From Roseateles koreensis (GTDB lineage Bacteria; Pseudomonadota; Gammaproteobacteria; Burkholderiales; Burkholderiaceae_C), in the NCBI RefSeq assembly GCF_028595305.1, contig NZ_JAQQXS010000015.1, positions 1-64,000 of the forward strand: a stretch of 64,000 nucleotides of DNA, written 5' to 3'. The notes below the pieces were generated by a model. It was not told the DNA's origin, ran no database searches, and was given only the letters and a program-made list of their open reading frames with translations. The translations under genes were made by a program, and so were the position numbers. Positions 1 through 64,000 of this stretch are shown piece after piece. Each line of letters starts with the position of its first letter. The stretch's first letter is position 1.

Positions 1-345
1 GTCAGCGCTCGCCGTCTTTGCGCAACGGTTGCAGGTCTAGAAGAAAAGCAGACAAAGAAATGGCCCTCACTGCCGGCCATAAGGGACAGGTTTTGCTTGA
101 CAGGTGGGGAAGCCCTTGTAGCTGAATTAACGTGGACCCACACGCCACCAATGGCCCCGCTGCCGATTTCTTTGCACTCCTTCACTTGAAACCGTCGAAT
201 TGAGCGGCAATTCAGCCTATCTGGCGGCGGTCATTCAAAACGACACGCATATACTTGAAGGGACGCATTTCCTGCGGTTCTCCGGGGATTTTGCGCCTGC
301 AAACAAGGTTTTTTTCTCGCTCTCACCGAAGGAAACACTCGCATC
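1..345. other. Left edge, no confident gene
   Basis: I find no supportable gene here. One plus-strand frame is open from the edge to a stop at 187-189, but it has no start inside the window and its translation does not resemble a protein I know. A second frame stops at 38-40 and could be the last dozen codons of an upstream gene. Bases from about 200 onward are the leader of the protease gene, with a Shine-Dalgarno-like GAAGGA about a dozen bases before the ATG at 346. Confidence 0.4.
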
Positions 346-1797
346 ATGGGTGCCAAATTGAAAGTTGCTGGCTGGGTCGCTGTGGGCGCCGTGGCTGGCG
401 CGCTGACCACGATGCAGTTCCAGGCCAATGCGCGCAGCAGCCTGTCGCCGCTGCCCCTGGAAGAGTTACAGCAACTCGCCGCAGTGTTCGGCATGGTCAA
501 GTCTGACTACGTTGAGCCTGTTGACGAGAAAAAGCTCATCAATGACGCCATCGCGGGCATGGTGGCGGGCCTGGACCCCCACTCACAGTTCTTCGACAAG
601 AAGAGCTTCAAAGAATTCCGTGAAGGCTCGACCGGCAAGTTCGTCGGCGTGGGCATCGAGATCGGCATGGAAGATGGCCTGGTCAAGATCGTCTCGCCCA
701 TCGAAGGGTCACCGGCGTTCCGCGCGGGCCTCAAGAGTGGCGATCTGATCAGCAAGATCGACGACACGGCGGTGCGTGGCCTCAGCCTCGACCAAGCCGT
801 CAAGCGCATGCGCGGCGAGTTGAACACCAAGGTGCAACTCACTATCTACCGCAAGAACGAGAACCGGACCTTCCCCGTCACCATCGTGCGCGAGGAGATC
901 CACCAGCAAAGCGTGCGCTACAAGATCACGGAGCCCGGCTACGCCTGGTTGCGTATCAGCCAGTTCCAGGAAAGTACGGTCGATGACTTTGCCAAGAAGC
1001 TGGAAGAAATCTACAAGCAAGAGCCCAATCTGAAGGGCCTGGTGCTTGACCTGCGCAACGACCCGGGCGGCTTGCTCGACGGGGCGGTGGCGGTGTCGGC
1101 GGCCTTCCTGCCCAAGGATGTGGAGGTGGTCAGCACCAATGGCCAGATCCCCGAGTCCAAGTCCAGCCTCAAGGCCAACCCCGAGTCCTACGCCCGCCGT
1201 GGCGGCGCCGACCCCTTGCGCAAATTGCCGGCCGCACTCAAGAAGGTGCCCCTGGTGGTGCTGGTGAACGAAGGCTCGGCCTCCGCCAGCGAGATCGTGG
1301 CCGGTGCGCTGCAAGACCACAAGCGCGCTGTCATCATGGGTGCGCAGACCTTCGGCAAGGGCTCCGTGCAGACGGTGCGTCAGCTGGGCCCGGAAACAGC
1401 CCTGAAGATCACCACCGCACGCTACTACACGCCAAGCGGGCGCAGCATCCAGGCCAAGGGCATCGTGCCTGACATCATGTTGGACGAAACCGCCGAGGGT
1501 AATGTCTTCGCCGCTTTGCGTACCCGTGAAGCCGACCTTGAAAAGCACCTCAACAACAACACCGACGCCAAGGTGGACGAAGCCAGCGAAAAAGCCCGCG
1601 AGGCCGCTCGCGAAGAGGCCCGCCAGAAGTTGGAAGCGGAATACGCCAAGAAAATGGAGCCGCCCAAGCCCCTGCCCGAGTTTGGCTCCGCCCAGGACTT
1701 CCCGCTGACCCAGGCACTCAACAAGCTCAAGGGCGAAACGGTGATGGTCTCCAAGACCGCCGTGGAGCGCAAAGCCGAGGCCAAGCCCGGCGAATAA
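346..1797 (+). CDS. S41 family carboxy-terminal processing protease (CtpA/Prc type)
   Basis: A 483-residue serine protease that should act in the periplasm, trimming C-termini of envelope proteins. A hydrophobic N-terminal segment (about residues 7-22) serves as signal or anchor. A PDZ domain follows at roughly 95-185 (GVGIEIG, then the SPAFRAGLKSGD loop). The S41 core contains LVLDLRNDPGG, the nucleophile motif EGSASASE near residue 312 and the lysine of FGKGSVQ near 338, which together form the Ser/Lys dyad of this family. The C-terminal tail (about 400-440) is rich in Glu, Lys and Ala and probably helical. The start is supported by GAAGGA upstream. A strong terminator follows, so the gene appears to end its own transcription unit. 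The exact substrate cannot be read from sequence. Confidence 0.93.
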   Translation: MGAKLKVAGWVAVGAVAGALTTMQFQANARSSLSPLPLEELQQLAAVFGMVKSDYVEPVDEKKLINDAIAGMVAGLDPHSQFFDKKSFKEFREGSTGKFVGVGIEIGMEDGLVKIVSPIEGSPAFRAGLKSGDLISKIDDTAVRGLSLDQAVKRMRGELNTKVQLTIYRKNENRTFPVTIVREEIHQQSVRYKITEPGYAWLRISQFQESTVDDFAKKLEEIYKQEPNLKGLVLDLRNDPGGLLDGAVAVSAAFLPKDVEVVSTNGQIPESKSSLKANPESYARRGGADPLRKLPAALKKVPLVVLVNEGSASASEIVAGALQDHKRAVIMGAQTFGKGSVQTVRQLGPETALKITTARYYTPSGRSIQAKGIVPDIMLDETAEGNVFAALRTREADLEKHLNNNTDAKVDEASEKAREAAREEARQKLEAEYAKKMEPPKPLPEFGSAQDFPLTQALNKLKGETVMVSKTAVERKAEAKPGE

Positions 1798-1820
1798 GCG
1801 CCAAACCGCCTGCGCCCGCA

Positions 1821-1857
1821 AATCCCCCGCAAGCCTTGCGCCCGCGGGGGATTTTTT
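1821..1857 (+). terminator. Rho-independent terminator of the S41 protease gene
   Basis: A perfect 10-bp stem, AATCCCCCGC (1821-1830) with GCGGGGGATT (1844-1853), encloses a 13-base loop and runs directly into a T tract (1852-1857). It lies 24 bases after the protease stop codon. Confidence 0.9.
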
Positions 1858-1905
1858 CTGGGAAAACCTAACTCCACCCCTACCCTGACGCCAATCCCGA
1901 CAACT

Positions 1906-2055
1906 GATGGTCACACCCGCTTTACGCTCTTCGGCGGCAAAGGCCTGATCTGGTGCGTTGGGCCGGTGGTGCTGTTGCCCACAGCCAGCAAAGACAACCT
2001 GGGCACCGGCAAGTGGGGTGCGGGCCCCAGTGGCGTGGCCCTGATTGAATCCTGA
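1906..2055 (+). pseudogene. Remnant of an outer-membrane transporter-like gene
   Basis: One frame encodes about 49 residues, including GLIWCVGPVVLLPTASKDN followed by LGTGKWGAGPSGVAL, and ends at TGA 2053-2055. From memory this resembles the core of the Phenol_MetA_deg-type outer-membrane family, where a GVGP...LPTAT...LGSGKW...GP stretch is typical. There is no start codon or signal peptide, and the remaining 200-odd residues expected of such a protein are absent on both sides. I read it as a decayed fragment left between the protease terminator and the next gene. The family assignment is from pattern recognition only. Confidence 0.45.
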
Positions 2056-2156
2056 AACTTCAGTTTCCCGAAGCGATACACGGATGAGCGCAGCGGCCCG
2101 GGCAACTGCCCCGGCCGGGCGCTGAGGTGGCACTGGGCGCACGCTATGCTTGCAAC

Positions 2157-2915
2157 ATGAATGACAAGCAACTGCTGCGCTACTCGCGCCACATCCTGCT
2201 GGACGACATCGGCATCGAAGGACAACAACGCCTGCTCGCCGCTAAAGCGCTGATCATCGGCGCGGGCGGCTTGGGCTCGCCGGTGGCGCTGTACTTGGCC
2301 ACAGCTGGGGTCGGCCACATCACCGTGATGGACGACGATGTGGTGGACCTGACCAATCTACAACGCCAGATCGCTCACACAACGGCCCGCATCGGGCAAA
2401 CCAAGGTGGAGTCCCTCAAGCAAAGCCTGGCCGCCATCAATCCCGAGATTCAGGTGCAAGCCCTGCCGCTACGCGCCGATGCCGCCTTGCTGGATCAATG
2501 GGTGAGCCAGGCAGACATCGTGCTGGACTGCTGCGACAACTTCCGCACCCGGCACGCCATCAACCGCGCCTGCGTCACACACCGCAAACCACTGGTGTCT
2601 GGCGCGGCCATTGCGTTTGACGGGCAAATCAGCCTGTTCGACAGTGCTCAGCCCGACTCACCCTGCTACGCCTGCCTCTTTCCACCCGACAGCCAGGTTG
2701 ACGAAGTGCGCTGCGCCACCATGGGCGTGTTTGCCCCTTTGGTCGGCATCATCGGCAGCATGCAAGCCGCTGAAGCCTTGAAGTGGCTGATTGGCCTGCC
2801 CACGCCGCTGGCACACCGATTGCAAATGCTGGACGCGCGCCGCATGGAGTGGAACGCGATAGAGGTCCGCCCCACCCCCGATTGCCCGGTTTGCGCGCAG
2901 GCAAGGCGAAACTGA
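2157..2915 (+). CDS. HesA/MoeB/ThiF-type adenylyltransferase (E1-like)
   Basis: A 252-residue E1-like enzyme that adenylates the C-terminal Gly-Gly of a small sulfur-carrier protein (MoaD- or ThiS-like) for molybdopterin or thiamine synthesis. The ATP-binding glycine loop IGAGGLGSP is at residues 34-42, the acidic MDDDVVDLTNLQRQ region follows, and two CxxC zinc pairs are present (CYAC and CPVC near the C-terminus). The C-terminal ATMGVFAPLVGIIGSMQAAEALK stretch is characteristic (shown here only in outline). I chose the ATG at 2157, where the conserved N-terminus MNDKQLLRYSRH begins, over an upstream in-frame GTG at 2127. MoeB and ThiF cannot be separated without the partner gene, and none is adjacent. 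Confidence 0.9.
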   Translation: MNDKQLLRYSRHILLDDIGIEGQQRLLAAKALIIGAGGLGSPVALYLATAGVGHITVMDDDVVDLTNLQRQIAHTTARIGQTKVESLKQSLAAINPEIQVQALPLRADAALLDQWVSQADIVLDCCDNFRTRHAINRACVTHRKPLVSGAAIAFDGQISLFDSAQPDSPCYACLFPPDSQVDEVRCATMGVFAPLVGIIGSMQAAEALKWLIGLPTPLAHRLQMLDARRMEWNAIEVRPTPDCPVCAQARRN

Positions 2916-2934
2916 GGGCCATTTACGGCCCCTC
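2914..2934 (+). terminator. Weak stem-loop at the end of the ThiF/MoeB gene
   Basis: GAGGGCC (2914-2920) pairs with GGCCCCTC (2927-2934) with one bulged base and an ATTTAC loop, overlapping the stop codon. No T tract follows, so termination is only a possibility. Confidence 0.3.
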
Positions 2935-3093
2935 ATCTCCGCATGCACAAGCTCAAGGCTGGCAAACTTTACTGAACGCCAATCCGGCCAAATGCCGCCC
3001 CACACCCCCGCCCGCCCTTTCCCGCCCGAGACTCACCGCTAACGCAGAGAGGACACGGTTTCAAAGCCTCCCGAGAAGCCTCCCAAGACACCC

Positions 3094-3987
3094 ATGAACA
3101 AACGCAAAGACCTGACCGCCCGCAACTTTCCCAGTGCCAAGGACGAGGCCCGTGGCCAGCGCCCGCTGCCCAACTACGAAGGCCCGGAAAGCTCCTACCG
3201 CCTGGCCTTCGACGACAGTGAATTTCTGCTGCGCGAAGAACTGCGCCCGGTGCGCATGCAGTTGGAGTTGCTCAAGCCCGAACTGATTCAGCACGACCAG
3301 GGCATCAAGTCCACCATCGTGATTTTCGGCAGTGCCCGGATCAAATCGCGCGAAGACGCTGAGCGCGCGCTGGCCGAAGCCCGTGCCGCCGCGGCCGACA
3401 CCGCAACGCTCAAGCGGGCGGAGATGCAAGTGTCCATGAGCCATTACTATGAGGAAGCACGGCGTTTCGGCGCCATCGTCACACGGGCTTCGGTCGAGCG
3501 GGCCGACCCCATCTACATCGTCACAGGCGGCGGTCCGGGTGTGATGGAGGCGGGCAACCGGGGCGCTTACGAGGCGGGCGGCAAGAGCATCGGCCTCAAC
3601 ATCGTGCTGCCTCACGAGCAGCAGCCCAACCCCTACATCACGCCGGAGTTGTGCTTCCGCTTCCACTACTTTGCGCTGCGCAAGATGCATTTCCTGATGC
3701 GCTCAGTGGCCTTGGTGTGCTTCCCCGGTGGCTACGGCACGCTCGACGAACTGTTCGAGACCATGACGTTGATTCAAACCGGCAAATGCCGGCGCCGGCC
3801 CATCCTGATGTTCGGCCGCGACTTCTGGAGCCGGCTGATCAACTTCGACCTGTTGATCGAAACCGGCATGATCAGCCCGGGCGACGAAAAGCTCTTCCAC
3901 TTCGTCGAAACCGCCGAAGAAGCTTGGGCCCTGCTTGAATCTACCTACGACCTGAACCCCATGCCCACGGCAGGCGACGGGGTTTGA
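3094..3987 (+). CDS. LOG-family (TIGR00730) Rossmann-fold protein
   Basis: A 297-residue cytoplasmic protein of the lysine-decarboxylase-like / LOG family. Members studied in plants and some bacteria are nucleotide 5'-monophosphate phosphoribohydrolases that release the base from the ribose phosphate. The two signature motifs are visible: GGGPGVMEAGNRGA (about residues 148-161) and PGGYGTLDELFE (about 211-222). An N-terminal extension of about 70 residues (basic, then helical, ending in STIVIFGSARI) makes it longer than minimal LOG proteins, as in the long bacterial subgroup. It stands alone between the ThiF/MoeB gene and arginase. The substrate is not predictable from sequence. Confidence 0.88.
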   Translation: MNKRKDLTARNFPSAKDEARGQRPLPNYEGPESSYRLAFDDSEFLLREELRPVRMQLELLKPELIQHDQGIKSTIVIFGSARIKSREDAERALAEARAAAADTATLKRAEMQVSMSHYYEEARRFGAIVTRASVERADPIYIVTGGGPGVMEAGNRGAYEAGGKSIGLNIVLPHEQQPNPYITPELCFRFHYFALRKMHFLMRSVALVCFPGGYGTLDELFETMTLIQTGKCRRRPILMFGRDFWSRLINFDLLIETGMISPGDEKLFHFVETAEEAWALLESTYDLNPMPTAGDGV

Positions 3988-4176
3988 AAGCAGCTTGCCG
4001 ATTTCAGGGGAGGCTCGCAGTTAGACTGCCGGGTTGAACCACCTGCAAACGCGGCGTGGCAGGCTCATCAAGCCGATCGACGCCCACAGCACTAGCGCTT
4101 GGAAAACGTCTGGAAAGCGCCTATCCAACACCTGGCCCGCCAGGCGCCCCAGGCAAACCCACAAGGACTCTGCACA

Positions 4177-5097
4177 ATGACCACCCTTCGATCCGTTTCT
4201 CTGGTTGGCGCTCCGACCGACATTGGCGCCGGTGCGCGCGGCGCCAGCATGGGCCCTGAGGCCTTGCGCGTGGCTGGGCTCACCGAGGCCCTGCAAAGCC
4301 ATGGCGTTGACGTGGCGGATCGTGGCAACTTGCTAGGCCCCGCCAACCCGTGGCTGCCGCCGGTGGACGGTTACCGGCATTTGAATGAAGTGACGGCGTG
4401 GAACAGCGCCGTCCATGATGCGGTCTATGCCGAACTGAAGCTGGGCCGCATGCCCATTTTGCTGGGCGGCGACCACTGCCTGGGCATCGGTTCGATCAGC
4501 GCAGTTGCCCGCCACTGCCGTGACACGGGCAAAAAATTGCGCATTTTGTGGCTCGACGCGCATGCCGACTTCAACACCAGCGCGCTGACGCCTAGCGGCA
4601 ATATCCACGGCATGCCGGTGGCCTGCCTCAGCGGCTTCGGCCCGCAGCAATTGATCGGAATCGGCGGCAAGGTGCCCGCCATCAGTCCGAAATGGGTGCG
4701 CCAGGTTGGCATTCGCAGTGTGGATGCTGGCGAAAAGCGTTTCGTCCACGAACAGGATCTGGAAGTGTTCGACATGCGCTATATCGACGAAATGGGCATG
4801 CGCCACGCCATGGAGTTAGCACTGGCCACACTCGATGCCAACACCCATCTGCATGTCAGCTTCGATGTGGACTTTCTGGACCCCGACATCGCCCCCGGCG
4901 TTGGCACCACCGTACCAGGTGGCCCGAGCTACCGTGAGGCACAGCTGTGCATGGAGATGATTGCCGACACCGGCTTCATGGCCTCGCTGGACGTGATGGA
5001 GCTGAACCCCGCCCTGGACCTGCAGAACAAAACGGCCAAGGTGGCGGTGGACTTGATTGAGTCGCTTTTTGGCAAAAGCACCCTGATGAGAAAGTAA
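4177..5097 (+). CDS. rocF: Arginase
   Basis: A 306-residue manganese enzyme that hydrolyses L-arginine to ornithine and urea. The binuclear metal site of the ureohydrolase family is complete: GGDHCLGIGS, DAHADFNT and FDVDFLDPDIAPG supply the His and Asp ligands. GASMGPEALR near the N-terminus and MASLDVMELNPALD near the C-terminus are also typical of true arginases rather than agmatinases. The ATG at 4177 is preceded by AAGGA at good spacing. In-frame codons upstream back to 4099 are not conserved-looking and are left out. A small inverted repeat (CCTGGC/GCCAGG, 4131-4144) lies in the leader. It may serve arginine catabolism alongside the nearby histidine pathway. Confidence 0.92.
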   Translation: MTTLRSVSLVGAPTDIGAGARGASMGPEALRVAGLTEALQSHGVDVADRGNLLGPANPWLPPVDGYRHLNEVTAWNSAVHDAVYAELKLGRMPILLGGDHCLGIGSISAVARHCRDTGKKLRILWLDAHADFNTSALTPSGNIHGMPVACLSGFGPQQLIGIGGKVPAISPKWVRQVGIRSVDAGEKRFVHEQDLEVFDMRYIDEMGMRHAMELALATLDANTHLHVSFDVDFLDPDIAPGVGTTVPGGPSYREAQLCMEMIADTGFMASLDVMELNPALDLQNKTAKVAVDLIESLFGKSTLMRK

Positions 5098-5124
5098 GTA
5101 TGCCGGCCTCGCTCTATCTTGCCT

Positions 5125-6681
5125 TCAGGCCAGCTTGAAAATCGCGACCGATTGGGCCAGCGCGTCCGCTTGATCTTGCAGGCTGCGCGCGGCGGCGGCT
5201 GACTCTTCGACCAAAGCGGCGTTTTGCTGGGTCATTTCATCGAGCCGGGAAATCGCGTCGCCAATCTGGTTGATGCCCGTGCTCTGCTCTGCCGTGGCAC
5301 TGCTGATCTCGGAGACCATGTGGCCCACACGGCCGATCGAATCGACAATCTCGGTCATGGTCTGCCCGGCCTTTTCAACCAGTTGGGCGCCACTCTCCAC
5401 GCTTTCGCTGCTGGCGGTGATCAAGCCCTTGATTTCCTTGGCCGCGGCGGCTGAGCGCTGGGCCAGGCTGCGCACTTCTGAAGCCACCACGGCAAAACCG
5501 CGCCCCTGCTCGCCCGCGCGAGCCGCTTCAACGGCAGCATTCAGCGCGAGGATATTGGTCTGAAAGGCGATTCCGTCAATCACCGAAATGATGTCGCTGA
5601 TCTTGTTACTGGATGCGCTGATACGCCCCATGGTGTTGACCACATCGCCCACCACCGCACCGCCCCGTTCGGCCACCTGCGCGGCCTCCATCGCCAGCCG
5701 ATTCGCTTGCCGAGAAGACTCGGCGTTATGGCTGACGCTGGCTGTCAATTGCTCCATGGCCGAGGCCGTTTCCTCCAGGCTGGCCGCCGCCTGCTCGGTG
5801 CGCTGGCTGAGGTCTTGACTCCCCATGGCTACTTCCCGAGAGGCGTTGGCAATGCTGTCGGTAGATTGGCGTACCCCTTGTACGACCTGGCTGAGCGAGG
5901 CCTGCAAGGTCGCTACACCACCCATCATCGCGGCAGTTTCGTCTTTCCCGGTCACCCGTACCGACTCGCGCAGGTCTTGATCGGCCAGGCGCGCAATAAC
6001 TCTCAAACCTTCTTGCAAAGGCTGCAAGATGGAGCGCACATTCAAGGCCGTAAAGATCAAGAGCAAGACCACCGCACTGCCCAGCACCCCCAGCAAACCG
6101 GACTGAATGGCGTTCTCGCGAGCATGGATATAGGCCACCTTCTCACGCGAGTTCTTGTCAATCAACGTGGTCATTTCCGCCAGCGCCTTATCCACCGCAC
6201 GCACCGGTGCCTTGAGAGGCTCCATCGCCTTGTTGGCACTGGCCGTGTCAGAAAATTCGCCCTTGGCCATGCGCTCGCCCACACTGGCCAGGCCGCGTTG
6301 ATAGTCGACCAGCGCCAATGTCATATCGCTCGGGTAACGCTTTATTTCAGCAGATAGGTTGAGCGCATCGATCTTCTTCAAACCCGCCATGACCTTCTCG
6401 AAGGTCTTGGTCCATTCTTCCTTGTAGCGTTCAACGGCCTTGGCATCGGCCATGTTGATCAGCATGTCTTTTTCATAACGGCGCAAATTGCCGGTGCCTG
6501 CACGCACGTCAGCCAATTGCACCAATGATTCAACGTCATTTTCAGCAAATCTAGAGAACTCGTCGCGGGACTGCATCAGACTCCAAAGCCCGAAACAGCC
6601 GACCATCAGCATCGTAAGAATCGCCAAGCCTGCCATCACATACAGACGTGCCCGGATGGTGTAGTTTCGAAGTGAAAACAT
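5125..6681 (-). CDS. Methyl-accepting chemotaxis protein
   Basis: A 518-residue transmembrane chemoreceptor with a first membrane helix near residues 14-34, a periplasmic helical sensor of about 155 residues (four-helix-bundle type, high in Lys, Ala and Glu), a second helix near 193-214, a HAMP linker, and a long cytoplasmic coiled coil. The signalling tip is textbook, with [20 protein letters not shown] followed by [17 protein letters not shown]. Glutamine/glutamate pairs on either side are likely methylation sites. The C-terminus (QSVAIFKLA) lacks the NWETF-type tail that tethers CheR/CheB. The start at 6681 has AGGAGA eight bases upstream. It is convergent with arginase and next to the hut genes, but its ligand is unknown. 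Confidence 0.93.
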
Positions 6682-6786
6682 CGCAACGTCTCCTGATTCA
6701 CTTTGCACAAGCGTAGCAGGATGTGGTCGCGCCACAAAGCGACGTTTCCAGTACAGAGCCAGCGGTTTCGCGCGACGACCGACCGC

Positions 6787-8190
6787 TCAGCCCGCGGACT
6801 GCCACAAGGCCTGCATGGCCCCCTTGAAGTCAGCGGCAATGCGCGCCTGCTCCGCATGGCGTCCTTGGGCCAGCACCGGCCGGCCGGCGACGAACACTGC
6901 TTCAAACGGTTCACCTTGGGCGGCAAACACCAAGGCATCCAGCTGATGGGACAGCGGCACGCCCAAGAGCCCGCTGCAACTCGCGTCCAGCACCAGGAAA
7001 TCAGCCCTTGCGCCGGGTGTCAGCCCCCAAGATTTGAAGCCTGCGGGGGCCGCGCTGCCAGCCCGCACGGCTTCAAACAGGCGCGCCGCCGTGGCCGGCT
7101 CCCGCCCCGGTGCCGCGGCCACATTGCGTTGCTGTAGGCCCAGGCGTTGGCCGTACTCCAGCCAACGCAATTCTTCGCCCCAGGCGCGGGTGACGTGACT
7201 GTCTGAACCCAGGCTGATTGGCACGGCCGCGGCCAGCCAGCCCGGCAGGTCGCACAAACCGTCTCCCAGATTGCCTTCAGTGCCGGGGCAAATCACCACG
7301 CTGGCGCCGCAGGCCGCAAGCTGCGCATTTTCAGCCGGCGTGCTGTGTGTGGCATGCACCAGATGCCAGCGAGCGTCGGGTTCGAACTCGCGGCAAAGGT
7401 ACTCGATCGGGCGGCAACCGGTCGCGGCGATGCAGTCCCGCACCTCCTGCATCTGCTCTGCAATGTGAATGTGAATGGGCAGGTCTGCAGCACCCACCCG
7501 AATTTTTAAAGCCCGTATATCTTCAGCGTTAGCTGCCCGCAGGGAATGCAGGGCCACGCCCGCATTCAACAAAGGACGGCCCGCAGCGTTGATGCGCTGG
7601 CTGGCCTGCCAAACCCAGTCAGCATCGGTGCGAAAGCGCCGCTGCTCATCACGCAAGCCCAGCGCCCCAAAGCCCGAGCGGGCGTACAGCACCGGCAGCA
7701 GGGTCAGCCCCAGGCCCACCGTTGCCGCCGCGTCGGCCAAAGCCCAGCACAGGGCCAGTTCATCAGCATATGGCTGGCCGTTCTGCTGGTGTTGAAGGTA
7801 ATGAAATTCACAGACCTGGGTGTAGCCGCCGCGCAGCAACTCCAGGTAGAGCTGTGCGCCAATAGCCTGCAACTGCGCGGGCGTGATGCGCAGCGCCAGG
7901 CCGTACATACGATCGCGCCACGACCAAAAATCGTCATCGCCCGACTCGCGGCGCTCCGCCAGGCCAGCAAAGGCCCGCTGAAAGGCATGACTGTGCGCAT
8001 CCACCAAGCTGGGCAGCACCGGCCCACCCAGCACGGGCTGACCCGGCCGGTGCGCAACGCCCGTTTGCACCGATTGCCAGCAGCCGTCAGCGCCCACGCT
8101 CAAGCACACGTCGGCCTGCCAGCGCCCATCTACCCAGGCCCAGGCAGCCCAGAACTGCGTGACTTTCACGTCCGTGGTCGCGCCCGTCAT
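6787..8190 (-). CDS. hutF: Formimidoylglutamate deiminase HutF
   Basis: A 467-residue amidohydrolase that converts N-formimino-L-glutamate to N-formyl-L-glutamate and ammonia, the fourth step of the five-step histidine pathway. The metal-binding HxH lies in SLVDAHSHAFQRAF. Further motifs are HIHIAEQ, HATHST and the C-terminal SLGSDSHVTRAWGEELRWLE, matching the HutF subgroup of the amidohydrolase superfamily. Its ATG overlaps the TGA of hutG by four bases, so the two are probably translationally coupled, and it is the last gene of the leftward hut operon. I see no strong terminator between it and the chemoreceptor gene. Confidence 0.93.
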   Translation of the reverse strand: MTGATTDVKVTQFWAAWAWVDGRWQADVCLSVGADGCWQSVQTGVAHRPGQPVLGGPVLPSLVDAHSHAFQRAFAGLAERRESGDDDFWSWRDRMYGLALRITPAQLQAIGAQLYLELLRGGYTQVCEFHYLQHQQNGQPYADELALCWALADAAATVGLGLTLLPVLYARSGFGALGLRDEQRRFRTDADWVWQASQRINAAGRPLLNAGVALHSLRAANAEDIRALKIRVGAADLPIHIHIAEQMQEVRDCIAATGCRPIEYLCREFEPDARWHLVHATHSTPAENAQLAACGASVVICPGTEGNLGDGLCDLPGWLAAAVPISLGSDSHVTRAWGEELRWLEYGQRLGLQQRNVAAAPGREPATAARLFEAVRAGSAAPAGFKSWGLTPGARADFLVLDASCSGLLGVPLSHQLDALVFAAQGEPFEAVFVAGRPVLAQGRHAEQARIAADFKGAMQALWQSAG

Positions 8191-8987
8191 GTGGCAGGCC
8201 TCCAGGCCAGCAGTTGTTGCAGCAGCGCAAGCAATACGGGCTGAACCTTGGCGGCCAACTCAGCCCGGTAGTTGAAGGGTGCCCATTCGTCCATATAGCA
8301 GCGCTGGCACATTTCCAGTTGCACAGCATGCTGGTGCCGCTCAGGTTGGCCGTAATAGCGGGTGATGTAGCCGCCTTTAAACCGGCCATTCACCACATGG
8401 GTGAATTGGGTAGGCACGGCCAGCACCGCGGCCAGCCCTTTGGTGATGCCCAAATCGCAGGCGGCGCCATCTGCCGTGCCCAGATTCAGATCCGGCAAAC
8501 GGCCGCTGAACAGCCAGGGGAGTTCTGAGCGAATGCTGTGTGCATCGAACAGTACGGCATAGCCATGCTGAGCCTTCAGGCGCGACAACTCGGCCTGCAA
8601 ATTCTTGTGATACGGCAGCCAGTAGGTCTCACGGCGGCGTTGCTTCTCACGCTGGCCTGGGGTCTGCCCCTCAAGGTAGAGCGAGTCGCCGGTGAAGAAT
8701 CGGGTCGGGCACAGCTCGGTGTTGGACGCCCCCGGGTACATGGGCGTGTCGTCCGGCGGGCGATTCAAGTCAATCAGGTAGCGCGAATAGCGTGGCACGA
8801 TCAAGCTGGCACCCAGTTCGTCGGCAATGTCAGCGTAGAGCTGCTCCAAATGCCAGTCGGTATCTTCCACCTCCAGCGCACGCGGCACATAACGCCGATG
8901 CTGATCGGCAGGAATCTCAGTTCCCACATGGGGCATGCTGATCAGCAACGGCACACGCCCCGGCTTCAGCTTGAACACTTCACTCAT
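8187..8987 (-). CDS. hutG: N-formylglutamate deformylase HutG
   Basis: A 266-residue cytoplasmic hydrolase that splits N-formyl-L-glutamate into glutamate and formate, the last step of histidine degradation by the HutF/HutG route. The PHVGTEIP region, DLNRPPDD with nearby YPG, LFDAHSIRSELPWLF and the C-terminal LEMCQRCYM are characteristic of the formylglutamate amidohydrolase family. The start at 8987 has GAGGCG upstream, and in-frame sequence further upstream belongs to the end of hutI read in another frame. It sits 10 bases after hutI and overlaps hutF by four bases. Confidence 0.93.
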   Translation of the reverse strand: MSEVFKLKPGRVPLLISMPHVGTEIPADQHRRYVPRALEVEDTDWHLEQLYADIADELGASLIVPRYSRYLIDLNRPPDDTPMYPGASNTELCPTRFFTGDSLYLEGQTPGQREKQRRRETYWLPYHKNLQAELSRLKAQHGYAVLFDAHSIRSELPWLFSGRLPDLNLGTADGAACDLGITKGLAAVLAVPTQFTHVVNGRFKGGYITRYYGQPERHQHAVQLEMCQRCYMDEWAPFNYRAELAAKVQPVLLALLQQLLAWRPAT

Positions 8988-8997
8988 ACTGCGCCTC

Positions 8998-10212
8998 TCA
9001 CATTCGGGTGGTGCGAATCTGCCCACCCCGCACCGCCAGCAGGAGCGGATTGCGACCCAAAAAATAGGCCAACTCGTTGGGATGCGCCGCATCCCAAACG
9101 CAAAAATCAGCCCGTTGCCCAGCCTGCAACTGACCGCGGTCCTTCAAGCCCAAGGCCCGCGCCGCATTGATGGTGGCGCCCCGCACCGCCTCTTCAGGGG
9201 TCAACCTGAACAAGGTACAGGCCATATTGATCATCAGCAACAAGGACAAGGCGGGCGACGTGCCGGGGTTGTGGTCGGTGGCAATCGCCATCGGCACACC
9301 CGCCTCGCGCAGGGCCTGGATCGGCGGGAGCTTGGTTTCACGTAAAAAGTAATAGGCACCCGGCAACAAGGTGGCCACGCTGCCGCTGCCCGCCAGGGCC
9401 TGAACGCCGGCCGGGCTGAGGTACTCAAGGTGGTCGCACGACAAGGCGCCGAACTCGCAGGCCAGCTGAGTACCGCCCAGGTCACTCAACTGCTCAGCAT
9501 GCAGCTTGACCGGCAGGCCCAGACCTCGCGCAGTCTCGAAGACACGGCGGGTCTGCGCCACGGTGAAGCCAATGCCCTCGCAGAAGGCATCCACGGCATC
9601 GACCAAGCCTTGCTGCTGCAGCGCCGCCATCCAGCCGCATACGGCATCCACATAGGCGTCCGCACGGCCCGCAAATTCCGGCGGCACGGCATGCGCACCC
9701 AGATAGGTTTTTCTAACGTCGACATTCAGCGCCGTTCCCAGACGCTGGGCCACCCGCAGGCAAGCAAGCTCGGCGTCGAGGCTCAAGCCATAGCCGGACT
9801 TGATCTCAACCGTGGTCACGCCCTCATTCAGCAAGGCTTGCAGGCGCTTGGCCGCCGCGTCGTAGAGTTGGGCTTCACTGGCGGCCCGAGTTGCCGTCAC
9901 CGTGGAGCGGATGCCGCCACCCGCTTTGGCAATGTCTTCGTAGCTCGCGCCTTGCAAGCGCTGCTCGAACTCATTGGCGCGCAGCCCGCCGTAGACCAGA
10001 TGGGTGTGGGCATCGATCAGGCCGGGCGTGACCAGGGCACCGCCGAGGTCTTGTTGGGTGTCGATTTGCGTGGCCAATTCATGGGGCAGTTGGTCAAGCG
10101 CGCCGACCCAAAGCAGGTGCTCGCCCTCGCTGACGAGCGCACCGTGTTCCAACAAACCCCACCCCGACTCACCGGTCAGGGTTGCAAGATGGGCTTGGGT
10201 CCATAACTTCAT
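8998..10212 (-). CDS. hutI: Imidazolonepropionase HutI
   Basis: A 404-residue zinc or iron amidohydrolase that opens 4-imidazolone-5-propanoate to N-formimino-L-glutamate (third step). The metal-binding HxH is in [56 protein letters not shown] and [10 protein letters not shown] follow in the expected order. The length is normal for the family. Its ATG overlaps the stop of hutD by four bases (ATGA). Confidence 0.95.
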
Positions 10213-10760
10213 GCCTCATCGCTCCAGATCATCCACCAGGCAGCCCCGGCGCCGATGAAGGTTGCAGGCTGCGGCGCCGGGTTTTCGCACCAAGCCAGAC
10301 TCAGCGCCGACAAGGGCGTCGTGCGCGCGCCGTGGCTCAGGGTTCCGCCCTGGGCCGTGAAGAGCGCCAGCCAGCGGCAACGCGCGTCCAGCTTCAGGGG
10401 CGCAGCCGCCGGCAGCACGGTCAGGCGGCCCTTGCCGCGCCGATGCATGAGGTTGAAGTCCCGGGTGGGGCCGCCCAGCAACTCGCAGTCCGGGGCCAAC
10501 GCACCGTCGAAGTGAAGCAACTCATCGTCGATCCGCAGTTCGTACTCGAAGAAGCGGACACCATCGCCCTGAAGAACCGCAAACCAGCGATCAATGCCCT
10601 CAAAACTTGAAAAGGGCCCGTTGGCAACGATGTCGGCCACGCTGATGCGCACGATCCAGTCATGGCTGTGCGGCCAGGCCAGCAACTCCCGCGTGCTGCC
10701 GCCCCCGTTGCGCCAAGCCTGAGGGATGACCGCGTCCGTGTTGATGATGCTCCAACTCAT
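10209..10760 (-). CDS. hutD: HutD family protein
   Basis: A 183-residue cupin-fold protein found in many hut operons. In Pseudomonas HutD is thought to modulate pathway flux, possibly by binding urocanate or formylglutamate, but it is not an enzyme of the pathway. The N-terminal [15 protein letters not shown] motif, [10 protein letters not shown] and the FSSFEGIDR stretch identify the family. Four-base overlaps link it to hutC upstream and hutI downstream, so expression is tied to both. Confidence 0.9.
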
Positions 10761-11479
10761 GCTTGAAAACTTCCTTCAAGAACATACATAGAGCCCGGGT
10801 GTGTCAGGCGCACCAGGGTAACGGTCAAGCCCCGGCTGAAGGTGCGGCGCTTAACGACCAGGCAAGGCTGCTGCTTGCTCAGGCTCAGCAGTTTGGCCTC
10901 TTCGGGCGTCGGCAACAAGGCCTCAATGGAGTAGCGCGCTTCGGAAAGCGGAGCCACCTCCAGCAGATAGTTGGTGGGTGTGATGCGGGTGAAGTCCAGG
11001 CTCAGGTAGTCAGGCGCACAAGCCGGGTTGACCCAGCGGTCTTCACACTGAATGGCCTGCCCATTTTCCAAGTGAACGATCACGCTGTGGAACAAAGTCG
11101 CCCCAGTCTTGATGCCAAAGTCCTGTGCCTGCCCGGCACTCGCTCGCACCTTTTCAAGCAGGTGAACCTTGGCGTCATGGCGGTGGCCGCGCGCCAGGAT
11201 TTCTTCGTGCACGTCGCGCACAGTCAGCGACGAGGAGATGCGATGCAGTTGCGCCACGAAGGTGCCGACGCCCTGCAGGCGCTCAACCAAGCCCTCTTGC
11301 GTGAGCTCCCGCAAGGCACGATTCACCGTCATGCGGCTCACCTCGAATTGCGCGACCAACTCGGCCTCGGAGGGCAGCAAGTCACCCGCCACCCAATGCC
11401 CGGACGCAATGCGCTCACGCAGATGGTTCTTCACCTTCAGGTATTGCGGCTCCGGGGTGGTGGGCGATTTATGGTTCAT
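10757..11479 (-). CDS. hutC: Histidine utilisation repressor HutC (GntR/HutC family)
   Basis: A 240-residue transcription factor. The N-terminal winged helix (about residues 15-80) contains LPSEAELVAQFEVSRMTVNR, the typical GntR recognition helix region. The C-terminal UTRA domain (about 95-235) binds the effector, urocanate in characterised HutC proteins. I take the ATG at 11479 because a longer reading from 11515 would translate through the operator palindrome. The gene starts the leftward hut operon and faces hutU, with the operator between them, so it very likely represses both arms and itself. Confidence 0.93.
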   Translation of the reverse strand: MNHKSPTTPEPQYLKVKNHLRERIASGHWVAGDLLPSEAELVAQFEVSRMTVNRALRELTQEGLVERLQGVGTFVAQLHRISSSLTVRDVHEEILARGHRHDAKVHLLEKVRASAGQAQDFGIKTGATLFHSVIVHLENGQAIQCEDRWVNPACAPDYLSLDFTRITPTNYLLEVAPLSEARYSIEALLPTPEEAKLLSLSKQQPCLVVKRRTFSRGLTVTLVRLTHPGSMYVLEGSFQA

Positions 11480-11493
11480 GTTCAGAATGGTAG

Positions 11494-11522
11494 TTGACTT
11501 TACTTGTATATACAACTAGAGT
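11494..11522 (+). promoter_or_regulatory. Predicted sigma-70 promoter of hutU-hutH
   Basis: TTGACT (11494-11499) and TAGAGT (11517-11522) are separated by exactly 17 bases, matching -35 and -10 consensus at five and four of six positions. The predicted transcript would begin near 11529 and have a leader of about 118 bases before hutU. The HutC palindrome fills the spacer. No transcription data support this; it is a sequence call. Confidence 0.6.
11501..11518. promoter_or_regulatory. HutC operator
   Basis: A perfect 12-bp palindrome, TTGTATATACAA (11504-11515), extends to a near-perfect 18-bp one (TAcTTGTATATACAAcTA). It matches the TTGTATxTACAA-type site known for HutC repressors in enteric bacteria and pseudomonads. 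It lies between divergent hutC and hutU and inside the predicted promoter spacer, where bound repressor would block RNA polymerase until urocanate accumulates. Confidence 0.85.
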
Positions 11523-11548
11523 TCGACGCATCGCGTTGCTCGAACTCT
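11518..11548 (+). repeat. Inverted repeat at the start of the hutU leader
   Basis: A perfect 9-bp inverted repeat, AGAGTTCGA (11518-11526) and TCGAACTCT (11540-11548), with a 13-base loop, overlaps the predicted -10 and transcription start. It could be a second regulatory protein site or a hairpin at the 5' end of the hutU message. The leader after it (about 11570-11625) is markedly pyrimidine-rich. Confidence 0.6.
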
Positions 11549-11646
11549 GCAACATTGCTCGGGGCAATTTCCCGCTTTGTTTCCGCTTTTTCGCGCTTCT
11601 TTTTTCGCTTCCCCAACCCTTGTGACCCCCGGTCAGGAGCCCTCCC

Positions 11647-13326
11647 ATGTCCGCCACAGCCCGTATTGTTCGCGCCCCCACCGGCACCCAGCTAAGCTGC
11701 AAGAACTGGTTCAGCGAGGCGGCGTTTCGCATGATCCAGAATAATCTGGATCCCGTTGTAGCCGAAAACCCTGACGCATTGGTGGTTTACGGCGGCATCG
11801 GCAAAGCTGCACGAAATTGGGACTGCTTCGAGGCCATTCTCGACGCCCTGAAAAAACTGAACGAAGACGAAACCTTGCTGGTGCAAAGCGGCAAGCCCGT
11901 TGGTGTTTTTCGCACCCATGTGGATGCCCCCCGCGTGCTGATTGCCAACAGCAATCTGGTGCCGCACTGGGCCAATTGGGAGCACTTCAATGAGCTGGAC
12001 CGCAAGGGTTTGATGATGTATGGCCAGATGACGGCCGGCAGCTGGATCTACATCGGCACCCAAGGTATTGTTCAAGGCACTTACGAGACCTTTGCCGAGG
12101 CGGGCCGCCAGCACTTTGGCGGCGACATGGTCGGCCGCTGGATCCTAACGGCAGGTTTAGGCGGCATGGGCGGGGCACAGCCTCTGGCAGCTACCTTTGC
12201 CGGTGCTTGCTCCTTGAACATTGAGTGCCAGCAGTCGCGCATCGACTTTCGCCTGAAAACACGCTACGTCGACGAGCAGGCTACTGATCTGGACGACGCC
12301 CTGGCCCGCATTGCCAAGTACACCGCCGAGAAAAAGGCCATCTCCATCGCGCTGTTGGGCAATGCGGCTGAAATCCTGCCCGCCCTGGTGGCCCGCTGCA
12401 AGGCCGGCACCGCCATCAAGCCCGACCTGGTCACCGACCAGACCTCCGCCCACGACCTGATCAATGGCTACCTGCCGGCTGGCTGGACAGTCGAGCAGTG
12501 GAAGGCCGCCGCGGCCGACCCCGCCCAGCATGCCGAGTTGAAGGCCGCCGCCGCACGCGGATGCGCAGTGCATGTGCAGGCCATGCTGGACTTTCTGGCC
12601 ATGGGCATCGCGACTGTGGACTACGGCAACAACATTCGCCAAGTGGCGTTGGAACAAGGCGTTAAGAATGCCTTCGACTTCCCCGGTTTTGTGCCCGCCT
12701 ACATCCGCCCCTTGTTCTGCGAAGGCAAAGGCCCCTTTCGCTGGGTGGCGCTCTCCGGCGATCCCGAGGACATCTACAAGACCGATGCAAAGATCAAGGA
12801 GCTGTTCCCCCACCACGCCCATGTGCACCGCTGGCTGGACATGGCGGCCGAGCGCATCGCCTTCCAAGGCCTGCCCGCACGCATTTGCTGGCTTGGCCTT
12901 GGCGAGCGCCACATCGCTGGCCTGGCCTTCAATGAGATGGTGAAGAATGGCGAACTGAAAGCGCCCATCGTGATCGGCCGCGACCACCTCGACAGCGGCT
13001 CGGTCGCCAGCCCCAATCGTGAAACGGAGTCCATGAAAGACGGCTCCGACGCCGTGTCTGACTGGCCTTTGCTCAACGCCTTGCTCAACACCGCCGGGGG
13101 CGCCACCTGGGTCAGCCTGCACCACGGCGGTGGCGTGGGCATGGGCTTCAGCCAGCACAGCGGCGTGGTAATTGTGTGTGACGGCTCCGACGCGGCCGCC
13201 AAACGCATTGAACGCGTGCTGTGGAACGACCCGGGCACCGGCGTGATGCGCCATGCCGATGCGGGTTATGAGGTCGCTCAGAAATGCGCAACTGAGCGCG
13301 GCCTGAACCTGCCGATGATCAAGTAA
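11647..13326 (+). CDS. hutU: Urocanate hydratase HutU
   Basis: A 559-residue cytoplasmic NAD+-dependent enzyme that adds water to urocanate to give imidazolone propionate (second step). The NAD-binding [12 protein letters not shown] is near residues 172-183. [21 protein letters not shown] and [12 protein letters not shown] follow, and the C-terminal [12 protein letters not shown] is typical. The length equals that of characterised HutU proteins. The ATG at 11647 follows a weak GGAG. It is the first gene of the rightward hut arm, 81 bases ahead of hutH. Confidence 0.96.
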
Positions 13327-13407
13327 GTTATTACTTTTTCATTTCGCCATTTGCCTCTCGCCTGTAGCCTGTCACCCTTGCCTCTCGCTTTACGGAAGCA
13401 TCCCACC

Positions 13408-14952
13408 ATGAACCTCGAAATCACCCCCGGCCAGATCACCCTAGACCAACTGCGCGCCATCCGTAACGGTGATGTCACCCTGACCCTGCACGCCAGCGCC
13501 AGCGCTGTCATTCGCCGTAGCGCCGCGGTGGTGCAAGCCGCCGCCGCGGGCGACGCGCCGGTTTATGGCGTCAACACCGGATTCGGCAAGCTGGCCAGCA
13601 CCCGCATCAGCAAGCAGGATCTGGCCACCCTGCAGTGCAACCTGATCCGTTCGCATTGCGTGGGCGTGGGCGCGCCCTTGCAGCCCGGCGTGGTGCGCCT
13701 GATGCTGGCCACCAAGGCGGCCAGCCTGGGGCGTGGCCACTCTGGCGTGCGCGAGGCCGTGGTGCAAAATTTGCTGGACGTCTTCAACGCCGGGCTGATT
13801 CCCTACGTGCCCGCCCAGGGCTCTGTGGGCGCCTCAGGCGACCTGGCCCCCTTGTCGCACATGACCCTGGCCTTGATGGGTGAAGGCGAGATGCTGGTGG
13901 ACGGTGCGCGCCGCCCCGCCCTGCCTGAGCTGCAAAAAGCCGGCATTGAGCCGCTGGTTCTGCAAGCCAAGGAAGGCCTGGCCCTGATCAACGGCACGCA
14001 AACCTCCACCGCCTTGGCGCTGGAAGGTTTGCTGCGCTTCGAGTTGGTGTATGCGGCGGCGGTCGTCAGCGGTGCGCTGAGCCTGGACGCGGCACGCGGC
14101 AGCGACGGCCCCTTCGACCCCCGCATCCACGCGGTGCGCGGGCAACCCGGGCAGATCGAAGCCGCCGCCGCCTATCGCCAATTGCTGGCCGGCAGCGAAA
14201 TTCGCCATTCGCACGAAATTGGCGACGACCGGGTGCAAGACCCCTACTGCCTGCGCTGCCAACCCCAAGTGATGGGCGCATGCCTGGACCAAGCCCGTTA
14301 TGTTCGCGACGTACTGCTGCGTGAAGCGAATGCCGTGACCGACAACCCGCTGGTCTTCGCCAACGACGACGGCAGCGCGCAGATGATCTCCGGCGGCAAT
14401 TTCCACGCGGAACCCGTGGCCTTGGCTGCCGACGCGCTGGCCGTGGCCATCGCCGAGGTGGGCGCCATTGCCGAACGCCGCATCGCCATGTTGATCGACA
14501 CCGGCGTGTCCCGCCTGCCGCCCTTCTTGACAGAAAACGCCGGCCTCAACTCGGGTTTCATGATCGCCCACGTCACGGCCGCCGCCCTGGCCAGTGAAAA
14601 CAAGAGCCTGGCACACCCGGCTAGCGTGGACAGCCTGCCCACCAGCGCCAACCAGGAAGATCACGTCTCCATGGCCACCTTCGGCGCACGCCGTCTTGGC
14701 CCCATGCTGGACAACACCGCCCACATCATCGGCATCGAGTTGCTTGCTGCCGCGCAGGGCTTCGAGTTCCTGCGCCCGCTCAAGAGCTCGGCGGTGCTGG
14801 AAGACGTGCATGCACGCCTGCGCCAGACCTGCCCGCCAAGTTCGACGGACCATTACCTCGCCCCGGACATTGAAAATGCCTTCCTGCTGGTCAGCAGCGG
14901 CGAATTGGCACAACTGTTGACCCGCAACAGCGGCCTGGTGGTTCTACCTTGA
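13408..14952 (+). CDS. hutH: Histidine ammonia-lyase HutH
   Basis: A 514-residue enzyme that removes ammonia from L-histidine to form urocanate, the first step. The self-forming MIO cofactor triad Ala-Ser-Gly is at residues 142-144 within [14 protein letters not shown], the same numbering as the Pseudomonas enzyme. VYGVNTGFG near the N-terminus and SQ-type [15 protein letters not shown] near the C-terminus complete the signature. I chose the ATG at 13408 (ACGGAAG upstream) over an in-frame ATG at 13351 that lies in non-conserved sequence. The 81-base gap after hutU contains an 11-bp direct repeat (TTGCCTCTCGC at 13351 and 13378). Confidence 0.96.
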
Positions 14953-15006
14953 CCCGCCTGGGCAGGCCCGCAAGCACGCCCTGACTTCCACAGGTTGATC
15001 CGGCCA

Positions 15007-15051
15007 GTACCGTGCAGCGCCGCAACAAATTGCGGTAGCGCTGCACGGTAC
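15007..15051. repeat. Long inverted repeat downstream of hutH
   Basis: GTACCGTGCAGCGC (15007-15020) is perfectly complementary to GCGCTGCACGGTAC (15038-15051). Inside it CGCAA (15021-15025) pairs with TTGCG (15030-15034) around a CAAA loop, leaving only GTA unpaired. The result is a 19-bp hairpin between hutH and the next gene. There is no T tract, so it could be a 3' RNA-stabilising structure, a factor-dependent stop, or a copy of a dispersed palindrome. Confidence 0.75.
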
Positions 15052-15110
15052 GCCTGCGTTCAGGGCTAACGCGAGCCGTCACCGGCAAGAGTTCCGGTCA
15101 CAATCACGGC

Positions 15111-16229
15111 ATGCAGGCTCGTGACCGTTTGAATTTCTGGCTGGTGATCGTCGCCCTGAGTTGCGCCGGCTTTTTTTGCCAGCAAGCTTTTGCGCTGTCG
15201 GTCACCTTCATCAATCCAGGACGCTCGGACGAAGCGTATTGGGTCGCGGCAGGCCGGGCCGTGGTTGCTGCCGCTGACGACCTGGGCATCCACCACGAGC
15301 AATTTTTTGCCGAGCGGGACCACCTGCGCGTGCTGGAAATTGCCCGCAGCATCGCCGCCCGCCCCAAAGAGCAACGCCCCGACTATGTGATGCTCACCAA
15401 CGACAAGTTGACCTTGGTCGCGGCGGTTCATATCTTGTCGCCGGCCGGCATCAAGACTTTCGGCGCTTTCAGCGGGCTGCAGGACACGGAGCGCGCCGAG
15501 TTTGGCGGCCCTCGGACAGGCTTTCCGCTGCTGATCGGCACCCTGGAGCCGCGCAGCATTGATGCAGGTTACCTGACTGCCAGTTCCTTGATTGCGCAGG
15601 GCTTGCGCATGAACCTGCAAGGCCCTGACGGCAAGCTGCACCTCATCTCGGTGGCGGGCGACCGCTCAACACCCACCTCCCTGTACCGCAATCTGGGGCT
15701 GCGCCGGGCGCTGGCTGAGCACCCTGAAGTGGTGCTGGATCAGCAGGTGTTTGGGGATTGGCGGCGCGACAAGGCTGCAGAGCAAACCGCCTGGCTGCTG
15801 CGCCGACACCCCGACGCTCGGCTGATCTGGTCTGCCAGCGATCAAATGACATTTGGTGCGATGGACGCGCTCGAAAAGCAAGGCCTGCAGCCGGGCCGCG
15901 ATGTCTTGTTGTCAGGCATCAACACCTCCACCGAAGCCATGCAGGCCGTGATTAGCGGCCGCCTCGCCGCTCTGGCGGGCGGCCATTTCATGGCCGGCGC
16001 CTGGGCCATGGTTATGATTTACGACTACGAGCACGGTCATGATTTTGCGGACGAGGGGATTGAACTCAACAAGACCATGTTCACCTTGTTTGACAAGCCG
16101 GCAACGGCTGAGCGTTTTCTCAAGCGTTTTGGTACCGGAGCGATTCCGGTGGATTTCAAGCACGCCAGCAAGGTCTTGAATCCGGCGCGGAAATATTACG
16201 ACTTTGACTTCGATCGTCTGCTCAAATGA
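15111..16229 (+). CDS. Periplasmic sugar-binding-type protein paired with a diguanylate cyclase
   Basis: A 372-residue periplasmic binding protein of the type I (LacI/RbsB-like) fold. A signal peptide covers about residues 1-29 (cleavage near FALS). The mature part opens with VTFINPGRSDEAYW and contains LIWSASDQMTFGAMDALEKQ, a typical second-lobe region for these proteins. No ABC permease or ATPase genes are nearby. Instead its stop codon overlaps the start of a membrane diguanylate cyclase (ATGA). I infer that it senses a small ligand and signals through that partner, as LuxP does with LuxQ, rather than feeding a transporter. The ligand is unknown. Confidence 0.8.
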   Translation: MQARDRLNFWLVIVALSCAGFFCQQAFALSVTFINPGRSDEAYWVAAGRAVVAAADDLGIHHEQFFAERDHLRVLEIARSIAARPKEQRPDYVMLTNDKLTLVAAVHILSPAGIKTFGAFSGLQDTERAEFGGPRTGFPLLIGTLEPRSIDAGYLTASSLIAQGLRMNLQGPDGKLHLISVAGDRSTPTSLYRNLGLRRALAEHPEVVLDQQVFGDWRRDKAAEQTAWLLRRHPDARLIWSASDQMTFGAMDALEKQGLQPGRDVLLSGINTSTEAMQAVISGRLAALAGGHFMAGAWAMVMIYDYEHGHDFADEGIELNKTMFTLFDKPATAERFLKRFGTGAIPVDFKHASKVLNPARKYYDFDFDRLLK

Positions 16230-18124
16230 TTCCGCCCTTGGCTGATGACGCTCGCTCTGGCAATGCCTCGCCCATTGAGGCTGGGCTTGTGTCCATGCCG
16301 GATGAGCGCCCCATGCGCTCACTGGCGGAAAGGCTGACACGCCGTATTGCCTGGCTGTGTGTCATGGCCACGGCCCTTGTGGGCCTCTTTCGGTTCGCGC
16401 AGATCTACTACTCAGAGCGTGCCAGTTTCGACAACGCCGTCGCCCAGGTCAGCCAGACGCATCTGCCACTGCTGTCCAGCAGTCTCTGGGACATTGAGCC
16501 GACTGCCGTTCAGCATTTGCTGCAAGAAATCGTCAAGGCACCCCAGATTCAAACCGCACGCCTACAAGCCAGCACCGGCCAATACTTTGAAGCCGCTGAC
16601 CCGCCACTGCTTGAAAAGCGCCCGCCTCCCGGAGGCGGGCTGATGCCGCAAGGGGATGTCAATTTCCAAATCCCCGGACCGGTCGGCAAGCACCGCATCC
16701 TGGGCCAATTGAGCCTGGATTTCAATCACGGATATTTGAAGCGGCAACTGATCTCAAGCGGCCTGCGGGTTCTTCTTGTCGGTGGCCTGCTGACTTTGGT
16801 TTTCAGCGGACTCACACTGCGCATCTTGCGCCGCGAATTGCGCCAACCCTTGCATGACCTGGCACGATTTGCTGCCGCCCTGGCGCCAGGCAAACGCCCG
16901 CCGCCCTTGGTGCTCAACCGCCCCGAGCAAAGCCATCGCGATGAACTCGATGTCGTGGTCGACGGATTCAAGACCTTGCGCGATGACATCGAGTTGTATG
17001 TCAAGGAGCGGGAACGACGTGCTGAACAGCTGGAGTTGGCCGTCGCGAGGCGTACGGCAACACTGCATGAAGTAACACGTTACCTGGAGAGCATCTCACG
17101 GCGCTCCAGCCGCTGCCTGAATCTGGCCGTGGACGAGTATCCCGACATGATTCGAGCTACGCTGCGAGATATATCGAGCTTCACAGGACATTGCAGCCTG
17201 GCCATTGCTGAGCAGGCCGCCGAGGGTGAGCCACTGATTTGCCGCTTTGTATGGATCGCCCCGCACGACCGGATCGCCGGGATGGCTGTCGACCAAGCGC
17301 TTTTGCCTGACTTGATCGGCCCGCTGCAACGCGGCTGGTCAGTTGTTCGCTACAAGCGCCTGGCTGATGCTGAACCTGCTCGCGCACAAGCCATGCAGCG
17401 GCATGGCATTCAAGCCCTGGTGAGTTGCGCGCTGCAAGGCAACAACGGCCGAACGCAAGTGCTGATGGGGGCGTCTTCTCGTCCTGAGCAGTGGACCTTT
17501 CGCGATGATCGCATGGCCAAAATGGCGGCCGAAATGCTGTTCAACATCATGCGCCACTGGCAAGACCAATTGGCGCTGCGCCGACTTCACCAAGAACTGG
17601 AGCAGCGCTCCAATACCGACTCGCTCACCGGGCTGGCCAACCGCCGCTGGTTTGACGAGCTCAAACTGGAGGAAACCCGCCGGGCACTGCGCAGCGGCAG
17701 CCCTTTGGCTTTGGTGGCCGTGGACGTGGACTATTTCAAAGGCTACAACGACAACTACGGCCATGCGCAGGGCGACCAATGCCTGGTCGCGGTGAGTCGC
17801 ATGATTCAGCAAACCTTCAACCGGGCCGGAGAAATGCCAGCACGCGTGGGCGGCGAAGAATTCACTGTGCTGCTGCCCGAGCACGATCTGCAGCAAGCGC
17901 TGAGCCAGGCCGAGCGGCTGCGCCAATGTGTGATCGACCTCGCCATCCCGCATCAAGGCTCGCCCTTGCAGCGCGTCAGCGTCAGTTGCGGCGTAGCCTG
18001 CATCCTGCCCGACCACATTCAATCCGGTGCCAGCCCAGATCAGATCATTGCCGACGCGCTGGAAGCCGCAGACTTGGCACTGTATCGCGCCAAAAAGAGC
18101 GGCAGGAACCAAGTCTCAAGCTGA
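16226..18124 (+). CDS. Membrane-bound diguanylate cyclase (GGDEF)
   Basis: A 632-residue inner-membrane enzyme expected to make cyclic di-GMP from two GTP. Membrane helices are near residues 42-62 and 174-196, enclosing a periplasmic sensor of about 110 residues. A HAMP-like linker, a coiled coil (about 255-290) and a region of about 160 residues that looks GAF-like follow. The GGDEF domain begins at DSLTGLANRRWFDE (about 465) and has an intact active-site loop, GGEEF, at 542-546. The product-inhibition I-site, normally RxxD five residues upstream, reads RAGE here and is probably weak or lost. The start overlaps the binding-protein stop, so the two are coupled. Confidence 0.9.
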   Translation: MIPPLADDARSGNASPIEAGLVSMPDERPMRSLAERLTRRIAWLCVMATALVGLFRFAQIYYSERASFDNAVAQVSQTHLPLLSSSLWDIEPTAVQHLLQEIVKAPQIQTARLQASTGQYFEAADPPLLEKRPPPGGGLMPQGDVNFQIPGPVGKHRILGQLSLDFNHGYLKRQLISSGLRVLLVGGLLTLVFSGLTLRILRRELRQPLHDLARFAAALAPGKRPPPLVLNRPEQSHRDELDVVVDGFKTLRDDIELYVKERERRAEQLELAVARRTATLHEVTRYLESISRRSSRCLNLAVDEYPDMIRATLRDISSFTGHCSLAIAEQAAEGEPLICRFVWIAPHDRIAGMAVDQALLPDLIGPLQRGWSVVRYKRLADAEPARAQAMQRHGIQALVSCALQGNNGRTQVLMGASSRPEQWTFRDDRMAKMAAEMLFNIMRHWQDQLALRRLHQELEQRSNTDSLTGLANRRWFDELKLEETRRALRSGSPLALVAVDVDYFKGYNDNYGHAQGDQCLVAVSRMIQQTFNRAGEMPARVGGEEFTVLLPEHDLQQALSQAERLRQCVIDLAIPHQGSPLQRVSVSCGVACILPDHIQSGASPDQIIADALEAADLALYRAKKSGRNQVSS

Positions 18125-18159
18125 GCAATGGCATGGGTTTGCCATCGCAAACCCCATTG

Positions 18160-18178
18160 AAAAAGCACCCGAAGGTGC
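18160..18178 (-). terminator. Rho-independent terminator of the PEP-CTERM gene
   Basis: Read on the minus strand, GCACC-TTCG-GGTGC (18178-18165) is closed by the very stable C(UUCG)G tetraloop and followed by TTTTT (18164-18160). It lies 50 bases past the stop of the PEP-CTERM gene. Confidence 0.75.
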
Positions 18179-18228
18179 CTCCATGGCATGGCACTGGGTC
18201 CATGCATGCGTGAAACGCTCAGTCGCGC

Positions 18229-18852
18229 TCAACGCTGCGTGTCAGCGCCCCGCTTGCGCTGAAGCGAGATCAGGCCCATGCCCAGCAGCCCGATGCCAAA
18301 CAGTGCGAAGGTTTGTGGCTCCGGAACGGCCGTCACGCTGACGGCGTCCAGTGAGGTGCCGAGCCCATCGCTGGTTCCTTGCCCCACGAAGGACAGGAGT
18401 GTCGAGGTGCCGGTGGCCTTAAAATTCACCGTGTAGTGGCTCCAGACATTGTCACCCGTGTTGTTGTAGGCCAATGCGGGTGCCGAACCGGAAAGGGTGC
18501 CGAAGGTCCAGCCCAAGCCATTGCTGTCCACGGGAACGCCGGTGCGGTTGGAGTACGCAAAACTCAGTTGATACCACTGTCCCGCCGTGGTGCTCAATTG
18601 CTGGCTGATTGAACTATTAGCAACGACATCCAACTCAATAAAATTGCTACCGTCATAAGCCTTGCCTACCGTATTGTTACGGATCTCAATGCCCGGCGTA
18701 CCCACGGTCCAGCCTGACAGGGTGTTTGTGATCAAAGGAGGGCCGCCGGCAGTCAGTACATTGGCTTCAAAGCTGCCGTTTTGCACCAAGTTGGTTGCGG
18801 CCTGGCTCAGCAACGGGAGAGCGATCAGGGAAAGTGCGAGAAATTTCTTCAT
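18229..18852 (-). CDS. PEP-CTERM sorting-domain protein
   Basis: A 207-residue exported protein. The signal peptide is MKKFLALSLIALPLLSQA, and the mature part starts NLVQNGSFEAN, a beginning seen in jelly-roll, DUF642-like carbohydrate-associated proteins. The C-terminus is a full exosortase sorting signal: the motif VPEPQT at about 175, a hydrophobic stretch (FALFGIGLLGMGLISL) and a basic end (QRKR). It should be processed by an exosortase such as the XrtB encoded at the far end of this window, and released or anchored outside the cell with the exopolysaccharide. It stands alone, about 10 kb from the polysaccharide locus, with its own terminator. Confidence 0.9.
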   Translation of the reverse strand: MKKFLALSLIALPLLSQAATNLVQNGSFEANVLTAGGPPLITNTLSGWTVGTPGIEIRNNTVGKAYDGSNFIELDVVANSSISQQLSTTAGQWYQLSFAYSNRTGVPVDSNGLGWTFGTLSGSAPALAYNNTGDNVWSHYTVNFKATGTSTLLSFVGQGTSDGLGTSLDAVSVTAVPEPQTFALFGIGLLGMGLISLQRKRGADTQR

Positions 18853-18861
18853 GATGGTCCT

Positions 18862-18894
18862 AACTGAACAAAAGTTTGTTTTGGAATTTCAGTT
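18862..18894. repeat. Inverted repeats just upstream of the PEP-CTERM gene
   Basis: AACTGAA (18862-18868) is complementary to TTCAGTT (18888-18894), and a second, overlapping pair AACAAA/TTTGTT spans 18867-18880. They lie 10-42 bases before the ATG, in an otherwise AT-rich 207-base gap. An operator or a translational hairpin is possible. I saw no convincing sigma-54 site here. Confidence 0.45.
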
Positions 18895-19030
18895 TAACCA
18901 AATAGATCATTTGAAACACCCCGTACTTGCGGGATTGGTCACTTTTAATCATTTAGTGGATTTTTTTGGCATTTTTAGCAGCATGACCACTGCAGCCAGA
19001 CTTCGCGCCCAACAGGCAGTGGGCAGCAGT

Positions 19031-19070
19031 CAGTAGCGCTCAGTAGTACTCAATAACGCTCAGTAACGGC
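19031..19070. repeat. Four imperfect 10-bp tandem repeats at the end of the cardiolipin synthase gene
   Basis: In exact 10-base register the plus strand reads cagtagcgct, cagtagtact, caataacgct, cagtaacggc (consensus CAGTARYRCT). The last unit contains the synthase stop codon (TGA, complement of 19060-19062), so copy-number changes in the other units would not alter the protein. Confidence 0.6.
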
Positions 19071-20364
19071 CCGTGGCACCCGCAACACGGAGATAAACGT
19101 AGGCCCCCCAGGCCACCAGCGCACGGCGCATGACGCCCCCAAGGCCCTCGCCCCCGAGTTGGCGCAACTCCACGGCGCGAGACACTGCCACAGCCGCATC
19201 GAACTGCGCAGCCAGGCTGGCTGCAAATTTGGCGTCTCTCACGATCACGTTGGCTTCCAGGTTCAGCAGCAGCGACAGCGGATCGATGTTGGAACTGCCT
19301 ACCGTGGCCCATTGAGCATCCACCACCGCGATCTTGGCGTGCAGGTAGGCAGGGGTGTACTCAAAAATCTGCACCCCATGGCCCAACAACTCCGCATACA
19401 GCGCCTGCGCGGCAAAGGCGGCAATGCGATAGTCCACCTGCCCTTGAAGTAACAATCTCACCCGCACGCCACGTCGGGCCGCGTCACGCAGCGCACGCCG
19501 GAAAGACTGGCCGGGATAAAAATAGGGCGTGATGAGATCAACATGCTGTTGCGCACCCCGAATGGCGACGATATAGGCCCGCTCGATGGTACGACGCTGA
19601 CGCAAGTTGTCGCGCAGGACGAATGCGGCGCAAACTGGGGGCAATGCCCGCACCGAGTGTGTGGCGGGCCGCTCAGGCTGGCGAGACATGCGCAGGCGCT
19701 GAGTGATACGGCGCAGACGCATGAAAGGCTCGCGGCTGCGCACCAGCACGCGCAATTCCTCGGCGATATCACGGCCCAGCCAGGCACGTGTCCAGATGGC
19801 ACGCGCCGCCTGCGATACGGCGCCCACAATCGGCCCCTGCAAGGCCACGGCGAAATCCAGGCGCGGTGCATCCAGAGCGCCCTTGTGAATATCAATGCAA
19901 TCGTCCACGACGTTGATGCCACCAACAAACGCCTGCTGTCCATCCACCACGCACAGTTTTTGATGTAGGCGCCGCAACTGCCCCGGCTGCAACCAGCGCC
20001 ACCAACGGTCGATAGGACGAAACACGGCCAACGCAATGCCCGGGCGGTCCAAGGCTTCACGCAACCAACTCAGGCAGGCCTTGGTGCCAAAACCGTCCAC
20101 GACGACACGGACTTTGACGCCACGCGCCGCGGCCCCCTGCAAACTGGCCACCAGGTTTTGGCCTGCCGAGTCGTCGTTGAAAATATAGGTGGCCAGCCAA
20201 ACCTCGCGCTGGGCCTGGTCAATGGCCTGGTTTTGCTGCGGAAACAAGGCGTCGCCGCCGCGCAGCAGATGCACCTCGTTGCCCCCAGTGAAACTACCGG
20301 CAGCGGGCGTCGGCCAAGTTGGGCGGCCTGGGCGGTGAACAGCCACACCGTCATCAGCCGTCAT
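19060..20364 (-). CDS. clsB: Cardiolipin synthase (ClsB-like phospholipase D family)
   Basis: A 434-residue membrane-associated enzyme that joins phospholipids to make cardiolipin. Both HKD motifs are intact: HQKLCVVDGQQAFVGGINVV near residue 130 and HAKIAVVDAQWATVGSSN near 340, each with the downstream Asn or Asp. There are no N-terminal membrane helices, unlike ClsA but as in ClsB. It follows an endonuclease/exonuclease/phosphatase gene by 13 bases, the same pairing as E. coli ybhP-ybhO (clsB). The ATG at 20364 has GGGTGG upstream. Substrate preference (phosphatidylglycerol with itself or with phosphatidylethanolamine) is not visible. Confidence 0.9.
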   Translation of the reverse strand: MTADDGVAVHRPGRPTWPTPAAGSFTGGNEVHLLRGGDALFPQQNQAIDQAQREVWLATYIFNDDSAGQNLVASLQGAAARGVKVRVVVDGFGTKACLSWLREALDRPGIALAVFRPIDRWWRWLQPGQLRRLHQKLCVVDGQQAFVGGINVVDDCIDIHKGALDAPRLDFAVALQGPIVGAVSQAARAIWTRAWLGRDIAEELRVLVRSREPFMRLRRITQRLRMSRQPERPATHSVRALPPVCAAFVLRDNLRQRRTIERAYIVAIRGAQQHVDLITPYFYPGQSFRRALRDAARRGVRVRLLLQGQVDYRIAAFAAQALYAELLGHGVQIFEYTPAYLHAKIAVVDAQWATVGSSNIDPLSLLLNLEANVIVRDAKFAASLAAQFDAAVAVSRAVELRQLGGEGLGGVMRRALVAWGAYVYLRVAGATGRY

Positions 20365-20377
20365 GGTGCCACCACCC

Positions 20378-21193
20378 TCAAGGCCCTTCGGGCGCCAGCT
20401 CGGCCAGCAACGGCAAGTGGTCTGACATACGAGCCCAAGCCGGCCCCTTGGGCACCTGCATGTTCACGCAGCGGAGGCCTCGAACGTAGATGCGGTCCAG
20501 CGAGAAGAACGGAATTCTCGACGGAAACGTCGCCAGCCGCAGGCGCCCATCGGGGTGACGGGCCCGGGTCAGCCCTAGTTCGCGCATGGGTGCGTCGAGC
20601 CGCTCACCCCAATCATTGAAATCACCGGCCACCACCAGCATGGCCTCAGGCGGCACGTGCCGGGCGACAAATTCAGCCAAGCGCTGCACTTGGCGCACGC
20701 GCCCGCTGTGCATCAAACCCAGGTGCGCCACCACCGTGTGCAGTTCTTGTCCCTGCCAGTTGACCGGCACATGCAACAGGCCGCGTTGCTCAAAGCGGTG
20801 ATCGGACACATCGTGGTGCCCCACATCGCCCATAGGCCAGCGCGACAGCAAGGCATTGCCATGCTCGCCATGCTTGGTCACGGCGTTGGTGCGGTACGCC
20901 ACCTCGAAGCCCTCCGGCGCCAGGAATTCAGCCTGCCCCACGTTGGGCCACCCAAACCAAGTGCGCTGAAATTGCTGGGCTTCCTGGTGGTGGAAATGCC
21001 GAACCTCCTGCAGAAACACCAAATCCGCGTTCAAGGCCTGGATACCCAGGCCCAGGTTGTGAATCTCCAGCCGCTTCTGCGGCCCCACGCCCCGGACACC
21101 TTTGTGGATGTTGTAGGTCGCCACCCGCAACACCGGCCCCAAATGAGCCGACGCGCTGGGCGGTACCGAATGTGCAAAAGGCATTCGACTCAT
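20378..21193 (-). CDS. Endonuclease/exonuclease/phosphatase (EEP) family protein, YbhP-like
   Basis: A 271-residue hydrolase of the DNase I-like fold. LRVATYNIHKGVRG near residue 23 and DLVFLQEVRHF supply the N-terminal metal-binding Asn and Glu. LLVVAGDFNDWGERL and the C-terminal SDHLPLLAEL supply the remaining Asp, Asn and His. Its place between nudB (ATGA overlap) and clsB suggests a role in phospholipid metabolism, but family members act on nucleic acids, sphingolipids or inositol phosphates and the substrate is unknown. An internal ATG three codons in is an alternative start. Confidence 0.85.
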   Translation of the reverse strand: MSRMPFAHSVPPSASAHLGPVLRVATYNIHKGVRGVGPQKRLEIHNLGLGIQALNADLVFLQEVRHFHHQEAQQFQRTWFGWPNVGQAEFLAPEGFEVAYRTNAVTKHGEHGNALLSRWPMGDVGHHDVSDHRFEQRGLLHVPVNWQGQELHTVVAHLGLMHSGRVRQVQRLAEFVARHVPPEAMLVVAGDFNDWGERLDAPMRELGLTRARHPDGRLRLATFPSRIPFFSLDRIYVRGLRCVNMQVPKGPAWARMSDHLPLLAELAPEGP

Positions 21194-21699
21194 GGCAAGC
21201 GCACTCCCGATTGAACCGCGGGCGACGACGAAACCTCACCCTGCAGGAATCGCGGCAATTGCAGCACGGCCTCAGCATTGGAAGGTGAAAAACACAGATC
21301 CGCCGCCGCGCGCCACGGCAGCCAACGGTACTGCAGATGCTCTCTCGGCGCCAGGCGAACGGGCGAAGAAGCCGCCACCGTCAAGCCAAACACGTGCTCG
21401 GTGTTGTGTGTCACGCCCGGCGCATAACGATGACGCCAGACGGGGTAAATCTCATAGTGGTTGATCAGGTTCCAGTCCTGCAACTCACCGCTGACGATGC
21501 CGGTTTCTTCAAGGACTTCACGCCGGGCCGTTTCACACAGCAACTCGTCCAAATGGTCTTTGGAGCCCGTCACGCTCTGCCAGAAACCGGGCCGGTCAGC
21601 CCGCTCCAGCATCAAGACCTGCAGATCGGGCGTATGGACGACCACCAGCACCGATTCAGGAATTTTGTAGGACGCAGCGGCAAGCGTAGATTCAGTCAT
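21190..21699 (-). CDS. nudB: Dihydroneopterin triphosphate diphosphatase (Nudix)
   Basis: A 169-residue Nudix hydrolase that removes pyrophosphate from dihydroneopterin triphosphate in folate synthesis. The Nudix box runs GSKDHLDELLCETARREV then LEETGI. It has one extra residue between the leading Gly and first Glu compared with the strict consensus, as I recall for beta-proteobacterial NudB. IPESVLVVVHT near the N-terminus is also typical. The ATG at 21699 starts the conserved region, and 24 upstream in-frame codons are rejected. It lies downstream of aspS, after a strong terminator, and overlaps the EEP gene by four bases. Confidence 0.87.
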   Translation of the reverse strand: MTESTLAAASYKIPESVLVVVHTPDLQVLMLERADRPGFWQSVTGSKDHLDELLCETARREVLEETGIVSGELQDWNLINHYEIYPVWRHRYAPGVTHNTEHVFGLTVAASSPVRLAPREHLQYRWLPWRAAADLCFSPSNAEAVLQLPRFLQGEVSSSPAVQSGVRLP

Positions 21700-21759
21700 C
21701 CCTGAAGCATAGCCCAGCGCCGGGGCCGTCCCGTGACTGGAAGACACGGGCGCGCCATC

Positions 21760-21783
21760 AAAAAAGGGCACCTTGCGGCGCCC
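21760..21783 (-). terminator. Rho-independent terminator of aspS
   Basis: On the minus strand GGGCGCC (21783-21777), a GCAA tetraloop and GGTGCCC (21772-21766) form a 7-bp stem with one G-T pair, followed by six T (21765-21760). It lies 37 bases past the aspS stop and separates it from nudB. Confidence 0.85.
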
Positions 21784-21819
21784 TCTTCTTTGGCCAAGGC
21801 CTGGGTACCTGGGACGGGT

Positions 21820-23616
21820 TCAAGCCGCCGTCGGCGCCACGGCATTGCGCAGGCGAATGTGCAGCTCGCGCAGCTGCTTGTCGTCCACATTCGACGGTGC
21901 GCCGGTCAGCAGGCACTGGGCGCGCTGCGTCTTCGGGAAAGCAATCACGTCGCGGATGGAATCGGCCTTGGTCATCATGGTGACAATGCGGTCCAGGCCG
22001 AAGGCCAGGCCACCGTGCGGCGGGGCGCCGTACTGCAGGGCATCCAGCAAGAAGCCGAACTTTTCTTGCGCGTCTTCTGCACTGATGTTCAGCGCCGTGA
22101 AAACCTTGCTCTGCACCTCGGCCTTGTGGATACGGACCGAGCCACCGCCCAGCTCCCAACCGTTGAGCACCATGTCATAGGCTTTGGCGATACAGGCACC
22201 GGGGTCGGTGGCCATCAGGTCCTCATGGCCATCCTTGGGTGCCGTGAAGGGGTGGTGCACTGCGTTCCAGCGGCCGCCCTCTTCGTCTTGCTCGAACATC
22301 GGGAAGTCCACCACCCACAGCGGCGCCCAGACGTCGTTGAACAGGCCGTTCGCCTTGCCAAACTCGCTGTGCCCGATCTTCAGGCGCAAGGCGCCGATGG
22401 CGTCGTTGACCACCTTGGCGCGGTCGGCGCCAAAGAACAGCAGGTCGCCATCTTGCGCGCCGGTGCGAGCGAGGATGTCGGCAATCGCCTTGTCATGCAG
22501 GTTCTTGACGATGGGAGACTGCAAGCCTTCGCGGCCCTTGGCCACTTCGTTCACCTTGATCCAGGCCAGACCCTTGGCACCGTAGATCTTGACGAACTCG
22601 CCGTAGCTGTCGATCTCGCCACGGCTGATCGTCGCGCCGCCGGGCACGCGCAGGGCCACCACGCGGCCGCCCTTGGTGGTGGCCGGTGTCGAGAAGACTT
22701 TGAAGTCCACATCGCCCACAACATCGGTCAGCTCGGTGAACTCCAGCTTGACGCGCAGGTCGGGCTTGTCGGAGCCAAAGCGATGCATGGCCTCGGCATA
22801 CTTCATCACCGGGTAGTCGCCCAGCTCCACATTCAGCGCCTTGCGGAAGACGTGGCGGATCATGCCCTCGAACATCGAGCGGATTTCTTCTTCACCCAGG
22901 AAGGAGGTTTCGATATCGATCTGCGTGAATTCAGGCTGGCGGTCTGCGCGCAGGTCTTCGTCACGGAAGCATTTGGTGATCTGGTAGTAGCGGTCAAAGC
23001 CCGCTACCATCAGCAATTGCTTGAAGAGTTGAGGGCTTTGCGGCAGAGCGAAGAACATGCCGTCATGCACGCGGCTGGGCACCAGATAGTCACGCGCGCC
23101 TTCCGGGGTGCTCTTGGTCAGCATCGGGGTTTCGATGTCTACAAAACCGTGTTCGTCCAGATACTTGCGCACTTCCATGGCCACGCGGTAGCGCAGCATC
23201 AGGTTGTTTTGCATATAGGGGCGGCGCAGGTCCAGCACGCGGTGTGTCAGGCGGGTGGTTTCCGACAGGTTCTCGTCGTCCATCTGGAACGGCGGGGTCA
23301 CGCTGGCGTTGAGCACTTCCAGTTCATAGCAAAGCACTTCGATCTTGCCGCTGGTGAGGTTGGCGTTTTCGGTGCCGGCGGGGCGCGCACGCACCTTGCC
23401 CACCACCTTCAGGCAAAACTCGTTACGCACCTCTTCGGCCACCTTGAACATCTCGGCGCGGTCGGGGTCGCAAACGATCTGCACCAGACCTTCACGGTCG
23501 CGCAGGTCGATGAAGATGACGCCGCCATGGTCGCGACGGCGGTGCGCCCAACCCATCAAAGTCACGGTTTGATCCAGCAGCTTTTCGCTGACCTGACCGG
23601 CATAACAAGTTCTCAT
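21820..23616 (-). CDS. aspS: Aspartyl-tRNA synthetase
   Basis: A 598-residue class II aminoacyl-tRNA synthetase that charges tRNA-Asp. The N-terminal OB-fold anticodon-binding domain contains [19 protein letters not shown]. The catalytic core has ESTP-type [34 protein letters not shown] (motif 2) and [10 protein letters not shown] (motif 3), with the bacterial GAD insertion in between. The ATG at 23616 has GGAGA upstream. An in-frame extension to 23715 is low-complexity and not conserved. Whether it also charges tRNA-Asn depends on a gatCAB system that is not in the window. Confidence 0.97.
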
Positions 23617-23740
23617 GAATTCTCTCCAGATATTTCGTCGTTTTGGGCCACGCGGCGTGGGCGCGCGAGGCTGAATGAGGGGAAGGCGCTGGGGGGGCGG
23701 GCTCGCGAACCGCACTCAGGATTGAGCAGGTGCCAGCCGC

Positions 23741-24406
23741 TCAACCCCCGGGATTTCGTGCCGGATTGGCGCCACCAACCGCAGCAAGAGACTCACCTTC
23801 TGGTGCCACCACGCCCATGGAAATGATGTGCTTGAGCGCCGCATCCACGCTCATCTTCAAAGGCCGCACACTGCTGCGCGGCATCATCAGGAAAAAGCCA
23901 GAGGTCGGATTGGGCGTGGTGGGCACGTACAGGCTGACATGCTCCTCGCCCAAGGCATCGGCCACCTCGCCGCTGGGTTTGCCGGTAACGAAAGCAATGG
24001 TCCAGGAGCCGGGATGGGGATACTGCACCAGCACGGCCTCGCGAAAAGCATTGCCACTGCTGGAAAACAAGGTGTCAGACACCTGTTTCACCGAGCTGTA
24101 GATGCTCTTGACGATAGGGATGTGGGACATCAATTTGTCCCACTGCTGCAAGGCCCATTGGCCAAAGATATTGGCCACGAACATGCCGGTGAACAGCATG
24201 CCCGCCACCAAAATCAACACACCCAGGCCAGGGATATGGCGCAGGCGCTCGATGCTGGCCGCCATGGACGTGGGCAGCACCGCTTGCCAGGCGCTGAGCA
24301 TCGAGGCAAAAACGCCGTCGATGACGCCCAACACCGAGTGCAACACCCAGACGGTGATGGCCAAAGGCAACCAGACCAGCAGGCCGGTGATGATGTACTT
24401 TTTCAC
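23741..24406 (-). CDS. DUF502 family membrane protein
   Basis: A 221-residue protein with two N-terminal membrane helices (about residues 4-26 and 60-85) and a soluble C-terminal part. The IPIVKSIYSSVKQV and PHPGSWTIAFVTG stretches are typical of DUF502, a family of unknown function. It starts with GTG at 24406. It is placed between an FmdB-like gene and aspS, an order common in Burkholderiales. The C-terminus (VVAPEG onward) is glycine-rich and variable. Confidence 0.88.
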   Translation of the reverse strand: MKKYIITGLLVWLPLAITVWVLHSVLGVIDGVFASMLSAWQAVLPTSMAASIERLRHIPGLGVLILVAGMLFTGMFVANIFGQWALQQWDKLMSHIPIVKSIYSSVKQVSDTLFSSSGNAFREAVLVQYPHPGSWTIAFVTGKPSGEVADALGEEHVSLYVPTTPNPTSGFFLMMPRSSVRPLKMSVDAALKHIISMGVVAPEGESLAAVGGANPARNPGG

Positions 24407-24463
24407 GAAGTGGCGACCCCGTCGTGCATCAACCGCCCGAGCACGCCTGCGGGCGCTTGGCGC

Positions 24464-24805
24464 TCAGTGGCAAGCACAGGAACCACCACAAGACGCAGCG
24501 CCACCGGCACTGCCGCCGCCTGAGCTGTCAGTGCTGCTCGATGTACTGCTGGCACTGCTGGTTTCAGCCGGCGCCACAGGAGCGGCCGCTGAAGTCGCCG
24601 GCGCGGAGGTGGCGGGCGTGCCGCCCCCTTTGAAGTCGGTGGCGTACCAGCCTGAACCCTTCAACTGGAAGCCAGCGGCGGTAATTTGCTTGGTGAAGGC
24701 TTCGGCATGGCAAGCCGGGCATGTGGTCAACGGGGCATCGGAGAGCTTTTGAAGCACATCTTTGGCGTGACCGCATTCAGCGCAGCGGTAGGCGTAGATT
24801 GGCAT
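24464..24805 (-). CDS. FmdB-type zinc-ribbon regulatory protein
   Basis: A 113-residue small protein with an N-terminal zinc ribbon, MPIYAYRCAECGHAKD then CPACHAE, giving two CxxC pairs near residues 8-11 and 33-36. The family is named after FmdB of methylotrophs, which affects transcription of amide-inducible genes, but most members are uncharacterised. The second half is low-complexity (Ala, Ser, Thr, Gly) and ends in a Cys/His-rich tail (CGGSCACH) that could bind another metal. The ATG at 24805 is used, and eight earlier codons are unlikely to be translated. Confidence 0.82.
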   Translation of the reverse strand: MPIYAYRCAECGHAKDVLQKLSDAPLTTCPACHAEAFTKQITAAGFQLKGSGWYATDFKGGGTPATSAPATSAAAPVAPAETSSASSTSSSTDSSGGGSAGGAASCGGSCACH

Positions 24806-24883
24806 GGTCTGTCTAAACCGTTGATTCAAAACCGCAAATTATAAGGGGCAAGGCTCGGCCGTGCCCGCAAGCCGGGCCGGAGA

Positions 24884-26338
24884 TCAAGCCTTCTCGGGCA
24901 CGCCGACCAATTTGTGATGGGAGGCATGCACATTGCGGATCGCCTGCGGCCCCAGAGAGCCCACCAACATGCCCACGATGCCGGCCACAAATCCGGCCAA
25001 TTGCGCGGGAAACTCTTCACCCGCCGGCGTGAGCAGAAACACCAGCCAGGTCAATACGCCCAGCACAATGGCGAAAATCGCACCCTGGGTGCTGGCGCGC
25101 GACCAGTAGAGCCCAAACACCAGCGGCACGAAGGCACCGACCAAGGTAACTTGGTAGGCCGCTGACACCATTTCATAAATGGGCGTGCCCTGCAAGGCAA
25201 TCGCATAGGCCAAGACACAGACGCTGAAGATCAGCACGGAAATGCGCATGGTGCGCAATTCTTGTTTGTCGCTGATGCGCGGAAAAAACTGCCGCCAGAT
25301 GTTCTCGACAAAGGTCACGGAGGGCGCCAGCAAGGTGGCCGAGGCGGTGGATTTCAAGGCCGACAACAAGGCGCCAAAGAAAATCACCTGCATGACGAAG
25401 GGCATCTTGTCCATTACCAAGGTCGGGATCACCTTCTGCGGGTCTTCAGCGATCAGTTTTGCGGCCTGCTCCGGCATGATGATCAAGGCGCTGGTCACCA
25501 AAAACATGGGCACGAACGCAAACAAGATGTAGGAAATGCCGCCGATCACGGGGCCGCGTGTCGCGGCAAATTCGTTCTTGGCAGACATCACGCGCTGGAA
25601 AACGTCTTGCTGAGGAATCGAGCCCAGCATCATGGTGATCGCTGCCCCCAGGAAGAACACCACGTCATGGAACTTGGGCTCGGGCAAGAAGCGGAACATG
25701 TCTTTGCTGGTCGCCAAATGAATGACCTTGTCGGCACCGCCCGCCATATGGGAGGCAAAAACCGCAATGATGGACAAGCCCACCACCAAAATAATCATCT
25801 GGATGAAGTCGGTCACGGCCACCGACCACATGCCGCCAAACAAGGTATAGGCCAAGATGGACACCGTGCCGATCACCATGCCCACCGGCACGCTGATGGA
25901 GCCCGCCGACAGCAAGTTAAAAACCAACCCCAAGGCCGTGACCTGTGCGGACACCCAACCCAGGTAAGACAAGATGATGATGAAGCTGCACACCACCTCG
26001 ACCACCCGGCCATAGCGCTCGCGATAGTAGTCGCTGATGGTCAGCAGCGTCATACGGTACAGCTTGGCGGCAAAGAAGACGCCGACCAGGATCAAGCAAG
26101 TGCCGGCGCCAAACGGGTCTTCCACCACGCCGTTCAAGCCAGTTTGCACAAACTTGGCCGGAATGCCCAAAACGGTTTCAGAACCAAACCAGGTGGCAAA
26201 GGTGGTGGTGACGATCATCACCAGGGGTAAGTGGCGACCCGCAATCGCAAAGTCCGCGGTGTTCTTGACCCGTTTGGCGGCCCACAGGCCAATGGCGATG
26301 GTGACCAGAAGATAGACGATGACGAGTGTCAGGAGCAT
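24884..26338 (-). CDS. Sodium:solute symporter family protein
   Basis: A 484-residue transporter with about 13 membrane helices along its whole length. FATWFGSETVLGIP in the second helix region, GGMWSVAVTDFIQ and the ALLSALKSTASATLLAPS stretch place it in the SSS (proline/pantothenate symporter) family, with the last likely forming part of the sodium site. Sodium-coupled uptake of an organic solute across the inner membrane is expected, but the substrate cannot be named. It stands alone between fmdB and ubiB. Confidence 0.88.
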   Translation of the reverse strand: MLLTLVIVYLLVTIAIGLWAAKRVKNTADFAIAGRHLPLVMIVTTTFATWFGSETVLGIPAKFVQTGLNGVVEDPFGAGTCLILVGVFFAAKLYRMTLLTISDYYRERYGRVVEVVCSFIIILSYLGWVSAQVTALGLVFNLLSAGSISVPVGMVIGTVSILAYTLFGGMWSVAVTDFIQMIILVVGLSIIAVFASHMAGGADKVIHLATSKDMFRFLPEPKFHDVVFFLGAAITMMLGSIPQQDVFQRVMSAKNEFAATRGPVIGGISYILFAFVPMFLVTSALIIMPEQAAKLIAEDPQKVIPTLVMDKMPFVMQVIFFGALLSALKSTASATLLAPSVTFVENIWRQFFPRISDKQELRTMRISVLIFSVCVLAYAIALQGTPIYEMVSAAYQVTLVGAFVPLVFGLYWSRASTQGAIFAIVLGVLTWLVFLLTPAGEEFPAQLAGFVAGIVGMLVGSLGPQAIRNVHASHHKLVGVPEKA

Positions 26339-26444
26339 GGCGGCAGGAGTGGGTTTCAGTTCAGAGCCTTCAACAGAAGCTGAAGCGAAAGCTCAAAATT
26401 AGCGGGCGGATTATCGCGGCCCCCAATAAATTCGCAGGGTGGCA

Positions 26445-26468
26445 AACCCTAGGCACAACCCCTAGGTT
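26445..26468 (-). terminator. Possible terminator of ubiB
   Basis: On the minus strand AACCTAGG (26468-26461) can pair with CCTAGGGTT (26453-26445) with one bulged G and a 7-base loop, followed by only TTT. It begins at the ubiB stop codon. Termination is plausible but not strong. Confidence 0.4.
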
Positions 26469-28024
26469 CAAGCCCAATGAAGCCGCAGCAAGACCGTCGC
26501 GCCCAGCAAGCCCAGCGTGAATCCAACGGCGCCATAAAGCAAGGCTTGAAGCAGTTGATTGGTACGCCGCTGCTCCCGTATCAACACGGTCAACGCGGCC
26601 TGATCTTGGCCACGCACCTGCTGTTTCAGCGCATCATGCAAAAGCCGCGGCAATTCAGGAAAGAGCTGGGCGTAACGGGGCGCTTCTTTCTTGACCTGAT
26701 TGATCAGGGCGCGCCAACCGACCTGCTCGTTCATCCAGCGCTCCAAAAAGGGCTTGGCCGTGGCCCACAGGTCCAACTCCGGGTCGAGTTGCCGGCCCAG
26801 GCCCTCGATGTTCAACAGGGTTTTCTGCAACAACACCAGTTGCGGCTGAATTTCCACATTGAAGCGGCGAGAGGTCTGGAACAAGCGCATCAACACCTGC
26901 CCCAGCGAAATGTCTTTCAACGGTCGATCAAAATGCGGCTCGCACACGGCGCGAACAGCGCTCTCCAGCTCATCGACCCGCGTACCGGCGGGCACCCACC
27001 CAGAGGCGATGTGCAACTCGGCCACGCGTTTGTAGTCTCGACGGAAAAAGGCAATGAAATTCTGCGCCAGGTACTCTTTGTCGACCTCGGTCAGCGTGCC
27101 GATGATGCCGAAGTCCAGCGCGATATACCGGCCAAAAGTAGCTGGGTTCAGGCTCACCTGGATATTGCCCGGGTGCATGTCTGCATGGAAAAACCCGTCA
27201 CGGAACACCTGGGTGAAGAAAATGGTGACGCCATCGCGAGCCAGTTTGGGGATGTCCACCCCCGCCTCCTGCAGACGAGATAGCTGCGAAATGGGCACGC
27301 CGTGCATGCGCTCCATGACGATCACGTCGGAGCTGCACATGTCCCACATCATCTCCGGGACCAGCACCAAGTCGAGGCCCGCCATATTGCGGCGCAGTTG
27401 CGCGGCATTGGCCGCTTCGCGCACCAAATCCAACTCGTCGTGTAGGTAGTTGTTGAACTCGGCAACCACCTCGCGCGGCTTCAAACGCCGGCCGTCGGCC
27501 GAGAGGCGCTCCACCCAGACCGCGACCGTGCGCAGGAGCGCCAGGTCGTCGTCAATGGTGTCCAGCATGCCTGGCCGCAAGACCTTGACCGCCACCTCGC
27601 GCCCGTCTTTCAAAGTCGCAAAGTGAACCTGCGCAATGGACGCGCTGGCCACCGGCTCGGCATCAAAACTGCCAAACAGCGCTTCCACCGGCTGGCCGAA
27701 TGCTTTTTCAACCAGTGCGCGCGATTGCGCCGCAGGAAAGGGTGGCACCCGGTCTTGGAGCTTGGAAAGCTCCTCGATCATGTCCTCAGGTACCAAATCT
27801 CGGCGGGTCGACAAAACCTGCCCAAATTTGACAAAAATCGGGCCCAAATGCTCCAGCGCCAGCCTCAGCCGGACGCCACGCGGCTGATCCCAACTCCGCC
27901 CAACGGAGATGAAACGGCGCAGCAACTTGAAGCGCCGCCGGCGCAGGCCAGACAAGGCCAGCTCATCAAGCCCAAAGCGAAAGATTGTCCAGACAATGAC
28001 CAGCAGGCGCGCGAAGTACCTCAT
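26468..28024 (-). CDS. ubiB: Ubiquinone biosynthesis regulatory kinase-like protein UbiB
   Basis: A 518-residue member of the ABC1/ADCK/UbiB atypical kinase family needed for ubiquinone synthesis. The family signature KxGQ appears in [16 protein letters not shown], the alanine-rich loop is ASASIAQVH, the ATP-site lysine is in VAVKVLRPG, and HADMHPGNI and LDFGIIG follow as catalytic and metal-binding loops. Two C-terminal hydrophobic segments (about residues 490-515) anchor it to the inner membrane. Its ATG overlaps the ubiJ stop (ATGA), so it is coupled to ubiJ. Confidence 0.95.
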
Positions 28025-28563
28025 GCAGCCCCACGCCCACCCGGCTGAAAATTAGCCGCCGTGCGGGCCAGCCCGGCCATCGCAGACGCTGCCGCCTTGC
28101 CAAAGCGCGCCAGTTGATGCGCCGCAGCGGGGCCCACCACATTCGCCAGGTCGTCTTCAATGTCCCAACGGAGGTTTTCCGTCAACCAATTGATTTCGCC
28201 GGCCAAGGCGGCATCGCCTTGGACCGTAACCCGCGGCTTTTCGCCGGTCAAGGCACCCAAGGCCATCAGGGCGGGGTTAGAGGCATCCAGCTCAATGCGC
28301 AAGGCCGCTGGGGCGCCGGCCTCTTCGGCACCTACCAAAGCATCCAGGCGTTCAAACAAACCGGCGGGTGTGATGCCCAAGGCCAGGTCCGGCATCGGTG
28401 GGAGCAACGCAGGCCATCCGTGCAGATGAAGGACAACCGAGCGTCCGGCAAAAGGGCTCAAACGGGCCATTGCGTGGCTTTCACGCGAAATGACATGATT
28501 GAGCAACAGGATCGTGCGATCCTGCACAGCAGGCGTCAGTGGGGTCAACCATTCTTGAATCAT
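28021..28563 (-). CDS. ubiJ: Ubiquinone biosynthesis accessory factor UbiJ
   Basis: A protein of about 180 residues with an SCP2-like lipid-binding fold, part of the cytoplasmic complex that presents ubiquinone precursors to the hydroxylases and methylases. [19 protein letters not shown] and [17 protein letters not shown] resemble UbiJ of related bacteria, and the link to ubiB (four-base overlap) supports the call. The start is uncertain. The ATG at 28563 gives a normal length, but it has no clear Shine-Dalgarno, and in-frame ATGs lie at 28602 and 28683. It is divergent from the exopolysaccharide locus. Confidence 0.8.
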
Positions 28564-28776
28564 GGCGGGATTGTAGGCAGTCCGCTTCGCCAATCGGGCC
28601 ATACTGATGTCAGTCAGCCTGGAAACGGACTCAAAACCAGAGTGACAATCAAGCGCAAAGCTGCTCAAAACGGGCTTTACCATTGAGAACACACAGGGGC
28701 CCGAGTCAAAAAATAATGCATTCAGATCAGCTGTGACACTGCAAGTATTGCGATGTCACCAAGGAGCAAGGAAACA

Positions 28777-30165
28777 ATGTTCGAGGACAGAAGCTATAAA
28801 AGGACGTTCTACAACGCGCCCCAGTCCGTCGAATCGTTGATCGCCGCCTTCCTCGAGCCCGGCCTCATTGTGCTGAGCTATCTGGCGGTCAGCGCCTATT
28901 TTGGCGAACCCATCCTGCGCTCCAGCTTGACGCTTTGCCTGCTGGTGTTCGCCCTGACCTTTCCGGGCCGCAACCGCTTTGCGGACCACATCGTCAGCGC
29001 CACGATCGACGTGCTGGGCGCCTGGATCGCCTTGCTCATCATCCTCGCCCTGTGTGGCTACGCCACGAACAGCATGGGCTACTTCGAGGACAAGGTTCTG
29101 ATCTGGTGGGCCGGCATCACCCCTGTGCTGCAAGTGCTGGCCATTGGCGTGGGCAAGGCCATTCAACGCCGCCTGACCCGGGCCACGCGCCGTGCGGCGG
29201 TGATAGTTGGCGGCGGGGTGCTGGGCGTCAAAGTCGCTCGTGCACTGCGGGACGGCGTGGACAAGGGGGTTGACTTCGTCGGCTACTTTGACGACCGCAA
29301 GGACGCCCGGCTGCATCCCGACGCCAGCCCCTTGTTGCTCGGCACCCTCGGCGACCTGAGCGATTACGTGCGCAAAAACAATGTCCGTGAGGTTTACATC
29401 ACGCTGCCGCTGGGATCGCAACCCCGCATCGTGCAGTTGCTCGAACAGATCCAAGGTACAACGGCCTCTTTGTTCTTCGTTCCCGACGTGTTTGGCATCA
29501 GCATCATCCAAGGTAGGCTTCAAGACATGAACGGCGTGCCCGTTGTGGGCATCTGTGAAACGCCTTTTACCGGCACCAACGACCTGATCAAGCGGATCAG
29601 CGACGTCATTTTGGCCAGCTTGATTCTCGTTTTGATCTCGCCAATCCTGCTGGCCGTCGCCATCGGGGTGAAGTGGAGCTCGCCAGGGCCGATCATCTTC
29701 AAGCAGCGGCGCAACGGCCTGGATGGTGAAGAAATCATCGTCTACAAATTTCGCTCCATGCGCACGCAGGACGACGGCGCCGTGGTCAAGCAAGCCACCA
29801 AGGCCGACCCGCGCATCACGCCCTTTGGCGCCTTCATCCGGCGCACCTCGCTGGACGAACTGCCCCAGTTCATCAACGTGCTGCAAGGCCGCATGAGCAT
29901 CGTCGGGCCGCGCCCTCACGCCGTGGCGCACAACGAAGAATACCGGCAGTTGATCAAGGCCTATATGGTGCGCCACAAGGTCAAGCCCGGCATCACTGGC
30001 TGGGCGCAAGTGAATGGCCTGCGCGGTGAGACCGACACCATCGACAAAATGAAAGCACGGGTCGAGTACGACCTCGAATACCTGCGCAATTGGTCCTTGG
30101 CCCTGGATCTTCAAATCATCGTTCGCACCGCCCGCCTCATGATTTTTGACCGTAACGCTTATTGA
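28777..30165 (+). CDS. Undecaprenyl-phosphate glucose phosphotransferase (WcaJ type)
   Basis: A 462-residue inner-membrane enzyme that starts each polysaccharide unit by moving a hexose 1-phosphate (most likely glucose or galactose) from UDP-sugar to undecaprenyl phosphate. Four N-terminal helices lie within residues 20-135, then a CoA-binding-like Rossmann region (VIVGGGVLGVKVARAL), a fifth hydrophobic segment near 285-305 and the C-terminal bacterial sugar transferase domain with KFRSM, RRTSLDELPQFINVLQG and MSIVGPRPHAV. The ATG at 28777 follows AAGGAG. It opens block 1 of the exopolysaccharide locus, the usual place for this enzyme in XrtB-type clusters. Confidence 0.93.
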   Translation: MFEDRSYKRTFYNAPQSVESLIAAFLEPGLIVLSYLAVSAYFGEPILRSSLTLCLLVFALTFPGRNRFADHIVSATIDVLGAWIALLIILALCGYATNSMGYFEDKVLIWWAGITPVLQVLAIGVGKAIQRRLTRATRRAAVIVGGGVLGVKVARALRDGVDKGVDFVGYFDDRKDARLHPDASPLLLGTLGDLSDYVRKNNVREVYITLPLGSQPRIVQLLEQIQGTTASLFFVPDVFGISIIQGRLQDMNGVPVVGICETPFTGTNDLIKRISDVILASLILVLISPILLAVAIGVKWSSPGPIIFKQRRNGLDGEEIIVYKFRSMRTQDDGAVVKQATKADPRITPFGAFIRRTSLDELPQFINVLQGRMSIVGPRPHAVAHNEEYRQLIKAYMVRHKVKPGITGWAQVNGLRGETDTIDKMKARVEYDLEYLRNWSLALDLQIIVRTARLMIFDRNAY

Positions 30166-30221
30166 GTTTGCCGGACAAGTAACGCGCGCCACCCTGGCCG
30201 CAAGCCGCCCTTGAGGACCTT

Positions 30222-31466
30222 ATGTTGAAACAAAAACAAAAAATATCAGCGCGCCTGACCCCCTGGCTCAGCGCAGCCTGCCTTCTGAGCGGCGCCAGCG
30301 CCGCGTGGGCAGAAGCCACGCCTTTTTACTACGGCGGCTCGGTAAGCCTGAACCACGTTTCCAACCTCTACCGCGTCAGCAACAACCCCAACAGCGATGA
30401 TGTGGCGACGGTGTCGCTACTGGGCGGCATTGATCAGCACTTGGGACGGCAGCGGGTCTTCGCCGACGCGTCGCTGCAAAACAGCCGCTACCGCAGCAGC
30501 AGCAACCTGAACAATTCAGGCTACAGCCTGAAAGGGGGCCTTGACTGGTCCACCATCGAGCGGATTTCGGGCACGCTTTCAGGCAGCAGCAGCCGTTCAC
30601 TGGCCAACTACAACGTGGGTGGCGGTATTGCGCCGGTGTTTGAAAAGAACATCGAAACCAACAACCAGATCGACAGCGTTGTGCGCCTGGGCCTGGTCAC
30701 CAAGTTCACCCTTGAAGGCGATGTGGGCTTCAACCAACGCCGCTTCACTTTGCTTCAATATCACGGCCTTGAATTTGACCAACTGCACTACTCCCTGGGC
30801 TTGAATTACCAACCCAGCAGTGACCTGCGCCTGGGGGTTGCGGTGCGCCGCACCAGCACCAACTATCCGCGTTCCACCCAAACCAGCCTGACGCCAACAT
30901 TTGCGTCGGCCAAATATGTACGCAATGACATTGACCTGACCACCAACTGGAACATCAGTGGGAAAAGTGCCATTTTTGCCCGCCTGAGTTCCGGGCGGCA
31001 AACCCTTGCCGAAGGTGGAAACCAGAACTTCTCAGGCTTGACCGGGCAGGTGAGCTGGACCTGGCAGCCGACAGCGCGCTGGAATATCACCACCTCCGCC
31101 AGCCGAGACACCGGCCTGCAGAGCTCGCTCTTCCAACTCGGCGCGGTCAACACCAACTACGACCAGGACAGCATCACCAAGGCCCTGCAGATCAGCGCCA
31201 CTTATGAGTTGACCTCAAAAATCTTCCTGACTGGCGGCGCCAGTATCAGCAGCGTCGACCGCAAGCAGTCGCTGCTGGCCATCCCCGGGCTGGACAGCAG
31301 CAGCTTCGACAAAGACAAGTCCTTCAACCTGGGCGTGCGTTGGGCCTACTCGCGTGGCATCACGCTGGGCTGCCAGGCTGGGCAAAATTCCCGTGACAGC
31401 AGCACGGTCTACAGTGTCTACACTGCCAACAATTTTGGCTGCTACGGACAACTCATCGTCAATTGA
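30222..31466 (+). CDS. epsL: Exopolysaccharide outer-membrane beta-barrel protein EpsL
   Basis: A 414-residue protein with a signal peptide (about residues 1-30, ending SAAWA) and a body of alternating polar and aromatic strands that fits an outer-membrane barrel. FYYGGSVSLNHVSNLYRVSNN at the mature start (outline only) and the terminal aromatic/hydrophobic strand match the EpsL family (TIGR03014) linked to XrtB/PEP-CTERM loci. A role in export or surface retention of the polymer is likely but unproven in the family. The start has GAGGA upstream, 56 bases after the transferase gene. Confidence 0.82.
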   Translation: MLKQKQKISARLTPWLSAACLLSGASAAWAEATPFYYGGSVSLNHVSNLYRVSNNPNSDDVATVSLLGGIDQHLGRQRVFADASLQNSRYRSSSNLNNSGYSLKGGLDWSTIERISGTLSGSSSRSLANYNVGGGIAPVFEKNIETNNQIDSVVRLGLVTKFTLEGDVGFNQRRFTLLQYHGLEFDQLHYSLGLNYQPSSDLRLGVAVRRTSTNYPRSTQTSLTPTFASAKYVRNDIDLTTNWNISGKSAIFARLSSGRQTLAEGGNQNFSGLTGQVSWTWQPTARWNITTSASRDTGLQSSLFQLGAVNTNYDQDSITKALQISATYELTSKIFLTGGASISSVDRKQSLLAIPGLDSSSFDKDKSFNLGVRWAYSRGITLGCQAGQNSRDSSTVYSVYTANNFGCYGQLIVN

Positions 31467-31496
31467 CGGGATGCCCTCTTCCCCCCTTTCACACTC

Positions 31497-32522
31497 ATGA
31501 CTTCAACCATCCTGCTCACGGGGGCCACCGGCTATATCGGCTCGCACACTTGGCTGGCCCTGCTGGCGGCCGGCTTTCGGGTGGTTGGTGTCGACAATTT
31601 ATCCAACAGCTCACCCGAAGTTTTGAACCGGCTGGGCCGTTTGAGCGGTGTCACGCCAATTTTCGAACGCGCCGATGTGTGCGACGCGGCGGCCATGAGC
31701 ACGGTTTTCGGGCGACACCGACCCGACGCAGTCGTCCATTTCGCGGCCTTCAAGGCCGTGGGCGAATCCACCGCCAAGCCGCTGGACTACTACCGCAACA
31801 ACCTGGGTGGCTTGATCAACACCTGTGAAACCATGCGCGCGCAGGGTTGCCGCCGAATGGTCTTCAGCTCCAGCGCCACCGTCTACGGCGTGCCTGAGCA
31901 CCTGCCGCTGACCGAAGGCGCGGCCCTGGCGGCGGTGAACCCCTACGGCGCCACCAAGCTGATGGGCGAGACGATTCTGCGCGACCTCGGTGCCTCAGAC
32001 CACGCATGGCAAACCGCGACGCTGCGCTATTTCAATCCGGTGGGCGCCCACCCGAGCGGTCTGATCGGAGAAGACCCTCGCGGCACGCCCAACAACCTTA
32101 TGCCCTATGTGGCGCAGGTTGCCGTAGGTCGCCGCGCGCGGCTGCAAGTCTTCGGCAATGACTACCCGACCCCCGACGGCACGGGGGTCAGAGACTACAT
32201 CCATGTGATGGATTTGGCCGACGGTCACGTGGCAGCCCTGAACTTTTTGCTGGCGCAGCCCGAGTCCATCACCGTCAACCTGGGAACGGGTTGCGGCTAC
32301 AGTGTGCTCGCCTTGGTAAAAGCCTACGAGAATGCCAGCGGTCGCGAGGTGCCCTACGACATCGTGTCGCGTCGCCCGGGTGATGTGGCGTCCTGCTACG
32401 CAGACCCGGCATTGGCGAAAGAAAAACTCAACTGGCAGGCGCAGTTCGACCTGCAACGCATGTGTGAAGACAGTTGGCGCTGGCAACACATGAATCCTGA
32501 GGGATTCGCAACGCCCGCCTGA
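31497..32522 (+). CDS. galE: UDP-glucose 4-epimerase
   Basis: A 341-residue SDR enzyme that interconverts UDP-glucose and UDP-galactose. GATGYIGSH (about residues 8-16) binds NAD, FSSSATVYG holds the catalytic Ser and NPYGATKLMGE the Tyr-x3-Lys pair. RYFNPVGAHPSGLIGEDP and GTGVRDYIHVMDL are typical of GalE rather than other epimerases. It follows epsL by 30 bases and should supply UDP-galactose for the polymer. Confidence 0.95.
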   Translation: MTSTILLTGATGYIGSHTWLALLAAGFRVVGVDNLSNSSPEVLNRLGRLSGVTPIFERADVCDAAAMSTVFGRHRPDAVVHFAAFKAVGESTAKPLDYYRNNLGGLINTCETMRAQGCRRMVFSSSATVYGVPEHLPLTEGAALAAVNPYGATKLMGETILRDLGASDHAWQTATLRYFNPVGAHPSGLIGEDPRGTPNNLMPYVAQVAVGRRARLQVFGNDYPTPDGTGVRDYIHVMDLADGHVAALNFLLAQPESITVNLGTGCGYSVLALVKAYENASGREVPYDIVSRRPGDVASCYADPALAKEKLNWQAQFDLQRMCEDSWRWQHMNPEGFATPA

Positions 32523-32565
32523 CTCAGGCTCTCACCCCACCACTCATCAAGCAATCTGGCAGTAC

Positions 32566-34017
32566 ATGAGCAACAAAATTCAAGTCCAACCCGTCATCAT
32601 GGCCGGTGGCAGCGGCACCCGGCTGTGGCCCTTGTCGCGTGCGGCCTATCCCAAACAGTTCTTGATCTTGTCGGGCAACACCAGCTTGTTCCAACAAGCC
32701 GCACAACGCTTGGCCGCCCTGGCCAGTGACGACCTGGTCATTGCCGGGCCAGATATCGTCGGCAATGAAGAGCACCGCTTTCTGATCCTCGATCAACTGC
32801 GTGAAACCCGCCTGGACCCGCGCAGCGTGCTGCTGGAGCCGATGGGGCGCAACACGGCCCCCGCGCTGACGCTGGCCGCGCTCAACGCGCTGCAAGACGG
32901 GCAAGATCCTGTGCTGGTGGTGACGCCCGCCGATCAGACGGTGACGCTGGCCGAGGCCTTCACGGCCTGCCTGCAACAGGCCATTCGCCAAGCGGCCGAC
33001 GGCTCCATCGTGATCCTGGGCATCACCCCCGATCGCCCGGAAACCGGTTTTGGCTATATTCGCAGCAAGGCTGCTGAGGCCGGCCAGCAGGGCATGCTGG
33101 TGGAGCAATTCGTCGAAAAGCCGGACGCTGACACCGCGCAGCGCTACCTCGAAGCGGGCAACTATTTCTGGAACAGCGGCATGTTCGTGCTGCGCGCCAG
33201 CACTTGGTTGACGGCCCTGGAGCGCTTCCGCCCAGACATCCTGGCCGCCACCCGCAGCGCGTGGGCGCAACGTCAGACCGATAGCAAATTTGTGCGCCCA
33301 GGCAAGGCCGAATTCGCGGCGATTCCTTCTGAATCGGTGGACTACGCCGTGATGGAACGCTGCCCCGGCTCAGACATCACCTTGCGCATGCTGGCCCTAG
33401 ACGCCGGCTGGAGTGATCTCGGCGCCTGGGAAGCCGTTTGGCAAGTGGCAGACAAAGACAGTGCCGGCAATGCGTCGCAGGGCGATGCCATCATCAGCGA
33501 CAGCCGCAACACCCTGGTCCATGCCACCAGCCGTTTGGTCAGTGTGGTCGGCCTGAGCGATGTGGTGGTGGTGGAAACCGCCGACGCCGTGCTGGTCAGC
33601 GACCGAGCACGCAGCCAAGACGTCAAGAAAATCGTGGCGCGGCTGGATGCCGAAAAACGCGGCGAACAGACGCTGCACCGCAAAGTGCACCGACCTTGGG
33701 GCTGGTACGACAGCATCGACTCGGGCGAACGTTTTCAAGTCAAGCGGATCATGGTCAAGCCCGGCGCCACCTTGAGCCTTCAAATGCACCATCACCGCGC
33801 AGAGCACTGGATCGTCGTGTCCGGCACGGCGGAAGTCACCAACGGAGACAAGGTGATTTTGCTGACCGAAAACCAAAGCACCTACATCCCTTTGGGCGAA
33901 ACGCACCGCTTGGCTAACCCGGGCAAAGTGCCACTGGAAATCATTGAAGTCCAGTCCGGCTCCTACCTGGGCGAGGACGACATCGTCCGGTTCGAGGACA
34001 GCTACGGTCGGCGCTGA
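32566..34017 (+). CDS. manC: Mannose-1-phosphate guanylyltransferase / mannose-6-phosphate isomerase
   Basis: A 483-residue bifunctional enzyme. The N-terminal nucleotidyltransferase (GGSGTRLWPLSR near residue 15, then FVEKPDADTAQRYL) makes GDP-mannose. The C-terminal cupin (RPWGWYDSIDSGERFQVK, LSLQMHHHRAEHWIVVSG) is the type II phosphomannose isomerase domain. GDP-mannose feeds gmd and fcl at the other end of the locus. No phosphomannomutase gene is seen in the window, so that step must be encoded elsewhere. Confidence 0.95.
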   Translation: MSNKIQVQPVIMAGGSGTRLWPLSRAAYPKQFLILSGNTSLFQQAAQRLAALASDDLVIAGPDIVGNEEHRFLILDQLRETRLDPRSVLLEPMGRNTAPALTLAALNALQDGQDPVLVVTPADQTVTLAEAFTACLQQAIRQAADGSIVILGITPDRPETGFGYIRSKAAEAGQQGMLVEQFVEKPDADTAQRYLEAGNYFWNSGMFVLRASTWLTALERFRPDILAATRSAWAQRQTDSKFVRPGKAEFAAIPSESVDYAVMERCPGSDITLRMLALDAGWSDLGAWEAVWQVADKDSAGNASQGDAIISDSRNTLVHATSRLVSVVGLSDVVVVETADAVLVSDRARSQDVKKIVARLDAEKRGEQTLHRKVHRPWGWYDSIDSGERFQVKRIMVKPGATLSLQMHHHRAEHWIVVSGTAEVTNGDKVILLTENQSTYIPLGETHRLANPGKVPLEIIEVQSGSYLGEDDIVRFEDSYGRR

Positions 34018-34106
34018 TCGCCCACTTACGTTGCTGTGGCGGGCGCCCCTTGCACCTCGCACCGCCCGGCACCCAAGATTTTCAAACAAGCATTCTGGAA
34101 GACATC

Positions 34107-35387
34107 ATGAGCGTTGTTGCCGTCGTTGGATTGGGTTATGTCGGTTTGCCCCTGGTCATTGAATTTGGTAAGCATGCGCGCTGCATTGGCTTTGACATTG
34201 CCAAAGACAAGGTCGCCAAATGCCAGGCCGGCACCGACCCCTCGCGTGAACTCTCCGACGAAGAAATGCGGCAATCGCCGCATGCGCAATACAGCAGCGA
34301 CCCGCAATGCCTGGCCGAGGCCGACGTCATCATCGTGGCGGTGCCCACACCGGTAGACGAAGCGCACATCCCTGACTTTCGCCCCTTGATCGGTGCCAGC
34401 ACCAGCGTGGGCCGCCACATGAAACGCGACGCCATCGTGGTGTATGAGTCCACCGTTTACCCGGGCGCCACCGAAGAGGTGTGCATTCCGGTGCTGGAAC
34501 GTGAGTCCGGCCTGAAGTGGAAGCAAGACTTCAACGTTGGCTATTCACCCGAGCGCATCAACCCGGGCGACAAAGAACACACGCTGACCAAGATTCTCAA
34601 GATTGTTTCCGGCGACACGCCTGCCACGCTCGACACCGTGGCCAAAGTCTACGAGCGCATCATTGTTCCGGGCGTGCACCGCGCCACCAGCATCAAGGTT
34701 GCGGAAGCCGCCAAGGTGATCGAAAACACGCAGCGCGACCTCAACATCGCCTTGATGAACGAGTTGTCCATCATTTTCGACAAGATCGGCATCGACACCA
34801 CCGAAGTGCTGGAAGCGGCCGGCACCAAATGGAACTTCCTGAAATTCAAACCCGGCCTGGTCGGCGGCCACTGCATTGGCGTGGACCCCTACTACTTGAC
34901 CCACAAGGCCGACATGCTGGGCTACCACCCCCAAGTGATTCTGGCGGGCCGCCGTATCAATGACGGCATGGGCAAGTTCATTGCCGAACAGACTATCAAG
35001 CAGATGATTGCGGCGGGCTGCCCCATCAAGGGTGCACGCGTGAACGTGCTGGGCCTGACTTTCAAGGAAGATTGCGGCGACCTGCGCAACTCCAAAGTGA
35101 TCGACATCATCAACGAGTTGCGCAGCTACGGTGTCGAGGTGATCGTCACCGATCCGGACGCCGACGCCGACGAGGCCGTGCATGAATACGGCGTGCGCCC
35201 TGTTCCCTGGGCCGACCTGCCCCGCGCCGACGCCGTGGTGGCCGCCGTGGCTCACAAATCCTACAAGGCCTTGAGCGCCGAAGAGTTGGCCAGCAAGGTC
35301 GTGGCGGGCGGTGCCTTCATCGACGTCAAAGCCGCCTTCAACCAACAGATGCTCGAAGCCGCCGGGCTGCGCGTTTGGCGCCTTTGA
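34107..35387 (+). CDS. Nucleotide-sugar dehydrogenase (UDP-HexNAc type, WbpA/TviB-like)
   Basis: A 426-residue NAD-dependent enzyme that oxidises the C6 hydroxyl of a UDP-sugar to a carboxylate in two steps. AVVGLGYVGLPL binds NAD, ENTQRDLNIALMNEL is the central helix, and the catalytic Cys is residue 256 in GGHCIGVDPYYL. This sequence around the Cys is that of the UDP-GlcNAc/GalNAc/ManNAc subgroup, unlike the GGSCFPKD of the UDP-glucose enzyme encoded at 38913. With wecB nearby, UDP-ManNAc is a likely substrate, but UDP-GlcNAc or UDP-GalNAc are possible. The ATG at 34107 has GGAAG upstream. Confidence 0.88.
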   Translation: MSVVAVVGLGYVGLPLVIEFGKHARCIGFDIAKDKVAKCQAGTDPSRELSDEEMRQSPHAQYSSDPQCLAEADVIIVAVPTPVDEAHIPDFRPLIGASTSVGRHMKRDAIVVYESTVYPGATEEVCIPVLERESGLKWKQDFNVGYSPERINPGDKEHTLTKILKIVSGDTPATLDTVAKVYERIIVPGVHRATSIKVAEAAKVIENTQRDLNIALMNELSIIFDKIGIDTTEVLEAAGTKWNFLKFKPGLVGGHCIGVDPYYLTHKADMLGYHPQVILAGRRINDGMGKFIAEQTIKQMIAAGCPIKGARVNVLGLTFKEDCGDLRNSKVIDIINELRSYGVEVIVTDPDADADEAVHEYGVRPVPWADLPRADAVVAAVAHKSYKALSAEELASKVVAGGAFIDVKAAFNQQMLEAAGLRVWRL

Positions 35388-35461
35388 TCACAGACGGGTT
35401 GGCGGACCCCATTTTTGTTGTCCAATAGCGCCAATTCCAATCACAGAACTTATCAGACGAC

Positions 35462-36520
35462 ATGACTATTCTGGTCACCGGCGGCGCCGGCTTCATCGGC
35501 AGCAATTTTGTACTCGACTGGCTCAAGACTTCCGATGAGCCTGTCGTCACCCTCGACGCCCTGACCTACGCCGGCAATCTCGAAAACCTGGCCGCACTCA
35601 AAAACGACGCCCGCCACACCTTTGTCAAAGGCGACATTTGCGATCGGGCCCTGGTCGACCAGCTGCTGAACCAGCATCGCCCGCGCGCTCTGGTGCACTT
35701 CGCTGCTGAAAGCCATGTGGACCGATCCATCAGCGGCCCCGGCGCCTTCATGCGCACCAATATCGAAGGCACCTACACCTTGCTGGAGGCCGCACGTGCG
35801 CATTGGTCGGGTTTGAGCGAGGAAGACAAAGCCGCTTGGCGCTTCCACCATGTGTCGACCGACGAAGTCTACGGTTCACTGACCCCTGAGGCCGCGCCGT
35901 TTTCCGAAACCAACACCTACGAGCCCAACAGTCCCTACTCCGCCAGCAAGGCCGCCAGCGACCACTTGGTGCGAGCCTGGCACCATACCTATGGCTTGCC
36001 GGTGGTGACCACCAACTGCAGCAACAACTACGGCCCCTTCCACTTCCCCGAAAAGTTGATTCCGCTGATGATTGTCAACGCCCTGGCGGGCAAGGCGCTG
36101 CCCATCTACGGTGACGGAAAAAACGTGCGCGACTGGCTCTATGTCACCGACCATGCCAGCGCCATTCGAGCCGTACTCAAAGGCGGCCGCGTCGGCGAAA
36201 CCTACAACATCGGTGGCTGGAACGAGATGACCAATCTCGACATTGTTCACACCGTTTGCGCCTTGCTGGATGAACTTCGCCCTGATGCGGCAGGCAGTTA
36301 TACCCGCTTGATCACCTACGTGAAAGACCGCCCCGGCCATGATCGGCGTTATGCCATTGACGCCCGCAAGGTCGAGCGTGAATTGGGCTGGCGCCCGGCC
36401 GAAACTTTTGCCACCGGCATCCGAAAAACGGTGCAGTGGTACTTGGACAACCCCGAGTGGGTGGCGCGCGTGCAAAGCGGCGCCTACCGTGACTGGGTGA
36501 CTCAGCAATACCAGGCCTGA
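35462..36520 (+). CDS. rfbB: dTDP-glucose 4,6-dehydratase
   Basis: A 352-residue SDR enzyme, second step of dTDP-L-rhamnose synthesis. [11 protein letters not shown] binds [14 protein letters not shown] has the catalytic Thr-Asp-Glu, and [10 protein letters not shown] the Tyr-x3-Lys. [20 protein letters not shown] and [12 protein letters not shown] are family hallmarks. It begins the four-gene rhamnose cassette rfbBDAC, 74 bases after the dehydrogenase gene. Confidence 0.96.
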
Positions 36521-36532
36521 GATCGCTCACCC

Positions 36533-37414
36533 ATGAAAATCCTTTTGCTCGGGAAAAATGGCCAGCTCGGCTGGGAATTGCAACGCGCCCTGGCCCCGCT
36601 CGGCGAGGTGATTGCGCTGGACCGTCATGACGGCGGCGACCTCGGCGATAACGCCCAACTGCAAGCCACTGTACGTCGCGTGGCACCCCAGGTCATCGTC
36701 AACGCGGCGGCCTATACCGCTGTCGACAAGGCGGAGTCTGAACCCACGGCGGCCCACCAGATCAACGCCGCCGCACCCGCCTTGCTGGCGAGCGAAGCGC
36801 AGGCTCTACAAGCGCTGTTGATTCACTACAGCACCGACTACGTCTTCGACGGCAGTGGCGATCAGCCGCGCAAGGAAGACGCCGCCACCGGTCCATTGAG
36901 CGTCTACGGCGCCAGCAAACTGGCTGGCGAAGAGGCCATCCGCGCCAGTGCTTGCCAGCATCTGATTCTGCGCACCAGCTGGGTGTATGCGGCGCGCGGC
37001 GGCAATTTCGCCAAGACCATGTTGCGCTTGGCGGCGGAGCGCGAGCAACTCAAAGTGATCGCCGACCAACTCGGCGCGCCCACGGGTGCCGATTTGCTGG
37101 CCGATGTCACCGCCCACCTTTTGCGCACCGCGCAAAAGCAGCCCGACTTGTGCGGCACCTACCACGCAGTGGCCAGCGGCGAAACCAGCTGGCATGCCTA
37201 CGCGCAGCATGTGATCGAGTTCGCACGCCAAAAAGGTTCGGCCATCAAGGTCGCACCGGACAACGTTCTGGCCATTCCGACCCGCGACTATCCAACGCCA
37301 GCGCAGCGCCCACTCAACTCACGACTGTGCAATCAAAAGCTGCAACAGGCCTTCGGCTTGGTGTTGCCCCACTGGCAGCGAGGCGTCGACCGCATGCTGG
37401 CCGAAATTCTCTAA
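36533..37414 (+). CDS. rfbD: dTDP-4-dehydrorhamnose reductase
   Basis: A 293-residue SDR enzyme that performs the last, NADPH-dependent step of dTDP-L-rhamnose synthesis. [14 protein letters not shown] is the nucleotide-binding loop, [12 protein letters not shown] and [10 protein letters not shown] follow, and [10 protein letters not shown] carries the catalytic Tyr and Lys. It begins 12 bases after rfbB and ends 13 bases before rfbA, so the cassette is cotranscribed. Confidence 0.95.
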
Positions 37415-37427
37415 GGCAACCAACACC

Positions 37428-38315
37428 ATGACAACGCAACGCAAGGGCATCATCCTCGCCGGCGGTTCGGGCACCCGCCTGCATCCCGCCACCCTGGCCA
37501 TGAGCAAGCAGTTGCTGCCGGTCTACGACAAGCCCATGGTGTATTACCCGCTTGCCACGTTGATGCTGGCCGGCATCCGCGACATTTTGCTGATCAGCAC
37601 GCCCCAAGACACTCCGCGTTTTGAAGCTTTGCTGGGCGACGGCGCACGCTGGGGCCTGAACATCAGCTACTGCGTGCAGCCCAGCCCCGACGGTTTGGCC
37701 CAGGCCTTTATCCTCGGCAAGACTTTCATTGACGGCGCGCCAAGTGCCCTCGTTTTGGGCGACAACATCTTCTACGGCCACGACTTTCAAGGCCTGCTCG
37801 GCAACGCCCATGCAAGCCGCGCCGGCGCCACTGTGTTTGCGTACCATGTAACAGACCCTGAGCGTTACGGCGTTGTCGCCTTTGATGCCCACAAAAAAGC
37901 CTTGTCGATTGAAGAAAAGCCGGCCGTACCCAAGAGCAACTACGCGGTGACCGGCCTCTATTTCTACGACGAACAGGTGTGCGACATCGCCGCCAGCATC
38001 AAGCCCAGTCCGCGCGGCGAGCTGGAAATCACCGACGTCAACGCCCGATACCTCGCACAAAACCAGTTGCAGGTAGAAATCATGGGCCGTGGCTACGCGT
38101 GGTTGGACACCGGCACCCACGACAGCCTGCTGGAAGCCGGCCAGTTCATCGCCACATTGGAAAAACGCCAAGGCCTGAAAGTCGCCTGCCCCGAAGAAAT
38201 TGCCTACCGCTCAGGCTGGATCACTGCGGACCAACTGGCCGCCCTGGCCAAGCCACTGGCGAAAAATGGATACGGCCAATATCTGCAGAAACTGCTCACC
38301 GACACCGCGTTCTGA
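37428..38315 (+). CDS. rfbA: Glucose-1-phosphate thymidylyltransferase
   Basis: A 295-residue enzyme that makes dTDP-glucose from dTTP and glucose 1-phosphate, the first step of rhamnose synthesis. [11 protein letters not shown] is the nucleotide-binding signature, [16 protein letters not shown] and [10 protein letters not shown] follow, and [13 protein letters not shown] and [13 protein letters not shown] are typical of RmlA/RfbA. The length is as expected. Confidence 0.96.
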
Positions 38316-38319
38316 CCCC

Positions 38320-38871
38320 ATGAAGATCACCCCCACCGCACTGCCCGAAGTGCTGATCGTCGAGCCCCGCGTGTTCGGCGACGCCCGAGGCTTTTTTACC
38401 GAGAGCTGGAACGAGCAAACCTTCAACAAGTCCGTTGGCAGCGAGGTTCGTTTTGTGCAAGACAACCATTCGCGCTCGGCGCGGGGGGTGCTACGCGGCA
38501 TGCACTTTCAACTGCCGCCCCACACGCAAGGAAAATTGGTGCGCGTGGTCAATGGCGCCGTGTTTGACGTAGCGGTGGACATGCGCCGTAGCAGCCCTAA
38601 TTTCGGCCGCTGGGCGGGTGTGGAGCTGAGTGCTGACAATCACCGCCAGTTGTGGGTGCCGCCCGGTTTCGCGCATGGCTTTCTGGTGCTGAGCGACACG
38701 GCAGACTTTCTCTACAAGACCACCGACTTCTACGCCCCGCAAGCAGAAGGCTGCGTGCGCTGGGACGACCCCAGCATCAGCATCCAATGGCCTGACGTGG
38801 GTGTTGCTCCCCTGCTGGCTGAGAAGGACGCCAAGGCCCCGCTGCTGGGCGAGGCCAAGTTCTTCGACTGA
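38320..38871 (+). CDS. rfbC: dTDP-4-dehydrorhamnose 3,5-epimerase
   Basis: A 183-residue cupin epimerase, third step of dTDP-L-rhamnose synthesis. ARGFFTESWNEQTF, SARGVLRGMHFQ (catalytic His) and VFDVAVDMRRSSPNFG are characteristic. The ATG at 38320 lies four bases after the rfbA stop. An in-frame reading that begins inside rfbA is rejected. It ends block 1 of the locus and converges on ugd. Confidence 0.95.
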   Translation: MKITPTALPEVLIVEPRVFGDARGFFTESWNEQTFNKSVGSEVRFVQDNHSRSARGVLRGMHFQLPPHTQGKLVRVVNGAVFDVAVDMRRSSPNFGRWAGVELSADNHRQLWVPPGFAHGFLVLSDTADFLYKTTDFYAPQAEGCVRWDDPSISIQWPDVGVAPLLAEKDAKAPLLGEAKFFD

Positions 38872-38883
38872 TCAACCAGGTGC

Positions 38884-38910
38884 TTCAACCGGCGGCATAG
38901 GCCGGTTGAA
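38884..38910. terminator. Stem-loop between convergent rfbC and ugd
   Basis: TTCAACCGGC (38884-38893) and GCCGGTTGAA (38901-38910) form a perfect 10-bp stem with a 7-base loop, 12 bases after rfbC and 2 bases after the ugd stop. No T tract exists on either side. Its position between converging units favours a bidirectional stop or 3' end protection. Confidence 0.5.
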
Positions 38911-38912
38911 AA

Positions 38913-40235
38913 TCAACGGCCGATGCCGTGATGCTCAATGCCCAAGGCCTTCATCAAGGTGGGCTCGTATTGATTGCGCCCGTCAAACACCACCGGTTGT
39001 TTCAGCGATGATTTGATCTGGTCGAAATCCGGACTCTTGAACTCTTTCCACTCGGTCACCAGCAGCAAGGCGTCCGCCCCTTCGAGTGCCTGCTCGGCAC
39101 GCTCCGTGAACTGCAAGCCCTTGGCATCGGCGAGCAAGCGCTTGGCTTCAGGCATGGCCACTGGGTCATAGGCGGCCACCGTCGCGCCACGCGCCAGCAG
39201 TTCTTTGACGATGACCAGCGCCGGGGCCTCTCGCATATCGTCGGTATTGGGCTTGAAGGCCAAGCCCCATATGGCAAAGTGGTGCCCCTTCAAGTCGGCG
39301 CCAAAGCGCGCCACCACCTTGTCGACCAGCAAGATTTTTTGCCGCTCATTGGCCTCTTCCACCGCGGTCAACACCCGCAGCAGAATGCCCTCGCCCTGCG
39401 CCGCGTGGATCAGTGCCTTAACGTCTTTGGGGAAGCAAGAGCCGCCATACCCCGCGCCGGCATACAAAAAGCTGTAACCGATGCGTGGGTCAGAGCCAAT
39501 CCCGCGCCGCACCCATTCGATGTCGGCGCCCACCTTTTCTGCCAGCAGCGCCATCTCGTTCATGAAGCTGATCCGCGTGGCCAGCATGGCGTTGGCCGCG
39601 TACTTGGTGAACTCGGCACTGCGCAGGTCCATCACGATCAAACGGTCATGATTGCGGGTGAACGGCGCATACAGCGCCCGCATCAACAGCGTGGCCTGCT
39701 CGTCTTCACTGCCGACAATGATGCGGTCCGGCTTCATGAAGTCTTCAACCGCTGCGCCCTCTTTCAAGAACTCGGGGTTGGAGACCACGGCGTAGGCCAT
39801 GTCGCTCAGCCCACGCTTGCCCAACTCATCGGCAATCGCTGCACGCACCTTGTCGGCGGTGCCCACGGGCACGGTGCTCTTGTCGACGATCACCTTGTAA
39901 TCGGTCATGCGCTGGCCGATGGAGCGGGCCGCTGCCAGCACGTACTGCAAGTCAGCCGACCCGTCTTCGTCCGGCGGCGTGCCCACACCAATGAACAAGA
40001 TGGTGCCGTGGTTGACAGCCAAGTCAACATCGGTGGTGAATTGCAGACGGCCTGCCGCCACGTTGCGGCGAACCACTTCGAGCAAGCCGGGTTCGTGGAT
40101 AGGAATTTCACCGTCGTTGAGGATGCGGATCTTCTCCGGGTTGACGTCCAGGCACACCACATGGTTGCCCATCTCGGCCAGGCAAGCGCCCGTCACCAAG
40201 CCCACATAACCCGTACCAATTGCGGTAACTTTCAT
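38913..40235 (-). CDS. ugd: UDP-glucose 6-dehydrogenase
   Basis: A 440-residue enzyme that oxidises UDP-glucose to UDP-glucuronate with two NAD+. [19 protein letters not shown] binds [17 protein letters not shown] and [15 protein letters not shown] are typical, and the catalytic Cys is residue 267 in [14 protein letters not shown]. It lies in a short two-gene minus-strand block with a UDP-glucuronate 4-epimerase-like gene upstream, giving a route from UDP-glucose to UDP-galacturonate. Confidence 0.95.
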
Positions 40236-40272
40236 CCGTCATATCCCTCTAGGTCGGTGAATCAAGCCTTGA

Positions 40273-41280
40273 TCAAGCTTTGTAGTAGTCCCGGTACCAC
40301 GCAACAAAACGCGTAACACCATCGGGCACCGGCATGGCGGGGCGGAAGCCCGTCCAGGCGGCCAGTTCTTCCACATCGGCGTGGGTAGCAGGCACGTCGC
40401 CGTCTTGCAGCGGCATGAAGTTCTTCACCGCCACCTGACCCACCGCCTGCTCGATGGCCTCAATGAAGGACATCAGCGGAATGGGCGCATGGTTGCCGAT
40501 ATTGAAGACGCGATACGGCGCGTTGGAGTGTGCCGGATCGCTCTTGACTGCGTCATACCCCTCCAGCGGCGTGGCAACCCGGTCCAGGACCCGCACCACG
40601 CCTTCGGCGATGTCGTCGACATAAGTGAAGTCACGCACCATCTGGCCGTGATTGAACACATTGATCGGCTTGCCCTCAAGAATGGCCTTGGTGAACAAAA
40701 ACAGCGCCATATCAGGCCGGCCCCAGGGCCCATAGACCGTGAAAAAACGCAGTCCCGTGGTGGGTAGGCGGAACAAATGGCTGTAGGTATGCGCCATCAA
40801 TTCATTGGCCTTTTTGGTGGCCGCATACAGGCTCACTGGATGATCCACGCTGTGGTGCTCAGAGAAGGGCATCAAGGTGTTGCCCCCATAAACACTGGAG
40901 CTCGACGCATAGGCCAAGTGCTGCACGCCGTTGTGGCGGCAACCTTCCAAGATATTGGTGAAGCCGACGATATTGCTGTCGATGTAGGCGTGCGGGTTTT
41001 CGATCGAATAGCGCACCCCGGCCTGTGCCGCAAGGTGAACTACCCGGTCAAATTTTTCCGCGGCAAACAGCGCCTCCATCCCCGCACGGTCAGCCACGTC
41101 CAATTTGACAAATCTGAAACCGGGCAAAGGCGTCAAGCGCGCCAGCCGATCGAGCTTGAGTTGCGGGTCGTAATAGTCGTTCAGGTTGTCCAGGCCCACC
41201 ACCTGGTCCCCGCGCGCCAACAACAGCTGGCTGACATGCATGCCGATAAACCCGGCAGCGCCGGTAACGAGAACTTTCAC
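40273..41280 (-). CDS. UDP-glucuronate 4-epimerase-like NAD-dependent epimerase
   Basis: A 335-residue SDR epimerase of the CapI type. [13 protein letters not shown] binds [12 protein letters not shown] and [12 protein letters not shown] carry Ser, Tyr and Lys, and [17 protein letters not shown] is the signature of UDP-glucuronate 4-epimerases. It most likely makes UDP-galacturonate from the product of the adjacent ugd. The start is the GTG at 41280, with AGGGAGA upstream. An in-frame ATG at 41364 would add 28 unconserved residues. The 285 bases to wecB hold a divergent promoter region in which I see no clear operator. Confidence 0.9.
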
Positions 41281-41565
41281 GCAATCTCCCTGATTCGATT
41301 CACAACACGATCCGCCCACCCCAAACGCTGACGAGGGGAATGGTTCAAATATCGAGCCGTTCATTCTCGCCGAGTCTGCCAGACAGATAAAAAACGATTG
41401 TGTCGTTCTTCACGATAAGCAGATTAGGTCAGAATCATGACAGCCGTTTGGACTAGTCTTGGCAAGCGTTAAGTGTTTGAATCGCTGGCGCAGCCGGCAA
41501 CTATTCACCTTCAGACCCAACACACCCGTCACGCCACCTCCATCACACCATAGCGCGCACAGCCA

Positions 41566-42708
41566 ATGTCCCTCCCCTGCATCCACCTCATTGCCGGCGC
41601 ACGCCCGAATTTCATGAAAATTGCGCCCTTGGTCCGTGCCTTGCGCGCCGATGGCCGATTGAGTTGGAAGCTTGTTCACACTGGTCAGCATTACGACCGA
41701 AACATGAACGAGGTGTTTTTCGAAGAATTGGGCATTCCCGCCCCCGATGTGCGCCTGGCCTGCGGCGGTGGCACCCATGCTGAACAGACCGGCAAGATCA
41801 TGGTCGCCTACGAGGCGCTTTGCGCCGGCGAAAAGCCTGCTGCTTGCCTCGTGGTGGGCGACGTAAACTCGACACTGGCCTGCGCCATCGTGGCCAAAAA
41901 GGCTGGCATCCCGGTGGCGCACGTCGAAGCAGGCCTGCGCAGCGGTGACCTGCAAATGCCGGAAGAAATCAATCGACTGGTCACCGATGCCATCACCGAT
42001 TGGTTTTTCGTCACGGAGCCCAGCGCCGTTGAACATCTGACCCGCGAAGGCAAAGACCCCGCGCGTATCTTTCATGTGGGCCATGTGATGGCCGACAACG
42101 TGCTCTACCAGGCCGAAAAACTCAAGCAAATCGACACCAGCGGCCTCGACAGCGACACCTTCAAGCGCCAGATGGCTGCCCTGGCTCATCCGGGGCCCGC
42201 CCGCTACGGCGTGGTGACCCTGCACCGCCCCAGCAATGTGGACAACGCCGAATCGCTGTCTCGCATCGCAAGCATTTTGCGCTCTGTTTCACAGGCATTG
42301 CCCCTGGCATTTCCGGTCCATCCACGTACCCGCGGCCATCTCGAGCAGTTCGGCATCGACCTGGGGCCCCGGGTCACGCTCATGACCCCCCAGGCTTACA
42401 TGTCCTTCCTGCATCTGTGGAAAGACGCCGAAGTGATTCTCACCGACAGCGGTGGCCTGCAAGAAGAAAGCACCGCCCTGGGCATCCCCTGCGTCACACT
42501 TCGCGACAACACAGAGCGCCCGATCACCGTGGCACAGGGCAGCAACACCCTCGCCGGCACCGACCCGCAAGTGGTCACGCCCCTGGTACTCGCCCTCATT
42601 CGCGACGGTGGCAAACGCGGCCAACGCCCTGCGCTGTGGGACGGCAATGCCGCCAACCGCATCGCGGGCATCCTGGCAGACCGAGTCCTCGCCGCCCAAT
42701 CAAGCTGA
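41566..42708 (+). CDS. wecB: UDP-N-acetylglucosamine 2-epimerase (non-hydrolysing)
   Basis: A 380-residue cytoplasmic enzyme that converts UDP-GlcNAc to UDP-ManNAc. HTGQHYDRNMN near residue 40, VVGDVNSTLACA, HVEAGLRSGD and DSGGLQEESTALGIP with RDNTERP near the C-terminus are the family signature. It starts block 3 and is followed by a TagA/WecG-type transferase that in known systems uses UDP-ManNAc or UDP-ManNAcA, so the pair makes biochemical sense. Confidence 0.94.
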   Translation: MSLPCIHLIAGARPNFMKIAPLVRALRADGRLSWKLVHTGQHYDRNMNEVFFEELGIPAPDVRLACGGGTHAEQTGKIMVAYEALCAGEKPAACLVVGDVNSTLACAIVAKKAGIPVAHVEAGLRSGDLQMPEEINRLVTDAITDWFFVTEPSAVEHLTREGKDPARIFHVGHVMADNVLYQAEKLKQIDTSGLDSDTFKRQMAALAHPGPARYGVVTLHRPSNVDNAESLSRIASILRSVSQALPLAFPVHPRTRGHLEQFGIDLGPRVTLMTPQAYMSFLHLWKDAEVILTDSGGLQEESTALGIPCVTLRDNTERPITVAQGSNTLAGTDPQVVTPLVLALIRDGGKRGQRPALWDGNAANRIAGILADRVLAAQSS

Positions 42709-42762
42709 CACAGTTATCGGTCAACATCGGGCCCAACTTTCTGTTCTCACCGACAACCCAGC

Positions 42763-43551
42763 ATGACCGACCCCGCGCCACGGCCTGAAAATTCTGCGAC
42801 ACCGCAAATTGCTGTACTTGGTACGCCCATTGACCCGGTAAGCTGGGATGAGGCCCTGGATCGCATCTGGCAACTGGCGCGCCGCCGTCAAAGCGCCTAC
42901 GTGGGCATTTGCAACGCCCATTCCGTGGTCACCGCCAGGCAAGACCCGGCATTCAAAGCGGCACTCCGGGGCGCCGTGATGAATACGCCCGATGGCGCGC
43001 CCGTCGCCTGGATGCTCCGCAAGCTGGGTCGCCCCAGCCAAGAGCGCATTAACGGCCCGGACCTGATGATGCGCTATTGCGAACAGGCCAGTCAGCGCGA
43101 CGAAGCGATATATCTGTACGGCGCCAGCCCTGAAACCTTGGAGTTGCTGCAAAAGCGCCTCGCACGCGATTGGCCCACTTTAAAAATCGCAGGCGCTTAT
43201 TCACCGCCTTTCAAGCCGCCCAGCACCGAAGAAGACGCCGCCACCGCCCAACGTATCAACCAGTCTGGCGCCGGTACCGTCTGGGTCAGCCTCGGCTGCC
43301 CTAAACAAGAACTCTGGATGGCCCGCCAGCAAGGCCACATTAACGCTGTCATGATCGGTGTCGGCGCCGCGTTTGACTACCACGCCGGCACCCTCCGCCG
43401 CGCGCCGCCATGGATGCAGCAACGCGGGCTGGAATGGCTCTATCGCTTGTGCAGCGAGCCCCGGCGCCTTTGGCGGCGCTATCTGGTGACCAATACCGCC
43501 TTCATCGCTGGGGCGTGCAAGCAATTGTTGTCCCACAAAGCCCAAGGCTGA
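42763..43551 (+). CDS. WecG/TagA/CpsF family glycosyltransferase (GT26)
   Basis: A 262-residue peripheral membrane glycosyltransferase. Characterised members add ManNAc (TagA) or ManNAcA (WecG) to a lipid-linked sugar on the cytoplasmic face. ICNAHSVVTARQDP, NTPDGAPVAWMLRKLG, LYGASPETLELLQ, WVSLGCPKQELWM and GVGAAFDYHAGTLRRAP are diagnostic. It lies 54 bases after wecB and probably adds the second sugar to the undecaprenyl-PP-hexose made by the enzyme at 28777. Confidence 0.92.
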   Translation: MTDPAPRPENSATPQIAVLGTPIDPVSWDEALDRIWQLARRRQSAYVGICNAHSVVTARQDPAFKAALRGAVMNTPDGAPVAWMLRKLGRPSQERINGPDLMMRYCEQASQRDEAIYLYGASPETLELLQKRLARDWPTLKIAGAYSPPFKPPSTEEDAATAQRINQSGAGTVWVSLGCPKQELWMARQQGHINAVMIGVGAAFDYHAGTLRRAPPWMQQRGLEWLYRLCSEPRRLWRRYLVTNTAFIAGACKQLLSHKAQG

Positions 43552-43701
43552 TCAGACGTCTAGGCCGAGGGGGATGGGATTTCGGACCCTTTTGCCCCGC
43601 AGCCCATTGAATTTTGTGCGCGCTCAGCCATACAAACACCTGCTTACGCAGTGCAATCTTGCCCGGATTGCGTCTAGCCTATTGAGCCCTCGTCGCGAGC
43701 C

Positions 43702-43736
43702 GGTAACAAATTGGTCACGCTATTGGTGATGTTACC
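43702..43736. repeat. Inverted repeat upstream of the beta-helix gene
   Basis: GGTAACA (43702-43708) and TGTTACC (43730-43736) flank 21 bases that contain a direct repeat ATTGGT (43710 and 43722). This sits in the 294-base gap between the GT26 gene and the beta-helix gene, which is otherwise featureless to me, and may be an operator for the latter. Confidence 0.4.
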
Positions 43737-43845
43737 CATCCAAAATACCCAATCGCTCGCGAATCGCCGGGATCTCGTTGCAAGAGCCCTTGCGGAGTTG
43801 AGCAGAGCGCAAATCCAACCCACAACGCCAAAACCACACCCGACT

Positions 43846-45915
43846 ATGCACAGTGCCCGCCTGCTCGCTGCCGCCCTCCCCCTGCTGAGTGCCTTTGGCG
43901 ACGGCCGCGCTGACGCCACCGCAATTGCATCCGAGCAGCCCCCCTTGTCCGCACAGGCGGGCAGCGCCAACGCGCAGGCGACGTTGCTGACCGAACTCAT
44001 GCTGAGTGCCTACCCCGACGCCAAAGACATTCCTCAGTCCGCCTCCGGGTGCCGCATCGACACCGCCACCAACTGCGCCGGCTCATTGTCCGACCTCATC
44101 GCTCTGAGCCAGAACCGTCAATGGCAACAAATCGTCAGTGGCCGCTACCAACGGGTCACCATCAAACTGACCCAAGCCACCTACCGTATCGCCCAGCCCT
44201 TCAAACTGCGCTGGGGGACGGGTTTGACACAAGGCGTCGCCCTTGAAATCAGCGGCGCAGGTGCCAGCACAGTCTTGTCGGGTGCAGTCGTCATTCCAAA
44301 CTGGAACCGCGCCCCCACTCACCTTCCAAGCCGCGTGTCCGCCAAGGCCAGAAGCAAGATCTGGCTAGCTGATGTCAAGGCACTCCTGCCCAACCGCCTG
44401 CCACAAGCCACGCCACGCGGCTACGGTTTGCCCATCATGCCCATGACCGCCGAACTATTTGTCGGCACCACCATTCAACCCATCGCAAGCTGGCCCGACT
44501 CCGGTTTTGGAAAAATCGCCGTACCCAAATATTCCGGCGCCCCCATGAGCACGACCTTCAGCATTGAAGGCCGTTCTGCCGCCGACTGGCAAGACGAACC
44601 GGACCTCCGAGCCCACGGCTTTTGGCAATACGACTGGGCGGATCAAAACTACATCGTCGACAGTGTCGATGCCAGCAAAAATACGTTAACCCTGGCAGGC
44701 ACAGGTTCCCCTTACGGTATCAAAGCCGGTCAGCGCGTCCGTATCGAAAATTCGCTGCATGAGCTTGATTCACCGGGCGAATGGTACCTGGATCGCAATA
44801 CAAAAATAATTTATTGGATCCCCCCAGTCGGATTCAACGGGCAGGATACTGAAATATCCATCACACCCAACATATTCAACATTGAAAATTCAAATGGAAT
44901 TCATATAACAAATCTATCCATCGAAAAATTAACCGGCGATGGAATTCAAGTAAACAACTCCAGCAACATTCATATCAACCAAGTCAACATCCGACTGACC
45001 GGCAATCGCGCACTCACCATCGAAGACTCCAACAATTCAGGCATCAATAACTGCAATATTGAAGACAATGGCGAAGGCGGCATTACTATTTCCGGCGGCA
45101 ACCGCAAAACATTGCAAGCCGCAATGAATTTCGTCAAAAACTGTAGCATCACACGCTACAGCCGATTGGCGAAAACCATGAAACCCGCAATTCAAATGGA
45201 AGGTGTTGGCCATCAAATTTTGAGCAACACCATCTCCGATGCGCCGCACATGGCCATTTATTTCAAAGGCAATGATCATCTCATCGCTAAAAATGAAATA
45301 TTCAACGTAGTCAATGAAACCGGCGACGCCGGCGCTATTTATGTTGGCCGCGATTACACCGTCGAGGGCACCGTTATAGAAAACAATTTCTTCCACGACA
45401 TCAAAACCCGCCTGGGTGGTGCTGAAGTCAAAGGCGTGTATATCGACGACCAAGCATCCGGCATAACAGTGCGCTCGAATACATTTGCAAGAGTTCAACA
45501 ACCCGTATTCATCGGCGGCGGCCGCGACAACGTCATTGAAAACAACCTGTTCTTCATGAGCACGCCGGCCCTGCATGTGGATGCACGCGGCCTGACCAGC
45601 GACGCGGCCGAAACACACAACCCCGCAGGTACGTTACAACAAGGCCTTCGGGCAGTACCTTATAAAAGCTCCACCTGGTCAGCCCGCTACCCGCGGCTCG
45701 CCACTATTCAAGACGACCAAATCGGCGCACCGAAGTACAACACCTTCAAAAACAATACGCTGATCTTGAGCGCAGGGCCCAGCCTTGACAAAATCGCCCA
45801 ACCTTTCCTTACGATCAGTGGCAATCGTCATTTGACAGAAGCGTCCTTTGCCACCGCCATGCCATCGCAAAAGCGAATTCATCTTGACGATTTTCGGCTC
45901 ACCGCCGGGAATTAA
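43846..45915 (+). CDS. Secreted right-handed parallel beta-helix protein
   Basis: A 689-residue exported protein. A signal peptide (MHSARLLAAALPLLSAFG, cleavage near ADA) supports the ATG at 43846 over a TTG at 43711. The middle third (about residues 340-600) is a run of Asn/Ile-rich rungs such as NGIHITNLSIEKLTGDGI, NNSSNIHINQVNI and NNSGINNCNIEDNGEGGI, the pattern of pectate-lyase-like beta-helices. Its place among exopolysaccharide genes suggests a periplasmic or secreted lyase, epimerase or hydrolase acting on the polymer. No catalytic residues can be assigned by eye. Base composition shifts to AT-rich in the helix part. Confidence 0.8.
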   Translation: MHSARLLAAALPLLSAFGDGRADATAIASEQPPLSAQAGSANAQATLLTELMLSAYPDAKDIPQSASGCRIDTATNCAGSLSDLIALSQNRQWQQIVSGRYQRVTIKLTQATYRIAQPFKLRWGTGLTQGVALEISGAGASTVLSGAVVIPNWNRAPTHLPSRVSAKARSKIWLADVKALLPNRLPQATPRGYGLPIMPMTAELFVGTTIQPIASWPDSGFGKIAVPKYSGAPMSTTFSIEGRSAADWQDEPDLRAHGFWQYDWADQNYIVDSVDASKNTLTLAGTGSPYGIKAGQRVRIENSLHELDSPGEWYLDRNTKIIYWIPPVGFNGQDTEISITPNIFNIENSNGIHITNLSIEKLTGDGIQVNNSSNIHINQVNIRLTGNRALTIEDSNNSGINNCNIEDNGEGGITISGGNRKTLQAAMNFVKNCSITRYSRLAKTMKPAIQMEGVGHQILSNTISDAPHMAIYFKGNDHLIAKNEIFNVVNETGDAGAIYVGRDYTVEGTVIENNFFHDIKTRLGGAEVKGVYIDDQASGITVRSNTFARVQQPVFIGGGRDNVIENNLFFMSTPALHVDARGLTSDAAETHNPAGTLQQGLRAVPYKSSTWSARYPRLATIQDDQIGAPKYNTFKNNTLILSAGPSLDKIAQPFLTISGNRHLTEASFATAMPSQKRIHLDDFRLTAGN

Positions 45916-46000
45916 GCACCCCATCCTCCGTCAGCCAAGGAACCACAATAAACAAACTGCAACGCCAAAAAATATACTCAATCAATATATCTAGACAGCC

Positions 46001-47152
46001 ATGCGTATACTCCTACTCCACAACCACTACAGATTTCCTGGGGGTGAAGATGCCGTTGTCAATGATGAATTAAATTTACTCCTTGAGCATGGGCATGATG
46101 TTGATATTATTGAAAGAACCAATGAATCTATTCATGACCACTCCGCTTGGGCGGCCGGCCTGAGTGCCGTCTGGTCCCGCGGCTCATACCATGAAGTCGA
46201 GCATGCAATTAAAAAATTCAGGCCCGACATCGTTCATGCCCACAACACCTTTCCGTTAATTTCTCCGTCGGCGTATTGGGCGGCCACAAGCCTGGGAATT
46301 CCGGTAGTACAAACATTACATAATTTCAGAAATATTTGTGCAAATGCCCTGATGTTACGTGATGGAAAAACCTGCGAACAATGCATCGGTAAAATCCCCT
46401 GGCGAGGCGTTGTCCACAAATGTTACCGAAACTCCGGGCTGCAATCGCTCTCCCTGGTGTCCATGCTGACGCTGCACCAAGTGATTGGTTCTTATAAAAA
46501 CAAAATAAATACCTATATTGCCCTGAACGAGTATTGCCGGCAAAAATTTGTCGCCGGAGGCCTTCCCGGTGATCGCATCGTCGTTAAACCCAACTTCTCC
46601 ACTGATCCAGGTGAATTTCCTATTGAAAATAGAAGCGGGTTTTTATACGTCGGTCGCCTCAGTGAAGAAAAGGGACTGCACACGCTGATCAAAGCTGCCA
46701 ATGCATCACAGCAACGCATCACTGTGATCGGTGACGGCCCGTTGGTCCATGAAGCCAGGAAATGCCAGATGCTCGATGTGAGGGGCCATTGCGATCGTGC
46801 AACGGTGCTCGCCCTGATGGCTCGAGCCAGCTACCTCATCGTTCCAAGCATCTGGTATGAAAACATGCCCCGCACAGTCATCGAAGCCTTTTCATGCGGT
46901 TTGCCCGTGATTGCCAGCAACATTGGCGCCTTGACGGATTTGGTCAAACACGGTGTGACCGGTCTGCAATTTCCGGTTGGAGATGCATCCGCCCTGGCAA
47001 GCATTTTGACCGCCGCGGCCAAGCAAGACCATGCCACTGCACGCTCAATGCACGAAGGCGCCCGAGCCGAGTACTTGAAGCAATATATACCTGCAAAAAA
47101 CTACGAACACCTGCTGGGCATCTATGAATATGCCCAAGCCCACCCTATTTAA
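46001..47152 (+). CDS. Glycosyltransferase family 4 with a four-cysteine motif
   Basis: A 383-residue cytoplasmic glycosyltransferase of GT-B fold. LLLHNHYRFPGGEDAVVNDE forms the N-terminal lobe start, GFLYVGRLSEEKGLHTLI opens the C-terminal lobe and ENMPRTVIEAFSCGLPVIAS is the GT4 donor-site motif. It is clearly paralogous to the gene at 50327-51496 along the whole length. Both share cysteines spaced C-x11-C-x2-C-x12-C, here residues 113, 125, 128 and 141. The donor sugar is unknown. Codon use is AT-richer than in block 1, and the 85-base gap upstream is very AT-rich. Confidence 0.88.
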   Translation: MRILLLHNHYRFPGGEDAVVNDELNLLLEHGHDVDIIERTNESIHDHSAWAAGLSAVWSRGSYHEVEHAIKKFRPDIVHAHNTFPLISPSAYWAATSLGIPVVQTLHNFRNICANALMLRDGKTCEQCIGKIPWRGVVHKCYRNSGLQSLSLVSMLTLHQVIGSYKNKINTYIALNEYCRQKFVAGGLPGDRIVVKPNFSTDPGEFPIENRSGFLYVGRLSEEKGLHTLIKAANASQQRITVIGDGPLVHEARKCQMLDVRGHCDRATVLALMARASYLIVPSIWYENMPRTVIEAFSCGLPVIASNIGALTDLVKHGVTGLQFPVGDASALASILTAAAKQDHATARSMHEGARAEYLKQYIPAKNYEHLLGIYEYAQAHPI

Positions 47153-47266
47153 TGCTGCCCTGTATTGATGGTGATGATGCCGCTGCCCAAATCCTCTTGA
47201 GCAACTGAGCCTTCATTTTCAACGGCCTCACGACAATAAAATTCAAACCCCAGGCAACCAGCCCTT

Positions 47267-47995
47267 ATGTTATTCACAACTTCATGGGATGACGGCCATC
47301 CGGACGATCTAAGGCTTGCCGACCTGCTGGGCAAACACGGCATCAAAGGAACTTTCTACGTCCCTATCACCAACCGAGAAGGCCTCCCAACATTAGACGC
47401 CGCCGGTCTGCGCGCCCTCGATGCCATCGCAGAGATCGGCGCCCATACCCGTGACCATGTCTATGCGGACGCCGTGCCGTTTGAAGTCTGGATTGATCAG
47501 GTTAAAGCCGGAAAAAACGAGTTGGAACAGATTCTTGGGCACAGCGTCTCAGGATTTTGTTATCCCGGCGGGAAAATCGTCCCAAACGCTGCCGAGCGAG
47601 TCAAAGAATTGGGCTTTGAATATGCCCGGACTACACAAAATTTCCACACCCAAGCAGGGTCAGATCCGCATCGAATTCCCACCACGCTACAGTTTTATCC
47701 GCATTCTCGCCAAGTGCTGATGCGCAATTTCCTAAAGCAAGGGAACTACATAAGCAGATTTTCCAATTTTTTGCCAGCCATGACGCGCGGCACGCTGCAA
47801 GAGCGTCTGGAGCACATGCTTGAGATCGCGTTGCACACGAACACAGCGGAAGTGTTTCACCTGTGGGGCCACTCCTGGGAATTGGCCCAACTCAATCTAT
47901 GGCCTGATCTCGACAACTTTCTCCGCGTCGCTGCGGCGCATATTCCGCTCAGTCACCGCGTCGACAACGCCGGCATCGCGGCGAATATTCGCTGA
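47267..47995 (+). CDS. Polysaccharide deacetylase family protein without a signal peptide
   Basis: A 242-residue NodB-fold protein. SWDDGHPDDLRLADLL corresponds to the TFDDG motif with the catalytic and metal-binding Asp pair, GAHTRDH supplies the His motif, GFCYPGGK the third motif and HLWGHSWEL the C-terminal His. It begins directly at the catalytic strand and has no signal peptide or membrane helix, so it probably acts in the cytoplasm, for instance on a nucleotide-sugar or lipid-linked intermediate, rather than on finished polymer. It is the last gene of block 3. Confidence 0.82.
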   Translation: MLFTTSWDDGHPDDLRLADLLGKHGIKGTFYVPITNREGLPTLDAAGLRALDAIAEIGAHTRDHVYADAVPFEVWIDQVKAGKNELEQILGHSVSGFCYPGGKIVPNAAERVKELGFEYARTTQNFHTQAGSDPHRIPTTLQFYPHSRQVLMRNFLKQGNYISRFSNFLPAMTRGTLQERLEHMLEIALHTNTAEVFHLWGHSWELAQLNLWPDLDNFLRVAAAHIPLSHRVDNAGIAANIR

Positions 47996-48009
47996 ACAGT
48001 TTGCGGGCA

Positions 48010-48030
48010 CCTGATCAATGCCAGATCAGG
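48010..48030. terminator. Stem-loop at the convergence point of the locus
   Basis: CCTGATC (48010-48016) and GATCAGG (48024-48030) form a 7-bp stem with a 7-base loop in the 30-base space between the deacetylase and a minus-strand glycosyltransferase, overlapping the latter's stop codon. No T tract is present. Confidence 0.4.
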
Positions 48031-49198
48031 AAAGTAGTCCCAGGGACTGGCAAATTCCGGTCACGAAGTTTTTCGCCATGGCTTCAACCGAGTATTTTTG
48101 CCCGCTCAGTCGAGCCCCCTCCTTGAGAGCCGTCAACTTCGTCGGGTCGGCGCAAACGTCTCCCACCATTTGTGCATAGTCCGCGGGCCTAGATTCACTC
48201 ATCAAGCCATTTTTGCCCTGCTCCAGGTAGGCGATCTCCGGCCCATGCCCCAATACTTTGCAAGTCAACAAGGGCAGGTTCGCCGCAAACCCATCCAAGA
48301 TTGACAAGCCAACGACGCCCGGAATCAACAAGAAATCTGATACCGCCATATATCCAGCCTTGTCCCGCCCGCGCTGGGCGCCCACCCAATGTACCCAAGG
48401 CATTTGCGCAATATCACGCTGAAACGCCTGACGGGCTGGGCCATCGCCGACAACCAAAAGTCGAAATTCAGGGTCACGCTCATGAACCCATCGAGCAGTA
48501 TGCAATAGGACATCCAGCCCTTTGCCCTCATACATAGAGCCCAAAAACAGCCCCGTTTTGCCAAACACCAAGTTGTAGCGCATCCGCAAGGCCTGCCGGT
48601 CTATATCCGCAACACTTGCCAAATCAGCTCGCAAGGCATGGGTGTCCACGGAATTGTTCATGACCGTGATGTGTGCAGAATCAAACCCCACCTCGGTCAT
48701 CAATTTCGCGCTCAGGACCGTATACGCAAACATCCAATCGGCACGCTGTGTCGTCCAACGCCTGAACTTTTCTTTCAGCGAGGACCTATTTCCGGCCGAT
48801 AGATTCGCACCATGGCTGAAGAACGCCAGTTTGAACCCGCGCCAAGGGCGACAGAGCCAATGATTAATGAGCAGGCGATTCTCTTGCGAAACAATCACCA
48901 AGTCGTAACCCTTCGTCGAGAAAGGCTGCCAGCACAACTTGCCGCCCAATGCATAACGCGTCACCGCCATCCGTTTCGCCCAGACCAAATGCCCTTCATC
49001 ATTTTTGCTCGCCTCTTCAAGTGTGGGCTCACCATAAATGAAGTCGAATGCAATGCCCCGCGCTGCCAGCAAGCGCCGCGCCTCCTCCAAAAAAGGAACG
49101 CGATAGTGCGGCAGGCGACGTTGGGCGAAGAGGACTCGGCTGTTCACGCCGACAGGTCTTTCATTCTGCATCCCAACATAGTGCTTTTCACCCACCAT
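48026..49198 (-). CDS. Glycosyltransferase (GT-B fold)
   Basis: A 390-residue glycosyltransferase. LFAQRRLPHYRVPFLEEAR opens the acceptor lobe, TGLFLGSMYEGKGLDVLLH and LLVVGDGPARQAF mark the donor lobe, and GVVGLSILDGFAANLPLLT is the GT4-like donor site. I use the ATG at 49198 because AGGAAGG lies eight bases upstream. An ATG at 49171 is the alternative. It is the last gene of block 4. Acceptor and donor are not predictable. Confidence 0.85.
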   Translation of the reverse strand: MVGEKHYVGMQNERPVGVNSRVLFAQRRLPHYRVPFLEEARRLLAARGIAFDFIYGEPTLEEASKNDEGHLVWAKRMAVTRYALGGKLCWQPFSTKGYDLVIVSQENRLLINHWLCRPWRGFKLAFFSHGANLSAGNRSSLKEKFRRWTTQRADWMFAYTVLSAKLMTEVGFDSAHITVMNNSVDTHALRADLASVADIDRQALRMRYNLVFGKTGLFLGSMYEGKGLDVLLHTARWVHERDPEFRLLVVGDGPARQAFQRDIAQMPWVHWVGAQRGRDKAGYMAVSDFLLIPGVVGLSILDGFAANLPLLTCKVLGHGPEIAYLEQGKNGLMSESRPADYAQMVGDVCADPTKLTALKEGARLSGQKYSVEAMAKNFVTGICQSLGLLS

Positions 49199-49225
49199 AC
49201 CCAATCGCCTTCCTAATGATTTTCG

Positions 49226-50293
49226 TCAAATATTTTTTCGAAAGGCTCTTCTATACCCTTCAATGGGCTTGATAACCACATAATCCAAGGACACAGAAAC
49301 AATAACAACCAGGAAAACCACGATAAAAGCGAATATCGCCTTATCTTCAATAAAAATTGATAGCGAAGATTTTGACAAAACAAATATCACCAACATATGC
49401 GATATATAAATCGGATATGACAACTCCCCAATTTTTCTATCAAAACCAGAATTACACTGAAACAAAAATGCCGACGGCAATGCAATGAACAAAAACAAAA
49501 ACAAAAACAACATTTTATACAAATCTTTCACAGGAATCAAGTGATACATCACTACAAATATTATTAGAAATGTAGTAACCACCTTAGCGAGGCGCTCAAT
49601 TCCACCAAATCCCTCCAATTTCAAATTCCTATACACGGGCAACAACAATTGATGCGACAAGGCTCCGGCCATAAACATCGTGAGTTCAGCGGGGAAGAAT
49701 CGATATGTCCATGGATCCTTATTTGCCAACCCAAAAATATACAACACTACCCTAACAAGCAAAGAAACCGCCAATGTGAAATATATTATATTCTTCCGTT
49801 TTAAAACAAAAGGCGCCAACAAATAAAAGGACAGTTCAACACCTAGTGTCCACGCAGGCGGAACAAGCAGCCCTTTCCACAGCAAGACATCTGAATTACG
49901 AAAATCTGAAGTGAAAATCAAATCACTTCCCGACGCCCCTAGAAACATCACCCAATCTTGCAGGAAGATAAATGAATTCGAAACAAACAAAACAATAGTC
50001 GCTGAAAATGGTAAATTCGCATAAACAGCAAAAAATTCATTATTACCCAAGAGGCAATACGACAACAACGTCAGCAAAGCAATCAACGCGTACGCAGGAA
50101 ATAGCCGAAGATATCTGCTAACATAAAAATCAAGAGATCTCCCGTAAGCTTTAGACTCAACCAACACATACGAAATTAGAAATCCTGAAATCATATAAAA
50201 TGATTGCACAGCATTTCGTCCACCTACGAATAAAAATCCATAGGTATGGCCGAGCACGACGGTGATCGCAAGCAATGTTCTCAAAATCCCCAT
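49226..50293 (-). CDS. Acyltransferase family 3 (OafA/YrhL-like) membrane protein
   Basis: A 355-residue protein with about ten membrane helices. GHTYGF near residue 17 carries the conserved His, and SGFLISYV and SRYLRLFPAYAL follow as in O-acetyltransferases. It probably adds acetyl or another acyl group to a sugar of the repeat unit at the inner membrane. I use the ATG at 50293 rather than a TTG at 50305. The gene is among the most AT-rich in the window, a common sign of transferred polysaccharide genes. Confidence 0.87.
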   Translation of the reverse strand: MGILRTLLAITVVLGHTYGFLFVGGRNAVQSFYMISGFLISYVLVESKAYGRSLDFYVSRYLRLFPAYALIALLTLLSYCLLGNNEFFAVYANLPFSATIVLFVSNSFIFLQDWVMFLGASGSDLIFTSDFRNSDVLLWKGLLVPPAWTLGVELSFYLLAPFVLKRKNIIYFTLAVSLLVRVVLYIFGLANKDPWTYRFFPAELTMFMAGALSHQLLLPVYRNLKLEGFGGIERLAKVVTTFLIIFVVMYHLIPVKDLYKMLFLFLFLFIALPSAFLFQCNSGFDRKIGELSYPIYISHMLVIFVLSKSSLSIFIEDKAIFAFIVVFLVVIVSVSLDYVVIKPIEGYRRAFRKNI

Positions 50294-50326
50294 AGACTCA
50301 ACCAATCGACAAAAGGAACATCGCTT

Positions 50327-51496
50327 TCATTGACAATTAAATTCTTCAAGTGCAGTCAAATATATTGACTCAAGTATTCCAATATTTATTAGGCCTGTCA
50401 TTTCAACTTGATACTTGCGCCTAGCAGTCAATCCCATGACCCGCAATTTTTCTGAATTTTCGACAGCCTGACTTAACACCCGTCCCAATGACTCAGGCTT
50501 GCCAGGGTCGAACAACAGGCCAGTCTGGCCTTCTTCGATTAAATCAGGCATTGGGCCCAGGCGACTGGCGATCACGGGCAGGCCGCAGGCGTAGGCCTCG
50601 ACCAATGTGCGCGGAAAGTTTTCGTAGCAGATACTGGGAATCACCAAACATTGCGCCCGGCGCATCTCTGCGTAAACCTGGTCGGAGGGAAGTTCGCCCA
50701 GGTACTCAATGTCTTTACGCCCAACCAATAGATGCCGGAGCGGCCCGTCCCCAATCACCCGGAGTGGTGGCAAACCCTCCAGCAAAGCTGTGGCTTGCAG
50801 CAAAACATCCAGCCCCTTTTCTTCAGAGAGGCGCCCCACATAGAGCATCCCGGCTCGGGGTCCGTCCGGCAGCTCAGGCAAATCAACAAAATTGGGTTTG
50901 ATACTGATCTTGCCAGCCGCCAAACCGCCTTCAATGAACTTATTGCGACAAAACTCATTGAGAGCGATGTAGCGTGTAACCGCCCTGTCAAAACTCCCCA
51001 AGCCACGGTGCAAGGCCAGCATGCTTGCGATTACCGAGGACTGACTCACACTGCCCCGATAGCATCCCCGCACAGCACCGCGCCAGGGCAAGTGGCCGAC
51101 GCAGTCCTCGCAAACCGCGCCTTGGCGCAGCAAGGTGGCTTGTGGGCACAGCAGCCGAAAGTTGTGCAAGGTTTGCACAAGTGGTGTCTTGTGTTTTCGA
51201 ACAACCCAATACACCGACGGTGAAATGACCGGGAATGTATTGTGCACATGAACAATCTCGGGCTTGAAAGCCTGCATCAGCCCGTCAACTTCACCATAGG
51301 TGCTGTTGGACCACAGCGTGTTTTGCACCTGTGTGAGGTGACCCATCGCGTTGAGGTCATCATTGCTTCGGCAATAGAGCTCGACCTCACAGCCATGCTC
51401 CCGCAACAATGCCACCTCAGCTTCCACCACAGTGTCTTCACCGCCTCGTTGCTGATAGGCAGCATGGACCACCAAGACTCGTTTGATCGCATCCAT
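50327..51496 (-). CDS. Glycosyltransferase family 4 with a four-cysteine motif (paralogue)
   Basis: A 389-residue GT-B glycosyltransferase and paralogue of the plus-strand gene at 46001-47152. Matching segments include QRGGEDTVVEAE, HVHNTFPVISPSVYW, VQTLHNFR, YIALNEFCRNKF and YENFPRTLVEAYACGLPVIAS. The four cysteines at residues 117, 129, 132 and 145 keep exactly the C-x11-C-x2-C-x12-C spacing of the paralogue. The start is the ATG at 51496, since sequence upstream to 51676 lies within the next gene. It is more GC-rich than its partner, so the copies are not recent duplicates. Confidence 0.88.
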   Translation of the reverse strand: MDAIKRVLVVHAAYQQRGGEDTVVEAEVALLREHGCEVELYCRSNDDLNAMGHLTQVQNTLWSNSTYGEVDGLMQAFKPEIVHVHNTFPVISPSVYWVVRKHKTPLVQTLHNFRLLCPQATLLRQGAVCEDCVGHLPWRGAVRGCYRGSVSQSSVIASMLALHRGLGSFDRAVTRYIALNEFCRNKFIEGGLAAGKISIKPNFVDLPELPDGPRAGMLYVGRLSEEKGLDVLLQATALLEGLPPLRVIGDGPLRHLLVGRKDIEYLGELPSDQVYAEMRRAQCLVIPSICYENFPRTLVEAYACGLPVIASRLGPMPDLIEEGQTGLLFDPGKPESLGRVLSQAVENSEKLRVMGLTARRKYQVEMTGLINIGILESIYLTALEEFNCQ

Positions 51497-51510
51497 ATCA
51501 GGCTGCCGTT

Positions 51511-52695
51511 TTAGGATTTGCTCGCAACGCGCATAGCACGGTCGTGTGAGCCCGCTTGAATCAGTTGCAAATAAATATCTTCCAAATGCGTGCTCTGCAC
51601 CCGGATATTGAAATGCTTGAGAACAAACTCCCGCCCTTTTAACCCCATGGCCCGTGCTTTGACGGGCGCTTGCCACAACTCACAGAGGCGCGCGGTCAGG
51701 GCTTCGCAGTCGTTCTCAGGCACAACAAACCCCGTCTCTCCGTCAACAATGGCCTCAGGGATGCCGCCATTACGGCTCCCAATAACGGGCACACCACATG
51801 CAGACGCCTCGTTCAGCACAATGCCTAAAGCCTCCTGCTGGCCACTAGGAGGCGTCAAACTGCACAACACAACCGCTGAGGCATGTTGCATCAAGTCGAT
51901 GACACGCGAATGAGCCTGCGCACCCAGAAAACGAACTGACTGCCCCAGCCCCAATTCATTGCAGAGCTGCAAGAGGCTTTCAGTCAATGGACCACTGCCC
52001 ACTTGTAGCAGTTGTGCATCCGGATGGCGATCAGCAACCTTTCTCCAAGCGCGCAAAAGCACCGAAATTCCTTTGACGTCAACGTGGCGGGCCACGTTCA
52101 AGACATAGCGGCCTTGCGCGAGGCGATCAGCCCCGCCGTCTCCAGGGGGTTTGAACAAGTCCGTGTCAACGCCGATGTGATGAACCCGAACCCGGTGCTC
52201 GTCAAAGCCGCGTGCAATCAACTGCCGCCGCAAAAAGTCAGACACGACCAAAATACAGGCCGCCTCGCGCATCAATTGCCGCCGGCCCAACACATAGTGC
52301 CACTGCGTAGGCACCAGGTCTGACAGCATCTGACGGTCAGAGAACATGGCGTCATACCCGTGATAGGTGACCACCAACGGTACGTTCAACCGCCGGGCCG
52401 CGGGCAAGGCCATGACGGCATCTGGGCCAAAATGGGCGTGAATCAACTGCGGCCGGCGTCCCTGCAACGCCGCCAAAAACAGTGAGGCACTGCGTGTCGC
52501 CGTGAACCAATGCTTCCGCCACTTGTGTCCAGGCGGCGCGATGACTGCACAGTTCAAACCGGCAGGCATTTGCGCGATTCCATTGCGCGTCACCACGATA
52601 GGCTCAACCCGTCGCAAATGCCGCACTTGCTCGACCAGAAACGCCTCAGAAGCGGCAGGAAAAATGGTCCGGTAAACAGCGATGAGCGGCTTCAC
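51511..52695 (-). CDS. Glycosyltransferase family 4
   Basis: A 394-residue glycosyltransferase. AVYRTIFPAASEAFLVEQV and IHAHFGPDAVMALP mark the acceptor lobe, YVLNVARHVDVKGISVLL and LLQVGSGPL the donor lobe, and EALGIVLNEASACGVPVIGS then GGIPEAIVDGETGFVVPEND the classical GT4 donor site with its Glu-x7-Glu. It begins with GTG at 52695. The C-terminus lies 14 bases before the next gene. It may add any of the sugars predicted for this polymer. Confidence 0.9.
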   Translation of the reverse strand: MKPLIAVYRTIFPAASEAFLVEQVRHLRRVEPIVVTRNGIAQMPAGLNCAVIAPPGHKWRKHWFTATRSASLFLAALQGRRPQLIHAHFGPDAVMALPAARRLNVPLVVTYHGYDAMFSDRQMLSDLVPTQWHYVLGRRQLMREAACILVVSDFLRRQLIARGFDEHRVRVHHIGVDTDLFKPPGDGGADRLAQGRYVLNVARHVDVKGISVLLRAWRKVADRHPDAQLLQVGSGPLTESLLQLCNELGLGQSVRFLGAQAHSRVIDLMQHASAVVLCSLTPPSGQQEALGIVLNEASACGVPVIGSRNGGIPEAIVDGETGFVVPENDCEALTARLCELWQAPVKARAMGLKGREFVLKHFNIRVQSTHLEDIYLQLIQAGSHDRAMRVASKS

Positions 52696-52753
52696 AACGC
52701 TACCCAGTCAATGGCGCAACGCGCCCAGTTTGACTGAAACACCCTCAATATAT

Positions 52754-53557
52754 TCAACCACGGCTGCGCAACCATCGAACCACTGGGCCGAGAACCTGAT
52801 TATTCTTCAACCGCTCTTTCAATAATTGAATATTGATAGAAATAATTGTTGCATCGTTCCACTTGGCGCCATGGGAAAAAAGCATGGTCCGACGTTCTTT
52901 CAACAATCGTTGGCCGCCAGTCGATGTTTTCGTACCGCCCCACTCCCGATAACCGGCCATCGCGACCTTTGAGTAGTTCGTGAAGCCGCCCGTCTTGAGC
53001 AGACGCAACCACAAATCCAAATCCATGGAAAAGCGCAAAGACGAGTTGAAATACCCAACCTGCTCCAATGCGAGGCGACGAAAGAAAGAGCCTGGCTGAA
53101 TAATTTCAGTATTTCTTCTCAAAATAAAATCACGAGAAATCAGGGGCGCTTTGATAACTCCGGTCTTTTCACCAGCTTCATCGACAATATCAATAACGGG
53201 TACGACAAACAAGTCAACTTTCGGGTTATCGCTGTAATGCTTGACAAGTTCTTCGACGCAATTTGGATAAAGAACATCGTCCGAATTGATCCAACCGACT
53301 AAATCGCCATGCGCCATTTTGAATCCCTTCACAATGGCGTCACTTTGACCCTTATCAGACTCACGCACTACCTTGGTAATTTTACCTCGATACGATTCCA
53401 GTACTTTCTCAGTCTGATCGTTGGACATTGCATCCAAAACAATATACTCAATGTTCGTATAAGTTTGAGCCAACACCGATCTGATAGTCGCCTCAATGAA
53501 TTGACCCTGATTATAGCTAGGGGTAATAATCGTTACCAATGGCCGACTTGAATCCAT
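52754..53557 (-). CDS. Glycosyltransferase family 2
   Basis: A 267-residue GT-A glycosyltransferase, presumably inverting. VTIITPSYNQGQFIEATIRS is the N-terminal nucleotide-binding strand, VLDAMSNDQTEKVL follows, and DLVGWINSDDVLYP contains the metal-binding Ser-Asp-Asp in place of the usual DxD. PGSFFRRLALEQVGYF is a common GT2 C-terminal region. It ends at 52754, 58 bases before the GT4 gene, and lies 9 bases after the polymerase gene. Confidence 0.9.
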   Translation of the reverse strand: MDSSRPLVTIITPSYNQGQFIEATIRSVLAQTYTNIEYIVLDAMSNDQTEKVLESYRGKITKVVRESDKGQSDAIVKGFKMAHGDLVGWINSDDVLYPNCVEELVKHYSDNPKVDLFVVPVIDIVDEAGEKTGVIKAPLISRDFILRRNTEIIQPGSFFRRLALEQVGYFNSSLRFSMDLDLWLRLLKTGGFTNYSKVAMAGYREWGGTKTSTGGQRLLKERRTMLFSHGAKWNDATIISINIQLLKERLKNNQVLGPVVRWLRSRG

Positions 53558-53566
53558 ACAGGCACC

Positions 53567-54937
53567 TTAAAACCGAATAGGCGACAAAACAACGTCAGGT
53601 TGATCGATGACATCTGGACTTGGTCCCTTGTTTACAAGCGATGCCAACGCCAGCAAATCGTAGGCCATGAATAGCGCAAACGTCCAAATATAACTCATCG
53701 TCGCGCCATTCAACATCGACGCCAACATAACAAATATAAATATGAAGTTAACTCTTGAATATGGCTCCACCTTCAGTTTCTGCAATTTAATGTTCGCAAA
53801 AATCCAAGATAAAATCATCACCACAAACAAGGCAGCCCCAACAAAACCAGTAACACCAATTATATTAGAAACACCATTATCAGCTGATCCACCATGGTAA
53901 ACCTGCGACACATATCCAAAGGCAGCGGGCAACATAAATCCAAAGCCAAATAAAGGATCGAAGTCGATAACATTCTTCAATATTTGGAAGAATTCTTGCG
54001 AGCGTACCATTGCATTCTCGGACCCAGCCAACCCTCTTGTTCCAAACTCTTCAAAACGTTTTGCCAAGGCCAGGTACTGGGCTTCAGCCACATATGGCAA
54101 AGCCAAAAGTCCCAACACAGCGATTGCCGAAACAAACAATATTCTCCCCATAGTCGAAGGTGTTTGGCGCCGATACAGCATCATTGCGGGGATCATTGCA
54201 ATTGTCAGCAGCAACGCACCTCGGGTGAGCATAAAGAATACGCAGGCAATCATGACCAACAAGCCGATGACATTGAATATTGCCCGGCCTCGTGCAGCAA
54301 TCAGCCTGTCGGTAAACAGCAATATGAAATAATAGGTAAATGTGGGGAATCCAGAAAAATTTCTCTTCACATCGCCCAGCAGGTACCCCATATCAAATGA
54401 TTCATACTCTCCACCTGGGTAGACCTTCACCCCAAATTTATTATAGGCAATATAAATTACCCCAAAACCCACCGTCAAAATCGCCAGCAAGTTAATTACT
54501 TTTTCAAATTTTCTCAAAGGGTCTTCACCAAGCTGTCTGCAGATAACGTAATAGACAAGCCCGTAAAAAAAAGTGCGGCCCATTTTCACTGCCCACACAA
54601 AACTACCCATAGCAAAAACAGAAAAAATAAACAATCCGATCATGAACAGCCAATAAATATTATTGACGTTAAAAAGAAATTCTTTACTCAACTGCCTACC
54701 ATAACTTGGCATAAACTTACCTGACGACAACCGGCTATAGGCAAGAATACAACATACAAGCAACAGCCCGTAATCTTGAAACTTCACAAACCCTTTAAGC
54801 GCAAAGCTCTCCCACCCCACCAAGCCATTGAGGTTGGAGAAAAACAGCAAAATCATGGGAATGAGATAGACCGTGTCTATTTTTATCAAGACAGCAAAGC
54901 CCACAAGAAATATTGCCAATGCGATGTACTCACTCAT
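53567..54937 (-). CDS. O-antigen/exopolysaccharide polymerase (Wzy-like)
   Basis: A 456-residue inner-membrane protein with about ten to twelve hydrophobic segments and one large hydrophilic loop (near residues 275-340, with EFGTRGLAGSENAMVRSQ). This topology, together with the flippase next to it, fits the O-antigen ligase/polymerase (Wzy, WaaL) superfamily, whose sequences are otherwise poorly conserved. It should join repeat units on the periplasmic side. I use the ATG at 54937, with a GTG at 54958 as the alternative. The gene is AT-rich. Confidence 0.8.
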   Translation of the reverse strand: MSEYIALAIFLVGFAVLIKIDTVYLIPMILLFFSNLNGLVGWESFALKGFVKFQDYGLLLVCCILAYSRLSSGKFMPSYGRQLSKEFLFNVNNIYWLFMIGLFIFSVFAMGSFVWAVKMGRTFFYGLVYYVICRQLGEDPLRKFEKVINLLAILTVGFGVIYIAYNKFGVKVYPGGEYESFDMGYLLGDVKRNFSGFPTFTYYFILLFTDRLIAARGRAIFNVIGLLVMIACVFFMLTRGALLLTIAMIPAMMLYRRQTPSTMGRILFVSAIAVLGLLALPYVAEAQYLALAKRFEEFGTRGLAGSENAMVRSQEFFQILKNVIDFDPLFGFGFMLPAAFGYVSQVYHGGSADNGVSNIIGVTGFVGAALFVVMILSWIFANIKLQKLKVEPYSRVNFIFIFVMLASMLNGATMSYIWTFALFMAYDLLALASLVNKGPSPDVIDQPDVVLSPIRF

Positions 54938-54982
54938 TGGCCGACGCGCTCCGCGCACACTTGAATAGGCAAGTGCATAGAT

Positions 54983-56488
54983 TCACCCTCTTGAAAATTT
55001 CGCACGTAATGTCGACATGAACTCGCGGCCTTTACTGTCTCCCCGCATGGCGCACACAATGATGCCCATATACAGCACTGGCAAAACAAGCAAAGTCAGC
55101 TTACCCACGTTGGCCGTCACGTCAGTGACGGTGAGTACCATCAACAAGCTGGCCAAGCCAAGTACCAAGATGCCGACGTAAAGAAAATGTTCACGGGGCA
55201 AAATGGATTTCATCTGCATACCCAGTTTGTGATGCACAACCATGGTCAAAAGTACACCTGAGAATATCAATCCCAACATGGCGGCAACTATTACACCAAT
55301 GCCGTCAAAAAAATAACCAAGAATTACTGCAAACACAATATTAACTACTGCCATCAACAAGTGACTGATGGTATTCCAAACCAACATCCCTCGTCCAATA
55401 TTGTAGTAGTAGGAGGCCACCCCCAAGTTGGAGATCAGCCAACCCATGCACATCAATGCACCATAGATAACAAATTTTGGTTCATAGTGGCCAATCCAGA
55501 ACATTGAGAATGCAGGCAACGATATGGCCAACAAGCTGTAATAAGGAAACACAATCACCAGCGACAACCTGTGCGCCTTTAGGTACAGGCCTGCAGAATC
55601 ATCTTTGCCTTCGGCCACCTGACTGGCTACCTCAGGAACAATCGCCTGTTGGGCCGAAACTACCACGCCGCGGGCCCGCAATATCAATTGATTGGCCATC
55701 TCGTAATAGGCCACTTCAGCCAAACCGCCAAATTTCGCCAGGAAGAATTTTGTGATGGGATCAAAGAACAATCCCGCCAAAACACCAATCTGGAAATTGG
55801 TCGCATAACCCAGCATTTCTTTAAATTCTGTATGATTCCATTTCAACAACAGTACTGGAATTTCAGGTATTAATTTTCTTGCGCTAAACCAACTCATGGC
55901 CAGTACCAAAAAACTTTGCGTCACTTGGGCAAATGCCAAGCCCTTGAGGCCATAAACAGGCGTTGCTAGCACTGCAACGGCGGTATAGAGTACATTGCAC
56001 CCCATCAATATGGCATTTCGTCTGTCCATGCGGTGGCAAGCGTCAATTGCTGATTGAAAAATGCCAGCCACCAACGAGAAAAATAGCGTCAGCAAGGCAA
56101 ATGGCAAAATTTGCACGGCCAACGGTTGTGCCGCTGCAGGTAATACCCACGTCAGTAGAAAATCAAATACCGGTAGCAGGCAAAGGCCTAGCACAAATAG
56201 AATAGATGCAATTGAGATTGCGGCCGTCTGCACATAGCGCGCTGCCCGTGCGCTGTCTTGCTCAGCCTGACTGCCCGCCACAAATTTCACCACCGCACCG
56301 GCGAATCCCAAGTCGGTCAATCGCCCGATTGAAGTACTGGCCAAGACGACAGCCCAAATGCCAAGATTTTCAGCACCCAAGTTTTTCAATAAAAAACGAT
56401 ACAAAAAAAACATGAGCACCGCAGATGACAGAGTCTGCAGTGCGCCAAATGCCGCGTTGTTGGCAATGCGATGGCTGAAAAGTTTCAT
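54983..56488 (-). CDS. Oligosaccharide flippase (Wzx-like)
   Basis: A 501-residue membrane protein with about 14 predicted helices, typical of the MOP-superfamily flippases that move undecaprenyl-linked repeat units across the inner membrane. The N-terminal LGAENLGIWAVVLASTSIG and the DLGFAGAVVKFVAG stretch are typical. Its start overlaps the stop of the upstream glycosyltransferase by four bases (ATGA), and it precedes the Wzy-like gene, the usual pairing. Confidence 0.88.
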   Translation of the reverse strand: MKLFSHRIANNAAFGALQTLSSAVLMFFLYRFLLKNLGAENLGIWAVVLASTSIGRLTDLGFAGAVVKFVAGSQAEQDSARAARYVQTAAISIASILFVLGLCLLPVFDFLLTWVLPAAAQPLAVQILPFALLTLFFSLVAGIFQSAIDACHRMDRRNAILMGCNVLYTAVAVLATPVYGLKGLAFAQVTQSFLVLAMSWFSARKLIPEIPVLLLKWNHTEFKEMLGYATNFQIGVLAGLFFDPITKFFLAKFGGLAEVAYYEMANQLILRARGVVVSAQQAIVPEVASQVAEGKDDSAGLYLKAHRLSLVIVFPYYSLLAISLPAFSMFWIGHYEPKFVIYGALMCMGWLISNLGVASYYYNIGRGMLVWNTISHLLMAVVNIVFAVILGYFFDGIGVIVAAMLGLIFSGVLLTMVVHHKLGMQMKSILPREHFLYVGILVLGLASLLMVLTVTDVTANVGKLTLLVLPVLYMGIIVCAMRGDSKGREFMSTLRAKFSRG

Positions 56489-57645
56489 GCAGCCTCCGTC
56501 CTATCCAACCGACGACTCACTTCGGCCTCAAGTTGTGCGATGGCAGCGTCCCAATTCAGGCTTTGCTCATAAAAGCGCCGCGCTTGCAGGGCCGCTTGCG
56601 TATAGGTTTCGCCATCACTCATTTGATCGGCAATGAAGTCAGCGTAGGCTCGCGCTGGGGCGTCCATGGGGAAAGTTCGCCCGTTGATGCCGTCACGCAC
56701 AACGGTACCAACGCCCCCCGTGTCTCTGGCCAATGACGGTACGCCCAGGGCTGACGCCTCTGCATAGACCAAACCGTAGCACTCAGCCAAACTGGGAACG
56801 AACAGGTAATGGGCCGCCAGCATGAGTTGATTCAATCGATCTCGACCTTCAGCGCTGCGTTTGGAAACAAATCCATGAACGGTGACAAACTCAGGTACCG
56901 GGCCATCAGGCAAGCAACCAACAACATCGACACGGGTTTTGATGCCACGCGAATTCAGCAGCGTCGCTGTCTCAACAACAAGATCCCCGCCTTTGCGCAC
57001 CCAGTCGACACCCAAAAACAGAAGCCGGCATTCGCCTGACGCCGCACGCTGAGTGATGGCGTCTCGGACAACCAGCAAATTGGGGAGTTCGGCAATATTG
57101 GCGCCCAATGGAATCACCACAACCTTCGCGGGGTCGCAACCGTAATCGCATATTGCGCTTTGCGCGGCCCAATGGGAGGCAAATACGGAAAGTTGGGCCC
57201 GGTCCAGTGATTGGCGCTGCAACAAATGCGCGCTATCAATGGTTGATTGACTCAGATTGCACCAGTGGCCAGGATAGTAATTCAGCATCGAGGCGAACGT
57301 GGCGTCTTCCCACGTGACGATGGGTTGGTCGATCTCCAAACCTGCCGCCACCAAACTCGAACTACAAAGTACAAGGTCAAATGACTCGCCCGCCAAATCT
57401 CGCTTGGCTTGTTCTGACAACGCATGGGCAAACGCCCGGTGTCGGCTCAGATCAAGATATCGACCGAACAGCTTGGGGTAGATGCGTTGAATCAGCTTGC
57501 TAAGCCTTGGCAAGCATGGTTTGAGTGGCCCAATGGCCTTGACCTGATGGCCGCGCGCTTTTAGCGCCTGAACCATGTTGTACGGCGTGCCTGACCACTG
57601 CAACACATCAGCAGGGTCAAGTTGGGAGACGAACGCAACTTTCAT
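56485..57645 (-). CDS. Glycosyltransferase family 4
   Basis: A 386-residue glycosyltransferase. VAFVSQLDPADVLQWSGTPY opens the acceptor lobe. CRLLFLGVDWVRKGGDLVV and VPSLAECYGLVYAEASALGV, then DTGGVGTVVRDGINGRTFP, mark the donor lobe with the GT4 Glu-x7-Glu motif. The ATG at 57645 is preferred to a TTG at 57654. It lies between fcl and the flippase gene. The donor could be GDP-fucose because of the neighbours, but this is inference. Confidence 0.87.
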   Translation of the reverse strand: MKVAFVSQLDPADVLQWSGTPYNMVQALKARGHQVKAIGPLKPCLPRLSKLIQRIYPKLFGRYLDLSRHRAFAHALSEQAKRDLAGESFDLVLCSSSLVAAGLEIDQPIVTWEDATFASMLNYYPGHWCNLSQSTIDSAHLLQRQSLDRAQLSVFASHWAAQSAICDYGCDPAKVVVIPLGANIAELPNLLVVRDAITQRAASGECRLLFLGVDWVRKGGDLVVETATLLNSRGIKTRVDVVGCLPDGPVPEFVTVHGFVSKRSAEGRDRLNQLMLAAHYLFVPSLAECYGLVYAEASALGVPSLARDTGGVGTVVRDGINGRTFPMDAPARAYADFIADQMSDGETYTQAALQARRFYEQSLNWDAAIAQLEAEVSRRLDRTEAA

Positions 57646-57680
57646 CGGAGCCAATCAGGGATTGGGTAGAAGCATCGAAC

Positions 57681-58637
57681 TCACGCCTGAGGCCGTTGCC
57701 CGGACAGGAAGTCGTCATAGGCGCGCTGAATGCCTGCTTCCAGTGGAACGGCCGCGCGCCAACCCAGCGCAGTCAATTTCGCGACATCCATCAGCTTACG
57801 CGGCGTGCCATCGGGCTTGCTGGCATCAAAGACGATGTGCCCACTAAATCCCACCACCCGCATGACCGTCTCCGCCAACTCCCGAATGGTGACGTCAACA
57901 CCTGTGCCCACATTCAGCAATGAGCCGGCGTAGCCGCGCTCCATCAAATAGACGCAAGCGTCCGCCAGATCATCCACATACAAGAATTCACGCTTGGGTG
58001 AGCCCGTTCCCCAGACAACCAGTTCGTTGTCACCACGTACCTTCGCCTCATGTGTTTTGCGAATCAACGCGGGCAGCACATGGCTATTGCTCAAATCATA
58101 ATTGTCATTGGGGCCATATAGATTGGTTGGCATGGCACTGACGTACTCACGTCCATATTGAACGTTATAGCTCTCTGCGAGTTTTATGCCCGCAATCTTG
58201 GCGATGGCGTAAGGCTCATTGGTCAGTTCCAAGGGCCCAGTCAACAAGTATTCTTCTTTGATGGGCTGTTGGCAATCGCGAGGATAGATGCAACTTGACC
58301 CCAAAAACATCATACGCTGCACGTCCGCCAGATGCGCGCCGTGAATCAAGTTAGCCTCAATCAAGAGATTTTGGTAAAGAAAATCTGCACGATAAATATT
58401 ATTAGCCTGTATACCACCCACCTTGGCCGCGGCAATAAAAATATAATCTGGCAGCTGTTCTGCCAAGAAGGCATGAACAGCTTGTTGATTGAGTAGATCC
58501 AGTTCAGCCCGTGTGCGAGTCACAATATTTTTATAGCCAGCCCGCTGCAAACGACGAACCAGAGCTGACCCCACCATGCCACGATGCCCCGTGACGAAAA
58601 TTTTAGACTCATGAGTGATTGCGATACTGCGGGACAT
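57681..58637 (-). CDS. fcl: GDP-L-fucose synthase
   Basis: A 318-residue SDR enzyme that epimerises and reduces GDP-4-keto-6-deoxymannose to GDP-L-fucose with NADPH. IFVTGHRGMVGSALVRRL binds the cofactor, FLGSSCIYPRDCQQPIKEEY and PYAIAKIAGIKLAE contain the catalytic Ser, Tyr and Lys, and MPTNLYGPNDNYDL is a hallmark of Fcl. I use the ATG at 58637 with GGAG upstream, since the longer reading runs into the terminator-like hairpin before gmd. Confidence 0.95.
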   Translation of the reverse strand: MSRSIAITHESKIFVTGHRGMVGSALVRRLQRAGYKNIVTRTRAELDLLNQQAVHAFLAEQLPDYIFIAAAKVGGIQANNIYRADFLYQNLLIEANLIHGAHLADVQRMMFLGSSCIYPRDCQQPIKEEYLLTGPLELTNEPYAIAKIAGIKLAESYNVQYGREYVSAMPTNLYGPNDNYDLSNSHVLPALIRKTHEAKVRGDNELVVWGTGSPKREFLYVDDLADACVYLMERGYAGSLLNVGTGVDVTIRELAETVMRVVGFSGHIVFDASKPDGTPRKLMDVAKLTALGWRAAVPLEAGIQRAYDDFLSGQRPQA

Positions 58638-58686
58638 ACTGAGCTGCTCCGTAAGAAAAAGCTTCAACGCGGCGTGGAAATTTTCA

Positions 58687-58714
58687 AGAAAAGGGGCCGG
58701 CATTGCCGACCCCT
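58687..58714 (-). terminator. Strong terminator-like hairpin between gmd and fcl
   Basis: On the minus strand AGGGGTCGGC (58714-58705), a 3-base loop AAT and GCCGGCCCCT (58701-58692) form a 10-bp stem with one G-T pair, followed by TTTTC (58691-58687). It lies 40 bases past the gmd stop and 50 bases before the fcl start, inside a pathway pair, so partial termination would lower fcl and everything downstream relative to gmd. Confidence 0.75.
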
Positions 58715-58754
58715 GTCTTTCGGATCCCGCTAAGATCTTGTGCTGCAACTCACC

Positions 58755-59870
58755 TTATTCATGATAGTCGTAGGCTTGGAATCCCGCCAATTTAACCAAG
58801 CTGTCACGCTTCGCTGAGGTGTAATCAGAATTAACCATTTCGGCAACCAATTCCCGCAAACTGGTTTTGGGTGTCCAACCCAATTTCTCCTTGGCCTTGC
58901 TCGGGTCACCCAGAAGGGTTTCAACTTCAGTGGGACGGAAGTAGCGAGGATCAACCTTGACAATCACATCACCGATCTTGCACTTCGCCTTGTTGCCCAC
59001 CGTGGCAACCACACGCCCAATCTCAGCTTCACCGTCGCCCTCAAACTCAATCGTGACGCCGAGTTCGGCTGCAGCGAATTCAACGAATTGGCGCACACTG
59101 TATTGAACGCCGGTGGCAATCACAAAATCTTCAGGCTTATCTTGCTGCAACATCAGCCATTGCATTTCGACATAGTCGCGAGCATGGCCCCAGTCACGTA
59201 AGGCACTCATATTTCCCAAATACAGGCAGTCTTGCAGCCCCAACGCGATGCGGGCGATAGCCCGTGTAATTTTTCGGGTAACAAAAGTTTCACCGCGAAT
59301 TGGGCTCTCGTGATTGAACAAAATTCCATTGCAGGCGTACAGCCCATACGCTTCACGATAGTTGACCGTGATCCAGTAGGCGTACATCTTCGCCACAGCG
59401 TATGGGCTGCGGGGATAGAAGGGGGTAGTTTCCTTCTGGGGAATCTCTTGAACCAACCCATACAACTCGGACGTCGAGGCTTGATAGAACCGGGTTTTCT
59501 TCTCTAGGCCCAGAATTCGAATAGCCTCCAAAATGCGCAGGGTGCCAAGGCCATCGGCATTGGCGGTGTATTCAGGCATTTCGAAGCTGACGGCCACGTG
59601 GCTCATCGCCGCGAGATTGTAAATTTCATCAGGCTGCACTTCCTGGATGATGCGGATCAGGTTGGTGCTATCAGTTAAATCGCCGTAATGCAACTTAAAA
59701 TTCTGCTTGTCAACGTGAGGGTCTTGATACAGGTGATCAATTCGGTCCGTATTAAAGGACGAGGATCGACGTTTGATCCCATGGACTTCATAACCCTTAC
59801 CCAAGAGGAATTCAGCAAGATAGGCACCATCTTGCCCGGTAACGCCGGTAATAAGAGCTACTTTAGTCAT
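58755..59870 (-). CDS. gmd: GDP-mannose 4,6-dehydratase
   Basis: A 371-residue SDR enzyme that turns GDP-mannose into GDP-4-keto-6-deoxymannose. [19 protein letters not shown] binds [19 protein letters not shown] follows, [17 protein letters not shown] has the catalytic Ser, and [20 protein letters not shown] the Tyr and Lys. [20 protein letters not shown] is diagnostic for Gmd. With manC and fcl it completes the route to GDP-L-fucose, apart from phosphomannomutase. Confidence 0.96.
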
Positions 59871-59894
59871 GATTTCAATGAGTCAAATTTATAT

Positions 59895-60578
59895 TCAATG
59901 CAAACCGATCAACCGGCTGCGCTTTTCCGCAGGCATTGCGTCCAACAATTCTTTAAGAAAGCCACTTTGCATTGCGAATGCTTCGCTATTATTGGCATCA
60001 ATTGATGACACTCTGACGAGGACACCATCTGGAATTTTTCCTTGCATGCCATAGCGAATGGCTACCCAACGGTGCGGGTAGCCAAATTCGGTCATTTCAT
60101 CACCGACCATCACCCAATAGGTAATTGGTTCATTGCGTGGCCCCATCGTGGCAACCATATGCTTGACGTTCAAGGCACGCCCGTCAACCGGAAGCACCGC
60201 GTCCTCTACGGCGGAGGTCAGCTTAAAGCCTTGCGCCGGGTAGCAGATTTCCGGCCGATGGGAGAGCATGCCCTTGTGTTGATTTCGCCCATACGCAAGC
60301 GACAGCATCATCCGCACACCGGCTGCATTCTTGAACGTCATGGCCAGGGTTTCATCGTAGGTCGCATCAATGACTTTTTGAAGATCCGGACTGGGCGGAA
60401 TAGGTACCACCGAATCATCCACCCGCCAGTCCCCAAATTGATTGGGAACGATCGCCGCCAGCTTTTCGCGGGCATGAACATCCGCCAGATAGGTTCGCGG
60501 GGTGATAGCCAAAGAAAGAAAGTAGGCGCCTACCATCAGCGCCGACAAAATCGACGCTTTAAACAAGTTACTTGCCAT
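59895..60578 (-). CDS. epsI: Exosortase B-associated protein EpsI
   Basis: A 227-residue protein with one N-terminal membrane helix (about residues 8-26) and a periplasmic EpsI domain. SHRPEICYPAQGFKL contains the Cys and His conserved in the family, followed by YWVMVGDEMT. EpsI accompanies exosortase in polysaccharide loci and its exact biochemical role is unproven. The ATG at 60578 is preferred (GAGGGC upstream). It overlaps the exosortase gene by 11 bases, so the two are coupled. Confidence 0.9.
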   Translation of the reverse strand: MASNLFKASILSALMVGAYFLSLAITPRTYLADVHAREKLAAIVPNQFGDWRVDDSVVPIPPSPDLQKVIDATYDETLAMTFKNAAGVRMMLSLAYGRNQHKGMLSHRPEICYPAQGFKLTSAVEDAVLPVDGRALNVKHMVATMGPRNEPITYWVMVGDEMTEFGYPHRWVAIRYGMQGKIPDGVLVRVSSIDANNSEAFAMQSGFLKELLDAMPAEKRSRLIGLH

Positions 60579-61470
60579 GCCGATTGCCCTCGAAAAAGAA
60601 CCCAAGGACTTTATCAACCGCCAAAATCAAAACCAGTGCCACCAGGAATAAAACCATTCCAGCAAAGCCATGCACAAACCCTTGCCCGGCCTCATCACCA
60701 AAGTGATAAGTCACCAATACAAGAATCATGACTCGGATCACATTTGCAGTGAACGAAATTGGAATGATCAAACAGGCCAAAGTAATGTTGCGCGCAACCC
60801 GCGTGTAGCGCATCAGGTTCATGTATAGCAGGCCCAGAGCTTCCAAGGTGAACATTGAATTCAACCCCGCACACGCATCAGCCACCAATAGCTGATAAGG
60901 GCCAACCGTCAAAATTACGCCTGCACGGCCTACCGGATATCCAAGGCGGTACAACAAATCAGACGCAACCACCGAGACAGCGGCCTTCAAAGGAGAAGTC
61001 ACCATCGACACCAGATCTGCCGGCCACGGGATCATGAAGATCAGAAAGAACAATGGAAACCAAGCCAGCCGCCACCCTGCTTTTCCGTAAAAAAACAGGA
61101 GCAAGGCACTCAGCATCAATATTTGGGAGCCAATCTCGAAGGTCCAGATGACCTGTGAACGACCTATCGCATAAGCCAATATGCCGGCCAGCATCAAGAT
61201 ACTCGGCATAACCGTCATCGGTGTCGGGACCAGCCTCGCAAACTCGGCTCGCTTGCTGTACAAAAGCCAGGCAACGACGGCAAGAATAATAGGACCATGG
61301 CCCTGCTCGTCGCTGGCCCATACCGTTTGGGAAAGACCATAGTAGCTGGGCACGTACATGACCAACCACCCGAACACAATCAGAACAACGGCAAGTAGAC
61401 CTCGATGCTGCAATGAGGCCAGCCCTTTATATTCATTAGAAACGGCTGCAGGCTGGGGGGATCCACTCAC
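60568..61470 (-). CDS. xrtB: Exosortase B
   Basis: A 300-residue membrane peptidase with about eight helices, the processing enzyme for PEP-CTERM proteins. The catalytic triad proposed for exosortases is intact: Cys200 in VADACAGLNSM, Arg246 in TANVIRVMIL and His267 in GQGFVHGFAG. It should cleave after the PEP motif of proteins such as the one at 18229-18852 and couple their sorting to exopolysaccharide. It lies between epsG and epsI, the standard order of XrtB clusters. Confidence 0.94.
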   Translation of the reverse strand: MSGSPQPAAVSNEYKGLASLQHRGLLAVVLIVFGWLVMYVPSYYGLSQTVWASDEQGHGPIILAVVAWLLYSKRAEFARLVPTPMTVMPSILMLAGILAYAIGRSQVIWTFEIGSQILMLSALLLFFYGKAGWRLAWFPLFFLIFMIPWPADLVSMVTSPLKAAVSVVASDLLYRLGYPVGRAGVILTVGPYQLLVADACAGLNSMFTLEALGLLYMNLMRYTRVARNITLACLIIPISFTANVIRVMILVLVTYHFGDEAGQGFVHGFAGMVLFLVALVLILAVDKVLGFFFEGNRHGK

Positions 61471-61482
61471 AGAAAAGCCCTC

Positions 61483-62373
61483 TTAGAACTCGTTGACGAC
61501 CACGCCCACGAGCTTTGCCGGGCTTTGGCTGAACATCGCCACCAAGTCCTGCAACGCATCGACACGGGACGCATCCTTTCGTGCGATGACCAGCGCAGCG
61601 CCGCACTTTGCAGCAATCACTGCGGCGTCCGCACCATGAACAGCAGCCGGTGTATCAACAACGACGTGATCGAATTTACTCAACAGCTCACGCAGCATCA
61701 AACCGAACGCCGGGCGCTCCACCAATTCGATCGGATTCGGTGGTGTCACGCCGACAGGCAGGACAAACAGGCTGGGAATATTGGGAATTTGTTGAATAAC
61801 ATTGGAGCCACCCCGCCCAGACAAGATGGTGGACAAACCGTCCCGATTGTCTAATTTGAAAATTTCATGCTGACGGGGGTTGCGCATATCGGCATCAACC
61901 AACAGAGTACGTCCACCCAACTGCGCCAGCGTGACCGCCAAATTGGCGCAGAAATAGCTTTTCCCGTCTTGGGTATCCGGGCTGATCACGGCCAAGGCAC
62001 GACGCGGCTCACCCTCGCCATACATTCTCATGATCAGTTGGCTGCGCGTTGCGCGGAAGGCCTCGGCTTGATCGGAGAAGGGCTGAGTCAGTGCAACCAG
62101 CTCAGGGCTGAGTTGTTTTTTCTCATCCGGCGAATAAGGGTAATGAAACTGCTGCGCCAGGGCGAAAAGTACATCGTCCGAACTCGCATACCCGAGCTCG
62201 ACAGCAGCTTCACCAAACCTCAGCCCGGAGCTACGTTGGTGGTCGAGAATTTTTTCGACTTGTTCAGCCGACAGATTTCTCGTTTGGCTGATTAGCGCAC
62301 CAATCGAATTCTCAGGCAGTCGCGCCTCATCCACTTGAATATTGTCCATACTCGTTTCGTTAGGCATTTTCAT
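61483..62373 (-). CDS. epsG: Chain-length-determinant tyrosine kinase-type protein EpsG with an MshEN-like N-terminus
   Basis: A 296-residue cytoplasmic P-loop protein, the separate kinase half of the Wzc-type chain-length system (EpsF is the membrane half). Walker A is TQDGKS (Gly137-Lys138-Ser139), Walker A' LLVDADMRNP and Walker B HVVVDTPA. The C-terminus ends at VGVVVNEF without the usual Tyr cluster. Residues 23-75 form two 24-residue repeats separated by five residues: IGALISQTRN...LDHQ (from Ser23) and RFGEAAVELGYASS...LAQQ. They match the spacing of the MshEN c-di-GMP-binding domain. The start (62373) overlaps the epsF stop, and a GTG at 62376 is the alternative. Confidence 0.9.
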   Translation of the reverse strand: MKMPNETSMDNIQVDEARLPENSIGALISQTRNLSAEQVEKILDHQRSSGLRFGEAAVELGYASSDDVLFALAQQFHYPYSPDEKKQLSPELVALTQPFSDQAEAFRATRSQLIMRMYGEGEPRRALAVISPDTQDGKSYFCANLAVTLAQLGGRTLLVDADMRNPRQHEIFKLDNRDGLSTILSGRGGSNVIQQIPNIPSLFVLPVGVTPPNPIELVERPAFGLMLRELLSKFDHVVVDTPAAVHGADAAVIAAKCGAALVIARKDASRVDALQDLVAMFSQSPAKLVGVVVNEF

Positions 62374-63800
62374 CACGAGCTCTTGGCGGCGCTGGGTGCG
62401 TTACCCAAAATCCGCTTTTGCACACGGCCCAATTTTTGCGCCCGGATCTTGCTGCGACCGCTTGGATTGGGCATGAGGCCAATAATCGGCAGCCCAATGG
62501 CACTGATCAAATCATCAGAGGTGCGAACACGGCGATCGAACAACTCCACGGTAACTGCAACCGCCAGCGCCAGAATGACCCCTGCAAACACTCCAATCAA
62601 AATATTGACCCAAGTCCGCGGCGTGGCATGCACCAGGGGTGGCGTTGCCACCGTCAAGACATTGACGTTGCTGGTTGTCGTCTGGCTTTCCAGGCTCGTT
62701 TGATTCAAACGCGCCTGCACGGCGTCATAGGCACGTTGCGCATTCTCGACATCGCGCTGCAACACAGCACCTTCATCCCGGGTTGCCTTCAAATGCAGTA
62801 ACTTGGCACGCTGGGCGTCCAAGGAGGAGCGAATTTCAGCTTCGCGTTGCTTGTTGATCGTGTTTGAAACCCCTATACCGCCAGTGACACGCTTGATTTC
62901 AGCATCGACCTTGACGCGCAATTCAGCGATATTTTCCTTGGCTTCTTGAACTTGGGGATGGCTGTCACCGTAACGAGCATTCAATTCCTTGAGGCGCACT
63001 TCAGCCCGACTGAGGTCAGATTTGAGGCCACTGATCAACGGGTTATTCAATACCTCCTGCATGCGGTCGGCAGAAACACTATTAGCTTGGGTTTGCCGGC
63101 TGGTTGATTCAGCCGAAAGCGCCTGCATGCCAACCAATTGGCTTGAGAGCTCAACCAGTCGATTGTTCTCGACGTCGAGGCGCTCTTCACTGGCGATTAA
63201 GCCGTTGTCCTTTTGAAAGGCAGACAGCCGAGCTTGTGCCTTTTCGTAGGTTTCACGCGCTTCTTTTGCTCGATTGTCAAAAAATGCAGAGTATTGGCGA
63301 GCCGGATCGACCCTCAATTCCAGCGTGGTTTCGATATAGGATTGAACAAACGCGTTCGCCAATGCAGCGGCAAAACGTGGATCTGGCGCACGGTAAGAAA
63401 TCTCGATAACGCTTGATTCCTTCGAAGGCTTCACTTCCATGCTTTTCTGAAAACTTTCACTCAGCCACGATTCAACGCTGCCTTGGCCGTTGGTCGCTTG
63501 TTTCCATTGCTCCCGAATTTGCGGGTTTTCAGCGAGTTTTAAATTTTTGACCACGCGCATGGCAACCCGATCACTCTTGATCACGTCAACCTGCGTCGCC
63601 ATCACACCCGGCGAAGACATCCCGGAATAAGCCAAGGAAACCGGATCAGGCTTCGCATCCACGACCACCGATGCGGTTGCCATGTACATCTTGGTGGCCA
63701 ACAATGTGCCCACCACCGCGATCAAGAAAACGGTCAGGAATGTCGCCAGCGCAATGCGCCACCGAGCCCTGAAAATTGAAAGAAGTTGCGCAATCGTCAT
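62373..63800 (-). CDS. epsF: Chain length determinant protein EpsF
   Basis: A 475-residue Wzz-type inner-membrane protein that sets polymer length and links synthesis to export. Membrane helices lie near residues 15-37 and 405-425. The long periplasmic region between them is a coiled coil (about 165-385; for example RAEVRLKELNARYGDSHPQ). The motif before the second helix, ATPPLVHATPRTWVNILIGV, holds the Pro-rich segment typical of the family. It carries no kinase domain. That domain is EpsG, whose start overlaps this stop. Confidence 0.92.
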   Translation of the reverse strand: MTIAQLLSIFRARWRIALATFLTVFLIAVVGTLLATKMYMATASVVVDAKPDPVSLAYSGMSSPGVMATQVDVIKSDRVAMRVVKNLKLAENPQIREQWKQATNGQGSVESWLSESFQKSMEVKPSKESSVIEISYRAPDPRFAAALANAFVQSYIETTLELRVDPARQYSAFFDNRAKEARETYEKAQARLSAFQKDNGLIASEERLDVENNRLVELSSQLVGMQALSAESTSRQTQANSVSADRMQEVLNNPLISGLKSDLSRAEVRLKELNARYGDSHPQVQEAKENIAELRVKVDAEIKRVTGGIGVSNTINKQREAEIRSSLDAQRAKLLHLKATRDEGAVLQRDVENAQRAYDAVQARLNQTSLESQTTTSNVNVLTVATPPLVHATPRTWVNILIGVFAGVILALAVAVTVELFDRRVRTSDDLISAIGLPIIGLMPNPSGRSKIRAQKLGRVQKRILGNAPSAAKSS

Positions 63801-63810
63801 GGCTCGGACC

Positions 63811-64000
63811 TCAGAAGAGACTTTCTTTTACGTACACCACGTCGCCGTCTTTCAGACCGTCATCCATCGGGACCTGTATCGCTTCAATCTTGCCGTCAGC
63901 GCCCTTGCGATGCACACGGATACCCTTTTCGGTGCCGCGCAATGTGATGCCACCGCCGGTGGCCAAACACTGCATTAAAGTCATGCCGCGCTCGAGGCGC
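63811..64000 (-). CDS. epsE: Polysaccharide export protein EpsE (Wza-like), 3' end only
   Basis: The last 62 codons of a gene that starts beyond the right edge. The visible part contains a SLBB-like segment, TLRGTEKGIRVHRKGADGK, then IQVPMDDGLKDGDVVYVKES and a terminal LF. This is the C-terminal signature of outer-membrane polysaccharide export proteins. Position directly upstream of epsF (10-base gap) supports the EpsE call. In full it would be a lipoprotein forming the outer-membrane export channel. Confidence 0.85.
   Translation of the reverse strand, partial: RLERGMTLMQCLATGGGITLRGTEKGIRVHRKGADGKIEAIQVPMDDGLKDGDVVYVKESLF

Follow-up and report, generated by a model that had tools for sequence, protein, structure and literature searches.

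We found that EpsG, encoded in the window (the whole stretch of DNA that was analysed, 64,000 nucleotides), is a BY-kinase-type protein with a true MshEN domain at its N-terminus and, as throughout its family, without a C-terminal tyrosine cluster. Comparison of the sequences favours, on balance, a mechanism in which the MshEN domain would bind c-di-GMP and signal to the helix carrying the ExxRxxR motif, thereby gating a ring of EpsG beneath its membrane partner EpsF and setting the length or the export of the polymer.

The epsG locus

The genes of the locus within the window are as follows.

59895..60617, minus strand: epsI, type B (NF045609, 264.4 bits, cut-off 220)
60568..61470, minus strand: xrtB, exosortase B (TIGR03113, 355.8 bits, cut-off 275)
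61483..62376, minus strand: epsG, 297 aa if read from GTG and 296 from the likely ATG at 62373, with an N-terminal MshEN module ahead of a BY-kinase-type P-loop domain
62373..63800, minus strand: epsF, Wzz-type membrane copolymerase (TIGR03017, 514 bits, cut-off 422.75)

Read along the minus strand, epsF is followed directly by epsG and then by xrtB and epsI. The likely start of epsG, the ATG at 62373, is the codon next after the GTG and overlaps the stop of epsF; residues are numbered here on the 297-aa protein, i.e. one higher than in the first-pass annotation. The gene epsD lies on the same contig beyond the end of the window. With XrtB, EpsI-B, EpsF and EpsD (243 bits) scoring over the cut-offs of their models, and EpsL (167.3 bits) under its own cut-off of 275, the locus is of the XrtB-type exopolysaccharide kind. 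EpsG itself scored 286.1 bits with TIGR03029, under the curated cut-off of 313.8; the match spans the whole model (3-274 of 274), the neighbouring genes fit EpsG, and this cut-off was exceeded in only 4 of the 59 nearer-relative genomes and 8 of the 370 genomes of the class. With TIGR01007, EpsG scored 130.1 bits (cut-off 108.05).

EpsF is the likely partner of EpsG. Among the best 80 of at least 587 named loci, epsF was near epsG in all 80, xrtB was detected near it in 58 (some of the loci lying on short contigs) and epsI type B in 54.

The MshEN module of EpsG

The module consists of three segments.

62236..62307, minus strand: MshEN repeat 1, SIGALISQTRNLSAEQVEKILDHQ, residues 24-47
62221..62235, minus strand: five-residue spacer RSSGL, residues 48-52
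62149..62220, minus strand: MshEN repeat 2, RFGEAAVELGYASSDDVLFALAQQ, residues 53-76

The first-pass annotation had placed two 24-residue repeats joined by RSSGL at 62149-62307, and both these coordinates and the residue pattern that it gave proved exact: both repeats carry Gly3 and Gln24, repeat 2 also has Arg1 and Gly10, and repeat 1 has Ser1 and Arg10 instead. Of the two, only repeat 2 satisfies the relaxed motif with which Wang et al. 2016 (PMC5013675) searched; repeat 1 departs from it, as judged by eye, at positions 1, 7, 10 and 11. Under a 22-position motif rule, which was written after the EpsG sequence had been seen and at most positions allows more residues than the published motif, so that the independent profile tests weigh more than its score, the EpsG segment reached 18; none of 20,000 whole-protein shuffles reached 18 anywhere (best 16), and every other 53-mer in the six frames of the window scored 13 or less.

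The profile search that had been suggested for residues 1-90 gave a match to NF053729 (NCBIfam, MshE-related c-di-GMP motif) with an E-value of 4.7e-10 and 39.1 bits (cut-off 38), covering model positions 2-53 of 53; the same model scored 39.6 bits in a six-frame search and 36.1 bits, below the cut-off, with the whole of EpsG. At E<=0.001, it matched all 125 N-terminal EpsG pieces and 41 of 42 full-length orthologues (the sets are described below). Single-sequence phmmer searches of the PDB sequences returned PilF (E 2.3e-5) and MshE 5HTL (E 2.4e-4), while a profile built from the 125 N-terminal pieces returned MshE 5HTL at E 1.4e-9 and PilF 6F8L at E 3.4e-17. What had been called an MshEN-like module is, by the NF053729 and orthologue-profile matches, an MshEN domain, and the repeats are not a product of chance.

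AlphaFold2 modelled EpsG with a mean pLDDT of 89.3 and placed the helices of the module at residues 25-33, 37-50, 54-60 and 66-76. Because a Foldseek search with the full-length model gave only kinases among the 50 matches listed, the N-terminal 99 residues were folded alone (mean pLDDT 82.6). Foldseek with this model ranked MshE in complex with c-di-GMP first, and the top seven matches were all MshE or PilF domains, though the best E-value was 0.067 and none reached 0.001. No Pfam family matched residues 1-90 of EpsG. The Pfam family matched most often by the 125 pieces was the fumarase C-terminal domain (20 pieces, best E 7.8e-4), which was taken as a helical-hairpin resemblance since fumarases were also among the weak Foldseek matches.

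EpsG is like Vibrio cholerae MshE (PDB 5HTL) and the MshEN domains of PilB and PilF in the 24+5+24 layout, in Gly3 and Gln24 of both repeats, in the four short helices, and in the profile and fold matches. It differs from them in the absence of Arg1 and Gly10 from repeat 1, in the change of Leu2 to Phe in repeat 2, and in its output domain, which is of the BY-kinase type rather than a secretion ATPase.

Conservation of the module in the EpsG family

A set of 126 EpsG-type proteins was assembled from the window (one protein), the 59 relatives (25), the 370 genomes of the class (20) and the best 80 of at least 587 named matches, a choice that favours full-length matches; two exact duplicates, which came in through different collections, were kept in the counts of 126. 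Four loci (L032-L035) and one locus-less match, all covering the kinase part only, were excluded from the search of the 59 relatives. The full-length alignment of 42 proteins comprises the 46 EpsG obtained before the named 80 were added, less L030, L031, L053 and L055. EpsG-type proteins are not rare in their lineage, a match at E<=1e-55 being present in 21 of the 370 genomes of the class and one at E<=1e-30 in 27 of the 59 nearer relatives, five of these covering the kinase part only.

Conservation among orthologues, named by the first-pass annotation as a check on its reading, was borne out. The module is present in 125 of the 126 proteins, with the same ungapped 53-residue spacing in all 125 and 123 distinct modules; the sole protein lacking it, L053, which is counted within the 126, may be truncated or have a misread frame. 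In the 123 distinct modules, Gly3 is found without exception in both repeats, and Gln24 in 113 copies of repeat 1 and all 123 of repeat 2. Arg1 is present in 99 copies of repeat 2 (Lys in 11) and in only 9 of repeat 1 (Ser in 72), and Gly10 in 98 and 63 copies, respectively; Methyloversatilis and Herbaspirillum loci are examples with Gly10 in repeat 1. At position 2 of repeat 2, 121 modules have Phe and two have Tyr, and most modules have a polar residue at position 11 of repeat 1. When the 42 full-length proteins were aligned, 4 of the 13 invariant columns fell inside the module (Gly26, Phe54, Gly55 and Gln76); in the alignment of the 125 N-terminal pieces, the only invariant residues were both Gly3, Gln24 of repeat 2, a downstream Pro and the Glu of ExxRxxR. 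The module had been described as degenerate, and this holds insofar as repeat 1 lacks Arg1 and Gly10; in these alignments, however, the imperfect repeat 1 is a family-wide pattern of EpsG in which the ligand-contact positions stay conserved, with both Gly3 and the second Gln24 invariant, and NfrB of Escherichia coli likewise lacks Arg1 and Gly10 in repeat 1.

Can a module with an imperfect repeat 1 bind c-di-GMP?

In MshE, the residues at positions Gly3 and Gln24 make polar contacts to c-di-GMP; a change of the turn glycine of MshEN weakens binding, and XpsE is a homologue that has lost binding after several key changes, including both Gly3 and the second Gln (Wang et al. 2016, PMC5013675, from the available portion). 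All three of these residues are kept in EpsG. Repeat 1 of NfrB from E. coli K-12 (L140), which reads PLGQILLENQVITEEQLDTALRNR in the genome record, has Pro1 and Gln10 and is without Gln24. According to the accessible text of PMC8669472, NfrB binds c-di-GMP, as stated there from an accompanying study, its Gly3 mutant G491L loses function, and most other substitutions at conserved motif positions were without effect in a phage test. Because most of these substitutions had no effect, motif conservation is an imperfect guide, and because NfrB, a reported binder, lacks both Arg1 and Gly10 in repeat 1, their absence from EpsG lowers but does not exclude its membership among the MshEN receptors. Like EpsG, NfrB, a c-di-GMP-activated glycosyltransferase, has MshEN with an imperfect repeat 1 in a polysaccharide machine; in the available sources it is likened to cellulose synthase, and its spacer has four residues, whereas EpsG belongs to a chain-length (copolymerase) system and has five.

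These comparisons also bear on a rather unlikely reading, in which EpsG has kept the MshEN fold and lost c-di-GMP binding, the module now serving to dock a partner such as the cytoplasmic tail of EpsF. Such a loss would fit the missing Arg1 and Gly10 of repeat 1, the Phe or Tyr in place of Leu at position 2 of repeat 2 in all 123 distinct modules, the mostly polar position 11 of repeat 1, and the precedent of XpsE as a known non-binder (PMC5013675, in the part available). Docking, however, would have no need for exactly Gly3, Gly3 and Gln24 as the invariant residues; EpsG has lost none of the residues that XpsE lost, and NfrB is reported to bind despite the same losses in repeat 1 (PMC8669472, likewise in part).

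Position 2 of repeat 2, aromatic in every EpsG module, corresponds to Leu39 of MshE, which stacks on guanine. Aromatic stacking by Phe or Tyr at this position could perhaps replace the missing Arg1 of repeat 1.

The genome from which the window comes has 44 GGDEF matches, a few of which are fragments of a single gene, so that c-di-GMP is likely to be made in it. Weaker binding of cGAMP by MshEN has been reported (PMC5013675, available part), which would leave room for the module to sense another cyclic dinucleotide; with the 44 GGDEF matches pointing to c-di-GMP as the likely ligand, we regard this as highly improbable.

The kinase part of EpsG

By sequence and by fold matches to the kinase domains of CapAB and Wzc, the C-terminal part of EpsG is a BY-kinase domain. 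Two of its motifs are listed here.

62044..62064, minus strand: ExxRxxR motif EAFRATR, residues 105-111, about 30 residues after the module
61957..61983, minus strand: Walker A SPDTQDGKS, residues 132-140, with the lysine kept in this copy

EpsG shares the kinase fold, Walker A, A' and B, and ExxRxxR with the Wzc and CapAB BY-kinases (PCP-2a/2b), and, as in CapAB, the membrane partner is split off, here as EpsF; it differs from both in lacking the C-terminal tyrosine cluster and in having the extra N-terminal MshEN. In one genome of the same class (L055), EpsF and EpsG are joined in a single open frame, in which the MshEN module follows the membrane part and precedes the kinase part, and a 108-residue C-terminal extension contains two scattered Tyr.

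The ExxRxxR motif of BY-kinases functions in ring assembly. It is nearly invariant in the 126 EpsG (E in 126, the first R in 124 and the second in 125). The window protein has Walker A, A' and B all present. At the position of the Walker A lysine, 57 family members have K, 55 have R and 14 have one of C, A, S, T and V; without the duplicates, 55 of 124 have K. A quick tree of EpsG shows at least eight switches between K and another residue. Of the 14 copies with neither K nor R, 13 retain the module and L053 does not. Within the last 30 residues, 86 of the 126 EpsG, including the window protein, have no Tyr, 34 have one and 6 have two. A single terminal Tyr, not found in the window protein, ends 27 of the 126 and is possibly a lone phosphosite.

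For comparison, we used kinases of the XrtA type, defined solely by a match to the family model TIGR03018 (XrtA-associated tyrosine autokinase), related kinases that this NCBI name assigns to exosortase-linked loci. Their 30 loci are the best-scoring ones, a biased sample that favours canonical kinases; counts of 29 leave out L145, and the MshEN count covers all 30. In this sample, the last 30 residues contain 3-7 Tyr in the 29 kinases (6 in Wzc), all 29 keep the Walker A lysine and have K at the last position of ExxRxxR, and MshEN was found in 0 of 30, EpsG being opposite in tail and module. This genome has one of each, EpsG and an XrtA-type kinase (L145, contig C3) with a GYGYGY tail, a GEGKS Walker A and no MshEN. 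EpsG and the XrtA-type kinases may be two old families whose difference stems from a single old event and, given this possibility and the biased sample, the difference is to be read as a contrast, not as a correlation, with no claim of statistical association. The second Asp of Walker A' is replaced by Asn in 21 of the 126 EpsG and is Asp in 29 of 29 XrtA-type kinases.

The term chain-length kinase, used in the first-pass annotation, is doubtful for the EpsG family, in which the tyrosine cluster is missing and 69 of the 126 have another residue in place of the Walker A lysine, and many members may be misnamed as 'tyrosine kinase EpsG'. Since its own Walker A lysine is retained, the window EpsG may yet have kinase activity towards other substrates. 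This leads to a further, quite unlikely reading, in which EpsG binds c-di-GMP yet remains an ordinary ATP-driven tyrosine kinase of other proteins, so that catalysis rather than ring state would be modulated. The retention of Walker A, A' and B in the window copy and the structure and sequence matches to the CapAB and Wzc kinase domains agree with it, but the lysine is absent from more than half of the family and has changed repeatedly on the tree, none of the 126 has a tyrosine cluster, and the module persists in nearly all copies with neither K nor R.

Two further ideas were rejected. One was that EpsG loci lack the matching phosphatase: a search with E. coli Wzb found none in the 80 EpsG loci, the window or the next 16 kb, but this search was without discrimination, recovering only 17 of 30 known members of PF01451 and likewise finding none in the XrtA-type kinase region of this genome. 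A link between loss of Gly10 in repeat 1 and retention of the Walker A lysine (raw counts, 53 with K and without Gly10, 47 with R and with Gly10) was dropped, as only four independent pairs were found on supported tree branches, and together they lend it no support.

Proposed control of the copolymerase ring

In the Wzc-type cycle, an octameric ring is present at low tyrosine phosphorylation and comes apart at high phosphorylation, and this cycling is proposed to set chain length (PMC12220298, in the part available). Being without the tyrosine cluster, EpsG cannot run such a phospho-cycle through one. The second transmembrane helix of Wzc occupies the place at which EpsG has its MshEN module, before the ExxRxxR helix. 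We infer three steps for EpsG, namely binding of c-di-GMP, coupling of binding to ring state, and an effect on the polymer. Specifically, c-di-GMP bound by the MshEN module would act via a short linker on the ExxRxxR helix, on which ring formation of the BY-kinase-type domain under the membrane copolymerase, here EpsF, would depend; the EpsG ring would be opened or closed, and its state would determine polymer length or export in XrtB-type loci, with c-di-GMP as the input in place of tyrosine-cluster phosphorylation.

More tentatively, EpsG proteins as a class could be BY-kinase derivatives gated by c-di-GMP, the copolymerase ring having come under the control of second-messenger binding in place of tyrosine autophosphorylation; selection would then keep the ring motif and the MshEN pocket, while the catalytic lysine would be lost or changed repeatedly. 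If so, c-di-GMP would have a direct input to Wzy-type length control, as it has through PilZ to synthase-type systems. A family with the module and without the tyrosine cluster makes the replacement of phospho-cycling by second-messenger gating directly testable. The PilZ domain of BcsA and the MshEN domain of EpsG are different receptor folds. In the BcsA cellulose synthase, c-di-GMP acts through PilZ directly on the polysaccharide machine (PMC12220298, available part), in a synthase-dependent pathway, unlike the EpsG system.

The first-pass annotation knew of no description of such a control point for XrtB-type loci. This stands in that, in the open-access literature, we found no test of c-di-GMP on EpsG, that of Methylobacillus included, and no report of the missing EpsG tyrosine cluster among the matches listed. 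It does not stand for the module, since MshEN on EpsG is partly anticipated in print: TIGR03029, the NCBI EpsG model, spans the module positions, and an MshEN protein has been recorded from Methylobacillus, which we take to be EpsG, the name presumably coming from the methanolan locus of Methylobacillus sp. 12S. In the part of the main text available, Wang et al. 2016 (PMC5013675) describe this MshEN domain in a Methylobacillus exopolysaccharide-synthesis protein, citing the methanolan paper and not naming EpsG, and mention other MshEN fusions, including Ser/Thr kinases and CheA. The features newly noted here, and not found in print, are the absence of the tyrosine cluster, the Walker A lysine in 57 of the 126, the retained ExxRxxR and the contrast with XrtA-type kinases.

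Other MshEN and GGDEF proteins of the genome

Further MshEN matches were observed in the same genome. On contig C23, an 846-aa secretion-type ATPase (L138, 2791-5331, minus strand) carries MshEN matches of 49.6 and 42.6 bits in tandem, and a second ATPase adjoining it has a match of 74.3 bits. On contig C16, a 236-aa protein (L139, 2278-2988, minus strand) has an N-terminal MshEN match of 67.5 bits followed, as judged by eye, by a hydrophobic signal-like segment and an exported-looking tail, which is odd for a cytoplasmic receptor. On the contig of the exopolysaccharide locus, at 15111-18852 of the window, a gene that by eye resembles those of periplasmic binding proteins and a GGDEF protein (16226-18124) lie next to a protein at 18229-18852 (minus strand), whose weak matches to several models of PEP-CTERM families all stay below the respective cut-offs.
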